A DNA stretch of 64,000 nt from positions 4,836,001-4,900,000 of the forward strand of contig NZ_OY762229.1 in assembly GCF_963665355.1 (NCBI RefSeq), written 5' to 3'. This DNA is from an uncultured Desulfobacter sp. (lineage in GTDB: Bacteria; Desulfobacterota; Desulfobacteria; Desulfobacterales; Desulfobacteraceae). Below the pieces are notes generated by a model. That model worked only from the letters and a program-made list of their open reading frames with translations. It did not search any database and was not told the DNA's origin. Made by a program: the position numbers and the translations under genes. Positions 1 through 64,000 of the stretch are shown piece after piece (position 1 is the first letter of the stretch; every line of letters starts with the position of its first letter).

Positions 1-1152
1 GGGAACCTGTCCAAAAACATCCTTGATATCTCCTTCCAGAAAGGTGCAGTTATCAATGCCGTTCAAACGGACATTTTCCCTTGCATCCACCACGGCAGAG
101 TGAACGATCTCAATCCCGTAAATCTTTTTTGCCTGGCCGGACAGCCAGATGGGAATCGTGCCTGTGCCTGAGTACAGATCCAGCACTGTCTGGGACCCGT
201 CAAGTTCTGCATAGTCGCTGACTTTGGTATACAGTTTTTCACAAGCCCGGGTGTTTGTCTGGAAAAAAGAGTTGGCAGAAATTTTAAACTGGTAATGTCC
301 CAGTTTTTCGATCAGATGATCTTCTCCATGGATAAGAATCTCTTCCTTACCCGTGGAAACCCCGGAACGTGCATCGGTAATATTATTTACAATGCAGCTT
401 ATTTTCGGGAAATTATCCACAAGAATTCGACCCAGGGCTTGGATGACATCAGCCCTTTTTTCACTGGTCACAAGGTTGACCATCCACTGGTCCCGGGCCA
501 CGGAGTGCCGCAGCATGACAAAACGCCAGAAACCTTCGTGGTTGCGCAGATGATACGCGGAAAGGCCGGATTCTGCCACAAAGCTGCGGATGGTCTCTAA
601 AATTTCATTGCCCAGGGCCGGCATGATATGACAGGCATGAATATCGATCACCTTGTCAAAGGTGCCGGGCACGTGCAGACCAATGCCAAATCCTTTTTTT
701 ATGTTGTCATCGGCCAGCTCTTCGGGCATGAGCCAGCGCATGGAGGAACAGGAAAACTCCATTTTATTGCGGTATTCGTAAATATAATCCGAAGGCACAA
801 CATCCATGACCCGGACATCTTTTAAGCGCCCGATGTGGGCCAAAGACTCGGCCACATGGCGTTTCTTGTATTCAAGCTGTCGCTCGTAGGGCAGTTGCTG
901 CCATTTACAGCCTCCGCAAAACTGGTTGTACTCGCATCTTGCCTGCTGACGCAGGGGCGACGGTGTGACAATGTTGATCAGCCGTCCTTCCGCCCAGGAC
1001 TTCTTTTTTTTAAAAATTTTTACAAAAACCCGATCCCCAGGCACACATCTGTCCACAAATACGGGAAATCCATCGGGTTTGGCCAGCCCCTTTCCTCCAA
1101 AGGCAAGGTCAATGATATCCAGTTCGTAGGTTTTACTTTTTTTAACGGGCAT
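1..1152 (-). CDS. rlmD: 23S rRNA (uracil-5-)-methyltransferase, RlmD/RumA type (3' end cut by window)
   Basis: SAM-dependent RNA methyltransferase of the TrmA/RumA family that makes 5-methyluridine in RNA. Translation starts at the ATG at 1152 (MPVKKSKTYELDIIDLAFGG) and stays open to the left edge, giving 384 codons of an expected 430-460. The first ~65 residues look like a TRAM domain. Cys73, Cys79 and Cys82 (C-x5-C-x2-C) plus a later Cys in DIHACHI fit the family's 4Fe-4S ligands. A SAM-binding motif (VLDLYSGTGTIPIW) lies near residue 350. The catalytic Cys and C-terminus are outside the window. It is divergent from the hydrolase at 1222. The exact target uridine is inferred from the family only; other RumA paralogues are possible. 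Confidence 0.88.
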   Translation of the reverse strand, partial: MPVKKSKTYELDIIDLAFGGKGLAKPDGFPVFVDRCVPGDRVFVKIFKKKKSWAEGRLINIVTPSPLRQQARCEYNQFCGGCKWQQLPYERQLEYKKRHVAESLAHIGRLKDVRVMDVVPSDYIYEYRNKMEFSCSSMRWLMPEELADDNIKKGFGIGLHVPGTFDKVIDIHACHIMPALGNEILETIRSFVAESGLSAYHLRNHEGFWRFVMLRHSVARDQWMVNLVTSEKRADVIQALGRILVDNFPKISCIVNNITDARSGVSTGKEEILIHGEDHLIEKLGHYQFKISANSFFQTNTRACEKLYTKVSDYAELDGSQTVLDLYSGTGTIPIWLSGQAKKIYGIEIVHSAVVDARENVRLNGIDNCTFLEGDIKDVFGQVP

Positions 1153-1221
1153 TTTATACTATATGTTGTAGGTGAATATTAAAAGTCGATAAATATACAA
1201 ATATATGAACTCAAAGACAAG

Positions 1222-1953
1222 ATGAAAATAATTGAAACAAGTTTTACAGTTGATGGATTCACCCTGAAAGGTACCCTTCACCTTCCAGACGCCCTCATGC
1301 CGCCCCTTGTTATCGGCTCCCACGGTCTTGAAGGAAGCCGGTCTTCGGCAAAACAGATGCTTTTATCCAAGGTTTTACCCGCAAATCAGATTGCCTTTTT
1401 CCGATTTGACCACAGGGGCTGCGGAGAGAGCCAGGGCCGTTTTATTGACGACACCAGTCTTGAAAAACGTTCAAACGATTTTTGTGCAGCAGTGGGTCAT
1501 ATCCTTGGGATGGGGGTCACATCAGACCGGATTGCCCTGTTTGGTTCCAGTATGGGGGGGGCCACCTGTATCAACGCCTGGCAGGATCTTGAACATGCCG
1601 GATATAGACTCCAGGGTGCTGTTTTATGCGCCTCTCCCGTGAACACAAAAACCATAAAAAGGATTCCTCTGGCTGGAAATGACAAGCGCCCTGCCCTTTC
1701 TTTGGATTTTTTCAAGAACAATCTTTTATATGATCTTTCTGACCAGGCAAAAGCCCTGCACCATGTCATGATATTCCATGGCCGTGCCGATGAGATTGTC
1801 CCGGTGGAAAATGCCGAACGGCTTTATGCCGCCATGAAAGAGCCCAAAGAGATGATCCTCCATGACGGCGGTGATCACCAGATGACAGACCGGACACACC
1901 AGCAGGATTTTGAACAGAAAATGATCAGCTGGTATAAAACTGTGTTCAATTAA
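1222..1953 (+). CDS. alpha/beta hydrolase
   Basis: A 243-residue serine hydrolase of the alpha/beta fold, single domain, without signal peptide, so probably cytoplasmic. An oxyanion-hole region (GSHGLEGSR) lies near residue 33 and the nucleophile elbow GSSMGG near residue 108. A likely acid Asp sits in RADEIVP near residue 190 and the catalytic His in GGDHQ near residue 218, so the triad is complete. The gene is divergent from rlmD and its end overlaps the end of the convergent MinD-like gene by 4 bases. Nothing in the context points to a substrate; esterase or acyl-peptidase-like activity is possible but not shown. Confidence 0.85.
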   Translation: MKIIETSFTVDGFTLKGTLHLPDALMPPLVIGSHGLEGSRSSAKQMLLSKVLPANQIAFFRFDHRGCGESQGRFIDDTSLEKRSNDFCAAVGHILGMGVTSDRIALFGSSMGGATCINAWQDLEHAGYRLQGAVLCASPVNTKTIKRIPLAGNDKRPALSLDFFKNNLLYDLSDQAKALHHVMIFHGRADEIVPVENAERLYAAMKEPKEMILHDGGDHQMTDRTHQQDFEQKMISWYKTVFN

Positions 1954-3146
1954 TAATAATTCGCCTTTTTCTCCATCCAGGCATCAAAATCCAGATAAAC
2001 CTTCCCGGGCTTGGGCAGCGGATCCCTGAATTCAGACATGGTTTCCAGGTTTTCTGCTTCCAAGGAAGATATGTCCTGCATAGGAAGCCGTGCCTCCTGG
2101 TTCTGGGTCTTGGCCTGATCTTTTAAAAGCTGCTTAATTTGAGACACTTCATCCACAAGAGATGTCAAACCGGCCATGACATCCACAAGGCTTGACAGTT
2201 TTTCTTCAATACCCGCCAACCCCTGGCCTATCCTGGACAGATCTGTGGCCGCGCTGTCACTGATACCGTTATGATTATCCTGACTGTCCCGGGATGAATC
2301 GACCACCGAGGATGATTCAGCCTCAGAATCAGGTTCCGGTGTCTCTTTAAGGTTAAAAAAATTAAAACACTGATTCCAGAAAAACTCCATGGGGATATCG
2401 GGCCTGTCCTTCCCGGATGTCATCAACTTGTCTGCTATGGACTTAATACATCGGGCTGCCGGAGATGATGGAGAAGTTACAACAAAAGGAACATGGGAAA
2501 TAACGGCCTTGGGAACCTGTTGATCATGGGCCACAATCCCCAGCACAGATATTTTTATGGAAAGAAATTTTTCAACGGTATTTTTTAATTTTTTCCAGGC
2601 CGTTACGGCTATTTCCCGGGTTTTAACCTGGTTTATGACCACCCTGACATTGGGCATTCTGCCGGTTTTTGCCAGAACTTTTAGCAGAGAGTAGGCATCT
2701 GTCAGGGAGGTTGGCTCAGGCGCGACCACCAAAACCATGTCATGGGAGGCAAGGCAAAAAGACAACACCTGAGAGGAAATGCCTGCCGATGTGTCAAAAA
2801 GAAAATAATCATATTTGTCCAGGGTCAGGAAAGCCTTGATCAGGTTTTTTGCTTCTTCCCTAGTCATGTCTGCCATTTTTTCTACACCCGAGCTTCCGGG
2901 AACTATATCAATACCATGATACCCCCGGATCATGATATCCTTTAAGTCCAGTTTGTTATTCATAACATCTTCCAGACCGTTTTCAGGCATCAGGCCGGTA
3001 AGAATGTTGACGTTGGCAAGCCCGAGATCCGCATCAAACAGACACACCTTTTTACCGGAAGATGCAAGAGACAAGGCAAGATTCAGGCTGATGCTGGTTT
3101 TACCGACGCCGCCTTTTCCACTTGAGATCGTAATTACTTTGGCCAT
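1950..3146 (-). CDS. MinD/ParA-family P-loop ATPase with long C-terminal extension
   Basis: A 398-residue deviant-Walker ATPase of the MinD/ParA/FlhG group. The P-loop SGKGGVGKTS is at residues 8-17 and the switch region DADLGLANVN near 40-49. The ATPase core ends near residue 245. A Ser/Asp-rich low-complexity stretch (about 270-300) and a predicted amphipathic segment (about 305-345) follow, so the protein is about 100-130 residues longer than typical FlhG or MinD. Its start lies inside the upstream MshEN-type gene (13-base overlap), so the two are probably translationally coupled. No flagellar, pilus or division genes are adjacent, so the cargo is unknown. Positioning of a surface or secretion apparatus is an inference from the partner. 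Confidence 0.85.
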   Translation of the reverse strand: MAKVITISSGKGGVGKTSISLNLALSLASSGKKVCLFDADLGLANVNILTGLMPENGLEDVMNNKLDLKDIMIRGYHGIDIVPGSSGVEKMADMTREEAKNLIKAFLTLDKYDYFLFDTSAGISSQVLSFCLASHDMVLVVAPEPTSLTDAYSLLKVLAKTGRMPNVRVVINQVKTREIAVTAWKKLKNTVEKFLSIKISVLGIVAHDQQVPKAVISHVPFVVTSPSSPAARCIKSIADKLMTSGKDRPDIPMEFFWNQCFNFFNLKETPEPDSEAESSSVVDSSRDSQDNHNGISDSAATDLSRIGQGLAGIEEKLSSLVDVMAGLTSLVDEVSQIKQLLKDQAKTQNQEARLPMQDISSLEAENLETMSEFRDPLPKPGKVYLDFDAWMEKKANYY

Positions 3147-4135
3147 AGATATTGCTCCTGATCTTCGGGTAAAGCTGCAATGACAACCTTACCCTGATTT
3201 TTTTCCAGGCTGAATCTAACAGCCCGGCAATGAAAGGTCGTGGTAATTTGCCTGTGTTTTTCCATTATGAAAGTGTGAAATGCAACATGCCGATCTTGGG
3301 TTGAACAACGATCCGAGAACAGATTCTTAAGTTTCTCATACTGTTTGAAAAAACTGAAAACACCATCCTGCTCAATAACCGGATCCCTTATTACTATATT
3401 ATAGCTTAAAAGCGCGGACAGTTCTTTTGAAATATCTTTGGGAACAACCGAGTCATAGGCTTCATTGTAGAGCAGCTTGAAAAACCAGATAAATCCGGAA
3501 TAAGGAATGAAAAGCGTTTCAAAGCGAAAATTAGGCAGCCTCTGGATCAGCCATCGCACGAACAAAAGATTTTCAGGATCCATAATGCCGATTAAAAGGG
3601 TTTTTCCCTGGAGCAGTAAAGGAATGGTCTTATTTAACCGGGCTTCATCCTTTGAAATCAGGCTTGACAGATCCTCCCTGTCCTTTCGATTAAAACCCAG
3701 ATCGCTTATGGATCTTAAAGGTATGCGGAACAGATCCATCAAAATATGGGAAAGGCGCTCCTCGGAAATGACACCCGCCTCAAGCAGAGTGCTGATAAAG
3801 GGTATGCCGGTTTCCCTGACCCGGATCATGCATTGGTTTATAACCTCAGAAGATACGATATGTTCCTGTTCCAAGAATACCTGAACAGAACGAAGTTTTT
3901 TGTTTTTTCTCAAAATATAGTAGGCATCCACAGGTGTGACCAGGTTCAGGTCGCAAAGTATACTGGCAAAAAACCTGGGATTATCCCGACTTTTAGACCG
4001 AAGGCTTTTTTCCTGTACAGCCAGAGCTCGTTCCATGTCCTTAGGGGAAATAAGGCCCTCATCCAAAAACAAGGATCCCACCACAAGGCTGTCATCTTCT
4101 CTGTTTTGGTTTGAAACATGCTTAACCAAGGCCAT
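3134..4135 (-). CDS. MshEN/GspE-N domain protein without ATPase domain
   Basis: A 333-residue protein with repeats like the N-terminal domain of type II secretion/type IV pilus ATPases (GspE/PilB/MshE). Residues about 18-42 (GSLFLDEGLISPKDMERAL) and about 111-130 (TLLEAGVISEERL) are two 'LxxxGxIS' helical repeats. Residues about 135-225 match a T2SSE-N/MshEN module, with the typical 'Pl..qgk.L.igimDPeN' and a closing 'klLY'. No Walker motifs follow, so this is a stand-alone sensor/adaptor. MshEN domains can bind cyclic di-GMP; the first-repeat Arg-Leu-Gly is Val-Val-Gly here, so binding is uncertain. A purine-rich Shine-Dalgarno (GGAAGGAGGG) precedes the ATG. The gene overlaps the MinD-like gene downstream. 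Confidence 0.72.
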   Translation of the reverse strand: MALVKHVSNQNREDDSLVVGSLFLDEGLISPKDMERALAVQEKSLRSKSRDNPRFFASILCDLNLVTPVDAYYILRKNKKLRSVQVFLEQEHIVSSEVINQCMIRVRETGIPFISTLLEAGVISEERLSHILMDLFRIPLRSISDLGFNRKDREDLSSLISKDEARLNKTIPLLLQGKTLLIGIMDPENLLFVRWLIQRLPNFRFETLFIPYSGFIWFFKLLYNEAYDSVVPKDISKELSALLSYNIVIRDPVIEQDGVFSFFKQYEKLKNLFSDRCSTQDRHVAFHTFIMEKHRQITTTFHCRAVRFSLEKNQGKVVIAALPEDQEQYLWPK

Positions 4136-4567
4136 ATTTATTTTTTCCCTCCTTCCTTTTTTACCTGGCTATATTTTGATCGGCTTGGTGTTTTTTATAT
4201 GTATGAAAGGCTGGGTCAGTCACTCAGATCTTTCAAACTTTGTTGTGGGCTGAGCCTGGCTGCTGATATGTCAGGTCAGCCCATGGCTGTTCGTCGTTTG
4301 AACTCATCGTTTCCTAAAGGTCCTGGGGCAGACCTGAAAATCGTTAAGAATTCTGGAATTGTGTCACAGCCGGAGGAGACTTGCAAGAACATTGGCATGA
4401 TAGATCACTCCGAATTAAGAAAGCTGTCTCCTGTATCTTTTTTGATATCAGTAAACATTTGATCCTTCAATCAAATAATAGTGCCCTGAACAAAATTAAT
4501 AAAGGGTCTAATAATGGATCGCCTGGCACGGATTCCTGGCTGAAAGACGAAAACAGACAACCACGAA
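4136..4567. other. non-coding/decayed stretch between the MshEN-type gene and a kinase remnant
   Basis: No intact gene is supported here. The first 60 bases hold the upstream region of the leftward gene. A 49-bp repeat shared with the tmk upstream region lies at 4241-4289. The rest shows only short open frames that match nothing recognisable and may be decayed 5' parts of the kinase at 4568. Confidence 0.5.
4241..4289 (+). repeat. 49-bp dispersed repeat, copy A (REP-like hairpin)
   Basis: This stretch matches 26492-26540 on the opposite strand at 46 of 49 positions. It contains an imperfect hairpin: GGCTG-CTGA, loop TATG, TCAG, two unpaired bases, CAGCC. The only other copy I see lies directly before tmk. 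Both copies also share an open frame reading ADMSGQPMA, so an old coding origin is possible. Confidence 0.75.
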
Positions 4568-4936
4568 ATGAATGAAGAAGGGGCATTCCTGGCATGTAAT
4601 TCCCGGTTTGAGGATCTTTACGGGGCAAAAGAGAAAGATATCCTCGGCAGGACCGACTATGATTTTGTTAATGGAGAACTGATCGGCATACAGGGTATCG
4701 GTCGTGATATTACGGAACGAAAGCTGTTCCAGGAACAGCTGGAGCACTCCCGAAAGCTTGAATCTACAGGACGCCTGGCAGATGGCGTCGCCCATGGCTT
4801 TAACAATATGCTCAGTGTTATTATTGGCAATACTGAACTTCTCCTGCTGGATCTTCCCGACAACAGCCCTGCAAAGGAACCCCTTGAACAAACAGTGAGG
4901 GCAGTCAGGCCCCGGAACTGCACTGATCTGTTTTAG
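4568..4936 (+). pseudogene. PAS/histidine-kinase remnant
   Basis: A 122-residue frame holding pieces of a PAS-containing sensor histidine kinase. Residues 1-35 are the start of a PAS domain (FLACNSRFEDLYG, then ILGRTDYDFVN). The text then jumps directly to the PAS end GIGRDITERK, so about 45 residues of the PAS core are missing. A HisKA phosphoacceptor box follows (LADGVAHGFNNML; family norm is GVAHDFNN). The frame ends after RPRNCTDLF, which looks like a damaged 'RAxxLTxQLL', before any ATPase domain. The last 4 bases overlap the end of cinA. Deleted at both ends and internally, so it is almost surely non-functional. Confidence 0.75.
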
Positions 4937-6198
4937 TTTTTCACAAGTTCCCGGCGCAGCATCTCAAGGGCCTTGGCGGCAAACAGCTGTTTGTTACGTT
5001 CACGGTCACCGCTGTCCAGAATAAACCTTTGGGAGAAGGACCCCGAAGGCCCTGCCACTCCGATACATACCGTCCCCACAGGCTTTTCTTCGGTTCCGCC
5101 GGAAGGGCCTGCAATACCTGTGGTGGAGACAGCCCAGTCTGACCCGCCGGTTTCTTGCACGCCAACCGCCATTTCAAGGGCAGTGGTTTCATCCACCGCC
5201 CCATTGGTTTCCAGGGTTTGCCGGGACACCTTGAGAACAGCTTCCTTGGCTGAATTGGCATAGGTGGTGGCTGAAAACAAAAAATATGCAGAGGCGCCCG
5301 GCACATCGGTTATCAGATTAGCCACCAGTCCGCCTGTGCAGGATTCAGCCACACTCAGTGTCTGCCCGCGCTTCGTCAAAAGCCGCCCCACTTCCTGGGC
5401 CAGGGTCAGTCCCTGGTCTGAAATGACTTTATCCCCAAGCTTTTCCATCACCCACAGTTTCGCCTGGTTCATCTCTTTGGCACCATCCAGACCCTCGTCA
5501 GAATCAGAGACCACTTCCTTGAGCCGTGAAAGCTTCACCTCAATCATGGGGAATCTGATCCTGAACCCCAGATGTATTTCGGGAAACTGCAGGGCAAAAC
5601 CAGAAAGGACCTCCCCGACCCTGGATTCAGCCATACCGAACAGCATCAGGCGTATGACTTGAATTTCACCGACATACCCGGTCATTTCATTCAACTTGGA
5701 TCTGACTTTCAAGTCAAACATCCGCTCCATCTCCCTGGAGACACCGGGCATGCAAAAAAACCGGCACTTGTCGATGGTCATGGAAAACCCCGGAGCGGTA
5801 CCGTGAAGATTCTCTATGAATTTTGAACCCTTGGGCAGCATGGCCTGTTTTTGATTGGCAAAGTCCAGTTCAAACCCGCGTTTGTCAAAATACTTTTTCA
5901 TGGATGCCAGGGCCTGGGTATCCAATTCAGTTTCCACACCGGCCGCCTCAGCCAGTGCCCCGGTTGTTAAGTCATCGGGGGTCGGTCCAAGACCGCCGGT
6001 CATGACACAGACATCCGCGGTGGATGCGATATCCTCAATCTCCCTGACAAGGGCTGCCATATCATCCGGCACAGCACTTGTCTTTATAACGGTTACACCA
6101 CAACTTTTTAGCTGCCTGCATAAATACGCGCTGTTGGTGTCCATAATATCGCCAAGCAGCACCTCATTGCCGGTGGATAAAACATGACCGTAAATCAT
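4933..6198 (-). CDS. cinA: CinA-family nicotinamide-nucleotide amidohydrolase / MoaB-like protein
   Basis: About 421 residues with the two-domain CinA layout. The N-terminal half is MoaB/MoeA-like (STGNEVLLGDIMDTNS near residue 7, then the phosphate-binding MTGGLGPTPDDLT near 65). The C-terminal third is a PncC/CinA amidase domain (SVAESCTGGL near 290, then STTGIAGPSGGTEEKPVGTV). PncC activity deamidates NMN to recycle NAD; the N-terminal domain of some CinA proteins is an ADP-ribose pyrophosphatase. The ATG at 6198 is preferred because GAAGGG precedes it by 7 bases; an upstream TTG at 6213 is in frame but lacks support. It follows the radical-SAM gene by about 30 bases on the same strand, so the two may be co-transcribed. 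Confidence 0.92.
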   Translation of the reverse strand: MIYGHVLSTGNEVLLGDIMDTNSAYLCRQLKSCGVTVIKTSAVPDDMAALVREIEDIASTADVCVMTGGLGPTPDDLTTGALAEAAGVETELDTQALASMKKYFDKRGFELDFANQKQAMLPKGSKFIENLHGTAPGFSMTIDKCRFFCMPGVSREMERMFDLKVRSKLNEMTGYVGEIQVIRLMLFGMAESRVGEVLSGFALQFPEIHLGFRIRFPMIEVKLSRLKEVVSDSDEGLDGAKEMNQAKLWVMEKLGDKVISDQGLTLAQEVGRLLTKRGQTLSVAESCTGGLVANLITDVPGASAYFLFSATTYANSAKEAVLKVSRQTLETNGAVDETTALEMAVGVQETGGSDWAVSTTGIAGPSGGTEEKPVGTVCIGVAGPSGSFSQRFILDSGDRERNKQLFAAKALEMLRRELVKN

Positions 6199-6228
6199 GA
6201 GAAAACCCTTCAAAATTCAAATCAATAT

Positions 6229-7752
6229 TCAGTGGATATCATTAAAAAACATGGCATGGTTGGATGAAAAAAAGACCGGATTTTTTTTGAACCTGGATCC
6301 CACCCCCAGCTGTTTTTTAAACTCTTTATCAATAAACGATTTCACGTTACGCCGGGTCCAGCCCAAGGGGTGTTCAAAGTTAAGATATAAAGAGAGATCG
6401 CCATGGTAAAATTCATGGGTGACAAGCCCTTTGGCATCGTCGCTGAACTTAGGCAAATTAAACACAGACAGATTCAAATAGTCAATATCAGATTTATGGG
6501 CCTCGATATAATCCAAAGTGCGGCGGGCAGCCGCCTCATCTTCATAATGGGTGCCGAAAAGCAGGTAGACAAAAGTAAGAATACCTGCGGCTTTAAGATT
6601 GGCCAGGGTCGCTGAAACAAGTTCGAGATCCGTGCCCTTTCTCATATCTTCCAGCACTCTTTGGTCGCCGGATTCAAGCCCGAGTTTGAGCATCTCACAT
6701 CCGCTGTTCTTCAACGCCAGACAAAATTGGGGGTCTGCAAAATCCTTTTCAAACCGCACAAACCCATACCATTTAAATGCACACGTCTGCCTGGAAAGTA
6801 CCCGTAGAAAAGCAGGTGTCACGGCATTATCAATGAAGTGGACCACCTCAGGATCATGATTTTCAGCCATCAGGGCAAGGTCATTCAGTACAAGTTCGGC
6901 CCGCTGGGTGGAATAGGGCCGGGTTTCAGCCTTTTCAGGACAAAAATTGCATTTGCTCCAGTAGCACCCGATGGAGCCCCTGAACGGTAAAATTTTTGCC
7001 GGTGCAATATAATCGTGGTTATCGGCAAACCCGTAATCCGGCACATAATGTTTTTTCTCAATACCGGGCTTTCCAAGCAGTGCGAGCAAAGGTGATTCGC
7101 CTTCCCCTTTGACCAGATGATCAATCAGACTCGAAAAGGGGTTCTTGAAATCAGGACGGCTCATCCAGGAAGAGATCAATCCTCCGCCCATCACAAGTGT
7201 TTTATCCGGAAAGTTGTCCCGGATCCACCCGGCCAGGGCAAAGCTGACCAGAGCCTGGTTCAGGTAGCAAAGGGAGATGCCTATCCAGGGATGACTCCAG
7301 GAGTCTATGGCCGGACGAAGCTTTTCTTCAAAATACAGGTAAAAGGGATTTTCCCTATATGATGCGGCACTGTCAAGCAACGCCTTTGAATCCACCGAAG
7401 AGAGCTGATTGTCCGAATAGTCACTCAAGCTGACTCGAAATCGCGACCGGTCCACCGATACGGCCACCAGACGGTTCAGATCATTGACACGCTGATGATA
7501 GCGGTCAACATTGGTATACAGATCAGGGTCCCTAAGATCCTTTAAATAAGCGGATCTGTTCTTCAAAGCTCTGCGGGTCCAGGAGTCTGCCGCCCTTTCT
7601 TTGCCCACAGAGTTGACCAGCCATAAAAGGCCGTCCACATTGGCGTCAACACATTTGCAGTCAATACCGTTTTCCTTTAATGCAGAAGACAAAAGTGCAA
7701 TACCGGCCGGCGGCTCACAGGGTTTGGCCACCGGAGGAAAAATCAAAAGCAT
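6229..7752 (-). CDS. B12-binding-domain-type radical SAM protein
   Basis: A 507-residue member of the large radical-SAM group with an N-terminal cobalamin-binding-like region. The protein opens with FPPVAKPCEPPAGIALLSS, typical of these proteins. The radical-SAM cluster motif is near residue 245 (CYWSKCNFC), followed by a SAM-contacting 'GLESGDQRVLEDMRKGT' region near 360. The B12-anchoring DxHxxG motif is not obvious in the N-terminal part, so cobalamin binding is doubtful. Family members carry out methylations, ring contractions and methylthiolations; the substrate cannot be told here. It precedes cinA in a possible operon. Confidence 0.82.
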   Translation of the reverse strand: MLLIFPPVAKPCEPPAGIALLSSALKENGIDCKCVDANVDGLLWLVNSVGKERAADSWTRRALKNRSAYLKDLRDPDLYTNVDRYHQRVNDLNRLVAVSVDRSRFRVSLSDYSDNQLSSVDSKALLDSAASYRENPFYLYFEEKLRPAIDSWSHPWIGISLCYLNQALVSFALAGWIRDNFPDKTLVMGGGLISSWMSRPDFKNPFSSLIDHLVKGEGESPLLALLGKPGIEKKHYVPDYGFADNHDYIAPAKILPFRGSIGCYWSKCNFCPEKAETRPYSTQRAELVLNDLALMAENHDPEVVHFIDNAVTPAFLRVLSRQTCAFKWYGFVRFEKDFADPQFCLALKNSGCEMLKLGLESGDQRVLEDMRKGTDLELVSATLANLKAAGILTFVYLLFGTHYEDEAAARRTLDYIEAHKSDIDYLNLSVFNLPKFSDDAKGLVTHEFYHGDLSLYLNFEHPLGWTRRNVKSFIDKEFKKQLGVGSRFKKNPVFFSSNHAMFFNDIH

Positions 7753-7919
7753 TCAAATCAGTCCCAGGCCGTGCTGCCCGACATGATGTCACGGGAAACA
7801 AGGCCAATAATCAATTCATTGTAAAGGTGCCGGGCACCAGTTTTTTTCAAACACTATATAAATGGCAGGTTGCAATAGCACCAGCTTTTTTTACCTTTAC
7901 GTCCGCATTCGCATGTTTT

Positions 7920-7937
7920 GTTTCTACAAATAGAAAC
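7920..7937. promoter_or_regulatory. perfect 7-4-7 palindrome upstream of trp promoter
   Basis: GTTTCTA-caaa-TAGAAAC is a perfect inverted repeat that ends 7 bases before the -35 box of the trp promoter. Its position fits a binding site for a dimeric regulator. The regulator is unknown. Confidence 0.45.
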
Positions 7938-7944
7938 ATTTTCA

Positions 7945-7973
7945 TTGACACCATTATAAAAACCATTTAATTT
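7945..7973 (+). promoter_or_regulatory. sigma-70 type promoter of the trp operon
   Basis: TTGACA at 7945-7950, a 17-base spacer, then TAATTT at 7968-7973. The expected start is near 7980, about 30 bases ahead of the leader-peptide ATG. The -35 box is a perfect consensus match. Confidence 0.7.
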
Positions 7974-8008
7974 GGCCTTTAAAAAAACTTAAACAGACAA
8001 GGGTACGC

Positions 8009-8107
8009 ATGAAAACATCAGCAACCAACCAGAAACAAATTTTATGGCACTGGCATTCCTGGCCAATATGGCAATGGCTGCTGCACCGGTCATCAAAGAT
8101 GATTTAA
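8009..8107 (+). CDS. trpL: trp operon leader peptide
   Basis: A 32-codon frame beginning ATG AAA ACA with an AAGGG Shine-Dalgarno 5 bases upstream. Residues 12-24 read LWHWHSWPIWQWL: five Trp codons (residues 13, 15, 18, 21 and 23) in 11 positions. The frame ends with TAA at 8105-8107, just before the first arm of a pause hairpin. Such tryptophan-dense leaders control attenuation: ribosome stalling at the Trp codons when charged tRNA-Trp is scarce lets the antiterminator form. Position between a promoter and trpE, with alternative hairpins following, makes the assignment strong. Confidence 0.93.
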   Translation: MKTSATNQKQILWHWHSWPIWQWLLHRSSKMI

Positions 8108-8126
8108 TTTCTTAGGACATATCGCT

Positions 8127-8197
8127 GCAGCAGCTTCTCCACATATACGGCTGTTGCGGATTCAGGGCTGACAACACCGTATGTCAGCCTTTTTTTA
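8127..8197 (+). terminator. trp attenuator (alternative RNA hairpins and terminator)
   Basis: Four segments can pair in the classical way. Segment 1 (GCAGCAG, 8127-8133) pairs with segment 2 (CTGTTGC, 8151-8157) as pause hairpin. Segment 2 in the register ACGG-c-TGTTG (8147-8156) pairs with CAACACCGT (8172-8180) as antiterminator. Segments 3 and 4 (GGCTGACA, 8166-8173, with TGTCAGCC, 8182-8189) form an 8-bp stem followed by seven T's as terminator. Lies 28 bases ahead of trpE. Confidence 0.9.
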
Positions 8198-8225
8198 TTT
8201 TAAAATTATTGTGAGGATTTTTTAA

Positions 8226-9713
8226 ATGATATTAGACAGACTGCCGGATAAAGACCAATTTATCAAACTTGCCCAATCCGCCAATGTCATACCAGTGGCC
8301 ACAAGGGTACTTGCAGACAGCGATACACCCGTATCCCTGCTGCAGAAATGTTATGAAAAGAACAAGACCTGTTTCCTGCTGGAAAGTGTGGAGGGTGGCG
8401 AGCGCTGGGGGCGTTACAGCTTTTTGGGCGTCTCCGCCTTTGGGCACATCAAAATTTTTAAGACCCATGTTCTTGTGGAAACCCGCCACAACACACAAAA
8501 GATGGATCATGACAATGATCCTTTAAACGTGATGCGGGAAGTCATCAAAGGATTTACCCCGGCTGATATCCCGGATCTGCCCAGATTCTGGAGCGGAATC
8601 ACCGGCTATTTTGCCTATGAGATGGTCTCTTTCTTTGAAAATATTGACGTGACCCTGCCCGACGGCACTCCATACGGCCATTTTATTATTCCCGAACAGA
8701 TGATCATCTTTGACAATATCAAGCAGACCCTGACCTGCCTGAATATCTGTTATCTGTCCAAAACAGATGATCCGGCCAAAGTTTATGACCAGGCCAGAAC
8801 AGATGTTGACACCCTTGTAAAAAATCTGGAAAAGCCCTTTTTCCCCAAAGAAACAGCCCCTGTGGCCGATACACAGCTTGTACCTGAAACACCGGCCCAG
8901 GAGTACATGCAAGGGGTTAAAACCATTAAGGAACATATTGTGGAGGGGGATATTTTCCAGGCCGTATACTCCCAGCCCTTTTCATGCAAAACAACGGTTG
9001 ACCCCATACTGATATACAGAGCCCAGCGCTACATCAACCCGTCACCCTACATGTTTTTCATGAATTTCACCGACCGGATCATTGCAGGGTCTTCCCCTGA
9101 AACCATGGTTCGCCTTGAAAACCGGGTGGCCACCTTGCGGCCCATTGCCGGCACAAGGCCCAGGGGGCAAAGCGAACAAACTGACCGGGCCCTAGCCGAC
9201 GACCTGCTCAACGATGAAAAGGAAAAGGCCGAACATGTCATGCTCATTGATCTTGGCCGAAACGACCTTGGCCGGGTGGCCCAGGCAGGCACTGTCCAGG
9301 TCACGGACACCATGGTCATTGAACGCTATTCCCATGTCATGCACCTGGTCTCAAACATCACCTGCGATTTAAAGGAAGATTGTGACGCCTTTGATCTTTT
9401 CAAGGCCACGTTTCCGGCAGGAACCCTGTCCGGTGCGCCTAAAATCAGGGCCATGGAGATCATTGCAAAGCTTGAGAACCGTCAAAGGGGCGTTTACGGC
9501 GGTGCTGCAGGATACATCTCCTTTACCGGCAACATGGATTTCGCCATCACCATCCGCACGGCTGTCATGGAAAACGACAGGTTGACCGTCCAGGCCGGAG
9601 CCGGCATTGTCTATGACTCTAATCCTGAAACCGAATTAAACGAATGCATCAACAAGGCTAAAAGTGTTGAAATGGCATTGAAACTTGCTCTGTCACAAAG
9701 TAAAAAAGGATAG
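8226..9713 (+). CDS. trpE: anthranilate synthase component I
   Basis: A 495-residue chorismate-utilising enzyme that, with TrpG, converts chorismate and glutamine to anthranilate. The N-terminal feedback site has the LLES motif (CFLLESVEGGERWGRYSF, near residue 55), so tryptophan inhibition is likely. The chorismate-binding domain (about 210-490) holds FMNFTDRIIAGSSPE, LRPIAGTRPRG, DLGRNDLGR and FPAGTLSGAPKIRAM. Length is normal. First structural gene after the attenuator; trpG follows 18 bases downstream. Confidence 0.98.
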   Translation: MILDRLPDKDQFIKLAQSANVIPVATRVLADSDTPVSLLQKCYEKNKTCFLLESVEGGERWGRYSFLGVSAFGHIKIFKTHVLVETRHNTQKMDHDNDPLNVMREVIKGFTPADIPDLPRFWSGITGYFAYEMVSFFENIDVTLPDGTPYGHFIIPEQMIIFDNIKQTLTCLNICYLSKTDDPAKVYDQARTDVDTLVKNLEKPFFPKETAPVADTQLVPETPAQEYMQGVKTIKEHIVEGDIFQAVYSQPFSCKTTVDPILIYRAQRYINPSPYMFFMNFTDRIIAGSSPETMVRLENRVATLRPIAGTRPRGQSEQTDRALADDLLNDEKEKAEHVMLIDLGRNDLGRVAQAGTVQVTDTMVIERYSHVMHLVSNITCDLKEDCDAFDLFKATFPAGTLSGAPKIRAMEIIAKLENRQRGVYGGAAGYISFTGNMDFAITIRTAVMENDRLTVQAGAGIVYDSNPETELNECINKAKSVEMALKLALSQSKKG

Positions 9714-9731
9714 CCAAAAGGGGAATAAGAC

Positions 9732-10301
9732 ATGAAAACCGCAATAATAGACAACTACGACTCCTTTACCTTCAACCTGGTGCATTATGTTCTGAACACC
9801 GGAGCCAAGGTCGAGGTGTTCAGAAACGATAAGATCAGTGTTGAGGAACTTGAGGCCCTCGGGTTTGATGCCATTATTCTGTCCCCGGGGCCGGGCAGGC
9901 CTGAGGATGCGGGCATCTGCCTTGAACTGGTACAAAAACTGTCGGGAAAAGTCCCCATTCTCGGGGTATGCCTGGGTCACCAGACCATTGCCCAGAGTTT
10001 TGGGGGCACCATTATCCATGCCAAGTCCATTATGCACGGTAAAACATCCGTGGTGGAAGCTGATGGAAAACACATCTATTCCGGCATCAACAAGCCCTTT
10101 AACGTGATGCGCTACCACTCCCTGGCAGTCCGGGAATCGGACCTGCCCCACTGCCTTGAAGTAACGGCCAGAACCACGGACGGGGAGATCATGGGCATAA
10201 GACACAAAGAACATCCCACCCAGGGCGTGCAGTTTCACCCCGAATCTTTCATGACCACCGTGGGAAAGCGGCTGATCAGAAACTTTATCAAAGGAGCATG
10301 A
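9732..10301 (+). CDS. trpG: anthranilate synthase component II (glutamine amidotransferase)
   Basis: A 189-residue class I glutamine amidotransferase that supplies ammonia to TrpE. It starts with IIDNYDSFTFNLVHY, typical of TrpG/PabA. The nucleophile Cys is in GVCLGHQTIAQSFGG near residue 80 and the His-Glu pair in QFHPES near residue 170. It is a separate polypeptide here, not fused to trpD or trpE. Being next to trpE and trpD, it is likely dedicated to tryptophan, though a shared PabA role cannot be excluded. It ends one base before trpD. Confidence 0.97.
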   Translation: MKTAIIDNYDSFTFNLVHYVLNTGAKVEVFRNDKISVEELEALGFDAIILSPGPGRPEDAGICLELVQKLSGKVPILGVCLGHQTIAQSFGGTIIHAKSIMHGKTSVVEADGKHIYSGINKPFNVMRYHSLAVRESDLPHCLEVTARTTDGEIMGIRHKEHPTQGVQFHPESFMTTVGKRLIRNFIKGA

Positions 10302-10302
10302 T

Positions 10303-11322
10303 ATGGATTTTACAGCGTACCTGAATACCATCGTAAAACGACAGGACTTAAGCCAGGAGCAGATGTCCGAGATGATGGACGCCATTTTTTCAGGACAGGC
10401 CACAGAAAGCCAGATCGGGGCATTCATGGCGGCTCTGGCCACCAAAGGGGAGACCTTTGAGGAGTTAGCCGGTGCGGCCCGGGCCATGCGCACCAAGGCG
10501 GTGCGTGTCCAGACCCTTGCCAAAAAGGTCATTGACACCTGCGGTACAGGCGGAGACGCGTCCGGATCATTTAATATTTCCACCACGACCGCCTTTGTCA
10601 TTGCAGGCGCCGGTGTCACTGTGGCCAAGCACGGTAACCGGTCAATCACCAGCAAATGCGGTTCTGCAGATGTACTTGAACAACTTGGGGTGAACTTGAG
10701 CGTGGACCCTGAAATCGTGGAAGAAGCCATCAACGAAATCGGCATTGGTTTCATGTTTGCCCCGCTGTACCACGGATCCATGAAATACGCCGCAAAAGCC
10801 CGCACCGAATGCAAGATCAGAAGCATTTTCAACATGCTGGGACCATTGACCAACCCGGCAGCCGCCTCCTGCCAGATTTTAGGCGTATATGCTCCGGAGC
10901 TCACAGAAATGTTTGGAAAGGCACTGAACCTGCTGGGCGTGGAAAAAGCCTTTGTGGTCCACGGCCACGACGGCATGGATGAGATGACCACCACAGGTCT
11001 TACCCGGGTGACCGAACTTAACGACGGCATGATCAAGACTTATGATGTTGATCCTTTGAACTATTTTGACGAATACGCTGACCCCGAAGATCTTAAGGGG
11101 GGAGATGCAAAGCACAACGCCGCCATCACCCGGGCCATTCTGTCCGGAGGAAAGGGTCCGAAACAGGAGATTGTCCTGCTCAATGCCGGGGCCGGCCTTG
11201 TGGCTGCAGATGCCGCTCCAAGCATTGAAAAGGGAATTGAAATGGCTTTAAGATCCATTGAAACAGGAGCCGCCATGGAAAAACTGGAACAACTGGCCGC
11301 ATATACAAGGGATAACGGTTAG
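10303..11322 (+). CDS. trpD: anthranilate phosphoribosyltransferase
   Basis: A 339-residue enzyme that transfers phosphoribose from PRPP to anthranilate. Normal length. The PRPP-binding signature DTCGTGGDASGSFNIST is near residue 80, followed by the conserved KHGNRSITSKCGSADVLE (near 110). The anthranilate-binding region FMFAPLYHGSMKY and NMLGPLTNPA are also present. The start ATG is one base after the trpG stop, with GGAG of the trpG 3' end as ribosome-binding site, so the genes are tightly coupled. Confidence 0.98.
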   Translation: MDFTAYLNTIVKRQDLSQEQMSEMMDAIFSGQATESQIGAFMAALATKGETFEELAGAARAMRTKAVRVQTLAKKVIDTCGTGGDASGSFNISTTTAFVIAGAGVTVAKHGNRSITSKCGSADVLEQLGVNLSVDPEIVEEAINEIGIGFMFAPLYHGSMKYAAKARTECKIRSIFNMLGPLTNPAAASCQILGVYAPELTEMFGKALNLLGVEKAFVVHGHDGMDEMTTTGLTRVTELNDGMIKTYDVDPLNYFDEYADPEDLKGGDAKHNAAITRAILSGGKGPKQEIVLLNAGAGLVAADAAPSIEKGIEMALRSIETGAAMEKLEQLAAYTRDNG

Positions 11323-11338
11323 ACCGGGAGGATAATAC

Positions 11339-12142
11339 ATGAAAGGATTTCTCAACGTAATTGTTGATGTCAAAAAAGAGGAAATCATTCGGGCCAAAAG
11401 CAAACTTCCCCTGGCCGCCATTCGCCGTGATGCGGAGCAAACCCCGGTTCCGGCCTCTTTTGCAGATGCCATGGCCGCCTCAACCAGTGAAGCGGTGGGT
11501 ATCATTGCCGAGGTAAAAAAGGCATCGCCCTCCAAGGGAGACATCAGAACCGATATTGACGTGGCCGCCTATGCCCAAGCTTACACCAAAGGCCAGGCCC
11601 GGGCCATATCCGTACTGACGGAATCAAAATACTTTAAAGGTACTTTGCCCGACCTTGAACTGGTATGCCAAAACACTGATCTTCCGGTACTTAGAAAAGA
11701 TTTTATTTTCTCCGAATACCAGATTTACGAAGCCAAAAAAGCCGGTGCCTCTGCCGTTCTTTTAATCACCACCCTGCTTGAGCCTGCCCAGCAGGCCGAA
11801 TTGACCCATCTTACCCGAGAGCTTGGCATGGAGCCGCTGGTGGAGATCAATTCAGAGTTTGAGTTTGAGCAGGCGTATAAGGCCCAGGCCCGGGTGGTGG
11901 GCATTAACAACAGAAACCTGGCCACCCTTGAGGTGGATACAAGTGTGGCAAAACGGGTGGCAAAAATCTTCCCCGATGACATTATTCCCGTTGAAGCCTC
12001 GGGCATCTCCGGTCGATCAGGCATTGAAGCGGGCATTGAAAACCGGATTTTCAATTTCCTTGTGGGCGAAAGCATTGTCCGTTCAGATGATCCGGCCCAA
12101 TTCATAAAAACGCTCATCGGCATCAAAGAAGAGGACCAATAA
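11339..12142 (+). CDS. trpC: indole-3-glycerol-phosphate synthase
   Basis: A 267-residue (beta/alpha)8 enzyme converting CdRP to indole-3-glycerol phosphate. Family motifs are in order: IAEVKKASPSKGDI near residue 57, the SVLTESKYFKG loop near 92, LRKDFIFSEYQIYEAKKAGA near 120, VGINNRNLATLEVD near 185, and EASGISGRSGIE near 222. An AGGAGG-like Shine-Dalgarno (GGGAGGATAATAC) precedes the ATG. It is not fused to trpF, which follows 5 bases later. Confidence 0.98.
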   Translation: MKGFLNVIVDVKKEEIIRAKSKLPLAAIRRDAEQTPVPASFADAMAASTSEAVGIIAEVKKASPSKGDIRTDIDVAAYAQAYTKGQARAISVLTESKYFKGTLPDLELVCQNTDLPVLRKDFIFSEYQIYEAKKAGASAVLLITTLLEPAQQAELTHLTRELGMEPLVEINSEFEFEQAYKAQARVVGINNRNLATLEVDTSVAKRVAKIFPDDIIPVEASGISGRSGIEAGIENRIFNFLVGESIVRSDDPAQFIKTLIGIKEEDQ

Positions 12143-12147
12143 CCCCC

Positions 12148-12831
12148 ATGACGCAATTTCCCGAGCATGTATGGCAGATACCAGACCAAAGGCAAAGCGT
12201 ACTTGTCAAAATATGCGGCCTGACCCTTGTGGACAATGCCCTTGAGTGCGTGGAAGCCGGCGCGGATATCATCGGACTGGTCTTTTTTGAAAAAAGTCCC
12301 AGACATGTCAGCACAGCCCAAGCCCGGGAAATTGTCCGGGCACTTCCCAAAGGCGTGCCGGCCAGCGGTGTGTTTGTGGATGAAACCTTTGACACGATCA
12401 TGCAAACCGTTTCCGATTGCGGGCTTGAAATTGTACAACTGCACGGCGCAGAGCCCCCTGAACTTGCAGAACGCCTATCCGCCCAAAACCTTGTGGTGAC
12501 CAAAGCATTTTTTGCGGCACGGCCCCCTAAGCTTTGTGAAACAGAAAAATACCGATCCGCAGATTTTTGCCTGGCCGAATACGGCAAAGGAATACTTCCC
12601 GGGGGAAACGCCGAAACCTGGGATTACGACCAGGCCCTGGACATGGCCAAAAAAGTGCGTCTCATGCTGGCCGGAGGGCTTACCCCGGAAAATGTCGCCG
12701 ATGCGGTGTCAAGAATCCGTCCCCATGCCGCAGATGTATCCTCGGGTGTGGAAAAAGCAAAGGGCGTCAAGGATATTTCAAAGGTCAAAGCCTTTATCAG
12801 GGCTGCAAAATCTGTACGGTTGCAGCCCTGA
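12148..12831 (+). CDS. trpF: phosphoribosylanthranilate isomerase
   Basis: A 227-residue TIM-barrel enzyme that isomerises phosphoribosyl-anthranilate to CdRP. VKICGLTLVDNALECVEAGAD (near residue 20) contains the catalytic Cys; the acid Asp is in SGVFVDETFD near 72. LAGGLTPENV and DVSSGVEKAKGVKD near the end bind phosphate. It carries a 17-residue N-terminal extension before the barrel. It is the last gene of the local operon: a hairpin spans its stop codon, and trpB/trpA do not follow. Confidence 0.97.
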   Translation: MTQFPEHVWQIPDQRQSVLVKICGLTLVDNALECVEAGADIIGLVFFEKSPRHVSTAQAREIVRALPKGVPASGVFVDETFDTIMQTVSDCGLEIVQLHGAEPPELAERLSAQNLVVTKAFFAARPPKLCETEKYRSADFCLAEYGKGILPGGNAETWDYDQALDMAKKVRLMLAGGLTPENVADAVSRIRPHAADVSSGVEKAKGVKDISKVKAFIRAAKSVRLQP

Positions 12832-12832
12832 T
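12796..12832 (+). terminator. 13-bp hairpin spanning the trpF stop
   Basis: ATCAGGGCTGCAA pairs perfectly with TTGCAGCCCTGAT around an 11-base loop; the right arm contains the trpF stop codon. No T-run follows, so it may protect the mRNA 3' end or act with Rho rather than terminate by itself. Confidence 0.6.
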
Positions 12833-12925
12833 ATCTGAAGAAGTCACTTAAAGCAGTCCAGGGCCCGAGCAATCAAGGTTGACGAATCCCCTTGTAAATT
12901 TTTACTAACTTTGTATTGGGAATCA

Positions 12926-14113
12926 CTACCCCGTCAACTGACCTGCGGCCCGGGCAAGCTTTTCAACTCCCGTTTCAATGGTGGCTTCATCGGCCATGGT
13001 GTAATTGAGTCGCATGGTCCCTTTGCCCTGCAAAGGATCTGTATAAAAAAACCGGCCCGGCACAAAGGCCACACCGTTTTCCACGGCTTTCTCATACAAG
13101 GCCAGGTCATCCAAACCCTCGGGGCCGGTCACCCATAAAAACATCCCCCCCTGGGACGGGGTGCAGACATACCCTTGGGGCATCATCTTTTCCAGGGCAA
13201 CCTGCATGGCCTTCTGGCGGGGCCTGTATAGATCAATGATCTTTGGCAAATGGGTGTCAAGATACTGTCCTTCCAGGTATTCGGCAGCCAGGGCCTGGTT
13301 AAAGGTTGAGGTGTGAAGGTCCACTCCCTGTTTGACTAAAACCAGCCACTGACGCAAGAATGCAGGTGCCGCGTAAAACCCGATGCGAAGACCGGGGGCA
13401 AACACCTTGGACAGGGTGGAGAGATAGATGACATTTTCCGGGGCCAGGGTCTTGATGGCCGGGACCGGCTCGCCCTGGTAACGAAGCGACGAGTAAGGAT
13501 CATCCTCCACCAGCAGGGCATTGTGTTTCTGGATAATGGCGGCAATTTTCTCTCTTCTTTCCAGGGGCAAAGTTCGGCCCGTGGGATTCTGGAATGTGGG
13601 GACCAGGTAAATAAGCTTGATAGAGTATTTTGCCAGCGTCTCATCCAGGGACTCAGGAATCAGGCCCAGGTCGTCTGTCTCCATGGCAACATATTCGGGC
13701 TCATAGGGATTAAAGGCGGATATGGCCCCAAGATAAGTGGGGGATTCCATGGCGATTTTATCCCCTTTATTGATCAGAAGCTTGCCCATTGCATCCAGCA
13801 GACCCTGGGACCCGGAGGTGATATTGACCTCTTCCGGAGATGCAATAATCCCGCGCCGGGACAAAAGGATACTGACCTGTTCACGCAGGGGCACAAATCC
13901 TTCAGTCAAATCATACTGGAATGCACGGGACTGATATTTTGTCATAACCTTTTCAACCAGCACTTTAAAAAGATCCATGGGAAAACTTTGCGGAGAAGGA
14001 ATTCCCCCGGCCAGGGAGATGATCCCGGGCTTTGATACCACTTTAAGAATTTCCCGGATAGCATTGGTTTGCATAAGCCGGGTCCTGTCTGCCAGAAATG
14101 ACTGATACTCCAT
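12926..14113 (-). CDS. PLP-dependent class I/II aminotransferase (2-aminoadipate aminotransferase-like)
   Basis: About 395 residues of fold-type I aminotransferase, like the LysN/AAT group related to MocR C-terminal domains. The start is set at the ATG at 14113 (MEYQSFLADRTRLM) because AAGGAAA lies just upstream; an open frame continues to 14404 but without family likeness. ISLAGGIPSPQSFP near residue 30 is typical of the group. DDPYSSLRY near 200 holds the pyridine-ring Asp and YLSTLSKVFAPGLRIGF near 230 holds the PLP Lys. LRLNYT-type C-terminal residues (MRLNYTMADE) bind substrate carboxylate. Substrate unknown; convergent with the trp operon. An aromatic role cannot be excluded. Confidence 0.88.
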   Translation of the reverse strand: MEYQSFLADRTRLMQTNAIREILKVVSKPGIISLAGGIPSPQSFPMDLFKVLVEKVMTKYQSRAFQYDLTEGFVPLREQVSILLSRRGIIASPEEVNITSGSQGLLDAMGKLLINKGDKIAMESPTYLGAISAFNPYEPEYVAMETDDLGLIPESLDETLAKYSIKLIYLVPTFQNPTGRTLPLERREKIAAIIQKHNALLVEDDPYSSLRYQGEPVPAIKTLAPENVIYLSTLSKVFAPGLRIGFYAAPAFLRQWLVLVKQGVDLHTSTFNQALAAEYLEGQYLDTHLPKIIDLYRPRQKAMQVALEKMMPQGYVCTPSQGGMFLWVTGPEGLDDLALYEKAVENGVAFVPGRFFYTDPLQGKGTMRLNYTMADEATIETGVEKLARAAGQLTG

Positions 14114-14513
14114 TTTTATTTCCTTTTCATTCTGCAAAGCAACAAAACATAAACACGCTGACGCGCCAAAGGTCTTTTGCATGCAGTTTTTGGGTTCTGC
14201 CTGCAAACTGCCTTTACAAATTTTTATCAAAAATAACAGTGAAACCATTTCGTTAACAGGCACAGATCTTAACCATTTCAACCATAACAGATTTTCATTT
14301 CCCAACATTAACCATACCCAAAACTTTCCTTTCAGCCTCCCCAATCCAGGAGGTTGAATTTTGGGATTGATTCTTTTAAAGGGTTGCTCCTCTTGACAAA
14401 CCAAAGTGATTCAGTCCATTTTTGGGGGTGTAGTCGAAAAAATATCTATTATTCACAAGGATATGTGATGAATTCTTTTGAATTCTCGGACAATTGAAAA
14501 AAGGAACGTTGAA
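14114..14513. other. 400-bp divergent intergenic region
   Basis: This region separates the leftward aminotransferase from the rightward LolA-like gene. It contains TTGACA at 14394-14399 without a convincing -10 box, and a short GAATTC-ttt-GAATTC inverted pair near 14471. The leftward frame stays open to 14404 but has no ribosome-binding site or recognised domain. I see no RNA gene or other feature. Confidence 0.5.
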
Positions 14514-15290
14514 ATGAAAAAACGGATTTTCATGGCCGGGCTGCTTCTGGTGCTGCTCTCATCTGCGGCGCTTGCAGGCGAGCCTGATGCGGCAGGGCTT
14601 GTGGCAAAGGCCTGGGATTATATGCGGGGCAAAACGTCGGTGTGCACGGTGACGATGACGGTTCACAGGGCGGACTGGGAAAGAACTTCCGTCATCAAAG
14701 CCTGGACCCGGGGCCGGGAGGATTCCATTTTTCAGATCATCTCCCCCAAAAAGGACAAGGGCAACGGAACGCTCAAGACCGGGCGGGATATGTGGACCTT
14801 TAACCCCAAGATCAACCGGGTGGTGAAAATCCCGCCGTCCATGATGTCCCAGTCCTGGATGGGATCTGATTTTTCCAATAATGACCTGTCCAAGGCAGAT
14901 ACCATTCTCAACGACTATACCCACGAAATCGTGGAGACCCGGACCATGGACGGTGTTACAGTTTATAAAGTCAAATCCCTTCCCAAACCGGATGCTGCCG
15001 TGATCTGGGGCATGCAGACACTGCTGATACGCGAAGACGGAATCATTATTGAACAGGCGTTTTACGACGAGGATATGGAAGCGGTTAAAATCATGACAGC
15101 GTCTGACATAAAGGCTTTTGGCGACAAGTCTTTTCCGGCGACATGGACCATGCGCCCCATTGGTGCCGGATCAATGGATGCCGTATCAAAGGAGGAGCAT
15201 ACCCGCCTGGAATACCAGGATCTGGTATTTGATCTTCCTTTAAAACAAAATATGTTTACCATGAATGCACTGAAACAACCATTGAGGTGA
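14514..15290 (+). CDS. outer membrane lipoprotein-sorting protein (COG2834, LolA-like)
   Basis: About 258 residues starting at ATG 14514 (AAGGAACG Shine-Dalgarno). Signal peptide MKKRIFMAGLLLVLL..AALA with probable cleavage before GEPDAAG; no lipobox Cys. The rest is a LolA/LolB-like half-barrel of the COG2834 group, with RDMWTFNPKINRVVKIPPSMM and the conserved 'SWMGSDFSNNDL' stretch (about residue 110). Such proteins are periplasmic and are often next to FtsX-type permeases, as here. It is the first gene of a three-gene operon and is likely the lipid or lipoprotein carrier for the permease pair downstream. Confidence 0.87.
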   Translation: MKKRIFMAGLLLVLLSSAALAGEPDAAGLVAKAWDYMRGKTSVCTVTMTVHRADWERTSVIKAWTRGREDSIFQIISPKKDKGNGTLKTGRDMWTFNPKINRVVKIPPSMMSQSWMGSDFSNNDLSKADTILNDYTHEIVETRTMDGVTVYKVKSLPKPDAAVIWGMQTLLIREDGIIIEQAFYDEDMEAVKIMTASDIKAFGDKSFPATWTMRPIGAGSMDAVSKEEHTRLEYQDLVFDLPLKQNMFTMNALKQPLR

Positions 15291-15294
15291 TACG

Positions 15295-16527
15295 ATGGAA
15301 ATCCTCATGGCCTGGCGCAATCTGAGACGAAATCCCCGGCGCACCATCCTGACCGTCCTGGCCATTGCCTTTGCCTGCCTGCTGCTGATCTTCATGCTGT
15401 CCATGCAGATAGGAACCTACGAGGTGATGATCAATGCATCGGTGAAAACCATGACCGGCCATGCCCAGGTGATCCGGGAGGGGTACAACCGGGATCATAA
15501 AATCCGCCAGACTGTGACAGTGCCGGATGTCGTTGCAAAAATCCTGAACAAAACGCCCCATGTCACTGCCTTTACTTTCCGAGGCAACGCCTTTGCCCTT
15601 CTCTCTTCCCATGAACGGACCTGTGCAGGAATGGTCACAGGCATTGATCCATTAAAAGAGAGGGCTGTGTCAACCATATCCCGAACCATCCGCACCGGTG
15701 GATACCTTAATGAAGCCGATGCCAACCAATGTGTGATCGGCACCCTTCTGGCCAAAAAGCTGAAAATAAATGTAGGAGATGAGCTGGTGCTTCTGGGGTC
15801 AGCCATGGACGGTTCCATTGCCGCCACAGTGCTGACTGTAAAAGGAATTTTTGAATCAGGCATGGACGATTACGACCGCGCGGCCATCCAGATTCCCCTG
15901 GCCCATTTCCAGGAAGTATTTGCCATGCGGGGCGCTGTCCATGAAATTGTCATAATCTGCGATTCCCTCGGGAATGTGGACAATGTCAAACAGACTGTAA
16001 CATCAGCACTTGCCCGGCAGAACCCGGGCTCAAAACTTGTCTGCCTCTCATGGGGGGAACTGAACCCCGGCCTGGTCCAGTCCATTGAGATGGACCTGGG
16101 GGGCGGGATCATTTTTTATATTATTTTACTGGTCATGGTGGCGTTCAGTATCATGAACACCTTTGTCATGACCGTGTTCGAAAGGACCCGGGAGCTGGGA
16201 ACCCTCATCGCCATCGGCGCCAGGCCCGGACGGCTGTCAAAAATGCTCATGCTTGAATCAGGATTTCTGACCCTGTGCGGCATTGCCCTGGGGGTTTTTG
16301 CGGGATGCTCCCTCACCCTGTGGCTCGGACATACCGGCATCCCCCTAGGAGGCGCCGAAGGCATGCTCCGGCAGTACGGCATCCCGGGCGAAATCAGGCC
16401 AAAGCTGACCATGGCAACCGCATGTGCAGGACCATGCCTGGTGTTTGTCATCACCATACTTACAGCCCTGTACCCGGCCCTCAAGGTTCACCGGATCAAC
16501 CCTGTTCAAGCCATGCGGGCTGTGTAG
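15295..16527 (+). CDS. ABC transporter permease, FtsX/MacB/LolE type
   Basis: A 410-residue inner-membrane protein with the FtsX-like layout. One helix is near residue 20 (TVLAIAFACLLLIFML), followed by a periplasmic MacB-PCD-like domain (about 45-265). A cluster of three helices near 270-400 includes the coupling motif VFERTRELGTLIAIGARPG (near 300). It starts 4 bases after the COG2834 gene and is followed by a second permease of identical length, suggesting a heterodimer like LolCE. No ATP-binding subunit is in the operon. Role in moving lipoproteins or lipids is inferred from the COG2834 neighbour. Confidence 0.9.
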   Translation: MEILMAWRNLRRNPRRTILTVLAIAFACLLLIFMLSMQIGTYEVMINASVKTMTGHAQVIREGYNRDHKIRQTVTVPDVVAKILNKTPHVTAFTFRGNAFALLSSHERTCAGMVTGIDPLKERAVSTISRTIRTGGYLNEADANQCVIGTLLAKKLKINVGDELVLLGSAMDGSIAATVLTVKGIFESGMDDYDRAAIQIPLAHFQEVFAMRGAVHEIVIICDSLGNVDNVKQTVTSALARQNPGSKLVCLSWGELNPGLVQSIEMDLGGGIIFYIILLVMVAFSIMNTFVMTVFERTRELGTLIAIGARPGRLSKMLMLESGFLTLCGIALGVFAGCSLTLWLGHTGIPLGGAEGMLRQYGIPGEIRPKLTMATACAGPCLVFVITILTALYPALKVHRINPVQAMRAV

Positions 16528-16552
16528 GCCCCCTTGGCCTGAAGGAGATATC

Positions 16553-17785
16553 ATGCATTTTTACATGGCCTGGCGCAATGTGTGGCGCAACCCCAAACGG
16601 ACGGGTATCATCCTGACCGCCATCATCATCGGTGCCTGGAGCATGCTGGCGTTCTGCGCGCTCTCCCGGGGGGTAATGGACTCCGCCCTGGAGAGTGCCC
16701 TGAACACCCTGACCGGTCACATCCAGATCCAGCATCCTCTTTTCCGGGAAGACCCGGCCGTGGAAAACCGGATCAAAGCACCTGATGCTGTAGCCACGCT
16801 GCTGAACAAAAATCTGCCGCCCGGCGCGGCCTGGGCTTTTCGTATCCAGGCCCCGGGCGTGGCATCCAACGCCCGAGAGTCCCAGGGGATTACCATTGTG
16901 GGCATTGATCCCCAAAAAGAACCGGCACTCTCCTTTTACGGCCACAACACAGCCCAGGGCCGTCTGCTGACACCCGGTGATGACCGGGGGATTGTGGTGG
17001 GCCAGGCCCTGCTTGACACCTTTGAGACAAAAATCGGCCACAAACTGGTGCTCATGACCCAGGACGCCAATCTTGACACAGCGTCACAAGCTTTCAAAAT
17101 CAGGGGATCCTTCAGAGCAGACATGGAGGCCACGGAAAAGCAATATGTGTTCATCACCCTGAACGCCGCTCAAAAACTTCTTGGGATCGGCAATGATGTC
17201 AGCCTGGCCTGTATCCGCCTACCGGGAAAAACCACCCTGGACCCCGTTGAACTTGACCGGACAGTTGCGGCGCTCAACAAAGGGATGCCCCGGGACCTGA
17301 CCATCCTGACCTGGATGGAGCTTCTTCCCCTGCTCCAGGGATATTTAAGCATGTTTGACAGGTTCATGCTCCTTTGGTACCTGGTGATCTTCATTGCCAT
17401 GGCATTCGGCCTGGTTAACACCATGCTCATGGCGGTACTGGAGAGAACCAGGGAGTTCGGCCTGCTCAAAGCCCTGGGGCTCAAACCGGTCCGGATTGCG
17501 GGAAACGTTCTGCTGGAAAGTCTTATTCTTTTAGTCACCGGCCTTGTTGCCGGCAATTTATTGGGGATGGTGACCATACAGTGTTTGTCCGGCGGAATCG
17601 ACATGTCATTCATGGCCCAAGGTTCGGAGTTCTTTGGCATGGGGCGGCTGGTGGTGCCCTTTGTCACGCCCATGGACTTTTGTTTGGTCAATGCGGTCAT
17701 TGCCGGCTTAGGCATTTTTGTCTGTCTGTATCCGGCAGCTAAAGCGGCAGGAATCACACCGGTTGATGCAATGACCTATGTTTAA
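16553..17785 (+). CDS. ABC transporter permease, FtsX/MacB/LolC type (second of pair)
   Basis: A 410-residue paralogue of the preceding permease. The start at ATG 16553 has a strong GAAGGAGA Shine-Dalgarno. Same architecture: N-terminal MAWRNVWRNPKRTGIIL then one helix, a large periplasmic domain, then three helices with VLERTREFGLLKALGLKP (near 300). The N-termini of the two permeases share MAWRNxxRNPxRT, pointing to duplication. It is the last gene of the unit; a strong terminator follows directly. The transporter needs an ATPase supplied from elsewhere in the genome. Confidence 0.9.
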   Translation: MHFYMAWRNVWRNPKRTGIILTAIIIGAWSMLAFCALSRGVMDSALESALNTLTGHIQIQHPLFREDPAVENRIKAPDAVATLLNKNLPPGAAWAFRIQAPGVASNARESQGITIVGIDPQKEPALSFYGHNTAQGRLLTPGDDRGIVVGQALLDTFETKIGHKLVLMTQDANLDTASQAFKIRGSFRADMEATEKQYVFITLNAAQKLLGIGNDVSLACIRLPGKTTLDPVELDRTVAALNKGMPRDLTILTWMELLPLLQGYLSMFDRFMLLWYLVIFIAMAFGLVNTMLMAVLERTREFGLLKALGLKPVRIAGNVLLESLILLVTGLVAGNLLGMVTIQCLSGGIDMSFMAQGSEFFGMGRLVVPFVTPMDFCLVNAVIAGLGIFVCLYPAAKAAGITPVDAMTYV

Positions 17786-17839
17786 AAAAACAGTAAAGCG
17801 CCGACTTCGATTTCTTGAAGCCGACGCTTTACTGTTTTT
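17786..17839 (+). terminator. long hairpin terminator after permease pair
   Basis: AAACAGTAAAGCG...CGCTTTACTGTTTTT forms a stem of about 20 bp with two mismatches and a T-run. The arms are A/T flanked on both sides, so it can act in both directions, also for the leftward porin region. Confidence 0.9.
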
Positions 17840-17939
17840 CCTTAAAATAAGGTTCTCAACCTCCAGTGTTTTTTGAAAGGAAGACTGAAAACCTTTAAAA
17901 TTCGTGGGATCCGGATTAATTGTTTATTATTACTCTATA

Positions 17940-18965
17940 TTAGAAGTTAATCTGCCATTTCAGGCCGTAGTAAAGTGTTTCAAGATCTCCGGCTTCCTGG
18001 CCGTCAACATAACCCACTTCAGGAACAATGAATACGCCCGGAGCAAAAGTGATGGTGGTGTTGATATAATATGAAGCCACTTGATCGTTGCTGTTGGCGT
18101 TATCAAGTTCAGCCTGGGCAAACCCGTATCCGGCTTCAATGGTGACCATGTCATTAATTTTAAAACCGGCAAGTACCATGAACCCTATACATTCGTTGTC
18201 AAGGACTTCTGTACCTGATGCATCGGCAAAACCGGCTTGATTATACTGGCCGATGGAACCGTCAAGATCCATAGAAATGAAGTTGCCGGCATTCTCGCCA
18301 TAATAAACATCGCCCTTCATGAAAAAACCGGCTATGTCTAACTTCGCGCCCATAGTCAGAACATAGGAATCAACATCTCCGGCACTGGTGTCAAAGGAGC
18401 TGTAGCCGCCACCGAATTCCAACCCAAGCATATCAAGGTTAAGCGCATAAGCTGCCTGAATCGCAGGAATGACAACTTGATCTACTGTGGCAGTGCCTGT
18501 TGTTTGGGTACGCGGGTTCAGTACGGCAAGTTTAAAACCACCAAACTTTACACAAACCTGAGCCTGACGACCGGCGTAGACACCGCCAACAGACAGCAAG
18601 TTAAAATCTTCTCCACCGACCTGATTGGAGTACAGATAGTTCAGAGGAGCATAATCCTGACCGACCAATAATTTACCGGCACCAAAGTTCCATTCACCGT
18701 AGAGCAGACGGATATTGGCATTGCCGCCGGAAGCACCATACTCAAAGCGACCTGTCAGTTCGTCAGAAACTTTTACATTTGCACCGATACGGGCATTACT
18801 GTGAAGGGTTTCACTGTATTGAACATCACCGTCAGCCCCATCAATTACGTCTACATCTGACCAGAAAGTTTGAACACGGGCACTGCCATAAAAATTCCAA
18901 TCTGCTGCATAGGCAGAACCAGCCATTAAGGCAACTGCTGCAAGTGCTACAATAATTTTTTTCAT
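17940..18965 (-). CDS. outer membrane porin
   Basis: A 341-residue beta-barrel protein. Signal peptide MKKIIVALAAVALMAGSAYA, cleavage before ADWNFYGSARVQTF, the usual start of a Gram-negative porin. The body alternates polar and hydrophobic residues with many Gly/Tyr/Asp turns and ends in YYGLKWQINF, with the C-terminal Phe needed for BAM insertion. AAAGGAGAAAAAG precedes the ATG, a strong ribosome-binding site, consistent with high expression. It is monocistronic. Pore specificity cannot be read from sequence. Confidence 0.88.
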   Translation of the reverse strand: MKKIIVALAAVALMAGSAYAADWNFYGSARVQTFWSDVDVIDGADGDVQYSETLHSNARIGANVKVSDELTGRFEYGASGGNANIRLLYGEWNFGAGKLLVGQDYAPLNYLYSNQVGGEDFNLLSVGGVYAGRQAQVCVKFGGFKLAVLNPRTQTTGTATVDQVVIPAIQAAYALNLDMLGLEFGGGYSSFDTSAGDVDSYVLTMGAKLDIAGFFMKGDVYYGENAGNFISMDLDGSIGQYNQAGFADASGTEVLDNECIGFMVLAGFKINDMVTIEAGYGFAQAELDNANSNDQVASYYINTTITFAPGVFIVPEVGYVDGQEAGDLETLYYGLKWQINF

Positions 18966-19257
18966 CTTTTTCTCCTTTTTAAATTAACTGCGCCCACCGG
19001 AATGCCCACGAAACCCGGTTTAGAACCAGAATCCATATAGCTTATCTTAAATATACTTCAATTAAAGCACTGAAACGATGTCTGTTAAGCCCATCTGTTA
19101 CAGGAAAATAGAAATATAATTGATATAAAAGACTAACGGAAACTGGATCTGGTTAACTTCTTACGATAAATGTAATAAAATTTCAACTTTTTTTTTAACT
19201 ATTCAGAAACAATATAAAATTTAATTACGGCAGATTCCCAATATAGGAACCTAACAT

Positions 19258-20165
19258 TTAGAGCAGTACCGCCTGTTTTAAATGTTCAAATTCCTCCCTG
19301 CTTGCCCCTGCTGCCCCTAAAGGGCGATGGGTGCTGTCATGGCAGTCAGAACCGCCTGTCACAAGCAGATCATACTTTCGGGCCCAGGATAGAAGCAGGG
19401 CCCTATGTTCCGGGGAATGGCCCGGATAATTGACCTCAAGGCCTCTGACGCCGGCGTCCAGAAACTCGGGCAGCAGACGCTCCACAATTTCCACGGGCGG
19501 CAGAACCTCCTTGTAATGCCCTTCCCCGGGAAAAGAACCGGCAGCGGGGTGGGCCAGTACAGCCACCACAGGTTCAGTTTTTATAAAACCTTTCACCTGT
19601 TCAAGATCTACTCCCGAAGGCAGATAGGCAGGGCTGTCATTGCCGATGATCCGGGTAATGGTATTTTTGTCTGAAACGCCCAATCTTTCCTCCAGGGCCA
19701 TGGCAAAATGGCGGCGGGAGGCATTGTCCGAATATGCAGCAATGTCTTCAAAGGTCAGATTCCTTGACAAGAAAGGCGATTGACTGCCGGGCCCGAACAC
19801 CTCGTTGATTTTTTCAATTCTTGCCCTGACCAGCCCCTGCCCCCGTCCCGCGGACAAAAGGGTTTTAAACCGCGAAACAAACCCTGAATCATTTAACAAC
19901 ACGCCGGGGAAATAGGTCAACACATGCAGGGTGCCCGTGAAAAAATCCCGTTTGAATCGCACGGAGACCTCAACACCCGGGAAGACCTCTATCCCTTGAG
20001 TTTTCCCTGCAGCCAGTGCCGGTTCAAGTCCGTTAAGGGTATCATGGTCGGTCACTCCTAAAACCGCAATTCCATGTTCGCGGCCAGGGCAACCAGGTCC
20101 TGGGGGGAGAAATCCCCGTCAGAGGCTGTGGTGTGATTATGCAGATCTGCAAATATATGTGTCAT
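19258..20165 (-). pseudogene. PHP-domain metal-dependent phosphoesterase, frameshifted
   Basis: A PHP-family hydrolase split by one missing base. The first part begins at ATG 20165: ADLHNHTTASDGDF, with the first metal-binding HxH. It runs to AANMELRF and a stop. In another frame the sequence resumes at EHGIAVLGVTDHDTLNGL; one extra base near 20079-20085 would join LVALA to REHGIAVLGVTDHD. The remainder is intact: PGVEVSV, VLAHPAA, and GGSDCHDSTHRPLG with metal ligands. All residues needed are present if the shift is a sequencing error; otherwise the gene lost its N-terminal metal site. Related to YciV/RNase AM-like 3',5'-nucleotide phosphatases. Confidence 0.85.
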
Positions 20166-20362
20166 GAAAAGTCTCCCGGGATTATGATTTATTTACCTGA
20201 GGCTGCACTGCCAAGGTTGTATCATAATTTATCCGAGCATGGCACAATTTCTTTTTTTACTATTTTGTAATATTTTATTTAAATTTTCCCTATTAAATGG
20301 TAAAGACAGACCTTTGAACTTTGGAAACTCATAAACCCCCTTCTGGATTTAAATTTTTACAT

Positions 20363-22306
20363 ATGGACCCTTTACACACCCTTGGGAAAATCAATTCTCC
20401 CGACCAGGCCAATAATCTGTTTGAATTAAAACTTGACAGCACCCAGCTATCAAAAATTTCCAAAATCACGCATCCGGATGTACTGGTCCGTATCGCCAAC
20501 GCCATTGCCCTTTGCAGACCCCGGAAAGTATTTATCAACACCGGATCAGACGAAGACAAGCAGACCATCCGGGAAATAGCCCTTGAAAAGGGTGAAGAAC
20601 GCGCACTTGCCATGCCCGGGCACACCGTCCATTTTGACCTGGCCGGCGAGCAGGGCCGGATCGTGGACCGTACCTATTACATTGCTGCCCCCCAGGATCT
20701 GGTATCCAGCCTTGCCAACCGTATGCCCCCCGAACAGGCCGTAAAACAGATTGAAGACAACCTGGCCGGCATCATGGAAAACCTGACCATGATTGTGGGA
20801 TTTTATATGAGAGGTCCTGTGGGGTCCCCTGCAGCCAACCCGGCGTTAGAACTTACATCCTCTGCCTATATATCCCACAGCGCTGAGCTGCTTTACCGAA
20901 ATGCCTTTAACGATTTTGACCGGGAAGTTATACAAAAGGGATATTTTTTCACCAATATACATTCCGAAGGCCTGAACCGCACCGAAGATCTTCCCAGTGC
21001 CCGGGTGTTCATGGACCGGAAACACCAGACCACCTATGCCTGGAAATGCACCTATGCCGGCAATACCCTGCTGCTGAAAAAAGGGAATCACAGATTTGCC
21101 GTGGATATGGCCGTGTACCGGAAACGGGGCAAAGAGCTGGCCGAACATATGTTCATTACAGGCATCGGAGGACCGGGCGGCCGGACCACCTGGTGTACGG
21201 GAGCGGCCCCTTCCGGGTGCGGAAAAACCACCACAGCCATGGCCGGAAATGTATTTGTGGGCGATGACCTGGCCCAGATGTGGATTGCCCAAGACGGCAG
21301 TATCCGCACCATTAACCCGGAAAACGGGATATTCGGCATTGTGGAGGGTGTAAACGTTGAAGGTGATCCGTTGCTGATGAAGGTCCTGCGCCAGCCCGGC
21401 CACGAAGTGATATGGTCAAATGTCCTCATTGATGAGGAGCTCAAACCCCACTGGGTCGGCAATATGGAACCAGCCCCGGAAAAAGGCATCAACTTCCAGG
21501 GAAACTGGCACCGGGGAAAAACCTATGACAATGCAGAACCCGTCCCCATATCCCATCCCAATTCCAGGTATACCCTGGCCTCGGATAATCTGCACAATTA
21601 CTCCTCCGAAGCAGCCAATCCCGAAGGGGTGGTGACACGGATATTTACATATTCCGGCAGGGACGCGGACACAATGCCGCCGGTGTGGGTGGCAAAAAAC
21701 CCGGATGCCGGAGTGGTCATCGGTGCTTGTATTGTATCTGCAACCACGGCCACGGAGGTCGGGGTCACAGGCGTTAAACGTGCCCCCTGGGCCAACGCCC
21801 CTTTTATTCCCGGAGCTCTGGGCGACTACATGGATGCCCAGTTCAAATTCTTCAACAACCCTGACATTAAAGAACCATTCAAACCGGTGATGGCCGGTCT
21901 GAACTATTTTCTCACCCACCGGGCCAGGGGCGGCGACTCAGACAAGCTGCTTGGGGAAAAACGGGACGTTAAAGTATGGCTGGCCTGGCTGGAAAGATAT
22001 GCACATAACGAAGTTCGGCATCTGTCCACCCCCATCGGCAACCTGCCCTGCTACGATGACCTGGCCGGACTGTTCGGGCAAATCATTGACAAAGAATATC
22101 CCAGATCTCTTTATGATATGCAGTTTGCCCTGTACACAAAAAAAATCATCCGGCGTATTGAACTCCAGGAAAAGGCATATGAAAGGGAAGAGAACCTTCC
22201 AGAAACTTTGTTTCAAATCCTGTCAGAACAAAAGACCGCGTTGGTGCATCTTAAGGAAAAAATCGGGGATATCATCATGCCAGAATTTTTTGAAAACCCT
22301 ATCTGA
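20363..22306 (+). CDS. pckG: phosphoenolpyruvate carboxykinase (GTP)
   Basis: About 647 residues of GTP-dependent PEPCK, interconverting oxaloacetate and PEP. The substrate-loop/P-loop GAAPSGCGKTTTAMAG near residue 285 and kinase-2 region GDDLAQMWIAQDG near 305 are present, with NPENGIFGI following. FMRGPVGSP-type residues (YMRGPVGSP near 150) and FNTG-like TRIFTYSGRDAD near 430 fit the family. The start is uncertain: the ATG at 20363 lacks a clear Shine-Dalgarno, and a TTG at 20321 would add 14 residues. Probably gluconeogenic during growth on acetate or CO2. A strong terminator follows. Confidence 0.93.
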   Translation: MDPLHTLGKINSPDQANNLFELKLDSTQLSKISKITHPDVLVRIANAIALCRPRKVFINTGSDEDKQTIREIALEKGEERALAMPGHTVHFDLAGEQGRIVDRTYYIAAPQDLVSSLANRMPPEQAVKQIEDNLAGIMENLTMIVGFYMRGPVGSPAANPALELTSSAYISHSAELLYRNAFNDFDREVIQKGYFFTNIHSEGLNRTEDLPSARVFMDRKHQTTYAWKCTYAGNTLLLKKGNHRFAVDMAVYRKRGKELAEHMFITGIGGPGGRTTWCTGAAPSGCGKTTTAMAGNVFVGDDLAQMWIAQDGSIRTINPENGIFGIVEGVNVEGDPLLMKVLRQPGHEVIWSNVLIDEELKPHWVGNMEPAPEKGINFQGNWHRGKTYDNAEPVPISHPNSRYTLASDNLHNYSSEAANPEGVVTRIFTYSGRDADTMPPVWVAKNPDAGVVIGACIVSATTATEVGVTGVKRAPWANAPFIPGALGDYMDAQFKFFNNPDIKEPFKPVMAGLNYFLTHRARGGDSDKLLGEKRDVKVWLAWLERYAHNEVRHLSTPIGNLPCYDDLAGLFGQIIDKEYPRSLYDMQFALYTKKIIRRIELQEKAYEREENLPETLFQILSEQKTALVHLKEKIGDIIMPEFFENPI

Positions 22307-22350
22307 GGCGGATTCCCGGGTTTAGCCCGGCAGATCAGAACGTAAAACTA

Positions 22351-22413
22351 AAAACCGGAAACCCATAGACCGGGCAGTGCAAATCCTTAGGTCTACGGTT
22401 TCCGGTTTTTTTG
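22351..22413 (+). terminator. terminator after pckG
   Basis: AACCGGAAACCCATAGACC pairs with GGTCTACGGTTTCCGGTT around an 18-base loop and is followed by seven T's. Confidence 0.9.
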
Positions 22414-22750
22414 TTTTTTTGATCTGTGTTCAGTAAAATTGAAGATTATTCTATTTTTTTCCAAAATTCTGATCTCAAGTCTTGAAAAAAAACTTATACC
22501 GGGTGTATGTTTGGAGTTGCCCTTAAATTTAAGCGTTGACCGGTGTTATGGCAAAGAAAATGTAAAACTGCCTTACATTTTTTATTTATTTAAAATAATT
22601 GCCTACAATTTCATACCGGGTTTCCACTTGATTTTAGGCAAAACGATCAATAAGATGCACATTTATTAAATTGTTTGATAAGGGTTGTCCTTATAAATTT
22701 TTTTTAACATCCTTATAAATTTTTTTTACACTCTAATAAGGAGGATAATA
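22414..22750. other. intergenic upstream of nfnAB with a 22-bp tandem repeat
   Basis: AT-rich stretch with no supported gene. At 22689-22730 the unit CCTTATAAATTTTTTTTAACAT occurs twice in tandem, the second copy with a small loss at its end. It lies about 20 bases before nfnA, so it may belong to the promoter or untranslated leader. AAGGAGGATAATA directly before the ATG is the nfnA ribosome-binding site. Confidence 0.6.
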
Positions 22751-23590
22751 ATGGCAAAAATAGTACATCGTGAGGAGTTGGCCCAGGGCACCATTATCCT
22801 CAACGAGATAGAAGCGCCTCGCATAGCCAAAAAGGCGAAACCCGGCCAGTTTGTGATTCTTCAGGCAGACGAGACCGGCGAACGTATCCCGCTGACCATG
22901 GCAGACACCGACCCTGAAAAAGGCACAATCACCATCATTTACATGGTTGTGGGAAAATCCACGGCCAGGTTCAAAGATCTTAAAGTAGGCGAAGAATACT
23001 ATGCGCTCATCGGTCCGCTGGGGGCCCCCACCCACATTGAAAAGCTGGGAAAGGTCGTCTGCGTAGGCGGCGGCACCGGCATTGCCGTACTGCATCCCAT
23101 CGCACGGGCGTTGAAAGATGCCGGCAATGAGGTCACCGCCATTCTGGGCTCTAGAACCTACGACCTTCTCATCCTGGAAGAAAAGATGCGTCAGGCTTCC
23201 GACCATCTGCATATCTGCACCGATGACGGGTCCATGGGCCATCACGGATTTGTAACGGATATACTCAAGGAAACCATTGAAAAAGAGGACATTGCCCTGG
23301 TTGTAGCCATCGGTCCCATCCCCATGATGAAATTCTGCAGTCTGATAACCAAGGATAAGGGTGTAAAAACCATGGTCAGCCTGAACCCCATCATGGTTGA
23401 CGGCACAGGCATGTGCGGAGGCTGCCGGGTCGCTGTGGGCGGAAAGACAAAATTTGCCTGCGTGGACGGCCCCGAATTTGACGGCCACCAGGTTGATTTT
23501 GATGGATTGGCTAAACGGCTTGCGTCCTACAGGGAAGTTGAGCAACAATCCATGGATGCTTACAACACATGCAGATGCAATTCAAATTAA
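22751..23590 (+). CDS. nfnA: NADH-dependent reduced ferredoxin:NADP+ oxidoreductase subunit A (sulfide dehydrogenase beta-like)
   Basis: A 279-residue FAD/NAD-binding protein like the PyrK/SudB group. FAD-binding region about 50-95 (RIPLTMADTDPEKGTI), NAD-binding GGGTGIAVLHPIARAL near residue 98, and a C-terminal [2Fe-2S] region (GMCGGCRVAVGGKTKFACVDGPEFD) near 215-245. With NfnB downstream it forms the cytoplasmic flavin-based electron-bifurcating transhydrogenase that couples NADH and reduced ferredoxin to NADP+. Strong Shine-Dalgarno AAGGAGG. nfnB follows 32 bases later, the canonical order. Confidence 0.94.
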   Translation: MAKIVHREELAQGTIILNEIEAPRIAKKAKPGQFVILQADETGERIPLTMADTDPEKGTITIIYMVVGKSTARFKDLKVGEEYYALIGPLGAPTHIEKLGKVVCVGGGTGIAVLHPIARALKDAGNEVTAILGSRTYDLLILEEKMRQASDHLHICTDDGSMGHHGFVTDILKETIEKEDIALVVAIGPIPMMKFCSLITKDKGVKTMVSLNPIMVDGTGMCGGCRVAVGGKTKFACVDGPEFDGHQVDFDGLAKRLASYREVEQQSMDAYNTCRCNSN

Positions 23591-23622
23591 CGCGCCCGTT
23601 TCTGGGATATATGGAGGAATAA

Positions 23623-25026
23623 ATGGCTGAGAAAAAAGAAACTGTTGATCGGGTAGTGATGCCAGAACAGGACCCGGATGTCCGGCGCAGGAATTTTGTG
23701 GAAGTTCCTTTGGGACTTACCGAAGAGATGGCAATGGCAGAAGCCAAACGTTGTCTGCAATGCAAAAAACCAGCCTGCATGGAAGGCTGCCCGGTTTCGG
23801 TATCCATCCCCGAATTCATAAAATGCATAGCTGATGGTGATTTTTCCGCTGCGGCCAGAAAACTTTGGGAACGCAATGCCCTTCCCGCAGTCTGCGGCAG
23901 GGTCTGTCCCCAGGAAGAACAGTGTGAAGGCAGATGCGTGGTCGGCAAAAAAGGTAAACCCGTTGCCATTGGTTATCTTGAACGCTTTGCCGCGGACTGG
24001 GAACGTAACCACGGTACGGGTGAAGCACCTGCGGTTGCTGAAAAGACCGGTAAAAAAGTTGCGGTTATCGGTTCCGGCCCCTCAGGACTGACCGTTGCAG
24101 GCGACCTTTTAGCCAAGGGCCATGATGTCACCATCTTTGAAGCATTTCACAAACCCGGCGGGGTTTTGGTATACGGTATTCCCGAATTCCGTCTGCCCAA
24201 AGAAATCGTTGCCGCCGAAGTGGCCACCCTGGAAAAAATGGGGGCAAAAATTGAATGTAACACCGTCATCGGCGCCACCATCACCATTGATGAACTGTTT
24301 AGTGAAGGGTATGACGCAATATATATCGGCGTGGGTGCAGGACTGCCCAGATTCATGAACCTGCCCGGTGAAAACCTCATCGGTATTTATTCAGCCAATG
24401 AGTACCTGACCCGTACCAACCTGATGAAAGGGTATCTGTTCCCTAAATACGACACCCCCATTGCCCGGGGTAAAAATGTCGTGGTTCTTGGTGCAGGTAA
24501 CGTGGCCATGGACTCTGCCAGAACCGCCATGCGTTTAGGTGCAGACTCGGTCAAGGTTGTTTACAGGCGCTCCAGGGATGAGATGCCCGCAAGAAACGAA
24601 GAACTGCACCATGCTGAAGAGGAAAAAATTGAATTTGTACTTTTGACCAATCCCACCCAGTTCTTCGGAGACGAAAACGGTCGCCTCACCGGTATGGAAT
24701 GCCTGAAAATGGAGCTGGGCGAGCCTGATGCGTCCGGTCGGCGCCGTCCTGTGGCCGTTGAAGGCAGCGAGTTTAAAATAGACTGTGACCTGGTGGTCGT
24801 GTCTGTGGGATCCAACGCCAACCCGCTGCTCACCAACACCACCCCGGACCTGGCTTTAAACAAATGGGGCAATATTATTGCAGATCCCGTCAACGGCAAA
24901 ACATCCAAAAGAGGCGTCTGGGCCGGAGGCGACATCGTTACAGGTGCAGCCACTGTTATCCTTGCCATGGGTGCAGGACGTGCCGCAGCCAACTCCATGC
25001 ATGATTATCTGACTCTTGGCTGGTAA
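23623..25026 (+). CDS. nfnB: NADH-dependent reduced ferredoxin:NADP+ oxidoreductase subunit B (GltD-like)
   Basis: A 467-residue homologue of the glutamate synthase small subunit. The N-terminal domain carries two 4Fe-4S Cys sets (RCLQCKKPACMEGCPV near 46 and CGRVCPQEEQCEGRC near 92). Then come an FAD site (VIGSGPSGLTVAGDLLAKGH near 150) and an NADPH site (VLGAGNVAMDSARTAMRLG near 290), with the C-terminal FAD-contacting GVWAGGDIVTGAATVI near 430. Being directly after nfnA, with no glutamate synthase large subunit nearby, it is assigned to the Nfn complex where bifurcation occurs at its FAD. Confidence 0.94.
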   Translation: MAEKKETVDRVVMPEQDPDVRRRNFVEVPLGLTEEMAMAEAKRCLQCKKPACMEGCPVSVSIPEFIKCIADGDFSAAARKLWERNALPAVCGRVCPQEEQCEGRCVVGKKGKPVAIGYLERFAADWERNHGTGEAPAVAEKTGKKVAVIGSGPSGLTVAGDLLAKGHDVTIFEAFHKPGGVLVYGIPEFRLPKEIVAAEVATLEKMGAKIECNTVIGATITIDELFSEGYDAIYIGVGAGLPRFMNLPGENLIGIYSANEYLTRTNLMKGYLFPKYDTPIARGKNVVVLGAGNVAMDSARTAMRLGADSVKVVYRRSRDEMPARNEELHHAEEEKIEFVLLTNPTQFFGDENGRLTGMECLKMELGEPDASGRRRPVAVEGSEFKIDCDLVVVSVGSNANPLLTNTTPDLALNKWGNIIADPVNGKTSKRGVWAGGDIVTGAATVILAMGAGRAAANSMHDYLTLGW

Positions 25027-25054
25027 TATTTATCTGGAATTACAATAAAATCAA

Positions 25055-25096
25055 AGGCTCGTCGGATGCTGTTGATTATCCGGCCTGCCTTTTTTG
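25055..25096 (+). terminator. probable terminator after nfnAB
   Basis: AGGC..CGGAT pairs with ATCCG..GCCT in an interrupted stem, followed by TTTTTT. Confidence 0.6.
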
Positions 25097-25121
25097 TTGG
25101 GCAGGTGAGGACGCCCGGCCG

Positions 25122-25313
25122 TTATTCATGTTCGAGATAAACTTTATGATCCACCAGGGACAGGGAATGAATCTTTCCTTTTAAAAATTTTTGTTCACCG
25201 AAAATAGAGACCAGGCGGATGCCGTCTTCTTCGGGTTCCACCTTGTCCACAGCCTCAAGAAAAAGAGACTCCTTTCCACTCTTGTCAATGAGATATGCAT
25301 TGGCTTCACACAT
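25122..25313 (-). CDS. CooT-family nickel-binding protein
   Basis: A 63-residue protein starting at ATG 25313 with AGGAGTG upstream; a longer in-frame start at 25352 is not supported. It opens with MCEANAYL, placing Cys at residue 2 as in CooT, whose Cys2 pair binds one nickel per dimer. The rest (LFLEAVDKVEPEEDGIRLVSIFGEQ..HSLSLVDHKVYLE) fits the small beta-barrel family. CooT serves nickel insertion in CO dehydrogenase; no CODH gene is in the window. DUF3842 lies upstream on the same strand, about 100 bases away. Confidence 0.85.
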   Translation of the reverse strand: MCEANAYLIDKSGKESLFLEAVDKVEPEEDGIRLVSIFGEQKFLKGKIHSLSLVDHKVYLEHE

Positions 25314-25416
25314 GATATGCACTCCTGATCTATGATGATCTTTTTCAATCATGGGTCTTTTCCTTTTTTACATTGGGAAAACAACCCCAATAAGTATAAT
25401 TTACACGCTAAACCCT

Positions 25417-25830
25417 TTATGATGGCAAAGGGAAATAGCTATCCAGCAATTCATCCACCAGCTGGGGCAAAGGCGAACCCATCACTCCGACTATGGCTAT
25501 ATTCTCCTGGGTCAGGGGCAAAAGAATCTTTTTGGCCTGGGAGCAGGATATGGCTTCGGCCATCTGGGGTGTCACCTCTCCCATCATGGCATGGGGCATG
25601 ATAATCCCCACAGTGCCGATAATCATATCAGCACTCTTAACCGTCTGTACAATGGCGTTGGTGCCCGAAGCACCTTTATTGGCACGGGCTTTAAGCATCT
25701 GGGCAGTGGCAATGGCGTTGGTGCCAAGGGCGATCACTTCAACGGACTCTTCAAACCGCTCCTTGATCCGCTTGATTACGGTTGATCCGATACCGCCACC
25801 CTGACCATCGATAACACACACTTTTTTCAT
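25417..25830 (-). CDS. DUF3842 family protein
   Basis: A 137-residue protein of unknown function. The N-terminus VCVIDGQGGGIGSTVIKRI is a Gly-rich nucleotide-binding-like loop on a beta-alpha unit. Later stretches ALGTNAIATAQMLKA, GASGTNAIVQ and GIIMPHAMMGEVTPQMAEAI are the hallmarks of DUF3842. No membrane segment. It overlaps the end of tmk by 4 bases and precedes a CooT-like gene. The link with nickel handling is an inference from neighbourhood only. Confidence 0.88.
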   Translation of the reverse strand: MKKVCVIDGQGGGIGSTVIKRIKERFEESVEVIALGTNAIATAQMLKARANKGASGTNAIVQTVKSADMIIGTVGIIMPHAMMGEVTPQMAEAISCSQAKKILLPLTQENIAIVGVMGSPLPQLVDELLDSYFPLPS

Positions 25831-26486
25831 GTTGTTTCCTGTTGCATTAAAAGGCAGACCTGGCTCCAGACCGCATTGGCTATATTTTCCACAGAATCAT
25901 TTCCGTCAATTACAACCACACGCTCCTGGTCTTCCAAGCGGTGAAAAGCTGCCAGATAATTTGCCCGTACCTGCTTCATGATATCTATTTTTTCATAGAT
26001 TTCAAGGTGATTTCTGGTGGTTTGAAGCCGCTTCAGGCAGATTTGAGGGTCCACATCAATAAACAGGGTGATATCAGGTTTCAAAATATCGGCATTCAGC
26101 TGATTGGCCTGGATCACCCATTCCATATCCATATATTGGCTGTGATAGGCATAGGAAGAAAAATAATACCGGTCACACACGACTATTGTACCGCTATCCA
26201 CCATGTGGCGGATACCGCTTTCAGGGTTCATCAGATGCTCTGTACGATCTGCGGCAAATAGACTGGCAATGGTCCGCTGGTCCGCTGAAAGGCTGCCCGA
26301 CAGTATCCGGCGAATCAGCTGCCCCACGGGACCGTTGGTGGGCTCACGTGTGGCAAAAATCCGTGCGCCCTGTGAGGCCAGGCGTTGGCAAAGCAACTGT
26401 GTCTGGGTGGTTTTACCCGACCCATCAATGCCTTCAAACACAACAAACCGCCCCTTGCTCTTTTTTTCCAAACCAACTTCCTTCAT
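25827..26486 (-). CDS. tmk: dTMP kinase
   Basis: About 219 residues of thymidylate kinase, phosphorylating dTMP to dTDP. P-loop FEGIDGSGKTTQT near residue 17, the DR(Y/H) motif CDRYYFSSYAYH near 103, and the REPTNGPVGQLIRRIL substrate region near 48 are present. The start is chosen at ATG 26486 (MKEVGLEKKSKGRF) because the frame upstream, up to 26546, is a dispersed repeat also found at 4241-4289. A clear Shine-Dalgarno is missing for either start. Overlaps DUF3842 downstream by 4 bases. Confidence 0.93.
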   Translation of the reverse strand: MKEVGLEKKSKGRFVVFEGIDGSGKTTQTQLLCQRLASQGARIFATREPTNGPVGQLIRRILSGSLSADQRTIASLFAADRTEHLMNPESGIRHMVDSGTIVVCDRYYFSSYAYHSQYMDMEWVIQANQLNADILKPDITLFIDVDPQICLKRLQTTRNHLEIYEKIDIMKQVRANYLAAFHRLEDQERVVVIDGNDSVENIANAVWSQVCLLMQQETT

Positions 26487-26491
26487 AATAG

Positions 26492-26540
26492 CAGCCATGG
26501 GCTGACCTGACATATCAGCTGCCAGGCTCCACCCACAACA
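26492..26540 (-). repeat. 49-bp dispersed repeat, copy B
   Basis: Inverted relative to copy A at 4241-4289; 46 of 49 bases agree. It ends 5 bases before the chosen tmk start, so it forms the tmk leader. The frame through it reads ADMSGQPMA, as in copy A. Confidence 0.75.
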
Positions 26541-26584
26541 AAACATAAAAGTAACTCAGAAACTTATTGGTACTTTCATATAAA

Positions 26585-26631
26585 AACAAGCCCGGCAGAT
26601 CCCGGTAACCGGGACCTGCCGGGCTTGTTTA
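26585..26631 (-). terminator. terminator after the octahaem cytochrome gene
   Basis: ACAAGCCCGGCAG pairs with CTGCCGGGCTTGT, with a second inner stem CCCGGT/ACCGGG, flanked by T-runs. It lies between the cytochrome gene and tmk. Confidence 0.9.
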
Positions 26632-26659
26632 TGTAATTTCCTAATGAATCAGCTCAAGA

Positions 26660-27514
26660 TCAGCTGTGGCAGCCGCTACAATTCACAGGAGCAGTCTTGG
26701 GCAGATCAGCTTTTTCTATTTTTCCCTGGGCCATGTCCTTGGCCGCCTGACGGTGTTTCTTATCCGTATCCCGATGGCAGGTCACGCAGACATTGTGATA
26801 GGCCGCAAGATAGTACATCTGGTTTGATTCATCTTTAATATTTCTGGAACCTGAAGGCTTAATTTCATTGTGACAAGAGCTGCAGGCCTCAATTTCACTT
26901 TCGCCATCCCATTCATGGTGACAATCTTTACAGGCAAATTGAAAATGATGTCCGTGGGGAAAACCTACGGGATTGCGTGTGGCATTCACCCCTTCGGGTG
27001 CCTTTATGGTAATAATTCCCAAGGGGATGGACAGTTTTTCATCACTGCTGGCAACTTCTGAATGGGGATCGGGATGACATCCGGAACAGGCAACAGGGCC
27101 CGAAGCAATGTTCTTTGAACCGGCTGCCTTCTGTTTATCAACCTCATTTCTGTGGCAGTCCCGGCATACCTGATGGAAGGCCCCGGTCATGGATTTTACA
27201 CCGTTTTCCGATACATCCTCCTGGCCAGGCTTGGGCGCCCAGTGGTTTTCATGGCAGCCGCTTGTCCCGCAACTTTTCACGGGGCCATTTCCGTCCCACG
27301 TATGATGGCACTCTTTACAGGAATAGGAAAAATGCAGGGAATGGGGAAAATTAACAGGGGACAGGGTGGCCTTGTATCCGGCATCCTCGGGGGCTTGCAA
27401 GGTGATGGTGCCGGTGGGAAGCTCAAGTTTAGCCTCAGTGTCCTCAGCAAGGGCAATGCCGCCCGTTAAAACAAAAGCAAACAAGGGTACTGCAATGAGA
27501 AATAATCGTTTCAT
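26660..27514 (-). CDS. octahaem cytochrome c with two class III (c3-type) modules
   Basis: A 284-residue periplasmic cytochrome: signal peptide MKRLFLIAVPLFAFVLTGGIALA, then two homologous halves. Half 1 (about 24-150) has CKECH, CGTSGCH (four-residue spacing), CRDCH and CSGCH; half 2 (about 160-284) has CKDCH, CSSCH, CVTCH and CSGCH. That makes eight haem sites. Each half starts with a similar phrase (TGTITLQAPE..NFPHSLHF; LGIITIKAPE..GFPHGHHF), with His residues for axial ligation. It is a tandem duplication of a tetrahaem c3. Likely shuttles electrons from periplasmic hydrogenase or formate dehydrogenase to membrane complexes. Monocistronic, with its own terminator. Confidence 0.92.
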   Translation of the reverse strand: MKRLFLIAVPLFAFVLTGGIALAEDTEAKLELPTGTITLQAPEDAGYKATLSPVNFPHSLHFSYSCKECHHTWDGNGPVKSCGTSGCHENHWAPKPGQEDVSENGVKSMTGAFHQVCRDCHRNEVDKQKAAGSKNIASGPVACSGCHPDPHSEVASSDEKLSIPLGIITIKAPEGVNATRNPVGFPHGHHFQFACKDCHHEWDGESEIEACSSCHNEIKPSGSRNIKDESNQMYYLAAYHNVCVTCHRDTDKKHRQAAKDMAQGKIEKADLPKTAPVNCSGCHS

Positions 27515-27752
27515 GATCCCTCTCCAATATAGCTGTTATGTCAGGGGTATTTCACTTGTCCGGTAAATATTACACAACCACTCTTACTTTTTAGAACCAC
27601 TAGTATAAAATTGACCCTTGTATATTAATTTATGTTTATAAAATCAACATGAAATTTCGCCATCCGGACTGAAAAGTATATTTGAGGCATCTCAAAATCA
27701 GTATACAGGCCTGCAATTCCAATATTTTAGAGCTATTTTCGATGATTTCAGT

Positions 27753-28463
27753 CTATCCTGTGCAGTTGCTGATAAACTGATTAAATAAAGGGGACATGTC
27801 ATCATTTTTCTGCATGAGAAGTTCAGGGTGCCACTGGACAAGATCAATGGGCAAGGACTCGTGTTCTGCCCCCTCCACAACCCCGTCCGGGGCCCATGCC
27901 GTGATCCGGATTCCCTTGCCCGGGGTATCAATGGACTGGTGGTGCCGGGAGTTGATCCTCATGGAATCGCCAAACAGACGATTGAGTCGGGAACCAGTAT
28001 CAAACCGGACCTCATGGTTTGTGTCATAGGAAAACACCTTCTGCATATGGGCAATATCAGATTCCGGAATCTGGCTTGGGATATCCTGGATCAGGGAGCC
28101 ACCTAAAGCCACGTTTATCACCTGGGCCCCCCGGCAAATACCCAGAAGAGGTATTTTCATCTCCACGGCCTGATTCACCAGCGCAATCTGAAAGGAATCC
28201 AGCTTGAGACCGCTGGCCCTGCATGCCGGATGCATGGGCTGATTAAAATAGCCGGCATCCATATCCAGGCCGCCCGGAAGAATCAGGCCATGTACCCAGG
28301 AAAGCATCTGAACCAGGGCATGCTCATCCTCACAAAGCGGCAAAATAACAGGCACGGCCCCGGCCTGTTGAATACAGCGGCTGTATTCCAGGGGTACACT
28401 GGTTATAGTCTGGCCATTTTTATTGCAGTCCGTGTTGGCGGCAATGGCGATGAAGACCGGCAT
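27753..28463 (-). CDS. gamma-glutamyl-gamma-aminobutyrate hydrolase family protein (peptidase C26)
   Basis: About 236 residues of class I glutamine amidotransferase fold, PuuD-like. ATG 28463 (MPVFIAIAANTDCN) is chosen because AAGGAGA lies upstream; an open frame to 28577 adds unlike sequence. The nucleophile Cys is in LLGICRGAQVINVALGGSL near 115, and the catalytic His/Glu in VQWHPELL near 218. GLILPGGLDMDAGYF near 70 is also typical. Probable hydrolysis of gamma-glutamyl amides; actual substrate unknown. Confidence 0.87.
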   Translation of the reverse strand: MPVFIAIAANTDCNKNGQTITSVPLEYSRCIQQAGAVPVILPLCEDEHALVQMLSWVHGLILPGGLDMDAGYFNQPMHPACRASGLKLDSFQIALVNQAVEMKIPLLGICRGAQVINVALGGSLIQDIPSQIPESDIAHMQKVFSYDTNHEVRFDTGSRLNRLFGDSMRINSRHHQSIDTPGKGIRITAWAPDGVVEGAEHESLPIDLVQWHPELLMQKNDDMSPLFNQFISNCTG

Positions 28464-28597
28464 ACAATAATCTCCTTGGCTTATAATGATTCCACAACCA
28501 CAGCCGGCAGAATCACCAGTATCCCCTTCCCGAAACGCTTTCCATAGAATTGCCTGTTTTTCAAACTTTGCACACACATCAACGGTGGAAAACCAAT

Positions 28598-29122
28598 TCA
28601 GGCATCTTTGACAACAATTTTTAAGCGGGTAATTTTGGGCTGGATATTAAACGATTCAGGAACCTGCAAAAAATGATTTTCCAGCACGGAAAGAGCTTTG
28701 GCCGCCACAGAAACAGCCGCCGTTCTCCTGTTGTAAGCCAGCAGTTCAAATGTCCCTGCTGTGCGTATCATTGCCTGGAGGATTTTTTTTTCCTGCCCCT
28801 GAAGCGCCCTGTAATCCTTTTCAAGCCATTCATGGCATTCAAAGAAAAGGGATTCATCCCAGAGCAGCCCGGCCGTGGCATAAAAATCGGTTTTTAAAAC
28901 GATATTTGACGATATTTGCGCCAGAACCGCAGTGTACCGGTCATATCGGGTTTTGATGTAACCCCGGGCCGCACCGGACATTTTTTGGGCATCCAGATCA
29001 GAAACCGCCTGTGCCACAGGAGCCGGGTCGCTTTTCTCCAGTGCCAAAATAAATGCATTGCCCAGAAGATTTCTGACATCCCGGTCTGTCCGGTCTTCAA
29101 AAGGATTAAATAATATTTCCAT
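28598..29122 (-). CDS. DUF309 domain-containing protein
   Basis: About 174 residues starting at ATG 29122 (MEILFNPFEDRTDRD). The central FFECHEWLEKDYRALQG...KKILQAMIRTAG is the DUF309 signature, an all-helical fold with a conserved HEW-type motif. Residues before it (1-95) form a helical region without known family. No catalytic activity is established for the family. It lies between two unrelated leftward genes. Confidence 0.8.
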   Translation of the reverse strand: MEILFNPFEDRTDRDVRNLLGNAFILALEKSDPAPVAQAVSDLDAQKMSGAARGYIKTRYDRYTAVLAQISSNIVLKTDFYATAGLLWDESLFFECHEWLEKDYRALQGQEKKILQAMIRTAGTFELLAYNRRTAAVSVAAKALSVLENHFLQVPESFNIQPKITRLKIVVKDA

Positions 29123-29212
29123 AATGCATCTACTCATACCCCAACAAAGTAGGATTTTTCAATAGGGAGATCATTTTCATAAACAGCCATGATTGTTAAT
29201 CCTGCCCGGCAC

Positions 29213-29659
29213 TCAGTCGGGCAAGGCTGGAGGAACAGGAAAAATCACGTCGTAAGCATAGTTAAAAACCAAAGTGAAGGTGAGGACAGCCATGGTAAAA
29301 GCAATATCCATGGTCAGCGCCTGGATAAAAGTAAAACGCATCCAAACCATCGTAAAAGGTACGGAAACCAGCATGAATCCACCCTCAAAACACACAGTAT
29401 GAAAAACCCTGAGTTTAAAAGCCCGGGGATAAAGGGGGTGTTTAAAAAAGATCAGGGCATGGTCAAAGGCGCAATTGTAAAAATAGTTCCAGACCATGGC
29501 CATGAGCGACATGACGATTCCGAATCCCCCAATGTGGGTGGCAGGCTGATTGAAGAGATCCTTGAGAATCAGTACGGTAAGAAGTAGTAGAACGCTCTCA
29601 AAAATAATGGAATGACGAAGTCTATCCAGATTAGATCTCATTGCAGGTTTTTTATTCAT
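29213..29659 (-). CDS. PACE-family efflux transporter (AceI-like)
   Basis: A 148-residue inner-membrane protein with four predicted helices in two bacterial transmembrane-pair repeats. Repeat signatures are WNYFYNCAFDHAL (near residue 57) and RVFHTVCFEGG (near 84), close to the PACE motifs. These proton-coupled transporters export biocides such as chlorhexidine and, physiologically, short diamines. It is divergent from a LysR regulator, the same arrangement as aceI/aceR. A 20-bp palindrome sits in the shared upstream region. Confidence 0.88.
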   Translation of the reverse strand: MNKKPAMRSNLDRLRHSIIFESVLLLLTVLILKDLFNQPATHIGGFGIVMSLMAMVWNYFYNCAFDHALIFFKHPLYPRAFKLRVFHTVCFEGGFMLVSVPFTMVWMRFTFIQALTMDIAFTMAVLTFTLVFNYAYDVIFPVPPALPD

Positions 29660-29694
29660 ATCCCATACATTCTTTGAATTACAAAATTTAAAAA

Positions 29695-29714
29695 CTTTTA
29701 ATTATCATTAAAAG
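29695..29714. promoter_or_regulatory. palindromic operator candidate between PACE and LysR genes
   Basis: CTTTTAAT-tatc-ATTAAAAG is a perfect 8-4-8 inverted repeat and contains T-N11-A spacing expected for LysR-type regulators. It lies about 36 bases from the efflux start and 50 bases from the regulator start. Confidence 0.65.
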
Positions 29715-29763
29715 CAGATGGAATAAAGTTGAAACCCATCTGAAATATTGATAGGTTTATGTC

Positions 29764-30660
29764 ATGAATTTTACTTTGGATCAATTGGAAGCATTTTCAG
29801 CAAGTGCTGAAACAGGTTCTTTTTCGGCTGCCGCCAGAAAGCTGGGCAAAGCCCAGTCAGCCGTGAGCATGGCGATTGCCAATCTCGAGATTGATTTGGG
29901 ACTGGAACTATTTGACCGGGCAGGAAAATATCCGGTGCTAACCCTGACCGGAGAGATGTTCCTCAGAGAAGCTGAAACTATATTGTCACGTTGCCGGTCC
30001 ATGCAAAACAAAGCGGCGGTGCTGGCCGAAACCATGGAAGGCCGGGTCCGTTTGGCTGTTTCTGAAACCCTTCCTCACCTGGCCTTTAAAGATGGAATCC
30101 TGCTCAAGAACTTTAAAGCCCAGTTTCCTGAGACGGAACTGGAAATTCTTTCAGGCTCCCTCAATGATGTCTGGGATATGATTGAGAGAGACAGGATTGA
30201 TTTCGGAGTGATGATGCCCACAGAAATCCTTTTGGACAGATGGAAGTCCCGGTCGGATTTTCAGATTGTAGGAAAGATGAACTTCATTCCGGCAGCCCAC
30301 CCCAAACATGGCCTGGGAAAGGCTGGGATAGACATTTCTGCCCTTGACCTGGTTTTGCAAATCGAGGTGACTTCCCGGGGAGGGGAACAGGAAACACAGC
30401 TTCCCGTGTTCAGTAGCAGGGTGTGGTGGGTGGAAAACGAATATTTGATCCGGGATCTCCTACTTCAGGGGGTGGGGTGGGGAATTCTGCCCGAACACTT
30501 AATTAAGGAGGACCTATACGCGGGACGGCTGGAGCAGATCCAGGTGGACATGGGTGAGGCGGTCCTTTCTGCCCCGATTCTTATGGCCTGGTCCAAGGAT
30601 CGTCCTTTGGGCCGTGCCGGAGACTGGCTTTTTTCAGCTATGAAAAGATACTATAGTTAG
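29764..30660 (+). CDS. LysR-family transcriptional regulator
   Basis: A 298-residue LTTR. Winged-helix domain at 1-60 (FTLDQLEAFSASAETGSFSA, AAARKLGKAQSAVSMAIANL), linker helix, then a type 2 periplasmic-binding-like effector domain (about 90-295). Divergent from the PACE efflux gene, it probably controls it, perhaps with polyamine-like or biocidal inducers as for AceR. A QueG-like gene follows 28 bases downstream and may be co-transcribed. Confidence 0.92.
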   Translation: MNFTLDQLEAFSASAETGSFSAAARKLGKAQSAVSMAIANLEIDLGLELFDRAGKYPVLTLTGEMFLREAETILSRCRSMQNKAAVLAETMEGRVRLAVSETLPHLAFKDGILLKNFKAQFPETELEILSGSLNDVWDMIERDRIDFGVMMPTEILLDRWKSRSDFQIVGKMNFIPAAHPKHGLGKAGIDISALDLVLQIEVTSRGGEQETQLPVFSSRVWWVENEYLIRDLLLQGVGWGILPEHLIKEDLYAGRLEQIQVDMGEAVLSAPILMAWSKDRPLGRAGDWLFSAMKRYYS

Positions 30661-30688
30661 AGAGATACCAGAAAACAGGAGAATAATT

Positions 30689-31600
30689 ATGCCCCCCAAA
30701 GAGAATCTATCCGTCTGGATCACCGGTTTAGTGGAAAATTTCTTATCCGAATCCCCTCTTAACAATTTGCAAAATGAGGACAATGCCCCGGCCTGGGATG
30801 AGGCTTTGGTCGGATTCGCCTCGGGGGCAGATCCCCTCTTTCAAGCATACAAGGAATATGTTGGTCCTTTTCACTGGACTCCATTGGAGATCTATAATCA
30901 ATATCACCCCCACAACTTAGCTACACCTGAGGAACTTACGGTTATATCCTGGATTTTACCCCAACGCAAAGCTGTGCGGGATATGAATCGACAAGCAAAA
31001 AAGTTCCCCGCCGAAAGCTGGGCCAGGGTCCGCATTGAAGGGGAAAAATTCAATGCAGCTCTTAGAACGCATATTGCCAAAACACTGACCGATGAGGGCT
31101 ATCCTGCAGTCGCGCCCATGCTGACGCCCAATTGGGCCTGGGTGAATTCCAAAAATTACGGATATGCATCATCCTGGTCAGAACGTCACGCAGCCTATGC
31201 TGCAGGCCTTGGTACGTTTGGGCTTTGCGATGGACTGATTACGCCCAAAGGTAAAGCCATGAGGGCCGGGTCTGTGGTGGCAAAAATTAAAATAGCGCCT
31301 TCGACCAGGTACTATAACCATCACCGTGCCTGGTGTCTTTTCTTTGTTGATGGTTCCTGCGGCAAATGTATTGACCGCTGCCCGGTTCGAGCGCTTACAA
31401 CTTCCGGGCACGACAAGGAAACCTGCCGTCAGCACCTGATAGCCTCCAGTGGGTATGTCAAAAAAGCATATAACTATGAAGGTTACGGCTGCGGTCTGTG
31501 CCAAGTTGGTGTACCTTGTGAAACCCGCATACCAGTAAGAAAGGCTCGGGAAGCCTATGAGAACAGGGAACTTCCACCGCCGCCTCCTCCCCTTGCCTGA
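30689..31600 (+). CDS. epoxyqueuosine reductase (QueG)-like iron-sulfur protein
   Basis: A 303-residue protein related to the QueG/reductive dehalogenase-like ferredoxin group. Two cluster motifs lie near the C-terminus: CGKCIDRCPVRAL (near 225) and CGLCQVGVPCETRIP (near 268), plus a further Cys in DKETCRQ. The middle SWSERHAAYAAGLGTFGLCDGLITPKGKAMR resembles the cobalamin-facing region of QueG. True QueG is 330-380 residues and sits in tRNA genes; here it follows a LysR gene, so a different role is likely. AGGAG precedes the ATG. Confidence 0.72.
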   Translation: MPPKENLSVWITGLVENFLSESPLNNLQNEDNAPAWDEALVGFASGADPLFQAYKEYVGPFHWTPLEIYNQYHPHNLATPEELTVISWILPQRKAVRDMNRQAKKFPAESWARVRIEGEKFNAALRTHIAKTLTDEGYPAVAPMLTPNWAWVNSKNYGYASSWSERHAAYAAGLGTFGLCDGLITPKGKAMRAGSVVAKIKIAPSTRYYNHHRAWCLFFVDGSCGKCIDRCPVRALTTSGHDKETCRQHLIASSGYVKKAYNYEGYGCGLCQVGVPCETRIPVRKAREAYENRELPPPPPPLA

Positions 31601-31636
31601 GTATGCAAAGGATGCTGTGGCTATGATCAGATCTTT

Positions 31637-32341
31637 TCAAATCAATTCGACAAATCTTTTTAAAAGGGAAGCCGAATATGGCGTTTCTTCTATTTGCTCG
31701 AAAAGCTGGTCAGGTTCATAATCAGCAGATTTAACATCCGCTAATAGATTCTGAATATAACCCCTAGTAGCGGCTGAATTTGCCTCAGGATGGAATTGAA
31801 CCCCCCAAGCATTTTTACCAACCCGAACTGCCTGATGTGGTTCAAATTCGTTTCGAGCTAAAACAGTTGTGTTCGCAGGCAGTTGAATAACACTTTGGGA
31901 ATGAAATAAGTGAACTTTAAACCTGGCCGGCAATCCTGTGAATAAAGGATCATTTTCACAACTTGGCAGCAACTCTATTTCTTTGGTGCCGATTTCAAGA
32001 CTGATGGGATGGAAATCAACAATTCCGCCCATGGCCTTGGCAATCACTTGATGGCCAAAACATATCCCAAGAAGTGGCATCTGGTTATCAATGATCATCT
32101 TTGTCCAATGTTCAAGCCTGAGACACCAATCCAGATTGTCAGTGACATATGCATGAGAACCGGAAATTATTGCACCGCGGATCTGATCGGGCTCCGGCAA
32201 TATATCGGATTCAGCATTGACAATTTTAATTTCACTATTGGGAAGACCTATCCCCCTTGAGATCCAATCTTCAAAATCTCCGTTTTTATCTATAAGATCT
32301 GGAAATGTTTTCCCTGTTTTTATAATCGTAATGGGCTTCAT
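31637..32341 (-). CDS. class I glutamine amidotransferase (GMP synthase-like)
   Basis: About 234 residues, single GATase-1 domain. ATG 32341 (MKPITIIKTGKTF) is chosen for its GGAG eight bases upstream. The Cys nucleophile is in LLGICFGHQVIAKAMGG near 93 and the His-Glu pair in GVQFHPEAN near 188. Similar stand-alone proteins act on glutamine or gamma-glutamyl compounds with unknown partners. It overlaps the end of an MFS transporter remnant. Confidence 0.85.
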   Translation of the reverse strand: MKPITIIKTGKTFPDLIDKNGDFEDWISRGIGLPNSEIKIVNAESDILPEPDQIRGAIISGSHAYVTDNLDWCLRLEHWTKMIIDNQMPLLGICFGHQVIAKAMGGIVDFHPISLEIGTKEIELLPSCENDPLFTGLPARFKVHLFHSQSVIQLPANTTVLARNEFEPHQAVRVGKNAWGVQFHPEANSAATRGYIQNLLADVKSADYEPDQLFEQIEETPYSASLLKRFVELI

Positions 32342-32366
32342 TAAATTTCTCCATAATTCCATTTTC

Positions 32367-32777
32367 ATATAATAATCCTTTTACTGCCTCTATTAATAGG
32401 CAGGGAAACACCAGGGCAAATCCCGCACCGGCAACGGCCGCCCCCACCATGGCCACAGGGCCATGGGCAGTCGTGCCTATCATGATAAGACCTGCTGCCT
32501 GGAATACAAGGCAATAAAGTAAGACCGTTGCTCCGCCGAATCTGCCGGGAAGGTGCCCGAAAAAAATCCGGGTCACGATGAGCATGCACGCAAACGCCGC
32601 AAACGCCAATGCGCCGTGATTCCAGTGATTCATCGAAAACAAAAGAGTTAAAAAAGTTGTCACGGAGCCAAATGTGATCCCGCTGAGCGCAAACCCGACA
32701 CCCGGCCAGAACACGGAGTGAAAGCCGGATTGTTCCAAGCTCGTCTCAGGTTTTGCACAGTAAATGAGTGAACTCAT
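32367..32777 (-). pseudogene. MFS transporter remnant
   Basis: A fragment of the C-terminal half of a major-facilitator transporter: GVGFALSGITFGSVTTFLTLLF, then ACMLIVTRIFFGHLPGRFGGA (loop motif) and FALVFPCLLIEAVKGLLYENG. The N-terminal six helices and the last two helices are missing. The frame then runs into the amidotransferase start without likeness to the family. About 137 of roughly 400 residues remain, so it is non-functional. Confidence 0.8.
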
Positions 32778-33069
32778 ATTAGCATTGAAGACAATGCGGC
32801 GTACGTTGAAATAGAATGAAATGGATAATCAGGTATTTATTTCATACGAACAGACCGTTACACCCCGTAAGTCAATCCTTATTATATAAACGCTTCCGCT
32901 TCGGAGGTGTAACAATAAAACTATTAAGAACTCCGGAGACATGATACACACTTTAATAAAATATAAAAAAGCACGTTCACAAGAGAGGCCACCAGCAAAA
33001 GGGACTGCTGAACACCTATTGGTGAGAAATAACGTTATAGAGGAGTAAGGCAACAAATAAAGGAGAATA

Positions 33070-33684
33070 ATGTTTAACCCAGAGTTTTTAATCACATCAT
33101 TGGTCGTAGTTCTGATACCAGGTACAGGAGTTATTTATACAGTATCAACAGGGCTTTTTTTGGGATGGCGGGCAAGTATTGCTGCGGCTTTCGGTTGCAC
33201 AGCAGGCATTATACCCCACTTATCTGCAAGCATATTGGGGCTGTCTGCAATACTTCATATGAGTGCAGTTGCTTTCCAGGCAATTAAATATGCTGGTGCT
33301 GTTTATCTGCTTTATCTTGCATGGTCAATGTGGCGGGAAACAGGCGTACTTAAATTTAATTCACCTTCCCGCAAAAACAGTTTCAGGCAAATTGCAACAA
33401 GGGGTTTCCTGATTAATATTTTGAATCCTAAATTATCAATTTTCTTTTTGGCGTTTCTACCACTTTTTGTGTCGCCAAACACTTCAGCGCCAATGTTTGA
33501 GATGTTCATTCTGAGTCTCGTGTTCATGGCCATGACGTTAATTATTTTTATACTGTACGGCATATCAGCCAATGGCGTCAGAAGGTACGTCATCAATTCA
33601 CCGAGAGTAATTACCAGGCTGCAGCGGTCATTTGCTGCCATTTTTGCTATTCTTGGTTTTAAGCTTGCGATGACAGACCAATAA
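33070..33684 (+). CDS. LysE/RhtB-family amino-acid exporter
   Basis: A 204-residue inner-membrane protein with about six helices. It begins LITSLVVVLIPGTGVIYTVSTGL, the RhtB-like 'PGP'-type first helix (here PGT), and holds AWSMWR and RGFLINILNPKLSIFFLAFLPLFV (near 115), the most conserved family block. AAAGGAG lies 6 bases before the ATG. Exports amino acids or derivatives by proton exchange in the family; substrate unknown. Next to an isochorismatase-like gene, possibly co-transcribed. Confidence 0.9.
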   Translation: MFNPEFLITSLVVVLIPGTGVIYTVSTGLFLGWRASIAAAFGCTAGIIPHLSASILGLSAILHMSAVAFQAIKYAGAVYLLYLAWSMWRETGVLKFNSPSRKNSFRQIATRGFLINILNPKLSIFFLAFLPLFVSPNTSAPMFEMFILSLVFMAMTLIIFILYGISANGVRRYVINSPRVITRLQRSFAAIFAILGFKLAMTDQ

Positions 33685-33737
33685 TGCAATGGAATAAATA
33701 ATTGCCGGGACCAGGGACATAACATCTAATTCAAAAA

Positions 33738-34301
33738 ATGGAAAATTCAATGGACGCATGCTTAATATTGATTGACCTTCAGAATGACTATTTTATTGGC
33801 GGCAATATGGAGCTTGTCAATATTGGGCAAGCGGCAGAAAATGCTCAACGGATATTAGAAAAATTTCGAAGCAAGAATTTACCGATAATCCATATTCAAC
33901 ATATTTCGACACGGCCCGGGTCTACTTTTTTTCTGCCAAATACAAAAGGTGTAGAGATAAATGGAATGGTCTCTCCTTTGAGGGATGAACGCATCGTGAA
34001 AAAAAACTACCCTAACAGTTTTCGTGAAACAGATCTTTTGCAGATATTGAAAGAGACTAAAAAAGATACGATTGTCATTTGTGGCGCCATGAGCCATATG
34101 TGCATTGATGCGACAATCCGCGCCGCATTCGATTACGGATTTAACTGTGTTGTAGTTGAAGATGCCTGTGCAACAAGGGACTTGGTATTTAAAGACAAAA
34201 CAATAAAAGCATCAGATGTCCATGCATCATTTATGGCTGCATTGTCCGTACCTTACGCACAGATTCTCAATACAAACGAAACATTAAAAAATATGGCATA
34301 A
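33738..34301 (+). CDS. cysteine hydrolase (isochorismatase-like family)
   Basis: A 187-residue single-domain hydrolase. The catalytic triad is visible: Asp in LILIDLQNDYF near residue 11, Lys in VKKNYPNSF near 92, and Cys in GAMSHMCIDATIRAAFDYG near 123. Closest in style to YcaC/nicotinamidase relatives; the isochorismate-specific residues cannot be assigned. The start could be ATG 33738 or the ATG 12 bases later. Follows the exporter by 53 bases. Confidence 0.88.
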   Translation: MENSMDACLILIDLQNDYFIGGNMELVNIGQAAENAQRILEKFRSKNLPIIHIQHISTRPGSTFFLPNTKGVEINGMVSPLRDERIVKKNYPNSFRETDLLQILKETKKDTIVICGAMSHMCIDATIRAAFDYGFNCVVVEDACATRDLVFKDKTIKASDVHASFMAALSVPYAQILNTNETLKNMA

Positions 34302-34419
34302 CCCGGTCATGAAGGGCTGCGCGATGGAATTCTTGGGCGCATGTTGCTTACGAAGTACCCTGGGCGCATACGGTTTTTGCCGATTTCTCTGAACCAATGC
34401 TTGAAAAGGTGCAAAAAAA

Positions 34420-35415
34420 ATCGGACTGATTACCAATCGTTTCCTTAAAAGCAAATACTCCCTGATCCAGGCCAGGTTGCTTTATGAAATCAGCAATACC
34501 TCCCCCCTCCATGCCGCGGACCTGATACGGGACCTGGGACTTTCTGCGGATTCTCTGAGCAAAACCCTCTCATGGATGAAACAGGTTTGAGGCCCAGGGG
34601 CTTATCATACGATCACCGTCCCCGGGGGATTCCAGAAAACAAGTGATTGCCCTGACTTTAGATGGGATGGCTGCATATTCTAAATTTAAAAAAACATCAG
34701 ACATGCATATTGCATCCCTCATTGAAACATTGACGCCAGAGGAAAAATCAGATCTGGTGAGCGCCATGACCCGGATTGAAGAAATTTTGAAACCCAAAGA
34801 AGGATGGATTGTAACCATCAGATCCCACAAACCTGGAGATATTGGGTACATCATTCACCGGCATGGTGTGATCTATGCCCGGGAATACGGTTTCAATTCA
34901 GATTTTGACGCTTATGTGGCCCGTGGCATGGCAGACTTTATCGAAAATAAAACGCCGGAACAAAACCTTTGGATTGCAGAGTGGCGAGATCATTTCGCAG
35001 GGTCCGTGGCCATTGTTCGCCACGATGCTCATACGGCTCAATTAAGATGGCTCATTGTGGAGTCCGAAGCACGACAGAGAGGGATAGGCAAGCAGCTGGT
35101 CAACCAGGCTGTCCGGTTTGCGGCAGACAACGGATATCGTTCCGTTCTGTTATGGACCATTGATTTTTTGGGGATGATCATAACATGGGCCACTCATGAG
35201 GAAACCCGATTCAGGGCACTACCAACCGATTGTAATTTCAGCGTTATTTTTTATGTTCTGAAAAAATGAGCACAAAGTGGCCGAAGTTATGATCAAGCCC
35301 GATTTTTTACATTCTGCCAGCCGCCGATACCGGGTTTCAACTGGCTGAAACAAAAGTCAGCCACGTCTGGGGTAAAACCCTTACCGAAGAATGCTGGCGG
35401 CTGAATCTGGGTTGA
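34420..35415 (+). pseudogene. MarR-GNAT fusion protein, decayed
   Basis: A remnant of the bifunctional MarR helix-turn-helix/GNAT acetyltransferase family. The frame starts inside the MarR domain (IGLITNRFLKSKYSLIQARL; LIRDLGLSADSLSKTLSWMK). It breaks at a +1 insertion near 34585-34587 and resumes as EAQGLIIRSPSPGDSRKQVI. The GNAT domain follows with AQLRWLIVESEARQRGIGKQLV near the acetyl-CoA site. After SVLLWTID the text loses homology for about 150 bases, and the expected end (TGFQLAETKVSHVWGKTLT) appears in another frame up to 35415. Truncated start, frameshift and insert make it non-functional. Confidence 0.85.
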
Positions 35416-35700
35416 CCTTACGAGATACTCTTTTAGCAATGTTCAAATTTTCTGAAACTTCCCCGGATACAACATGTTGTATTCGGGGAAATCCGGCTAA
35501 AAGCGACTGATAATACCATTGCTCGGCCTTGTTTTCGTCAATAAATTTATCCAAGATTTCTATTTACATCCGAATTTTTGGTTGTTATTTGAAACTTATT
35601 CCGCTTTAATTTTTTAATGGGATAATATTACAACCTGGGTCGTTAACAGAAAAAACTACCTAATCATTTGTTTGCCAATTGAATACCAAGGAAGAGCACG
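35416..35700. other. intergenic stretch without recognised feature
   Basis: No gene, RNA or clear repeat is seen apart from a short AACTTCCCCGGA.. inverted pair with TCCGGCT near 35455-35500. AAGGA at 35689 serves the GNAT gene downstream. Confidence 0.4.
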
Positions 35701-36222
35701 TTGGCCATACAAACAAACAGATTAACGCTTGCACCTGCAACAGTCGAGTTGGCTCGTGCAGAAATCAACAACGGGTTCGAATTTAAACGGCTGCTGGGAG
35801 CGTCCGTGCCAAAAAACTGGCCCCCGGAAGCATTGACTGAAGCATTGCCATTATTCCTGAAATTGATTGAAGCGGCACCAGACAAGGTCGGCTGGTTCAA
35901 CTGGTATGCTTTGGCGCAGGCCGATGGACAATCCCCGCCTATCTTGATCGGCGGATGCGGGTTCTTTGGGCCTCCGTGTAATGGCGCAGTTCAAATTGGC
36001 TATTCTGTTTTGTCTGAATTTCAGGGTCAGGGATTCGCTACGGAAATGGTATGTGGAATCGTCAAATGGGCAATGGCGCAGCCTACTGTCGTTCGAATCA
36101 TTGCAGAGACAGAGTGGGAGAATCCTGCCTCAGTGCGAGTGCTGGAAAAAGTTGGTTTCACTGCTACTGGTTCCTCCGCAGACATGAGAGGAACAAGATT
36201 CGAGTTACTGGCAGAAAATTAA
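35701..36222 (+). CDS. GNAT-family N-acetyltransferase (RimJ/RimL-like)
   Basis: A 173-residue acetyltransferase beginning with TTG (AAGGA 9 bases upstream; no ATG nearby in frame). LTLAPATVELARAEI opens the fold, IGGCGFFGPP lies near 82, and the acetyl-CoA loop is SEFQGQGFATEM near 103. IIAETEWENPASVRVLEKVGF near 133 is the RimJ/RimL-type signature. Substrate unknown. It is intact although surrounded by broken genes. Confidence 0.85.
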   Translation: MAIQTNRLTLAPATVELARAEINNGFEFKRLLGASVPKNWPPEALTEALPLFLKLIEAAPDKVGWFNWYALAQADGQSPPILIGGCGFFGPPCNGAVQIGYSVLSEFQGQGFATEMVCGIVKWAMAQPTVVRIIAETEWENPASVRVLEKVGFTATGSSADMRGTRFELLAEN

Positions 36223-36326
36223 GACTGAGAACCAGCTAATGAACCGGACGCCAATAAAGCCTGGTACCGGTTATGCGCGTCGTTCAAATAAACTCCGAAT
36301 AATTCGTATTGGAAGGATTTGAAGAA

Positions 36327-36540
36327 ATGTCTTTAAATTTTATCTTGCTCTATTCAATGACTGTGTTTATTGCTTCAATCATTCCAGACCAGAGCATGTT
36401 GTTGTCTCTGACTCATGGGATGCAATATGGGGCAAAAAAACAATAGCATCCGCCCTTGGTAACGTGACAATTACGTTAATACAAGCATCCATATCAATTG
36501 CAGGCTTAGGAACAATTTTAATTGCCGGTTTAATATCACC
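36327..36540 (+). pseudogene. LysE-family exporter remnant, frameshifted
   Basis: Begins MSLNFILLYSMTVFIASIIP with the family-like first helix and runs to HGMQYGAKKQ, where it hits a stop at a run of seven A's. The other frame continues TIASALGNVTITLIQASIS and then ends near 36540. A base change in the A-run broke it and the last two thirds are absent. Confidence 0.75.
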
Positions 36541-36718
36541 AAGAAGAGATTAAAAAATGAAAGCATCGGCGTAAACGACAATCCAGCTCCCTGAGCCGGA
36601 GCGAAAAGTTGCGCTCCCATCGCTATTGCTAATTCGAAGGAATAAACCATCGGCATGCCGGTGGTATGAACAATGGCTATGCCAGTGATTAGTGCCGAGA
36701 ATAAAGAAATCTCCTACA

Positions 36719-37081
36719 ATGAGAGCCCCAACTACTTGGGATTGTAAGTATCATGTCGTTTGGATACCCAAATATCGTCGAAAAGAGTTGTACGGTGAAA
36801 AGAGACAAATAGTTGTAGAGACAATTAAGCAGTGAGCTCGGATTAAAGGGACAGAAATCATTGAGGGACATGCGATGCCCGACCATATCCACCTTTGCCT
36901 TTCGATCCCGCCCCAATATGCTGTGGCGCATGTGATTGGCCTTTTGAAAGGGAAGAATGCATCGGAAGTGATGAGCTTTGGGAACAAGAGTAGTCGAATG
37001 GTGCGAGGCCGGAGATTTTGGGCTCGTGGCTATTGTGTTAGCACCGTTGGTCTTGATGAAGAAACGATACGGGAATATTAA
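36719..37081 (+). pseudogene. IS200-type TnpA transposase, nonsense-mutated
   Basis: One frame encodes an IS200/IS605-family Y1 transposase with an in-frame TGA at 36833-36835. Before it: TWDCKYHVVWIPKYRRKEL, typical N-terminus. After it: IIEGHAMPDHIHLCLSIPPQ with the HUH-type His-x-His (HIH), then VIGLLKGKNASEVM and RRFWARGYCVSTVGLDEETI carrying the Tyr region. A second stop (TAA, 37079-37081) cuts the last helix; weak likeness continues to about 37135. No accessory TnpB is present. Two stop codons indicate an inactive copy. Confidence 0.88.
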
Positions 37082-37294
37082 GCAATCAAGAACGTAAAGG
37101 TATTCTCGAAGAAGAAACAGATCTTTAAGTTTAACTAAAAAATGTAGTTGGTCGGAGCCATAGGGGGGCTCATGAAACCACCAGTTCACTGTGGCATTCA
37201 TTTGCGAACCGACGGCGGAAGGGAGATTAAAAAGGCCAGGGAATTGAGACCACTGTCAAGTCAAGTTTCGTTCAGGACATTTGATTATTTTTTT

Positions 37295-37330
37295 AGCCCC
37301 CCCTTTCAGTTTTCTGAAAAAGGGGGGCTT
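37295..37330. repeat. strong inverted repeat downstream of the acetate transporter
   Basis: AGCCCCCCCTTTCAG pairs with CTGAAAAAGGGGGGCT around a 4-base loop. On the transporter strand it is followed by A's, not T's, so it is not a standard intrinsic terminator for that gene. Confidence 0.6.
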
Positions 37331-37342
37331 TGAGGATTAGAG

Positions 37343-37900
37343 CTATCCAATCGGAAGAATTGCTTTACTGTATTGTTCGTTGAGAACTTCCGCCATAGCA
37401 AGATAAATAGCGCTCAGTCCGCATATGATGCCTTCAAAACCGGCAATTGTTCCGATAAGATGTGAACCTGTCCAGTCTTTGATTGCAAGAAGAAAAAACA
37501 ATACTGTCAGCGATGCAAAAACAAACTGAAGGCCTCTACTAGATTTTAATGTCCCAAAAAACATGAACATTGTAAAAATGCCCCACATGAACAGATAGCA
37601 GGCCATGAATTTTGCAGGTGTTGCAGCTGCCCAGCCAAGTTTGGGCAACAGGATAAGCGCCACCAGGGTCAACCAGAAGTGACCATAAGATATGAATGCT
37701 GTAACGCCAAAAGTATTACCTTTTTTAAACTCAAGAATACCTGCGATAATCTGGGCTGCCCCCCCGTAAAAAAGGCCCATTGCCAGAATCATAGAACTGA
37801 TTTCAAAAAAACCGGCATTATGAATATTCAAAAGCACGGTTGTCATTCCAAAGCCCATCAATCCGAGAGGTCCCGGATTTGCCAACGTTTCATTTCTCAT
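37343..37900 (-). CDS. acetate/succinate transporter, SatP/GPR1-FUN34-YaaH family
   Basis: About 185 residues and six helices. ATG 37900 (MRNETLANPGPLGLMGFGMT) is preferred since AGGAG lies 7 bases upstream. NPGPLGLMGFGMTT is the family signature (NPAPLGLxGF). LFYGGAAQIIAGILEFKKGNTFG and TAFISYGHFW follow. Family members carry acetate or succinate with protons. A sigma-54 promoter lies about 57 bases upstream, and a sigma-54-dependent activator gene is the next gene on the same strand, so nitrogen-, carbon- or stress-linked control is likely. Confidence 0.93.
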   Translation of the reverse strand: MRNETLANPGPLGLMGFGMTTVLLNIHNAGFFEISSMILAMGLFYGGAAQIIAGILEFKKGNTFGVTAFISYGHFWLTLVALILLPKLGWAAATPAKFMACYLFMWGIFTMFMFFGTLKSSRGLQFVFASLTVLFFLLAIKDWTGSHLIGTIAGFEGIICGLSAIYLAMAEVLNEQYSKAILPIG

Positions 37901-37956
37901 TTTCATACTCCTATTTCTCAAATTATTAAAAATTGTAAAATACTTTGAGTTAGAAT

Positions 37957-37972
37957 AGCAAACATTGTGCCA
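37957..37972 (-). promoter_or_regulatory. sigma-54 (-24/-12) promoter for the acetate transporter
   Basis: On the minus strand TGGCAC-AATGT-TTGCT matches the consensus TGGCAC-N5-TTGCW at every conserved base, with GG and GC ten bases apart. It lies about 57 bases before the transporter start. Confidence 0.88.
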
Positions 37973-38262
37973 CCTTCATACTGCAGGCTTCAAACCGGCT
38001 TATTTCGCAAATAATCATCCCATATGTCCATCATTGATCATCTTTCGTCACAATACGTTGGATAATTTTAAAAAGCCGAAAGGCCCTGTTATCAAAGTGT
38101 TGAGATGTGCATAATAATGACTTAAAGCCCAATATGTAGGCTTAATTACAAATAAATTGATTTTCAGTTCTGCTGAAAAAAGACGTGTAGGTGAGAATTA
38201 AATCGGTACAAAAGCATGTCTTCGGGCGGATATGACCCAAATAAGGACCACTTCGTCCCATC

Positions 38263-39690
38263 TTAGGGCATATTGATCCCATAGGTCACCATTTTACGAT
38301 ATAGTGTCTTGGGGGAAACGCCCATTTTTTTAGCGGCTTTTCCTCTGTGCCACCGGGAGAGATCAAGGGCAGAAAGAATAAACTGTTTCTCAAACCGGGC
38401 AACGGCATCAGTCAGTGGAAGGTCTGCGCCTGAATCTGAAACGGCAATGATTCCTGAGGGACGAGTGGATGGAATCGCAGGAAGGGGTAGATCCGGGGGA
38501 GCAATAAAATCAAGACCGTGAAGGCCAATGTACCTACGAAGAACATTCTGAAGTTCTCTGACATTTCCGGGCCAGTGGTAATCGTATAGCGCTTGTATGT
38601 CTTTTTCGGGTAAGGCATAAAATTGAAGGGTTGATTTCATTCGGCTGAAAAAATAATCTGCAAGGAGTGCAAGGTCTTCCTTCCGTTCACGAAGGGGCGG
38701 AATATCTATGGGTATCACATACAAGCTGTAAAAAAAATCGCTGTGGAGCCGGCCTTTTTGAACCTCTTCCCATAGATTATGGGTGCTGGCGGCAATAATC
38801 CTGAACTCGGAATAAAGTACCTCATTGCTCCCAACCGGCGAATACCCACCCCCTTCCATTATCCGCAGGAGCTTAACCTGCATGCTCAGGGAAAGTTCTC
38901 CAACTTCATGAAGAAATAGAGTGCCGCCCTGTACATATGAAAGAACGCCCTTCTTGTCATTATAGACACCGGTAAAGGCTCCGTTTACATGACCAAAAAA
39001 CTCGGTTTCCAGAAGAGATTCAGAAATGGCATCACAATTGACAGAGAGAAACGGAGTGTTTTTTCTTTGACTGATATCGTGTATAGCCCTTGCAACCAGC
39101 TCCTTACCGACCCCCGATTCACCTTGGATAACAACACTGTCAGTACTGGCTGCTGCCTGTACAATTATATCATAGACCTCCTGCATTTTTTGGCTTTTGC
39201 CGATAATATTGCAGAACTTGAAGCGTTCACCCATTAAGGACCAAAACAGTGAATACTGTTGCTGGAGCCGTTCGGATTCACGTTTCATTGCGTCTGCCTG
39301 CATTTTGCGAAGGGAAATATCCTGAAGAGTTGTGACTGCGCCTGTAATACTGCCTTCATGATCAAAAACAGGAGCCGCCAAGAAATTTATATATTTTGGT
39401 TTTCCATTAATATTTTCAAAATAGTCTGTTGCTTCCCAGGCATTCAGCACAATGCTGGACCGTGTCGGATTTTTTGTGCCATATATTTCAAGGAATTTTT
39501 CATAGTCCTGCTCGACAACAAGATCGGCCAAAACGGGCCGTTTGCTGGAATAAAAAATCTTCCACTGGTGGTTTGTGCCGATAATCTCTTCAGCGGAAAC
39601 GCCTGTGAGAACTTCAAAAGCTCTGTTCCAGACTTTTACCTTGTGGTCGCGCCCTATGACGAACTGGGCTATCGGCGTATATTCAAGCAT
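38263..39690 (-). CDS. sigma-54-dependent transcriptional activator with N-terminal PAS domain
   Basis: About 475 residues: PAS sensor (1-125, FVIGRDHKVKVWNRAFEVLTG), AAA+ domain (about 170-395), Fis-type HTH (about 435-475, RGKAAKKMGVSPKTLYRKM). Walker A is GESGVGKELVARAIHDIS. The sigma-54 contact loop reads GAFTGV rather than GAFTGA, and Walker B reads GGTLFLHEVGEL where Asp-Glu is the rule, an unusual His. ATG 39690 is used; a TTG two codons upstream is possible. No receiver domain, so it probably senses a small molecule through PAS. The transporter with a sigma-54 promoter is its likely target. Confidence 0.9.
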   Translation of the reverse strand: MLEYTPIAQFVIGRDHKVKVWNRAFEVLTGVSAEEIIGTNHQWKIFYSSKRPVLADLVVEQDYEKFLEIYGTKNPTRSSIVLNAWEATDYFENINGKPKYINFLAAPVFDHEGSITGAVTTLQDISLRKMQADAMKRESERLQQQYSLFWSLMGERFKFCNIIGKSQKMQEVYDIIVQAAASTDSVVIQGESGVGKELVARAIHDISQRKNTPFLSVNCDAISESLLETEFFGHVNGAFTGVYNDKKGVLSYVQGGTLFLHEVGELSLSMQVKLLRIMEGGGYSPVGSNEVLYSEFRIIAASTHNLWEEVQKGRLHSDFFYSLYVIPIDIPPLRERKEDLALLADYFFSRMKSTLQFYALPEKDIQALYDYHWPGNVRELQNVLRRYIGLHGLDFIAPPDLPLPAIPSTRPSGIIAVSDSGADLPLTDAVARFEKQFILSALDLSRWHRGKAAKKMGVSPKTLYRKMVTYGINMP

Positions 39691-39698
39691 AGTCAAAT

Positions 39699-39917
39699 TC
39701 AGCCCCGAGTTTTTAACTTTTTTAAAAATTTAGGGATTAGTTCAGTATGAAAATTTTGCCTGATAAAATGCAGGGCGTTCTTGAGGACCACAACGGTCTG
39801 TAACCGGGCGCCCCCCTCCCTGCCGCACGTTCTGCAGATCCCGGGAAGAAACTGTTGTTTTGGCGGCAGGGTATCCGGTAGGTAGATGGTCATAGTCAGT
39901 GCTGAAGAATTGTACAT
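39699..39917 (-). CDS. short open frame directly upstream of the PAS activator
   Basis: Codes 72 residues (MYNSSALTMTIYLPDTLPPK...). AGGGAG lies 7 bases before the ATG, a good ribosome-binding site. No family is recognised. Its end PKFLKKLKTRG and the frame just before the activator start (KFLKKVKNSGLNLT) cover the same DNA in two frames, so it could be the displaced N-terminus of the activator after a frameshift. It may also be non-coding. Confidence 0.35.
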   Translation of the reverse strand: MYNSSALTMTIYLPDTLPPKQQFLPGICRTCGREGGARLQTVVVLKNALHFIRQNFHTELIPKFLKKLKTRG

Positions 39918-40036
39918 ATTTTTCTCCCTTATGCCGTCCCAACAAGGGCTTGCTGTTCAGGAACAAGTTTGATTCTTGCCGACATTGTCAAACGCATTGT
40001 ATAGTCATCCAATCATGGTCTTGCCTGGCATTATTT

Positions 40037-40282
40037 TTAATAAATGTCATCTAAAATTTTTAAAGCAAGAATCGAGCCTATAAAATTCAACGTTGTAGTG
40101 TTATAGTTTGTTTTTTTCATCCGGTCAGGCGGTATCTTGCCGTTTCTTGAAAGAATCAAAAATTGCACATCATGCAAATGCATTAAATGCGGTATACTCA
40201 TCATCTTGCCTGAACGATTTAAGATTTCCCATATCTCGGTAGAGCCCCGTTTTACTGTTTCATCAATCCGGTTAATGTCCAT
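40037..40282 (-). CDS. hypothetical protein, 81 residues
   Basis: MDINRIDETVKRGSTEIWEI... preceded by AAAGGA 9 bases from the ATG. The sequence looks protein-like (mixed helix pattern, ends KILDDIY) but I recognise no domain, signal peptide or membrane helix. It lies alone between the activator region and a group II intron remnant. Confidence 0.4.
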   Translation of the reverse strand: MDINRIDETVKRGSTEIWEILNRSGKMMSIPHLMHLHDVQFLILSRNGKIPPDRMKKTNYNTTTLNFIGSILALKILDDIY

Positions 40283-40415
40283 TTTTCGTGTCCTTTCGGT
40301 AAGCCTGCATTAATTCAATCTCCGCAGCTGATATAACGATCCCATCAATATTTTAAGGAGGGACCCATGAATAAAATCGGGATAGGACTCCCCCATCACT
40401 GAGGAGCCCTCCCAG

Positions 40416-40600
40416 GTGAGTAGCCCAAAGGAACTTCCTCTTCAGGCTCTCTCAAAACCGGACGTGAATCTCTCGACTCATCCGGCTCCTATCGTTCAGC
40501 CGTTTTTTTATACAGGACACGCCAATGAACAAAATTGCGACCTGTGCGGGTAGATTTTTGAAAATCCAACGGCCGGTAGGAAGAATATGAGCAAAAAACA
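40416..40600 (-). mobile_element. 3' end of a group II intron (maturase tail, domains V and VI)
   Basis: On the minus strand the frame reads RNFVHWRVLYKKTAER then TAG (40489-40491), like the C-terminal end of intron-encoded maturases. GAACGATAGGAGCCG leads into a 34-nt domain V at 40455-40488: GAGCCGGAT...CACGTCCGGTTT, with the AGC triad. Domain VI follows at 40416-40453: GAGAGCC pairs with GGCTACTC with one bulged A, the branch site, 7 bases from the intron end (..CTCAC). The reverse transcriptase body and the 5' intron half are missing, so this is a fragment. Confidence 0.78.
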
Positions 40601-40673
40601 CAAAAATGGAAGACAACTGCTTTCCTTTTTGAGATGTAAAGCTATACAGCTATAACTTCTCAAAGGAAAAACA

Positions 40674-42197
40674 ATGTCAAAATACAAAGTCAAAGTCAGT
40701 GTAGAACTTGTAGAATGTGATGAGACAGAAAATCATGAGATTAATCAAGATGCCGATGGAAGCTATTCAATGGTCATAAGTGAACAAGATGCAACCAGTA
40801 TTGATATGTGTGAAAAATCTGTGTTGCAAATAGCTTACCCTACAATACGAAAAGCGGTCTCGAACCATTTAAGCCTAGTTTCAAAAAAAAAAGCCGCAAG
40901 CAAATCCGAAAAAGGAGATGAAATCATAGCAAATTCTCATCCATATAAGGTCGACGGAGAAATTGGACGCTTCAAGTTTTACAACTCATACCGTTTGTCA
41001 TGAGAACCAAAGTCAATACAACACAGCTCAAGATTTGTTTGTCTGCCTGAGAGGAGTCGAGATTTATAAAACTATCGGGTTTAAAGATATTGCAATGATC
41101 TATGGCAATACCGAAAAATCTTATCAGAAAACGGCACAACTGATTAATCGTATTCGACATCAAGAACAAGGCGGCACCCCTTCCCGGACACTTCATGACT
41201 GTACGGAAAAAGAAGGACGAGAAGCCCTCGGCTATATCGATAAAAAAGCACGCTGTATTCTTAAGGAGAACGGTTTCTCAGAAGATGGTACATGCCGGGA
41301 TATCAAACTTGAATATAATAGTAATCATCCGATAACAGTGGCCAAGCAGTTTGTCTTAAATGCAGTAGATAAATGTTGCCGGGATCAGGATATCAACATT
41401 GAAGCCATCTTGAGGAATCCTGTACCCTATGAAAATCCAGAGCGTAGTACAGAAATTTCAATTGATCAGACGTGAATGTAAAGAAACAAGAAGAGTTCCG
41501 GCCCGGCGGTATCAAATCGGAACGAGGAAAACGGAAATATATCCACAACACCATTGCTCATATATCCAAAGCACATACGGGTAAATATGTGTTGAATGGC
41601 CCTGGCACAAAAAATGTCTTGTTATTTTTAACAGCTTTTCTGTTCCATAATGATTTGATAGGCGACCGTATCCAGTTCTTCACCGACGGTCGTAAAATAC
41701 TAAACGATTCCATTTTCAACTGGTTCAGTTGGTATGGGAATATTGGTGTCATTCTTGATTGGTATCATTTGGAAAAGAAATGCAAAGAACAATTGAGCCT
41801 GGCGCTTAAGGGACGATTCATCCGTAACGAAATTCTTGATAATCTTAAGCCGCTGTTGTGGTATGGGTTAATTGATGAAGCTGTAGGCCATTTGGAGGCA
41901 ATCGATAAAGATTCCATAAAGCAAGTGGAAAAGTTAGATAAACTGATTGCCTATTTGAAAAGGAATAAACCGTATATTCCCTGCTATGCGGTAAGGAAAG
42001 AACTGGGTTTATGTAACTCCAGTGCTATCGGTGAAAAAATGAATGACCTTGTCGTCTCAAGCCGTCAAAAACACAATGGAATGAGTTGGTCAAAAGCGGG
42101 TTCAGTTGGATTGGCAACAATCACGGCCATAAAAAGAAATAAAGAAAATGAAAAATGGTTTGAAACAAAGAGCTTAGATTTCAAGCTGGCTGCTTAA
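40674..42197 (+). pseudogene. transposase of unassigned family, broken by two frameshifts
   Basis: Three frames read as one protein of about 500 residues. Part 1 (40674-about 40990) begins MSKYKVKVSVELVECDETEN. Part 2 (about 40985-41460) starts TTHTVCHENQSQ and ends ISID. Part 3 (from about 41466) reads DVNVKKQEEFRPGG and FFTDGRKILNDSIFNWFSWY, then DWYHLEKKCKEQLS. 'DGxK...DxxH' spacing and 'ISIDDVxVKxQ' are transposase-like (DDE candidates). AAAGGAAAAACA precedes the first ATG. Two shifts in unrelated places suggest decay rather than programmed frameshifting. No inverted repeats were identified. Confidence 0.7.
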
Positions 42198-42233
42198 GCC
42201 ACCCGCACAGGTCGAAAAAAAGAGAAATAAAGA

Positions 42234-42268
42234 AAAAGGGGTTTCCAGACTTATTCCGAAAACCCCTG
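42234..42268 (-). terminator. terminator of tRNA-Thr
   Basis: On the minus strand AGGGGTTTTC, an 11-base loop, then GGAAACCCCT and a T-run. It lies about 18 bases after the tRNA 3' end. Confidence 0.85.
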
Positions 42269-42284
42269 TAATCCTTGATTTTAG

Positions 42285-42360
42285 TGGAGCCGGCGAACGG
42301 ACTCGAACCGTTGACTTTCTCATTACGAGTGAGATACTCTACCACCTGAGTTACGCCGGC
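42285..42360 (-). tRNA. tRNA-Thr (anticodon CGT)
   Basis: Full cloverleaf on the minus strand: acceptor GCCGGCG/CGCCGGC, D-stem ACTC/GAGT, anticodon stem TCTCA/TGAGA with loop CTCGTAA (anticodon CGT), T-arm AACGG-TTCGAGT-CCGTT, and encoded CCA. The discriminator base is T. It sits between two broken transposases. Confidence 0.96.
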
Positions 42361-42639
42361 TTTTGACCACGCACTCTATATATCAAGGCTTTTCATGATT
42401 TTCAATTAAAAAAGAAGGATCGTATTGCCACGGCCTTGGGATACCTGATGCGCTTGAATACGATAATGCATCTTTTTGAAAAATAGGCTACAAAATGACT
42501 TTTATCAATTTTTATGGTCTTGCAAGAAGTTAATTGCTAACCCAAGTTTACGATTATAAATTATAACTATATGTAATTACGTGTATTATTGTTTGCATAT
42601 GTTTGGTTATGGCACTACTTTTGTTTAAAAATAATTTTT

Positions 42640-44208
42640 AATCACCGGTCCGAACTCCTTCTTGGTAAAACCATTGCCCCTGGCCAATTCAATGATACCA
42701 ATCTTGGACGGGCAATGGATCAGCTTTTTCACGCAGGGACGCACAAAATTTTTTCTCAACTTTCCCAGAATGCCATCGGTTGTTTCAAGCTGGACACACG
42801 CTATCACCATTTTGACACTACATCCGTTTCAGTATTTGGTGATTACGATCACCCCGACCAACCTTTGAACATCACCTACGGATACAGTAAGGCCAAACGA
42901 CCGGATTTGAAACAATTCATGGTTTCTATGCTGTGCGTGGATCGTAACATTCCAATCATAGGAAAAACTCAGGACGGCAAGGTACTGGGCTCGTACTATT
43001 CCAGAACACCATAAGTTGTGCTTTTTAAAATTGAAAACCCACGATATCTTGTGGATTGCCCAGAGGTTCTGCTGATACCCAGTGCCGACGGCAACGCCTC
43101 GGACAAAACCCTCAATAACGAACTTCTGTCCAATATTTCAGCCCATATGGCCGAATATGGTTTTTCTCCCGGAGCATCCATTTATGTGGCCGATTCAGCC
43201 TTTGTAATCACTGATAATCTGACAGTTGCAGACAAGAACGGTATCCGCTTTTTGAGCCGACTACCGGCCAACTTCAGTGAGTGCAAGCGGGTCATATCGG
43301 AAGCTGTTTCGGCTGATGACTAGCAAGATATCGGGGTCTTGGCCGAAAGCCAAAGTGAAAAACGCCCTGCGGCCATCTATCGTCATTTCGATACAACGGT
43401 CACCATTGAAGATACATGTTACAGGGCAATTGTGGTTCATTCCAGCGCCAATGATAAAAGACGGCAAAAGCGTATTGATCGCATTATAAAAAACAGCAAG
43501 GACGAACTCGAAAAAACAATCAAGAATATGGTTTCCCAGCCCTTTAAATGCCGACCAGATGCTGAAATCGCGGCGGAAAAGTTGGCCAAGGCTACTGAAA
43601 CAAGCCTTCATAAAATGCGTGTGGACATTGCCGAAATACCCAAATACGGTAAAGGACGTCCCAAAACTGGAGAAGTCAGAAAGCCACAACGGATTGAATA
43701 TGATTTAAAAGTCACCATCGAAGACGATTCTGAAAAGATAGAGAAACTCAGGCTTGATGCAGGTTGCTTTGTACTCATTACCAATGTCCCGATTCAGGAT
43801 AAAGATCAGAACTGGTCGGGAGCTGAATTGCTTCGACTCTACAAAGAGCAAGACGGGATCGAAAAAAATTTCGGATTTCTTAAGGATCCCGCTATCGTTA
43901 ACGCTATATTCCTGAAAAAACCCCAGCGTGTGGAGGCCTTGGGATTGATCCTTCTTATTTCCCTCCTCCTTTGGCGCCTGGTTGAAAGAAATTTGAAGCT
44001 GTATGTAAAAAATACGGGCAATCTCTTGCCAGGATGGAAGAAGCAGTTAACCAGAACCCCCACATCCTTCATGATGACTACAAAATTTCTTAACATTTTA
44101 ATCATCACGGTTGGAAAACAGCGAAAATTGGCAAAACCTTTCAACAAAACACAACTTCAATATCTTGAGGCCTTGGAAGTAAACCCCAAATGCTTTGTTT
44201 CGCCATGA
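42640..44208 (+). pseudogene. IS1634-family transposase, 5'-truncated, with stop codons and an insertion
   Basis: All parts are in one frame. HRSELLLGKTIAPGQFNDTN starts the remaining text; about 100-130 N-terminal residues are gone. FDTTSVSVFGDY holds the first catalytic Asp, GNASDKT and YVADSAF the next conserved blocks. LRLYKEQDGIEKNFGFLKDP holds the final Glu. It is cut by TAA at 43012 and TAG at 43321. Between GKTQDG and DGNASDKT lies a 106-bp insertion flanked by 8-bp direct repeats. The element is inactive; its ends were not identified. A small frame to 44378 (FDEYLGKWNYRA) may be part of another transposase. Confidence 0.88.
42981..43086. mobile_element. 106-bp MITE-like element in the IS1634 transposase
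   Basis: The insert begins GGTACTGGG and ends CCCAGTGCC (8 of 9 bases inverted-complementary). GACGGCAA occurs directly before it (42973-42980) and directly after it (43087-43094), as an 8-bp target duplication. Removing insert and one duplicate restores the conserved text GKTQDGNASDKT. It encodes no protein. Confidence 0.75.
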
Positions 44209-44389
44209 TGAGGATACTCAACAGGTGTGCTGAATGTAAGGTAAAAGCTCATATTGTGCAAAAGACATATGAAATAGGAAGAAAATATTCAGAAGGTTTC
44301 AAAGAGAATATGAGAATTATTTTTGATGAATATTTGGGAAAATGGAATTACAGGGCACAACCGCTGAAACACAATTGAGTCTATGTTAT

Positions 44390-45373
44390 TTAATTTACAT
44401 CCCTAAGGGCTTTTGAACGAATAAAACAAGAAAATGCTATAAATACAATTGAAGATATCAAATAAATTGAAAAAATGGCCGCCATCCCTAAAGATTTAAC
44501 GGATATTAATGACAGGCCGACAATAACTTGAAACATTCCATATCCTGCTGAAACTATCCAATGAGGCGCTTTCATTTCATTAACCATCAATTGATATATA
44601 TGTCGTCGATGGGCTTTAAAAAGAAGTTCTTTATCTTTTAAACGGATGATCATTGTAGACAACTCATCAACATAAAACGGAAACATAAATCCAGCCATTA
44701 TAAAAAAATCTATTGCAGAATGGGTCATAAAAATAGTTAAGCAGGAAAAAACAAATCCTATTAAAATACTGCCTATATCTCCTAAGAAAACTCTTGCTTT
44801 TGGAAAATTAAAAGAAAGAAAGCCGATGCAGGAAGCAGAGATGCAAACACAGAAGGTAATATAATTGGCATCTACTTTGATATATTTTCCATAACCTGCC
44901 AGCAGGAGAAAACCGACCAAGCCGGTTATCCCAGCAATTCCATCAATTCCGTCCATAAAATTGTAAAAATTTGAAGTGCCTACAATAAATATGGATAGAG
45001 GAATATTTAGCAGACAGAAAGGTCCTACTATATTTACAGGTTTAGATAAAAATAAAAGAAAGCATAGGCTGCAACAAAAATGGACAAACAGACGCTTCTT
45101 TGCTGTGAATTTGTATCGATCTCCACCCCAGAGGCTTGCAATAGAGATGACCAGAGCTGGTAACCATAAAAAAAAAGCTATTTTTAGAAATAATGAAGCT
45201 ACAAGAATAGCAAAAAGAATCCCGATTCCGGCACCTTTGCATACTTTTCTGTTATGGGAACTTCTGTGATTTGGAAGATCCATCATGCCCATTTTTTCCC
45301 CAAACAAAATAAGCATCCAAGCGCCTCCAAGGCCTAATAAAAAACATAAAAATACTAATATAGATTCTTTCAT
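44390..45373 (-). CDS. undecaprenyl-phosphate sugar-1-phosphate transferase (WecA/MraY-like, GT4)
   Basis: A 327-residue polytopic membrane protein with about ten helices. MDLPNHRSSHNRKV near residue 33 and NFMDGIDGIAGITG near 145 (Asp-rich Mg site) are the family hallmarks, with RVFLGDIGSILIGF near 195 and HRRHIYQ near 255. It starts O-antigen or capsule repeat units by moving a UDP-sugar phosphate to undecaprenyl phosphate. Two bases separate it from the epimerase upstream, so the two form an operon. The flanking IS debris suggests a shortened polysaccharide cluster. Confidence 0.92.
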   Translation of the reverse strand: MKESILVFLCFLLGLGGAWMLILFGEKMGMMDLPNHRSSHNRKVCKGAGIGILFAILVASLFLKIAFFLWLPALVISIASLWGGDRYKFTAKKRLFVHFCCSLCFLLFLSKPVNIVGPFCLLNIPLSIFIVGTSNFYNFMDGIDGIAGITGLVGFLLLAGYGKYIKVDANYITFCVCISASCIGFLSFNFPKARVFLGDIGSILIGFVFSCLTIFMTHSAIDFFIMAGFMFPFYVDELSTMIIRLKDKELLFKAHRRHIYQLMVNEMKAPHWIVSAGYGMFQVIVGLSLISVKSLGMAAIFSIYLISSIVFIAFSCFIRSKALRDVN

Positions 45374-45375
45374 TC

Positions 45376-46374
45376 TTATTTTGCGTTAAACAGGCTTGTT
45401 ATTGTGTATTTGTGCTTGAATTTTGTTGCTAACATACGTTGATTGTTAATTACAATATCCTTGACAAGCTTATGATGGCAGGATGAAATGAACTGTTTTT
45501 TAGAGGGAAAACAAAACTGTGCTATTTGGCTTGCTACATTAATCAGTTGCAATGGAATCGTACAGACAGGCTTTTTACAGACTTTGGGTTTTGAGTTCAT
45601 AATGTGAATCATCTCATTGAACGAGCAGGGTTTATGATCACATATATTCATAACACTGCAGGTGTTTTTTGAATTGTCCGCCTTGATACGGTATAGAATA
45701 AAATCAACCAAATTCTTTCGATCAAGGACAGAAAGCTGCTGTTGACCCGAGCCATATTTTAAATAAAGCAGTTTCCCAGGTGAACAAATTCGTTTTTCCA
45801 AATTTACAGTCCAGTCAATATCATATACCGGTGCTAATCTCAGAATATCAAGTTTTCTTATATTCCCAGCTTCAAATAGTGCCCTCAATTTGATTTCTGC
45901 TTCAAGTTTGCTTTTTGCATATGCGTTGGTCGGATCGCATTGATGGGTTTCGTCAAAATTAATGCTATCGTTTTCACCATATACACAGATTGAAGATAAA
46001 AAAATAAAATAAAGATTCGAATTGGTGTTTCCACCAATTTTTGCAAGCATCATGGATGCTTGATGATTGATGTTATCATATAAGACGTCCGGTATGGGGC
46101 GAAACGGTTTTTGATGCGCAATCCCTGCACAATGAAGAATTAGATCTGGTTGCCTATCCCTACAGATTTTTCCTATCATCTTTGTATCAGAAATGTCTAC
46201 TTTTATATGCTCAAAATTTTTTATACTCTTTTGTTGCTTATTCGTCGACCGACTTACTCCAATCACTTGATATCCACACTGACACAAAGCTCTTGATATA
46301 GTTGAGCCAAGAAAACCTGTTGCTCCTGTAACAAGAACTGTTTTTATTTCAGGAGCAACACCTCTTTTTGTCAT
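45376..46374 (-). CDS. NAD-dependent nucleotide-sugar epimerase/dehydratase
   Basis: A 332-residue extended short-chain dehydrogenase. Rossmann motif VTGATGFLGSTISRAL near residue 15; the Ser of the triad in FLSSICVYGEND near 125 and the Tyr/Lys pair in NAYAKSKLEAE near 150. Similar proteins next to WecA-like transferases convert UDP-GlcNAc-type sugars for O-antigen. The exact reaction is not fixed by sequence. It is first in the two-gene unit. Confidence 0.9.
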   Translation of the reverse strand: MTKRGVAPEIKTVLVTGATGFLGSTISRALCQCGYQVIGVSRSTNKQQKSIKNFEHIKVDISDTKMIGKICRDRQPDLILHCAGIAHQKPFRPIPDVLYDNINHQASMMLAKIGGNTNSNLYFIFLSSICVYGENDSINFDETHQCDPTNAYAKSKLEAEIKLRALFEAGNIRKLDILRLAPVYDIDWTVNLEKRICSPGKLLYLKYGSGQQQLSVLDRKNLVDFILYRIKADNSKNTCSVMNICDHKPCSFNEMIHIMNSKPKVCKKPVCTIPLQLINVASQIAQFCFPSKKQFISSCHHKLVKDIVINNQRMLATKFKHKYTITSLFNAK

Positions 46375-46687
46375 AATTTTAAGCTTCTGTTAACATTCTA
46401 ACTTTAACATAGCCATATCAACGCGGCAGTAAATACAATGTCCTTATCCATATCTTAGGATATATAGGAATAAATTCTGGAACGTAAGTGAAAAAATAAA
46501 AACACCTGAAAAATTTATGCGGATAATTTTCGCTATGGAGGTGCGGCCCGGATATGAAACGGCTCTGCATTTTAAAGCAGACTATGGTAAAGATCAGTTG
46601 CGGTTTGCCATAGATGATCCGATATCCGGGACCGCTCGGATTTGTTGTTTCGCCAATTTGAAAACAATTTCACTTTTGTCAGTTGTT
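46375..46687. other. intergenic stretch without supported gene
   Basis: A rightward frame from 46517 (MRIIFAMEVRPGYETALHF) is open but overlaps the ComEA-like gene on the other strand and matches nothing known. No RNA or repeat was seen. Confidence 0.4.
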
Positions 46688-46969
46688 TCAGTTATCATTA
46701 ACGCAAATTTGATCCTTATTCGCCTCAAATACCTTGGTACCGATTCCCTTGACCTTCATAATATCTTCTATCTTTGTAAAGGGCGTACTTTTACGAAATT
46801 CTATCATCCTGTCAGCAAGGGCATCTCCAACATATTTGAGAGTTGTCAGTTGTTGTTTAGACGCGGTATTAATATTCAATTTCTTTGAGTCAGCCATCGC
46901 CGACAAGGTACAAAGGGTTACCATCACACAAACCAGAATACAAAGACTTCTTTTTAACTTTGTTTCCAT
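46688..46969 (-). CDS. ComEA-like helix-hairpin-helix DNA-binding protein
   Basis: A 93-residue secreted protein. Signal peptide of about 27 residues (ending LSAMA), then the HhH pair: LNINTASKQQLTTLKYVG and the second hairpin VKGIGTKVFEANKDQICV. GGAGGACGT precedes the ATG. ComEA-type proteins bind incoming DNA at the envelope in natural uptake; whether uptake machinery exists here is unknown. cinA elsewhere in the window is not evidence by itself. Confidence 0.9.
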   Translation of the reverse strand: METKLKRSLCILVCVMVTLCTLSAMADSKKLNINTASKQQLTTLKYVGDALADRMIEFRKSTPFTKIEDIMKVKGIGTKVFEANKDQICVNDN

Positions 46970-47236
46970 ACGTCCTCCAAATTATATTGGTATTAAAAAG
47001 TCTGCATTTTTGTCTTACAGACGTGAAACGCAATTCTAATCAATATGAATATGGTGAAGATGAAATTGAACAAAACAAATATCGAAAAAGAATCAGATCA
47101 AAACACAACGTAAATAATTTATAAATACAAGTCATTCTCTTTTAATAAAAATCTAATAGAATATCAATGCTTTTTTGCTTGTGTGGCATGACAAATACAT
47201 ATACAGAACCATTTTGAACACAGAGCACTTATCTGA

Positions 47237-48163
47237 TCATGAATGCAATGCATGCTTCAGGTCCTGCGGGGTATGGATTATGTTGTGTTTAATCCCTAAA
47301 ATTTGGGCGGCTGTTTTTATGGCGTTGGTGAAAGATCCCCCTGACTGTCTCAGATCTTTCAGGGAATATGCCCCCCTTGATTTTGATAATTTCTCGCCAT
47401 TTTTACCCAACACAAGATCATGATGAATAAATCGGCATGCCGGAAATGAGGTGAAGCCAAAACATCGGGCAAGATAAATCTGGGCGGCAGTGGAGAAGAG
47501 CAGGTCTTGGCCCCGGACAATAAAATTGATACCTCCTTGTTCGTCTTCCAAAAGACTTGCCAGATGGTAACTGGGTTGATCATCCTTGCGCCACAGAATG
47601 AAGTCACCCAGTTCCCGGGCCAGGTCAATGTTCTGATTGTTAACTTGAATGGATGTATTATCATCCACCCTTAATCGGACGACATGTGAACCTGGCTTAA
47701 ATAAAAGACCCGCATTTCGGCATATGCCCGGATACAGTCCATTGGAAGATACTTTTTTTATGGATGCCCGGCTGCACCGGCACACAAAACTATTTTTTTC
47801 TTTTTTATCAAGCTCCTGTAAACGATCCCGATAATATTCCTTTTTTTCGTTCAAAGAAAAGTTTTGATAGAAATCATCCGGTCCAGTAGGCCCTGTATCC
47901 CAGTCTATACCCAGCCAGTCAAGGCTGGTGAAAATATCTTCAAGCACATCAGGCCTGAAACGGATGCCGTCCATATCATCAATGCGTAACTGAAGACTTC
48001 CGTTCCGGCTTCTGACAATGGCCCAGGTTACCAGAAAGTTTACGGCATTTCCAATGTGCAAAAAGCCGCTGGGGGTTGGTGCAATGCGTGAAACCGGCTT
48101 GGACGGTACCTTGGAAAGGCACACAGGCAAAACGCTTTCAATGGTTGTGAAGTGCTCCTGCAA
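47237..48163 (-). CDS. gluQ: glutamyl-Q tRNA(Asp) synthetase
   Basis: A 308-residue truncated class I synthetase lacking the anticodon domain. HIGH-type motif APTPSGFLHIGN near residue 27 and KMSKS-type GEKLSKSRGA near 260. A Zn site is made by CRCSRAS and LYPGICR (near 118-140), as in GluQ. It attaches glutamate to queuosine in tRNA-Asp. The first codon is TTG; a GTG 13 codons later is an alternative start. Queuosine use fits a QueG-like gene in the window, but that one is not in a tRNA context. Confidence 0.93.
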   Translation of the reverse strand: MQEHFTTIESVLPVCLSKVPSKPVSRIAPTPSGFLHIGNAVNFLVTWAIVRSRNGSLQLRIDDMDGIRFRPDVLEDIFTSLDWLGIDWDTGPTGPDDFYQNFSLNEKKEYYRDRLQELDKKEKNSFVCRCSRASIKKVSSNGLYPGICRNAGLLFKPGSHVVRLRVDDNTSIQVNNQNIDLARELGDFILWRKDDQPSYHLASLLEDEQGGINFIVRGQDLLFSTAAQIYLARCFGFTSFPACRFIHHDLVLGKNGEKLSKSRGAYSLKDLRQSGGSFTNAIKTAAQILGIKHNIIHTPQDLKHALHS

Positions 48164-48180
48164 AGTTGTCTACCCTTGGG

Positions 48181-49839
48181 TTATTTATATTTTGCTCGGA
48201 TATCTTTTTTAGATATCTTGCCCACCGATGTTTTGGGAATTTGTTCATTAAGGACAATTTTAGAAGGAATCCCATATTTGGGGATTTGGCCGTTATCAAC
48301 ATATTTCATGCAAAACTCCTGAATATCAGTGTCTTTAATTTTACCCTGAAAACCGTCCCGGACTACTACCATAGCCAAAGGACGCTCACCCCATTTTTCA
48401 TCGCTGACACCGACCACGGCCACCTCGGATACGGCTTCATGCCGTGATATGATATCCTCAATTTCCAAGGACGAAACCCATTCCCCACCGGTTTTAATGA
48501 CATCCTTGAGGCGATCCGTAATTTTTAAATACCCTTCGGGATCAATCACACCGATATCACCGGTGTGGAGCCAGCCGTTTTCCCACAACTGTGCTGATTT
48601 AATTTCATCCTTGACATATCCCTGGGTCAGCCAGGGCGAACGGACAACGACTTCTCCGGCGGTCTGGCCGTCATGGGGAACCGGTTTGAAGTTAGAATCC
48701 ACCACTTCCAAGCGAACATTGGTAATTGGCAGGCCCGTTTTACAGCGGATCTCCACAAGCTCATCTTCGTTTTTATCCATGAGATAGGGTTTTATATTGG
48801 CCACTGTAAGCACAGGACACGTTTCTGACATGCCGTAAGCTGTATAAAGATTGATATTATTTTCCAAGCCTTGTTTGCATAACCCTTGGGACAAAGCGGA
48901 GCCACCGATAAGAACCTTCCAGCCATTCAGATTTACTTTGGAGATCGCAGGGCAGGTCACCAGCATGTTGATGATGGTGGGCACGCAATGGGAAAAGGTA
49001 ACTTTCTCAGTTACAATAAGTTTGAGAATCGTCTCGGGTTCATAACGTCCGGGATATACCTGCTTGGCACCCAGCATGGTCATCAGATAGGGCATACCCC
49101 AGGCATGGACATGAAACATGGGGGTCAGCGGCATATATACATCCCCAGAATTTAAACTGGCCTGGGATTGGTATGCCGTCAGTCCGGACATCACCCCATA
49201 GGTGTGAAGCACCAGCTGGCGGTGGCTGAAAAATACACCCTTGGGAAGGCCGGTGGTACCGGTGGTGTAAAAAGTGGTGGCCATGGTATTTTCGTCAAAA
49301 TCAGGGAAATCATATTCACATGGGGCGTCGGACATCAACGCTTCATATTCACCGGCAAAGTTCATGTCCGATTCAGGGGTCTGCCCCTTATCCGTAATAA
49401 GCACCACATGCTTAACCGTTTCAAACCGGTCTTTGACACTGGACAGCAAAGGCAAAAATTCCTCATTCACCAGGATCACATCGTCTTCAGCATGGTTGAT
49501 GGTGTAAATCAGTTGTTCCGGAGTTAGCCGGATGTTGATTGTATGCAACACCGCACCCATCATGGGAACAGCGAAGAAACATTCAAGATACCGATGTGAA
49601 TCCCAGTCCATCATGGCTACGGTGTCACCGGGTTTCACACCGAGCGTTGTGAGCATGTTGGCAAGCTTTCTTACCCGTTGCCCAAAATCTTTGTAAGTGT
49701 AGCGCATCAGATCACGGTAGATGATTTCCTGGTCCGGAGAATAGATCAAAGGGGTTTCAAGCAAATTTTTAATCAGCAGGGGATAGTTATATGCATCCTT
49801 GCAAGGCTCAATCAGTCTGGTGGTGGTAATATGGGGCAT
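48181..49839 (-). CDS. long-chain acyl-CoA ligase (AMP-binding)
   Basis: A 552-residue ANL-superfamily enzyme activating fatty acids through acyl-AMP. P-loop TTFYTTGTTGLPKGVFFSHR near residue 178, YGMSETCP near 340, WLHTGDIGVIDPEGYLKITDRLKD near 425 and the C-terminal Lys motif VGKISKKDIR at the end. AAAGGA upstream of the ATG. Closest in style to medium/long-chain FadD-like proteins of Deltaproteobacteria. Followed by gluQ 18 bases downstream on the same strand. Confidence 0.94.
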   Translation of the reverse strand: MPHITTTRLIEPCKDAYNYPLLIKNLLETPLIYSPDQEIIYRDLMRYTYKDFGQRVRKLANMLTTLGVKPGDTVAMMDWDSHRYLECFFAVPMMGAVLHTINIRLTPEQLIYTINHAEDDVILVNEEFLPLLSSVKDRFETVKHVVLITDKGQTPESDMNFAGEYEALMSDAPCEYDFPDFDENTMATTFYTTGTTGLPKGVFFSHRQLVLHTYGVMSGLTAYQSQASLNSGDVYMPLTPMFHVHAWGMPYLMTMLGAKQVYPGRYEPETILKLIVTEKVTFSHCVPTIINMLVTCPAISKVNLNGWKVLIGGSALSQGLCKQGLENNINLYTAYGMSETCPVLTVANIKPYLMDKNEDELVEIRCKTGLPITNVRLEVVDSNFKPVPHDGQTAGEVVVRSPWLTQGYVKDEIKSAQLWENGWLHTGDIGVIDPEGYLKITDRLKDVIKTGGEWVSSLEIEDIISRHEAVSEVAVVGVSDEKWGERPLAMVVVRDGFQGKIKDTDIQEFCMKYVDNGQIPKYGIPSKIVLNEQIPKTSVGKISKKDIRAKYK

Positions 49840-49977
49840 GGCGTGTCCTTTATTAATGAATTAATATCTGAGACATTCATAATTAAAGCACGGGAAGAAA
49901 AAAATAGGCCAGCCCCCTAAATGCATGTATGTCATGGACTTAAATATGTGTAGGTTTGACACCTACATGAATAATGG

Positions 49978-50652
49978 TTATTCATCGCCTTTAAACACAC
50001 CGGTCTCCACCCATATTGCTGCATGGCGGATCAATGTGCTGGCATTTTTCAAGTGCAGTTTTTCCTTGATTCGTTCACGGTATGTTCCCACCGTCTTGAT
50101 GCTGATGTTTAAACGCATGGCAATTTCTTTTGATGTCAGACCACACCCGATCATTTTGAAAATCTCAAGCTCCCGGTCGGTAATGGCGGCCAACGGGGAG
50201 GCTTGTTCCGGTGTAGGCTGTCTGGTGAACACATTCAACAGACGACTCATAATTCTGCTGCTGACATGAATCTGACCATTGAGAATGCTGCGAATGGCTG
50301 AGACAACAGATTCCGATGCCTCCTGTTTCATAAGATACCCTTTGGCCCCGGCCAAAAGGCAGCGTTCAGCATGAAGCGCCTCATCATGCATGGAAAGAAC
50401 CAATGTACGGCAGAAGCTGTAATTCTCATGAATCTGGCAAACCAGATCAAAACCGGAACTGTTTTTTAAGGACAGATCCACAATGGCCAGATCCGGACGG
50501 TATGAAGCAACAAGCCCGAGGGCCGGTTCCACATCTTCGGCTTCAGCACAGACCGAAAGATCAGGTTCGCTATTGATCATATCCTTCATCCCCATTCTGA
50601 AAATAGGGTGGTCTTCCACAATCAGGATATTGCCGGATATCTTTGTTTTCAT
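49978..50652 (-). CDS. LuxR/NarL-type response regulator
   Basis: About 224 residues. ATG 50652 overlaps the kinase stop by 4 bases (ATGA). Receiver domain 10-125: acidic pair in VEDHPIFRMG, phosphoacceptor Asp in LAIVDLSLKNSSG, Lys in GAKGYLMKQE. HTH 155-220: LTDRELEIFKMIGCGLTSKE and ISIKTVGTYRERIKEKL. It is the partner of the kinase immediately upstream. Targets are unknown; the acyl-CoA ligase downstream is 140 bases away. Confidence 0.95.
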   Translation of the reverse strand: MKTKISGNILIVEDHPIFRMGMKDMINSEPDLSVCAEAEDVEPALGLVASYRPDLAIVDLSLKNSSGFDLVCQIHENYSFCRTLVLSMHDEALHAERCLLAGAKGYLMKQEASESVVSAIRSILNGQIHVSSRIMSRLLNVFTRQPTPEQASPLAAITDRELEIFKMIGCGLTSKEIAMRLNISIKTVGTYRERIKEKLHLKNASTLIRHAAIWVETGVFKGDE

Positions 50653-52874
50653 AGCTGGTCTCCAAGGACAGGCAGTTCCAGGCATACCCGGGTACCTGTT
50701 TGCCCGGCCCGGTCTATGCTCAATTTCCCCCCGATACGGGCAGCCCTGTAGGACATGATTCTGATACCAAGTCCAGTGTGGCTGATGGCCGGGTCAAATC
50801 CTGACCCATTATCTGTTATAGTCAATCGGATCCGACCCTGGTATTTATCAAGGCAGATCCTGATCCGGGTGCAATCGGCATGCTTGGCCGCGTTATGAAC
50901 CGCCTCATGGGCGATATAGTATACATGGGTGGCAATGTTATTGTCCTTAAATAGTGGACTTATCCCCTGATCAGGCATGCTGTCAAGGGCGCATTCAATC
51001 CTGAAAACATTTTTCACATAGCGCACCAGGTCCTCAAGGGAGTCGTCAAACCTTCTGTCTTCAAGATTAACCGGAGACAATCCCCGGGACAGGTTTCTGG
51101 TTTTTTCTATGGCATCAAGAATCAACTCTCTGATTTTATGCGTACGTTCGGTATCTTCCTTGAGACCGCTTCCTTGCTGCCCCAGACGTTTTTCCAGCAT
51201 TTTAACCATAAACTCAATGCCGATAAGCTGGGGACATAAATCATCGTGCAGGGACATGGCTATTTTCTGACGTTCATTCTGGGAAATATCCAGGATTTCA
51301 CGCTCAAGCCGCCGGGATTCCGTAATATCCTCCATGGCCCCCAGGATACAGGCCTCTTCCCACAAGGTGACACCTTCCCCTGAAATCAGGCCCTGGCGCA
51401 ACAGTCCTGATGCAGTTAAAAAAACCATCTCGCGATTAACCACAGCCCGCCGTTTTTTAATGTCGCCTAACAAAATCCTGCCTTCTTGCCGATTTTGGAA
51501 AAAAGCAAGGGTTAAAAGTTCCTGGCCGACCAGATCCAACAGATTGTGGCCGGTGATTTTCAAAAAACTGTCGTTGACATTAAGAATTTTGCTGCTGTCA
51601 AGGGTAGCAATAAACATGCCCGATGGACTGGAGCGAAACGCCTTGGAAAACATCTCTTCGGAGAGTTTTAAAGCCTGCTCATTTCTTTTCCTTTGCAAAA
51701 TCTCTTCCTGAAGCTTTCTGGAGGAGCGTTCAAGTGTATCCATAAAACGGTTGAAATAACCGGCAAGCTGGCCAATCTCATCTTTGGACGTTACCGGCAT
51801 ACGTACGCTGAAATCACCGGATGCGCCCTGATCAAACCTGGTCATCAGTGCACGCAAGGGTCTTACCACCGACGCATTGATCCAGAATGAAAAAGCAAAA
51901 ACCAGAAAAGATATCAGGACCACAATGGCAACAATAACGGTTTTTACTGTGTTCAAAGGAGCGTAAATTTCATCCAGGAGACTGGTGGAAACGACGATCC
52001 AGTCATATTCGGGAATATAGTTAAAGATGGCCAGTTTTTTCCGGGGAAACGAATCCCCCGGATTTTTCCAGGAGTAGATAATTCGCCCTGTTTTCATCCG
52101 GCATATGGCTTGTACCCATAAATTTCCATCCCGGTCTCTGTCATCATAGTAGTTACCGCTGATATGGGGATGGACAATCACGTTTCCTTTGCTGTCTATG
52201 ATATACGTGTATCCGCTTTTGCCAAATTTAAGTTTCAGGATACTGTCACGAAAATCATCCACATTGATAAGTTCCCTGAACTCTTCCCTGTACGAGGAAA
52301 CCGCAATGATCCAGTCCCAGGGTTCAAAATACGACATATACATAGCTTTGGGTCGTTTCTCCCGTTCTCCGGGATTCTTCCATTCATATTCCAGATAACC
52401 CCGTTTTTTTTGAATCATTAGGCGGACAAATTCTCTGTCCATAAAGCGCTTTCCGGCAACGTCGGGCTGGGGGTGTTCGGCTGCGATCCCCTGGGAGCTG
52501 ACACAAAAAATATATCCCGTACGGCCAATGGTCTGGGAAAACAGCAATTTTCTGCAAAGAACCTTGGCGTCTGATTCTGTCAGCGCACCATTCATGGTCT
52601 GTTTATATATGGCTGCCACAATCTCCTTGTTTTTTTCGGCCACGGCACGCAAATGATTTTTAATGGAGGTAGAAGCTGCAGTTTCCACCATGTTTCCGAT
52701 GGAAAGAGTGGCATTGGTCAGTTCACTTTCAATGTGGGCCTGTATGGTTTTTTGAACCTGAAAAATAATAATGATACCACCAACGAGAAGTGCTGACAGA
52801 AAGGCAATGGTATATGCTCCCAGCAATTTTGACCGGATTCTAAGGTTGTTGACAAATTCAATGATTTTGGTCAT
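50649..52874 (-). CDS. dCache-HAMP-PAS sensor histidine kinase (HisKA_3)
   Basis: A 741-residue membrane kinase. First helix near 20-40; periplasmic double-Cache region about 45-310, with two similar sub-repeats (GRTGYIFCVSSQG..; GKSGYTYIIDSKGNVIVHPH). Second helix about 315-335 and HAMP to about 390. A PAS domain follows (about 410-520). HisKA_3 box ERQKIAMSLHDDLCPQLIG near 540 contains the phosphoacceptor His. The HATPase has DNGSGFDP and GLGIRIMSYRA near 690. dCache domains bind small organic acids or amino acids. It pairs with the overlapping NarL-type regulator. Confidence 0.95.
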   Translation of the reverse strand: MTKIIEFVNNLRIRSKLLGAYTIAFLSALLVGGIIIIFQVQKTIQAHIESELTNATLSIGNMVETAASTSIKNHLRAVAEKNKEIVAAIYKQTMNGALTESDAKVLCRKLLFSQTIGRTGYIFCVSSQGIAAEHPQPDVAGKRFMDREFVRLMIQKKRGYLEYEWKNPGEREKRPKAMYMSYFEPWDWIIAVSSYREEFRELINVDDFRDSILKLKFGKSGYTYIIDSKGNVIVHPHISGNYYDDRDRDGNLWVQAICRMKTGRIIYSWKNPGDSFPRKKLAIFNYIPEYDWIVVSTSLLDEIYAPLNTVKTVIVAIVVLISFLVFAFSFWINASVVRPLRALMTRFDQGASGDFSVRMPVTSKDEIGQLAGYFNRFMDTLERSSRKLQEEILQRKRNEQALKLSEEMFSKAFRSSPSGMFIATLDSSKILNVNDSFLKITGHNLLDLVGQELLTLAFFQNRQEGRILLGDIKKRRAVVNREMVFLTASGLLRQGLISGEGVTLWEEACILGAMEDITESRRLEREILDISQNERQKIAMSLHDDLCPQLIGIEFMVKMLEKRLGQQGSGLKEDTERTHKIRELILDAIEKTRNLSRGLSPVNLEDRRFDDSLEDLVRYVKNVFRIECALDSMPDQGISPLFKDNNIATHVYYIAHEAVHNAAKHADCTRIRICLDKYQGRIRLTITDNGSGFDPAISHTGLGIRIMSYRAARIGGKLSIDRAGQTGTRVCLELPVLGDQL

Positions 52875-53082
52875 GCAAAATAAAAAACCTTATAACATGC
52901 TAAACCAAAGGGACAAACCATAAGCTCATAAAAATTAAATTATGAACATTTATCAGGCCATATCACCAAAGTCCAACTGATTTTATCTTGAGTTGATGAG
53001 GAAAATCTAACCTTATGATAAGGTACAAAATAAAAAACATTGACAATGAGGACTGTCTTGGGTAGTATCCGACTTCGTTTGT

Positions 53083-53158
53083 GGGCCATTAGCTCAATTG
53101 GTAGAGCAACTGACTCTTAATCAGTAGGTCCTGGGTTCGACTCCCCGATGGCCCACCA
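53083..53158 (+). tRNA. tRNA-Lys (anticodon CTT)
   Basis: Acceptor GGGCCAT/ATGGCCC, D-arm AGCTCAATTGGTAGAGC, anticodon stem CTGA/TCAG with loop containing CTCTTAA (anticodon CTT), T-arm GGGTTCGACTCCC-type, encoded CCA. Its 3' end faces the integrase islet. Confidence 0.95.
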
Positions 53159-53171
53159 CCACAGCAATAAG

Positions 53172-53204
53172 GCTTTCAGCGTTTTTCGGTGAAAGCTTTT
53201 TTTG
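53172..53204 (+). terminator. terminator after tRNA-Lys
   Basis: GCTTTCA...TGAAAGC stem with a 12-base loop region followed by seven T's. Confidence 0.85.
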
Positions 53205-53441
53205 TTTGATTTTGCGATTTGCCCCCACATAGCCCCCACTTTTTAAAGCATGGGGGCTATTTTATTTTACCACTCACCTCAAAAATGGGGTTAGGATCTG
53301 GTGTGGGGCGTCTAAAAAATTGCATTTTAGGTGTTTTTACTTCTCCGATTTTTGGCACTATTGATAATGCAGAAATTTACTTTCTTGCCAAATTTTATTT
53401 TTGACTTCATATTATGAATTTTTATCTGAAAATGAGGTTCT

Positions 53442-54302
53442 TATGAGTGTAGTTTCAAAATTAAAAAAAGTCGTTCAGCCTGGAAAGAAAAAGCTGTCGA
53501 ATGGAATAGTGAGCTCAAATATCAACGAGCCGAGGTGAAGCGGCTTAAAGCTGACCGAAACAAATATAAAGCAGAACTTCAAGAGATGAAGCGGCAATTA
53601 GCTGAAGATCAAAAAAAACAGCCTGCCGTCCCCTCAAAATAAAAATGGTTGGTTTTCATCGCTTTGAGGCTGCTTCTAATTGGGCATATTGGATTCAGGG
53701 CTGTATCCAGAGTCCTTTCCATTTTGGCGCCATATTTGGGAATAGACTGCAAGACGCCCTGTCCCCAAACGATCATCAATTGGGTGACTCGCTATTCATG
53801 TGCAAAAATATGGAAATACTGCGCAGACAGCGGTCCGTCTTCACTTGTTATTGAAAATAACAAACTTATGAATGGTGCAATTTGGATCGTCGACGAATCA
53901 ATTGGTTTGGGAATCGGTAAAATCCTCACTGTTCTTGAATTAAAAATTGATCACCATAGCACGCATGAAGGCCCACCCACTCTCAAAGATGTAAATTGTA
54001 TCGCGATTTCAGTGGCAAGGTCATGGACTGGAGAGACTATTGCAGACTTTTTACAAGAAATAATTCATATTACAGGAAAACCGGCTTCCTTTTTAAAAGA
54101 TGGCGGAACGAATTTGGAGAAAGGTGTCAGGCTTCTCAATGAAAGAGGACTTTTCTGTCATTCTATCGATGATGTATCCCATGTCGTTGCCAATCTTTTG
54201 AAAAAGGAATACACAAAACATCCTTCATATGCCCGAAAGTTCAAACTGGTGGAGTCGTTCTTTAGAAAAAATCAGGTACAAGTTGACCGGAGAATGTTAT
54301 AG
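53442..54302 (+). pseudogene. transposase remnant with N-terminal coiled coil
   Basis: ATG 53442 opens SVVSKLKK, then one A is missing in an A-run. The next frame gives a charged coiled coil (AWKEKAVEWNSELKYQRAEV...ELQEMKRQL). An in-frame TAA lies at 53640. The same frame then continues as a transposase-like body: IGHIGFRAVSRVLSIL, WIVDESIGLGIGKILTVLEL and FLKDGGTNLEKGVRLL, ending at 54302 where further sequence is lost. DE/D residues could form a DDE core. Family not named. It is inactive. Confidence 0.68.
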
Positions 54303-54374
54303 TTAAAGCCGCAATGAGAGGTTTTGAGATGCGACTTTAGCTTGACCATAGATCAAATTGTATCGGAGAAGATT

Positions 54375-55498
54375 ATGGGAGTTAAAGTCAGAGAAAAAGA
54401 TAAAGGATCTGGTGAATGGTGGATATTCATAAACCACCAGGGGAAGAGAAAAGCAAAGAAGGTTGGGCGGTCTAAGAAAGTTGCAGAGAATGTTGCCAAG
54501 CAGATCGAAGCGAAGCTGACACTTGGCGATGCCGGCCTGCTTGACAAGGAAAAGGATGAAGAAGAAAGTGTACCCTCTTTTTCAGATTATGCTGGCATTT
54601 GGATAAAAACAATAATACCAGCAACATGCAAACCATCAACAGTTATTGGATATCAGATCCTTCTAGACAACCATGTTTTACCGGTGTTTGGGAAAAAACA
54701 GGTAGCAGACATCAGTCGGATGATGGTCAAAACTTTTTTGATGAAAAAAGTTGACTCCGGCCTAGCTATCAGCACGGTATCTTATATGAAAAGCTGCATA
54801 TCTGGGGTGTTGAATGCTGCGATTGATGATGAAGTGCTAACGGTGAATCCAGCTCAACGTTTGGGGAAACTCTTCAAGAAAAGGAATACCAAGGACGAAA
54901 TTAAGCCCTATACAAAGGAAGAGCTGTCAATTCTGCTGAAAGCGTTTCAGGATTTTTATCCGCGGCATTATCCAATGGTACTAACGTTGGCAAGGACGGG
55001 GATGAGAATCGGGAAGTGACGGCACTTAAGTGGAAAGATATCGACTTTGATAATAGACTGATACATGTCCAGAGGACTTTTTCCAGAGATCAGTTGATGG
55101 AAACCCCCAAAAATGGGAAGGACCGCCTGGTTGATATGTCAAAGCAGTTATCAACGGTTTTATATGATCTGAAGATGGATTCTGAAGCAAGCGAAGCAAA
55201 AGGTGTCAATGGTTCTGAATGGATTTTCAAAAATCAGGTTGGGTCTGCAATTGATATCCGGAATTGGAGAAAACGGATATTTTACAAAACCATTGCAAAG
55301 GCGGGGTTGGACAAGATACGCATCCATGACCTGCGGCACACGTATGCAAGCTTATTGATTGAAGCAGGTGAATCATTGGCGTATATCCGGGATCAGCTTG
55401 GCCACCACAGCATCAGTTTTACAGTAGATATCTATGGGCACTTGACACCAGGGGGAAATAAAGATGCTGTTGATCGCTTAGATGATGGGGAATATTAG
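54375..55498 (+). pseudogene. tyrosine-family phage/island integrase, single-base frameshift
   Basis: Two frames together give a 374-residue integrase. ATG 54375 follows GGAGAAG. N-terminal arm-binding part (MGVKVREKDKGSGEWWIFI), SAM-like core-binding part (about 75-175), catalytic part with Arg in ARTGMRIG (near 213). There GGGAAGTGACG should read GGGGAAGTGACG: one missing G moves EVTALKWKDIDFDN into another frame at 55017. The rest is complete: HDLRHTYASLL (His-x-x-Arg), LGHHS and the nucleophile Tyr in VDIYGHLTPG. About 100 bases separate it from the 3' end of tRNA-Arg. Confidence 0.9.
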
Positions 55499-55531
55499 GA
55501 TGCAACCATCTGCAACCTATACGCAACCAAA

Positions 55532-55568
55532 CAAAAAAGGCTTCCTGATCCAAAATCAAGAAGCCTCT
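55532..55568 (-). terminator. terminator of tRNA-Arg
   Basis: On the minus strand AGGCTTC...GAAGCCT with a T-run, about 35 bases after the tRNA 3' end. Confidence 0.85.
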
Positions 55569-55600
55569 CAAGTAGCTTATTTTGTTTGTTTGTTTTTTTG

Positions 55601-55677
55601 TGGCGCGCCCGGAGCGATTCGAACGCCCGACCCCTTGATTCGTAGTCAAGTACTCTATCCAGCTGAGCTACGGGCGC
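55601..55677 (-). tRNA. tRNA-Arg (anticodon ACG)
   Basis: Minus-strand cloverleaf: acceptor GCGCCCG/CGGGCGC, anticodon stem CTTGA/TCAAG with loop CTACGAA (anticodon ACG), T-loop TTCGAAT, encoded CCA. Its 3' end points at the integrase and could be the original attachment site. Confidence 0.96.
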
Positions 55678-55755
55678 CTAAAAAACTCGATACTTATACC
55701 AGTCTTGAAATAAGAATTCAAGCAATTTTATTAATTGATGATAAATTTACGCAGA

Positions 55756-57459
55756 TCACATATCCTGCACAATAACCTGAACACGGTTCTGTTTATATCT
55801 GTCAGCTTTAAGCTTCACCATCAGTTTCGGAAAAAATTCAGGCAGCATAGTCGTGTCAGATACATTGAAGTGTAATGCCTCCACCTGTTGTTCTCCGCTT
55901 TGCCCCTTTAAAGTCATTTTCCGGTGGCAGCCGCCTAAGATGATGGAAGATACCACCCACATATTTTCCATAAGGAAAACCGGCTCCGGATTACCGGTGC
56001 CAAAGGGGCGAAGCTGGTCAATCTGGCTGACAAGTTCCGGAGTAATATCCGAAATCTCAATCACGGCATCAATTCTCTGGGCGGATTGAAAATCTCTTTC
56101 CGTGCACACAGACGCCAGAATTTCGGACAGAGCCGGTTTCAAAAGCGCCAAATTTTCCTGTTTGACTGACAGCCCGGCTGCCATGGTGTGCCCCCCAAAG
56201 GTTTCCAGCAAACCTCGAATTTCAGACAAAACCTCGTATATGTTGATCTGGTTAATACTTCTACATGACCCTTTTGCGATCGAGTCCTTTGAATTCAGAA
56301 GAATCACCGGACAACCATGCTTTCGGGCAAGCCTTGACGCGGCAATGCCAAGCACGGAGACCTCCCATGTGCTGTCCCACAATAAAATAAGCCGATTTTC
56401 AAGAAGGCTTGGATCGTTTGCAATGCGTCGTTCAATATCCTCGACAATCTCTTTTTCAATAAGTCGACGTTTGCTGTTCAATTCATCAAGAAGGGCTGCT
56501 GTTGTCTCGGTTTGAGCCGGGCTCGAACATGTCAGATGGGAAACACATATTCGTGCATGTGATATACGGCCCGCAGCATTCAATCTGGGTACGATTTTGA
56601 ATGAGACATCGTCGGAATCAAGCTTTCCTATGTCCACCCGTGATGTCCGGGCCATGGAGACCAGAGCCGGGCGAAGCCCCATGCGAATACGTTTCATTCC
56701 TGCCACGCAAAGGGTCCTGTTATCCTTTACCAAGGGGACCATATCCCCGATGGTGCCGATGGTGAACAGATCCAGGTATTCGGACAGTTTGGGTTCCGGA
56801 TATTGTTTCCATACCCCATTGTCTCTGAATACTTTACGCAAGCCCATAATCAGGTAAAAGGCTACACCGACTCCGGCTAAATACTCAAGGCAGGCATTGC
56901 AGTCAGACTGTTTGGGATTAATTACGGCAAAGGCCTTTGGAATGATGGTGTCCGGCTCATGGTGGTCGGTGATGATCACCTCAATATCTTCCAGGGCTGC
57001 GGCCTGAACCGCTTCATGGGAGCTAATGCCGCAATCCACAGTGATAATCAGGTCCACATCCATGGACACCGCCATCTCAATATGGGACAATTGCAGACTG
57101 TAGCCCTCCTTTGTTCTGTGGGGCACATACCAGGAAAGATCCGCTTCTACCAGGGACAGAAACTGATGAAGCATAGCCGTAGCCGTCACCCCGTCCGCAT
57201 CAAAATCACCAAAAATAAGAATCTTTTCTTTGTTGCATACCGCCCTGTGAATTCGCTCTACCGCTTTATCCATATCCTTTAATGCAAAGGGATCAATAAG
57301 TCTGGAATAATCCGGATTAAGAAAAAATCTGGCCTCATCGGCCGTCCTGATTCCTTTATCCGCCAGCAGCCCGGCAACAACAGGATGGCAGTCAAGGGCC
57401 TTTTGTATTGTGTGAACAACATCCCTGTCAGGTGTCGTATATGTAAGTTTGATCTCCAT
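55756..57459 (-). CDS. recJ: single-stranded-DNA exonuclease RecJ
   Basis: A 567-residue 5'-3' exonuclease. DHH-family motifs: FGDFDADGVTATAM near residue 82, ITVDCGISSHEAV near 140 and TDHHEP near 160; DHHA1 part with GGHTMAAGLSVKQE near 425; OB-like C-terminus. AGGATTTT precedes the ATG. Acts in recombination repair and mismatch repair. It is divergent from the DUF4911-miaB unit. Confidence 0.97.
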   Translation of the reverse strand: MEIKLTYTTPDRDVVHTIQKALDCHPVVAGLLADKGIRTADEARFFLNPDYSRLIDPFALKDMDKAVERIHRAVCNKEKILIFGDFDADGVTATAMLHQFLSLVEADLSWYVPHRTKEGYSLQLSHIEMAVSMDVDLIITVDCGISSHEAVQAAALEDIEVIITDHHEPDTIIPKAFAVINPKQSDCNACLEYLAGVGVAFYLIMGLRKVFRDNGVWKQYPEPKLSEYLDLFTIGTIGDMVPLVKDNRTLCVAGMKRIRMGLRPALVSMARTSRVDIGKLDSDDVSFKIVPRLNAAGRISHARICVSHLTCSSPAQTETTAALLDELNSKRRLIEKEIVEDIERRIANDPSLLENRLILLWDSTWEVSVLGIAASRLARKHGCPVILLNSKDSIAKGSCRSINQINIYEVLSEIRGLLETFGGHTMAAGLSVKQENLALLKPALSEILASVCTERDFQSAQRIDAVIEISDITPELVSQIDQLRPFGTGNPEPVFLMENMWVVSSIILGGCHRKMTLKGQSGEQQVEALHFNVSDTTMLPEFFPKLMVKLKADRYKQNRVQVIVQDM

Positions 57460-57625
57460 AAAATCCTAAGATTTATATCTCCTTGGGCCACTATGTGTCA
57501 ATCCACGGCGTAAAAAGCAATGCAATAAAAGCATTGAAGCTGACAATTTTATTCATATGCAAAATTCTTGAGCAACCGGCTTTGTTGGTGATATAGTATT
57601 GGGTTCATGAAATTAGGATTAAAAT

Positions 57626-57838
57626 ATGATGCAATCTGTTGTAAGAGAATATATGGTGGATAAAACAAAAATCGGATTTATCCGTTTTATTTTTGAAGCC
57701 TATGAAGGGTTAGCCGTTGTCACAACATTGGAGCCCGGAACCGGTCATATCCGGCTTACGATCCCCCCAGGCCGGCAGGACGAGGCATATATGGTCACCC
57801 AATCGTTGAAAAAGGATTTTTATTTTGAATCAAGATAA
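57626..57838 (+). CDS. DUF4911 domain-containing small protein
   Basis: A 70-residue protein: FIRFIFEAYEGLAVVTTLEPG, TGHIRLTIPPGRQDEAYMVT and LKKDFYF. This matches the short DUF4911 family often found before miaB in Deltaproteobacteria. No membrane helix. Its last 14 bases overlap the miaB start, so translation is probably coupled. Role unknown. Confidence 0.82.
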   Translation: MMQSVVREYMVDKTKIGFIRFIFEAYEGLAVVTTLEPGTGHIRLTIPPGRQDEAYMVTQSLKKDFYFESR

Positions 57839-59189
57839 ACCCAAAGCCTATGTAAACACCATCGGGTGCCAGATGAATGTGTATGATTCCCAAATTCTGG
57901 CGGGCCTTTTGCAAAATGCCGGATATGAACAAACCCATGATCCGGATCTGGCAGATTTGGTTTTATGCAATACCTGCGCCATCCGCCATAAAGCCGAAGA
58001 AAAGGCATATAGCTTTCTGGGCCGTTTTGCAGGCACACGGATGAGAGGGAAACGCCCGGTTACCATTATGGCCGGCTGTGTGGCACAAAAAGAGAAGGAA
58101 AAAGCATTTGTACGCCTGCCGTATTTAGATCTTGTTCTAGGTACCCAGGCCTTTGGCCGCTTTGAAACGCATCTTAAAGCCCTGGCAGCCGGGAATACCC
58201 GCATTGTGGACATCGAACCCAGCGAAAATATTTTTGAGGGTTTTCCCGAGGATTCAATAACCGAAAAATTTCAGGTGTCACGCTTTGTTACCATAATGCA
58301 GGGGTGTGAAAATTTTTGCACCTACTGCGTGGTGCCCTATGTCCGGGGAAAGGAAAAAAGCCGGGATCCGTCAGCCATTATTCAAGAGATTGAAGTGCTG
58401 GCTCAATCCGGGGTCCGTGAAATTACCCTTCTGGGCCAGAACGTCAATTCCTATGCCGGAAATAACAGGACGGTTTCCTTTGCTGATTTACTGCACCTTG
58501 TCAGCAGAGTGAATAAAGTTGAACGTATCCGGTTTGCTACTTCCCATCCCAAGGATTTATCCACAGACCTGGTTCAGGCCATGAAGGAACTTGACAAGGT
58601 GTGCAATCATCTTCATCTTCCGGTTCAATCCGGTTCAAACCAGATATTAAAACGCATGAACCGAAAATACGACCGTGACACCTATTTTGATAGAATTTCA
58701 GCTCTTAGGCAAGCCTGTCCGGATATTGCTCTGTCCACGGACATCATTGTGGGGTTTCCGGGAGAAACTTTATCTGATTTTCAGCAAACCATGAATTTGC
58801 TTGAGACCGTTGAATTTGATGCTGTGTTCGCCTTTTCTTATTCTGCAAGGTCATTTACGCCGGCTGCAAAATTCAGCGACCAGCTGGATGAGCAGACCAA
58901 ACGTGGCCGACTCAATGAACTACTCAATTTTCAGGAGCAGATTACAGAAAAGAAAAATAAAGCCTTTATTGGCAAAAACGTTACGGTGCTGGTGGAAGGC
59001 GACAGTCCTAAACCCCGTGACGGCTTAATAAAGAAAAATAAAAATACCAGACAGATGTTTGGCAGGTGTGATGAAAATAAAATTGTGCATTTTGCATCGG
59101 ATCAGGCTCAAATCGGGGATCTGATCACACTTCAAATTATAAACGCATACCCCCATTCCCTTTGGGGTGAGGTCTGCGAAAGCGATTAA
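57825..59189 (+). CDS. miaB: tRNA-2-methylthio-N6-dimethylallyladenosine synthase
   Basis: A 454-residue radical-SAM methylthiotransferase. N-terminal cluster Cys residues are in VNTIGCQMNVYDS (near 15), LCNTCAIR (near 50) and MAGCVAQKEKE (near 84). The radical-SAM motif is GCENFCTYCVVPYVRG near 160, and TRAM is at the end (NVTVLVEG...). The start is TTG at 57825, supported by AAGGA nine bases upstream, inside the DUF4911 gene. Modifies A37 of tRNAs reading UNN codons. Confidence 0.96.
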   Translation: MNQDKPKAYVNTIGCQMNVYDSQILAGLLQNAGYEQTHDPDLADLVLCNTCAIRHKAEEKAYSFLGRFAGTRMRGKRPVTIMAGCVAQKEKEKAFVRLPYLDLVLGTQAFGRFETHLKALAAGNTRIVDIEPSENIFEGFPEDSITEKFQVSRFVTIMQGCENFCTYCVVPYVRGKEKSRDPSAIIQEIEVLAQSGVREITLLGQNVNSYAGNNRTVSFADLLHLVSRVNKVERIRFATSHPKDLSTDLVQAMKELDKVCNHLHLPVQSGSNQILKRMNRKYDRDTYFDRISALRQACPDIALSTDIIVGFPGETLSDFQQTMNLLETVEFDAVFAFSYSARSFTPAAKFSDQLDEQTKRGRLNELLNFQEQITEKKNKAFIGKNVTVLVEGDSPKPRDGLIKKNKNTRQMFGRCDENKIVHFASDQAQIGDLITLQIINAYPHSLWGEVCESD

Positions 59190-59195
59190 GAGGTT

Positions 59196-60077
59196 ATGAA
59201 AATAAAATCAACGACCATTCGACCCAATGAACCTTGCCCATGCGGCAGCGGGAAAAAATTTAAAAACTGCTGCAGAAACAGAAAAACTGAAATTTCTTTA
59301 AAAGACAAATATAAAAATAAGTATGACATTATCCTGAAAACGCCTGAACAGGTTGACGGGATAAGAAAGTGCGGAGAACTGCTTTTATCCATTATGGACG
59401 GGGTTGAGGCCATGATTTGTCCCGGCCTGAAAACAGACGACATCAATACCTATGTTCATGAACAGACCATAAAAGCAGGAGCCGTTCCCGCACCGCTCAA
59501 TTACAGGGGATACCCCAAAAGTGTCTGCGTTTCCATTAATGATGTGATCTGCCACGGAATACCCGGCGATCGTATTCTTAAGGACGGAGATATTGTCAAT
59601 GTTGATATCACGCCGATTCTCAACGGTTTCTATGCTGATGCAAACAAAACCTTTTTTGTGGGCACCCCCGGACGGGATGCCCAGAAAATTGTTGCGGTGG
59701 CTGGCGAAAGCCTGCGGTTAGGGATGGAACAGGTCAAGCCGGGAGCAACGTTAGGGGATATCGGACATGCCATTCAAAAATATGCCGAAGGCCAGGGATG
59801 TTCGGTAGTCAGAGAATTTGTGGGTCATGGTGTGGGGCTTGAATTCCATGAACAGCCCCAGGTGCTTCATTTCGGGCGCCCCGGTACCGGTGTCACCCTT
59901 GTTCCCGGCATGGTGTTTACCATTGAACCCATGGTTAACCTTGGCAAAAAAGAATTGCATGTGCTTGAAGACCGGTGGACAGCCGTGACCAATGACGGAT
60001 CCCTGTCTGCTCAGTTCGAGCAGACCATCCTTGTGACAGAGGACGGATATGAGAGCTTAACCCCCTATGATTTATGA
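59196..60077 (+). CDS. map: methionine aminopeptidase with N-terminal SEC-C zinc motif
   Basis: A 293-residue type I aminopeptidase with an added 45-residue head. The head holds PNEPCPCGSGKKFKNCC, a SEC-C Zn-binding motif as in SecA tails. The catalytic part begins near residue 45. Metal ligands: Asp in VNVDITPILNGFYADANK, His in VGHGVGLEFHEQPQ, Glu in FTIEPMVN and the final Glu in SAQFEQTILVTEDG. Removes the initiator Met. The Zn head probably docks to the ribosome. Follows miaB by 6 bases. Confidence 0.95.
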   Translation: MKIKSTTIRPNEPCPCGSGKKFKNCCRNRKTEISLKDKYKNKYDIILKTPEQVDGIRKCGELLLSIMDGVEAMICPGLKTDDINTYVHEQTIKAGAVPAPLNYRGYPKSVCVSINDVICHGIPGDRILKDGDIVNVDITPILNGFYADANKTFFVGTPGRDAQKIVAVAGESLRLGMEQVKPGATLGDIGHAIQKYAEGQGCSVVREFVGHGVGLEFHEQPQVLHFGRPGTGVTLVPGMVFTIEPMVNLGKKELHVLEDRWTAVTNDGSLSAQFEQTILVTEDGYESLTPYDL

Positions 60078-60154
60078 TCAAGAACTCATTTTAACTTAAA
60101 ATCTATTATATTCTGCTGCTATTTAACCATAACTATTTTACAACAGGAGATGAC

Positions 60155-60931
60155 ATGATGATGAAAAAATGGACGCTGACAACACTTATGATATTTGCCG
60201 TGATTGCAGGCTTAACGGGCACTGCCTGCGCTTTTGGCATCGAAGCGGCCATTGGTGGATGGTACCAGACCCCATCCGGGCACCTTGGTTATAAAGCGTT
60301 GGATAGCGGGGACTTCCTTGATCTGGAAAACGACCTTAATTATGGAGATGAAAAACGAGTAACGGCACGGGTAAATATTGACATGCCGCTGATTTTTCCC
60401 AATATCTACCTTATGGCCTCACCCATGGAGTTCACCGAAACCGGCCAAAAAACGGGCGGATTTACCTTTGGAGATATCAATTTCGATCCAGGGACCTTTG
60501 TATCAAAGATGTCCCTGGATAACTATGATATCGGCCTTTACTACGGAATCCCGCTGTTAAAAACAGCGACGTTAAAAAAGCTGAACGTTGATGTGGGTAT
60601 TAACGTCCGCCTGATTGATTACGATTTAAGCATCCACCAGGACTCAACCGGGCTCGACGAATCGGAAAGCGGGGTATTGCCGATTCCCATGGTGTTTTTG
60701 GCCGTACAATTCACCCCTTTCAAGGCGCTTTCTTTCCAGGCTGAAGGGCGGGCAATTTCCTATTCCGGCAACGATCTGATCAGTCTTATCGGTCGGATAA
60801 AGGTGAAAATATTCGGCCCGGTTTTTGCCGCCGCCGGATACCGGTATGAAAAAATCAATATTGATGAGGAAGATGTGGATGCCAGCCTTGAGGTTCGTGG
60901 TCCGTTTCTGGAGGCCGGCTTGTCATTTTAG
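60155..60931 (+). CDS. TIGR04219-type outer membrane beta-barrel protein
   Basis: A 258-residue protein with signal peptide (KKWTLTTLMIFAVIAG..ACA, cleavage before FGIEAAIGGW). The rest is an alternating-strand barrel: TARVNIDMPLIFPNIYLMAS, YDIGLYYGIPL and GPFLEAGLSF at the end, with the closing Phe. AIGGWYQTPSG near the mature start is typical of TIGR04219. GGAGATGAC precedes the ATG. Function unknown; monocistronic with its own terminator. Confidence 0.85.
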   Translation: MMMKKWTLTTLMIFAVIAGLTGTACAFGIEAAIGGWYQTPSGHLGYKALDSGDFLDLENDLNYGDEKRVTARVNIDMPLIFPNIYLMASPMEFTETGQKTGGFTFGDINFDPGTFVSKMSLDNYDIGLYYGIPLLKTATLKKLNVDVGINVRLIDYDLSIHQDSTGLDESESGVLPIPMVFLAVQFTPFKALSFQAEGRAISYSGNDLISLIGRIKVKIFGPVFAAAGYRYEKINIDEEDVDASLEVRGPFLEAGLSF

Positions 60932-60943
60932 GTAAGGTATTGG

Positions 60944-60988
60944 GGTCAAAGTAAAATTAATTGCTCAACACTTTATTTTACTTTGACC
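60944..60988. terminator. hairpin between the barrel gene and ahbD
   Basis: GGTCAAAGTAAAAT pairs with ATTTTACTTTGACC around a 17-base loop; TTTT follows shortly after on the plus strand. It separates convergent genes and may serve both. Confidence 0.75.
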
Positions 60989-61000
60989 TCATTTTGACGT

Positions 61001-62107
61001 TTATTCTTTCCGGGCCGGCTGATATGTACACAAAGGCTCCTGAGCCATATAATTGCCGGTAGCCTCATATGCCCTGGCACGGCATCCGCCGCACACCTGT
61101 TTGTATTCGCAGATCCCGCATTTGGGGTCAAGATTGTTGAAATCCCGCAATTTGTTAAACACTTCTGAGTTTTCCCACACATCTTTAAAGTGCCGGGTTT
61201 TGATATCCCCGCAAGTGACGTCTAAAAATCCGCAGGTCTGGACCCGGCCCACATGGGAAATAAAGCAGAATCCGGTACCAGCAAGACACCCTCTTGTAAC
61301 GGCATCAAGCCCATGGGTTTCAAAACTGACTTTTTTACCCTCAGCTTTGGCCCGCTGGCGCAGGATTCGGTAATAGTGGGGGGCACATGTGGCTTTGAGC
61401 TGCAGCGAAGTTTTGTCCCGCTGGTCATAAAACCAGTTCAAAGTTTTTTCGTACTCTTTTGCGTCAATGGCCGTATCCACGATGTATTTGCCCCGCCCCG
61501 TGGGAACCAGAAGAAAAATATGATGGGCAACCGCCCCTAACTCTTCAGCCAGAGAAAGAATGGCCGGGATCTCATCAAGGTTTGTTTTTGTGATAACGGT
61601 ATTGATCTGAAATTCAAGCCCGGCCGCTTTTGCGATTTTAATGCCGTTAACAGCCCTGTCAAAGGCCCCGTCAAGGCCCCTGAACGCATCATGGGAGGCC
61701 GCAGTTGCCCCGTCCAGGCTTACGGAAATGCGTTTCACACCGCTTTCTTTAAGTCTTTTGACATTGTCTTCATTGAGCAGAGTGCCATTGGGGGCCATGA
61801 CCATTCGAAGGCCGATTTTATCCCCATAGGCGGCAATGTCAAAGATATCATCCCGAAGAAGAGGCTCACCGCCGGTGAGAATGATAATGGGCTGCCCCAC
61901 CTCTCTGATCTGGTCAAGGAGCCTGAAAGACTCTTCTGTGGTAAGTTCGTCGTTGTATACATGGTCTTCGGCAGCAGCCCGGCAATGCTTGCAGGTCAGG
62001 TTGCACCTGCGGGTTGTCTCCCAGGCCACAAGGCGAAGCGTACTATTTTTACCGGTGCCGTGGGGGCCACCATGTCCCGGGTGATGTGTTCCGTGGGGAT
62101 GTGCCAT
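61001..62107 (-). CDS. ahbD: AhbD, radical-SAM haem synthase (coproporphyrin to protohaem)
   Basis: A 368-residue radical-SAM enzyme with a His-rich head (MAHPHGTHHPGHGGPHG). The SAM-cluster motif TRRCNLTCKHC is near residue 33 and GGEPLLR near 80. Auxiliary cluster Cys residues lie at the C-terminus: CGICEYKQVCGGCRARAYE and EPLCTYQ. In the siroheme-dependent route it decarboxylates Fe-coproporphyrin III propionates to give haem b. The ATG overlaps the hemB TGA by one base (TGATG). Next to AhbC and HemB, which settles the assignment among SPASM proteins. Confidence 0.93.
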   Translation of the reverse strand: MAHPHGTHHPGHGGPHGTGKNSTLRLVAWETTRRCNLTCKHCRAAAEDHVYNDELTTEESFRLLDQIREVGQPIIILTGGEPLLRDDIFDIAAYGDKIGLRMVMAPNGTLLNEDNVKRLKESGVKRISVSLDGATAASHDAFRGLDGAFDRAVNGIKIAKAAGLEFQINTVITKTNLDEIPAILSLAEELGAVAHHIFLLVPTGRGKYIVDTAIDAKEYEKTLNWFYDQRDKTSLQLKATCAPHYYRILRQRAKAEGKKVSFETHGLDAVTRGCLAGTGFCFISHVGRVQTCGFLDVTCGDIKTRHFKDVWENSEVFNKLRDFNNLDPKCGICEYKQVCGGCRARAYEATGNYMAQEPLCTYQPARKE

Positions 62108-63084
62108 CAGCTGTTTAACTCCCTTGCCACATCAATGGCTGAATAGGTCATAATGATGTCGGCACCGGCCCGCTTGATGGAGAGCAGGGCTTCCATGATC
62201 ATGGCTTTACCGTCTACCCATCCCATCATTTCAGCCGCCTTGATTATGGAGTATTCACCGGATACGTTGTATGCGGCCACGGGCAGGTCAATCTCCTCCC
62301 TGACCCGGTAAATAATGTCCAGATAAGAAAGCGCAGGTTTCACCATGATGATGTCCGCTCCTTCCTCAATGTCCATGGTGGCTTCCCTGATGGCTTCCAG
62401 GGAGTTGGCAGGGTCCATCTGGTAGGTTTTGCGATTCCCGAATTTTGGTGCCGATTCCGCCGCGTCCCTGAAGGGGCCGTAAAAGGATGATGCGTATTTC
62501 ACCGCATAGGACATGATGGGCACATGGGAAAAGCCCTCTTCATCCAGGGTGTCTCTAATTTCACCTACACGGCCGTCCATCATGTCAGAAGGCGCCACCA
62601 TGTCTGCACCTGCCTGCACATGGGACAGCGCCGTTTTTGCAATCAGATCCAGGGTGGAATCATTGTCAATGGTCCCGTCATCCATAACCATACCGCAATG
62701 ACCATGGTCTGTGTATTCACACAGACAGACATCGGTTATTACGGTAAGATCAGGTACCTGTTCCTTTACGGCCTCAATGGCTTTTTGAACAATACCGTCA
62801 CGGGCGTAGGCCTGGGTGCCAAGGCAATCCTTTTTATCTGGAATCCCGAACAGCATGATTCCGGGAATGCCGGCATCCTTAGCCTGTTTTGCGGCAGTGA
62901 CAATGTGGTCGCAGGAGAGCTGGAACTGTCCTGGCATGGAGTTAATGGGCTTCTTAACAGATTTACCCTCCACAGCAAACAAGGGGAGAATAAGATCGTC
63001 TTTGGAAAGCTTTGTCTCTCTGATCATCCGTCTGAAATTATCCGTGGCACGAAGCCGTCTGCCTCTGTATTGGGGAAACAGCAT
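62107..63084 (-). CDS. hemB: porphobilinogen synthase (ALA dehydratase)
   Basis: A 325-residue enzyme joining two 5-aminolaevulinates. Zn-type site DVCLCEYTDHGHCG near residue 118; first Schiff Lys in AVKYASSFYGPFR near 194; second in IIMVKPALSYLDII near 247; PAYNVSGEYS-like AAYNVSGEYSIIKAA near 275. The Cys-rich site suggests zinc dependence. One-base overlaps with ahbC (TAATG) and ahbD show a coupled operon ahbC-hemB-ahbD. Confidence 0.97.
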   Translation of the reverse strand: MLFPQYRGRRLRATDNFRRMIRETKLSKDDLILPLFAVEGKSVKKPINSMPGQFQLSCDHIVTAAKQAKDAGIPGIMLFGIPDKKDCLGTQAYARDGIVQKAIEAVKEQVPDLTVITDVCLCEYTDHGHCGMVMDDGTIDNDSTLDLIAKTALSHVQAGADMVAPSDMMDGRVGEIRDTLDEEGFSHVPIMSYAVKYASSFYGPFRDAAESAPKFGNRKTYQMDPANSLEAIREATMDIEEGADIIMVKPALSYLDIIYRVREEIDLPVAAYNVSGEYSIIKAAEMMGWVDGKAMIMEALLSIKRAGADIIMTYSAIDVARELNS

Positions 63085-64000
63085 TATACGTTCTCCTTTT
63101 TGATCTCTTCGTCCGTAAGATAACAGGCAGGATCGGAATCCCAGGGGTCATTGGCAACGGACTCGGCTCTGGCTCTGAAATTTCCGGCACAGATGTCCAG
63201 CCACCGGCATTGGGCGCATCTGCCCTTGACGTGTTTCTTCTTCTCTTTCATTTTCATCAAAAATTCGTTTTCCGGATCTGTCCAGATTTCGCTGAATGGT
63301 CTGTCCTTGATGTTGCCGAAACTGATTTCCCGCCAGAACTGGTCCGGATGGACTTCACCGTCCCAGGAGATGCAGCCGATTCCCCGACCGGAGTTGTTTC
63401 CCTCGTTCATCTCAAGCAGCTCAAGAACTTCCGCAGCCCTTTTGGGGTCTTCCTTGAGCAGACGCTGATACAGATAGGGACCGTCTGCATGGTTATCCAC
63501 GGTGAGAATTTCCTTGGGCTTGTTGCGGTCGTGAAGGGCCCTTGTGCGGTCCATGATCAAATCAAGCACCTTGCGGGTCTCCTCGTGGCTTAAATCCTCC
63601 TTGGCAATTTCCTGGCCCCTTCCGGAGTAAACCAGATGGTAAAAACAGGCCCTGGGAATATTTTTTTCTTCCAGCAGATCAAAAATACCGGGAATATCCA
63701 TCACATTTCTTTTATTGATGGTAAACCTCAACCCCACCTTAATGCCTGCTTCCTGGCAGTTGTCAACAGCCTGTAAAGCTTTCTGGTAAGCCCCGGGAAC
63801 GCCTCTGAACATATCATGGGTGGCTTCAAGTCCGTCCAGGCTGATCCCCACATAGGAGAGTCCGACATCTTTGAGTTGTTTTGCTTTCTCTTTGGTGATC
63901 AGGGTGCCGTTGGTTGAAATCACGGCACGCATTCCCTTGGATACAGCATACTGGGCATACTCCACAAGACGTGGGTGCATCAGCGGTTCTCCACCGGAAA
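63084..64000 (-). CDS. ahbC: AhbC, 12,18-didecarboxysirohaem deacetylase (5' end cut by window)
   Basis: About 305 C-terminal residues of a radical-SAM/SPASM enzyme. The frame enters from the right edge at SGGEPLMHPRLVEYA, so the N-terminal SAM-cluster motif is outside the window. SISTNGTL-type AVISTNGTLI near the start and C-terminal auxiliary Cys: CISWDGEVHPDQFW, then CAQCRWLDICAGN and DPACYL. AhbC removes acetyl groups to give Fe-coproporphyrin III. First visible gene of the haem operon; the true start is not in view. Confidence 0.93.
   Translation of the reverse strand, partial: SGGEPLMHPRLVEYAQYAVSKGMRAVISTNGTLITKEKAKQLKDVGLSYVGISLDGLEATHDMFRGVPGAYQKALQAVDNCQEAGIKVGLRFTINKRNVMDIPGIFDLLEEKNIPRACFYHLVYSGRGQEIAKEDLSHEETRKVLDLIMDRTRALHDRNKPKEILTVDNHADGPYLYQRLLKEDPKRAAEVLELLEMNEGNNSGRGIGCISWDGEVHPDQFWREISFGNIKDRPFSEIWTDPENEFLMKMKEKKKHVKGRCAQCRWLDICAGNFRARAESVANDPWDSDPACYLTDEEIKKENV

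Follow-up and report, generated by a model that had tools for sequence, protein, structure and literature searches.

A probable chain-type tryptophan attenuator beside a probable TrpR-family operator at the trp operon of an uncultured Desulfobacter

How is transcription of the trp operon adjusted to tryptophan supply in Desulfobacter, a genus of probable sulfate reducers? The question is raised by a locus in a 64-kb stretch of the genome of an uncultured Desulfobacter sp. (the whole stretch that we analysed, hereafter the window), where a very short ORF crowded with tryptophan codons lies just before trpE. The TrpE encoded there was 92–94% identical to the TrpE of records named Desulfobacter, and the genome collection includes 18 others of the same genus. 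Profile searches gave the gene order trpE-trpG-trpD-trpC-trpF downstream of the leader (Table 1). A gene divergent from the trp operon, at 6229-7752 of the window, showed weak matches to B12-binding radical SAM models, none of them over the cut-off, and a match to group II introns (RF00029, 54.6 bits) was found on the minus strand at 40415-40490. The trpB gene of this genome (L241, G000:C2:2013444-2014595) is located outside the trpEGDCF cluster, and an ORF ending about 40 nt upstream of it was judged by eye to code for a GntR/UTRA-type regulator. No Trp leader was seen at this trpB; one Trp-rich match near it was rejected as a leader, being part of a frame that overlaps the upstream gene. In three genomes the trpE alignment contained one in-frame stop (TAG in G127 and G144, TAA in G009), for which recoding, sequencing error or decay are all possible.

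Table 1. Features of the trp locus, in coordinates of the window.
Feature	Coordinates	Strand	Remarks
Palindrome TGTTTCTA-CAAA-TAGAAACA	7919..7938	.	probable TrpR-family operator (inferred)
Putative promoter	7945..7971	+	-35 TTGACA 7945-7950; -10 (a guess) TTTAAT 7966-7971; 15 nt spacer
Leader peptide ORF, 32 codons	8009..8107	+	Trp codons at 8045, 8051, 8060, 8069, 8075
Segment 0, leader codons directly after the last Trp	8076..8090	+	pairs with segment 1; ribosome-position folds
Segment 1	8121..8135	+	pairs with segment 0, or via 8125-8135 with segment 2 (8149-8159)
Segment 2	8143..8159	+	pairs with segment 1, or with segment 3 as antiterminator
Segment 3, terminator 5' arm, loop and start of 3' arm	8164..8184	+	partner of segment 2
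Segment 4 (8182-8191) and T-run (8190-8196)	8182..8196	+	3' arm and tail of the predicted intrinsic terminator
trpE, anthranilate synthase component I	8226..9713	+	best model TIGR00564, 514.6 bits (cut-off 517.7)
trpG, anthranilate synthase component II	9732..10301	+	TIGR00566, above cut-off
trpD	10303..11322	+	TIGR01245, above cut-off
trpC	11339..12142	+	NF001377, above cut-off
trpF	12148..12831	+	best model NF002298, 193.1 bits (under the cut-off of 215)

A first-pass annotation of this DNA had described a complete attenuator here, with a 32-codon leader containing five Trp codons in 11 and three hairpins, and the leader stands up well. Its translation is MKTSATNQKQILWHWHSWPIWQWLLHRSSKMI, followed by the stop codon, and an AAGGG is found upstream of its start (7999-8003). 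The clustering of Trp codons is beyond chance: when the 370 nt preceding trpE were shuffled 1000 times with dinucleotides preserved, more than three Trp in 11 codons never arose, and among the 2250 ORFs of at most 60 amino acids on both strands of the window this is the only one with at least four clustered Trp codons. Among the 15 other loci of the same genus with an upstream region, five Trp codons in 12 were found in 10 and three or four in another four, the leader being absent from only one. The Trp codons and the hairpins, on whose conservation the annotation had made its reading depend, are kept in relatives (at least three Trp in 14 of the 15). A short leader ORF rich in codons for the end product of the pathway, as a ribosome-mediated attenuator requires, is therefore present and presumably translated.

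Across the leaders of relatives it is the Trp codons that recur, much of the remaining peptide being variable. This is not what would be expected if the transcript were bound by a protein or by a tRNA (TRAP or T-box) and the Trp-rich ORF were incidental. Such control of trp does occur in other phyla, but no Rfam leader family reached its gathering score in the 64 kb, and the six Rfam matches up to E 10 in 7900-8300, all far under their gathering scores, included neither a T-box nor a trp leader. We hold this explanation to be extremely improbable.

Downstream of the Trp codons, the region 8105-8200 folds 4.85 standard deviations below its own shuffles. The three hairpins that had been proposed as pause, antiterminator and terminator (8127-8133/8151-8157, 8147-8156/8172-8180 with 8151 bulged, and 8166-8173/8182-8189) were all found in the computed folds. 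The antiterminator, 2:3, joins 8143-8156 to 8172-8184 with inner pairs reaching 8168, and excludes the terminator, 3:4, and is excluded by it. Judging from the letters alone, 8164-8191 and the T-run that follows would constitute an intrinsic terminator between the leader and trpE. The 1:2 hairpin carries no T-run in Desulfobacter.

Taken as the complete set, these three hairpins would not make a working switch. The arm of 1:2 at 8125-8135 is 47 nt downstream of the last Trp codon and 17 nt downstream of the stop codon, and a ribosome covers about 12 nt beyond its codon by the account in PMC4833913. A ribosome halted at a Trp codon cannot therefore cover this arm; segment 1 is left free for segment 2, which favours termination, so that 1:2 and the terminator would be expected under starvation as well. 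What the list of the annotation lacked is a further arm, segment 0 (GGCTGCTGCACCGGT), located inside the leader ORF, and the switch makes sense only when this arm is added.

The same geometry bears on whether the locus could be a classical three-helix attenuator, in which a ribosome waiting at a Trp codon would hide segment 1 and so let 2:3 form. That masking logic is textbook attenuation, the trpL of E. coli having a segment 1 that overlaps its Trp codons and is therefore covered by the stalled ribosome. All three helices needed for it exist in the folds. However, the 1:2 arm begins too far from the last Trp to be masked and no overlap of the trpL type was found; segment 0 follows the Trp codons inside the ORF instead, and there is one helix more. 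In addition, the fold obtained for a ribosome at the fourth or fifth Trp codon is the terminating one, and 0:1 shows partner specificity across species (see below). We therefore regard a classical arrangement as unlikely.

The effect of segment 0 was followed by folding, at equilibrium and for each ribosome position, the RNA downstream of the ribosome, which was considered available for pairing from 13 nt beyond the A-site codon onwards. When the transcript ended at 8172, 0:1 beat 1:2 by 3.5–5.5 kcal/mol with the ribosome at Trp 1–3, and 1:2 formed with the ribosome at Trp 4–5 or at the stop codon. For a transcript ending at 8185, 2:3 was favoured over keeping 1:2 at every ribosome position, by 12.8–13.7 kcal/mol at Trp 1–3 and by 0.6–2.5 kcal/mol at Trp 4–5 or the stop. 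Once the transcript reached 8192, the terminator was part of the equilibrium fold at every ribosome position and also in the absence of a ribosome, its advantage over the antiterminator amounting to 0.9–2.2 kcal/mol at Trp 1–3, 6.0 kcal/mol without ribosome and 9.7–10.6 kcal/mol at Trp 4–5 and the stop. Since the terminator is found everywhere in this last set of folds, read-through must be kinetic, set by whichever helix forms first. In these models the position of the ribosome strongly shifts the balance among the helices; equilibrium folding is not a proof of kinetic read-through. The stop codon of the leader is located 14 nt past segment 0, so that a ribosome waiting there would mask segment 0 only in part.

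The sequence of events that we propose is the following. With charged tRNA-Trp scarce, the leading ribosome would stall at an early Trp codon and leave segment 0 free to trap segment 1; segment 2, released in this way, would pair with segment 3 as the antiterminator while the terminator is still unfinished, and the polymerase would read into trpE. With tryptophan plentiful, the ribosome would run over segment 0, 1:2 would form, and the 3:4 terminator would stop transcription. The 1:2 hairpin of Desulfobacter, without a T-run, would act as a relay only.

In an alignment of 13 distinct Desulfobacter sequences, 98.4% of the cells of the 0:1 main helix, 99.3% of those of 1:2 and 100% of those of 3:4 were paired. 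The figure for 2:3 was 81.7%, its outer pairs missing in most sequences. In the covariation analysis of relatives that the first-pass annotation had suggested, covariation within the genus was not above that of shuffles, there being little variation. Because the genus varies too little, we used partner-swap tests over the whole order instead. Some loci may represent states of decay, i.e., the Desulfobacter latus-like L095, in which the start codon of the leader and the palindrome described below are both missing, L014, with a promoter and then a terminator-like hairpin but no leader, and L196, where a terminator-like hairpin is retained without a Trp leader.

Two kinds of test over the relatives further support segment 0. 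In one, the codons after the last Trp were compared with 300 synonymous versions for their pairing with the next 110 nt, and the real codons were within the best 10% in 28 of 38 leaders of the family, which are not independent because many are close relatives. Among the 10 leaders that missed this mark, four (L010, L027, L029 and L030) had been cut at the last Trp, the segment falling outside. In L010, L015, L030 and L101 the best partner was other than the 5' arm of the first hairpin. The letters that make up 0:1 differ by genus; Desulfobacula, for example, has GCTGCCG opposite CGGCAGC, and other genera have GCTGCTGC opposite GCAGCAGC.

In the other, each segment's duplex energy with the partner from the same genome was set against that with partners from other genomes, over 5000 permutations. 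From 108 regions, 99 had an ORF with at least two Trp codons (some of these surely by chance, e.g., those called in L022, L024 and L025), 52 of them had at least two T-run hairpins, and 51 were kept after dropping L094, whose second hairpin was an unrelated downstream one. In these 51 tandem attenuators, 0:1 averaged -11.8 kcal/mol with its own partner and -10.3 when swapped, and 2:3 averaged -16.5 against -13.7, with 0 of 5000 permutations reaching the real value in either case. The pairings 0:2, 0:3 and 0:4 were not better with their own partner. The control pairing 1:4 was also better than chance (10/5000), perhaps due to the likeness of segments 1 and 3. Outside the family (n = 43) the counts were 2/5000 for 0:1, 0/5000 for 2:3 and 262/5000 for 1:4, and with one region per family (n = 28) they were 18/5000, 0/5000 and 46/5000, respectively. 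The effect is one on the mean: the own partner was the single best of the 51 in two cases for 0:1 and in one for 2:3, and it was within the best quarter in 23 and 31 cases. As own 0:1 and own 2:3 both beat the permutations, the chain 0:1, 1:2, 2:3, 3:4 is the best-supported anatomy. We consider it highly probable that the operon is governed by a ribosome-mediated trp attenuator of this chain type, along with a probable repressor of the TrpR family.

How widespread such attenuators are was assessed by counting trpE upstream regions that had both a T-run hairpin and a leader in which 12 codons included at least three Trp. Both were found in 36 of 48 regions of the family, in 46 of 57 of the order's other families and in 16 of 40 from other classes of the phylum; a further two, eight and three regions, respectively, had two Trp codons only. 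The reverse-strand control gave 0/48, 2/57 and 0/40, with 0, 1 and 2 extras of the two-Trp kind. Ten of the 48 family regions were without leader plus hairpin. The identification as a ribosome-mediated trp attenuator, in a probable sulfate reducer, draws good support from the Trp-rich leaders and the hairpins that precede trpE in relatives. The class sample consisted of the upstream regions of 60 out of 191 genomes with a match, and the phylum sample of those of 40 out of 120. Left out of the tally were L066, L001-L005 (repeats of genus genomes), L031 and L109 (without a start of trpE), L173 (too short), L179 (which repeats L008), L037 (leader seen, but TrpE alignment split) and L180 (a family member in the order set, with a leader and a single T-run hairpin).

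At least two T-run hairpins were present in 38 of the 46 attenuators from other families, in nine of the 36 of the family and in nine of the 16 from other classes. Within these tandem forms a duplex is possible between the first hairpin's 3' arm plus T-run and the 5' arm of the second, as between GCAGCCTTTT and AAAAGGCTGC in L028. In most attenuators from other families of the order the 1:2 hairpin carries a T-run, and one stall may there disarm two serial terminators.

A second candidate element, absent from the first-pass annotation (which had the attenuator), adjoins the promoter. The promoter itself had been called sigma-70, and this is borne out in part: the perfect TTGACA recurs in relatives together with the palindrome, but a scan for consensus promoters listed no plus-strand site at this position, and taking TTTAAT as the -10 is a guess. 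Six bases separate the TTGACA from the end of the palindrome TGTTTCTACAAATAGAAACA, which we take to differ from the E. coli trp operator. TGTTTCTN6AGAAACA has one exact copy in the whole 5.6 Mb genome, which is this one, and in most trpE loci of the family the palindrome adjoins TTGAC. As an attenuator part the palindrome was rejected, since it is present in loci without a leader; it was retained in nine of the 10 family regions lacking leader plus hairpin, which places it outside the attenuator.

The presence of the palindrome follows that of a TrpR-family gene (PF01371), which was found in 65 of 86 genomes of the family and in six of 57 of other families, and whose product resembles solved TrpR-like proteins; in the genome of the window the match is at G000:C2:3934537-3934752. 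Twelve additional upstream regions served for the palindrome only. When one mismatch was allowed and the 450 nt before trpE were considered, the palindrome was found in 30 of 32 genomes with a TrpR-family gene and in two of 55 without it. The Fisher p of about 1e-18 for this co-occurrence is too good, as related genomes were counted separately. Outside the family the numbers were 5/6 with the gene and 0/51 without. The exceptions were G011 (74% complete) and G042 (480 contigs), with the palindrome and no TrpR-family gene, and G141 and G002, with the gene and no palindrome. The palindrome is located downstream of TTGACA in L133 and right before the trpE start in L132, positions that fit the expectation for a repressor site. 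Scanning 19 trpR loci from 18 genomes, we found a one-mismatch copy about 20 nt upstream of trpR in L181 and a weaker match in L184, and none in the other 17 or at the trpR of the window's own genome. The palindrome is probably a TrpR-family operator, to which, as we infer, the repressor would bind.

Could the repressor alone control trp, the leader and terminator being vestigial? The persistence of the palindrome in family regions without leader plus hairpin would be in line with this. Nevertheless, the leaders with at least three Trp in nearly all the other loci of the genus and the pairing maintained over the 13 sequences argue against it, as does the excess, in the other families, of leader plus hairpin (46/57) over TrpR-family genes (6/57). 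This alternative is very unlikely in our view. A repressor plus an attenuator is the probable arrangement at the trp operon, the probable second layer being the TrpR-family protein, which would act on the palindrome that precedes the -35.

The locus has in common with the trpL of E. coli and other gammaproteobacteria a Trp-rich leader, mutually exclusive hairpins and a terminator before trpE. The Trp_leader covariance model (presumably RF00513 in Rfam) gave no match at its gathering score in the window and none up to E 10 in 7900-8300. There is also a likeness to the enterobacterial his attenuator, in which A:B, C:D and E:F compete with B:C and D:E, i.e., a chain of alternative helices relays the position of the ribosome to a distant terminator, and the chain principle itself is already known from that system. 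The differences are the amino acid, the first arm, which the stalled ribosome masks in his and would leave free here, and the two helices ending in T-runs of many relatives of the window's genome. A comparative survey of attenuation, reportedly Lopatovskaya et al. 2010 (Mol Biol 44:128), may already list some such leaders.

Trp attenuators have been described for gammaproteobacteria (PMC5343134), a trp leader peptide for the alphaproteobacterium Sinorhizobium (PMC7298713) and trp attenuators with repeated UGG codons for actinobacteria (PMC1262725). In these last, antiterminator and terminator share a conserved complementary triple, a likeness to the present case that, by description only, stops at the tandem terminators, of which the part of PMC1262725 at hand makes no mention. 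For Desulfobacterota, our literature search, in which coverage of subscription papers was small, found no account of a trp attenuator. As to the repressor, E. coli trp is also under TrpR, which in Proteobacteria controls trpE and trpR, and the survey of 196 proteobacterial genomes, in the portion at hand, places TrpR regulons in gammaproteobacterial lineages and reports TrpR as absent in other classes (PMC5343134). In contrast, a TrpR-family gene with its palindrome was found here in the family of the window's genome and in a few others.

Putting the order and the phylum together, we favour, with some reservation, a picture in which a relay attenuator is used by the order and parts of the phylum; its first arm, encoded by the leader gene, would sense the stalled ribosome, and the chain of helices would disarm two serial terminators, the first terminator of Desulfobacter now being a relay. 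In part of the group a TrpR-family repressor would be added, whose operator (TGTTTCTAn4TAGAAACA) differs from that of enterobacteria, so that repressor and attenuator would act together outside the gammaproteobacteria, and lineages with only one of the two layers would exist. If this is true, a trp attenuator wired unlike the textbook case spans an order rich in sulfate reducers and reaches other classes, and the natural series from two T-run hairpins, through one with a relay and one alone, to none would show how an RNA switch evolves. The link between the palindrome and the TrpR family would provide a testable repressor-operator pair outside the gammaproteobacteria.
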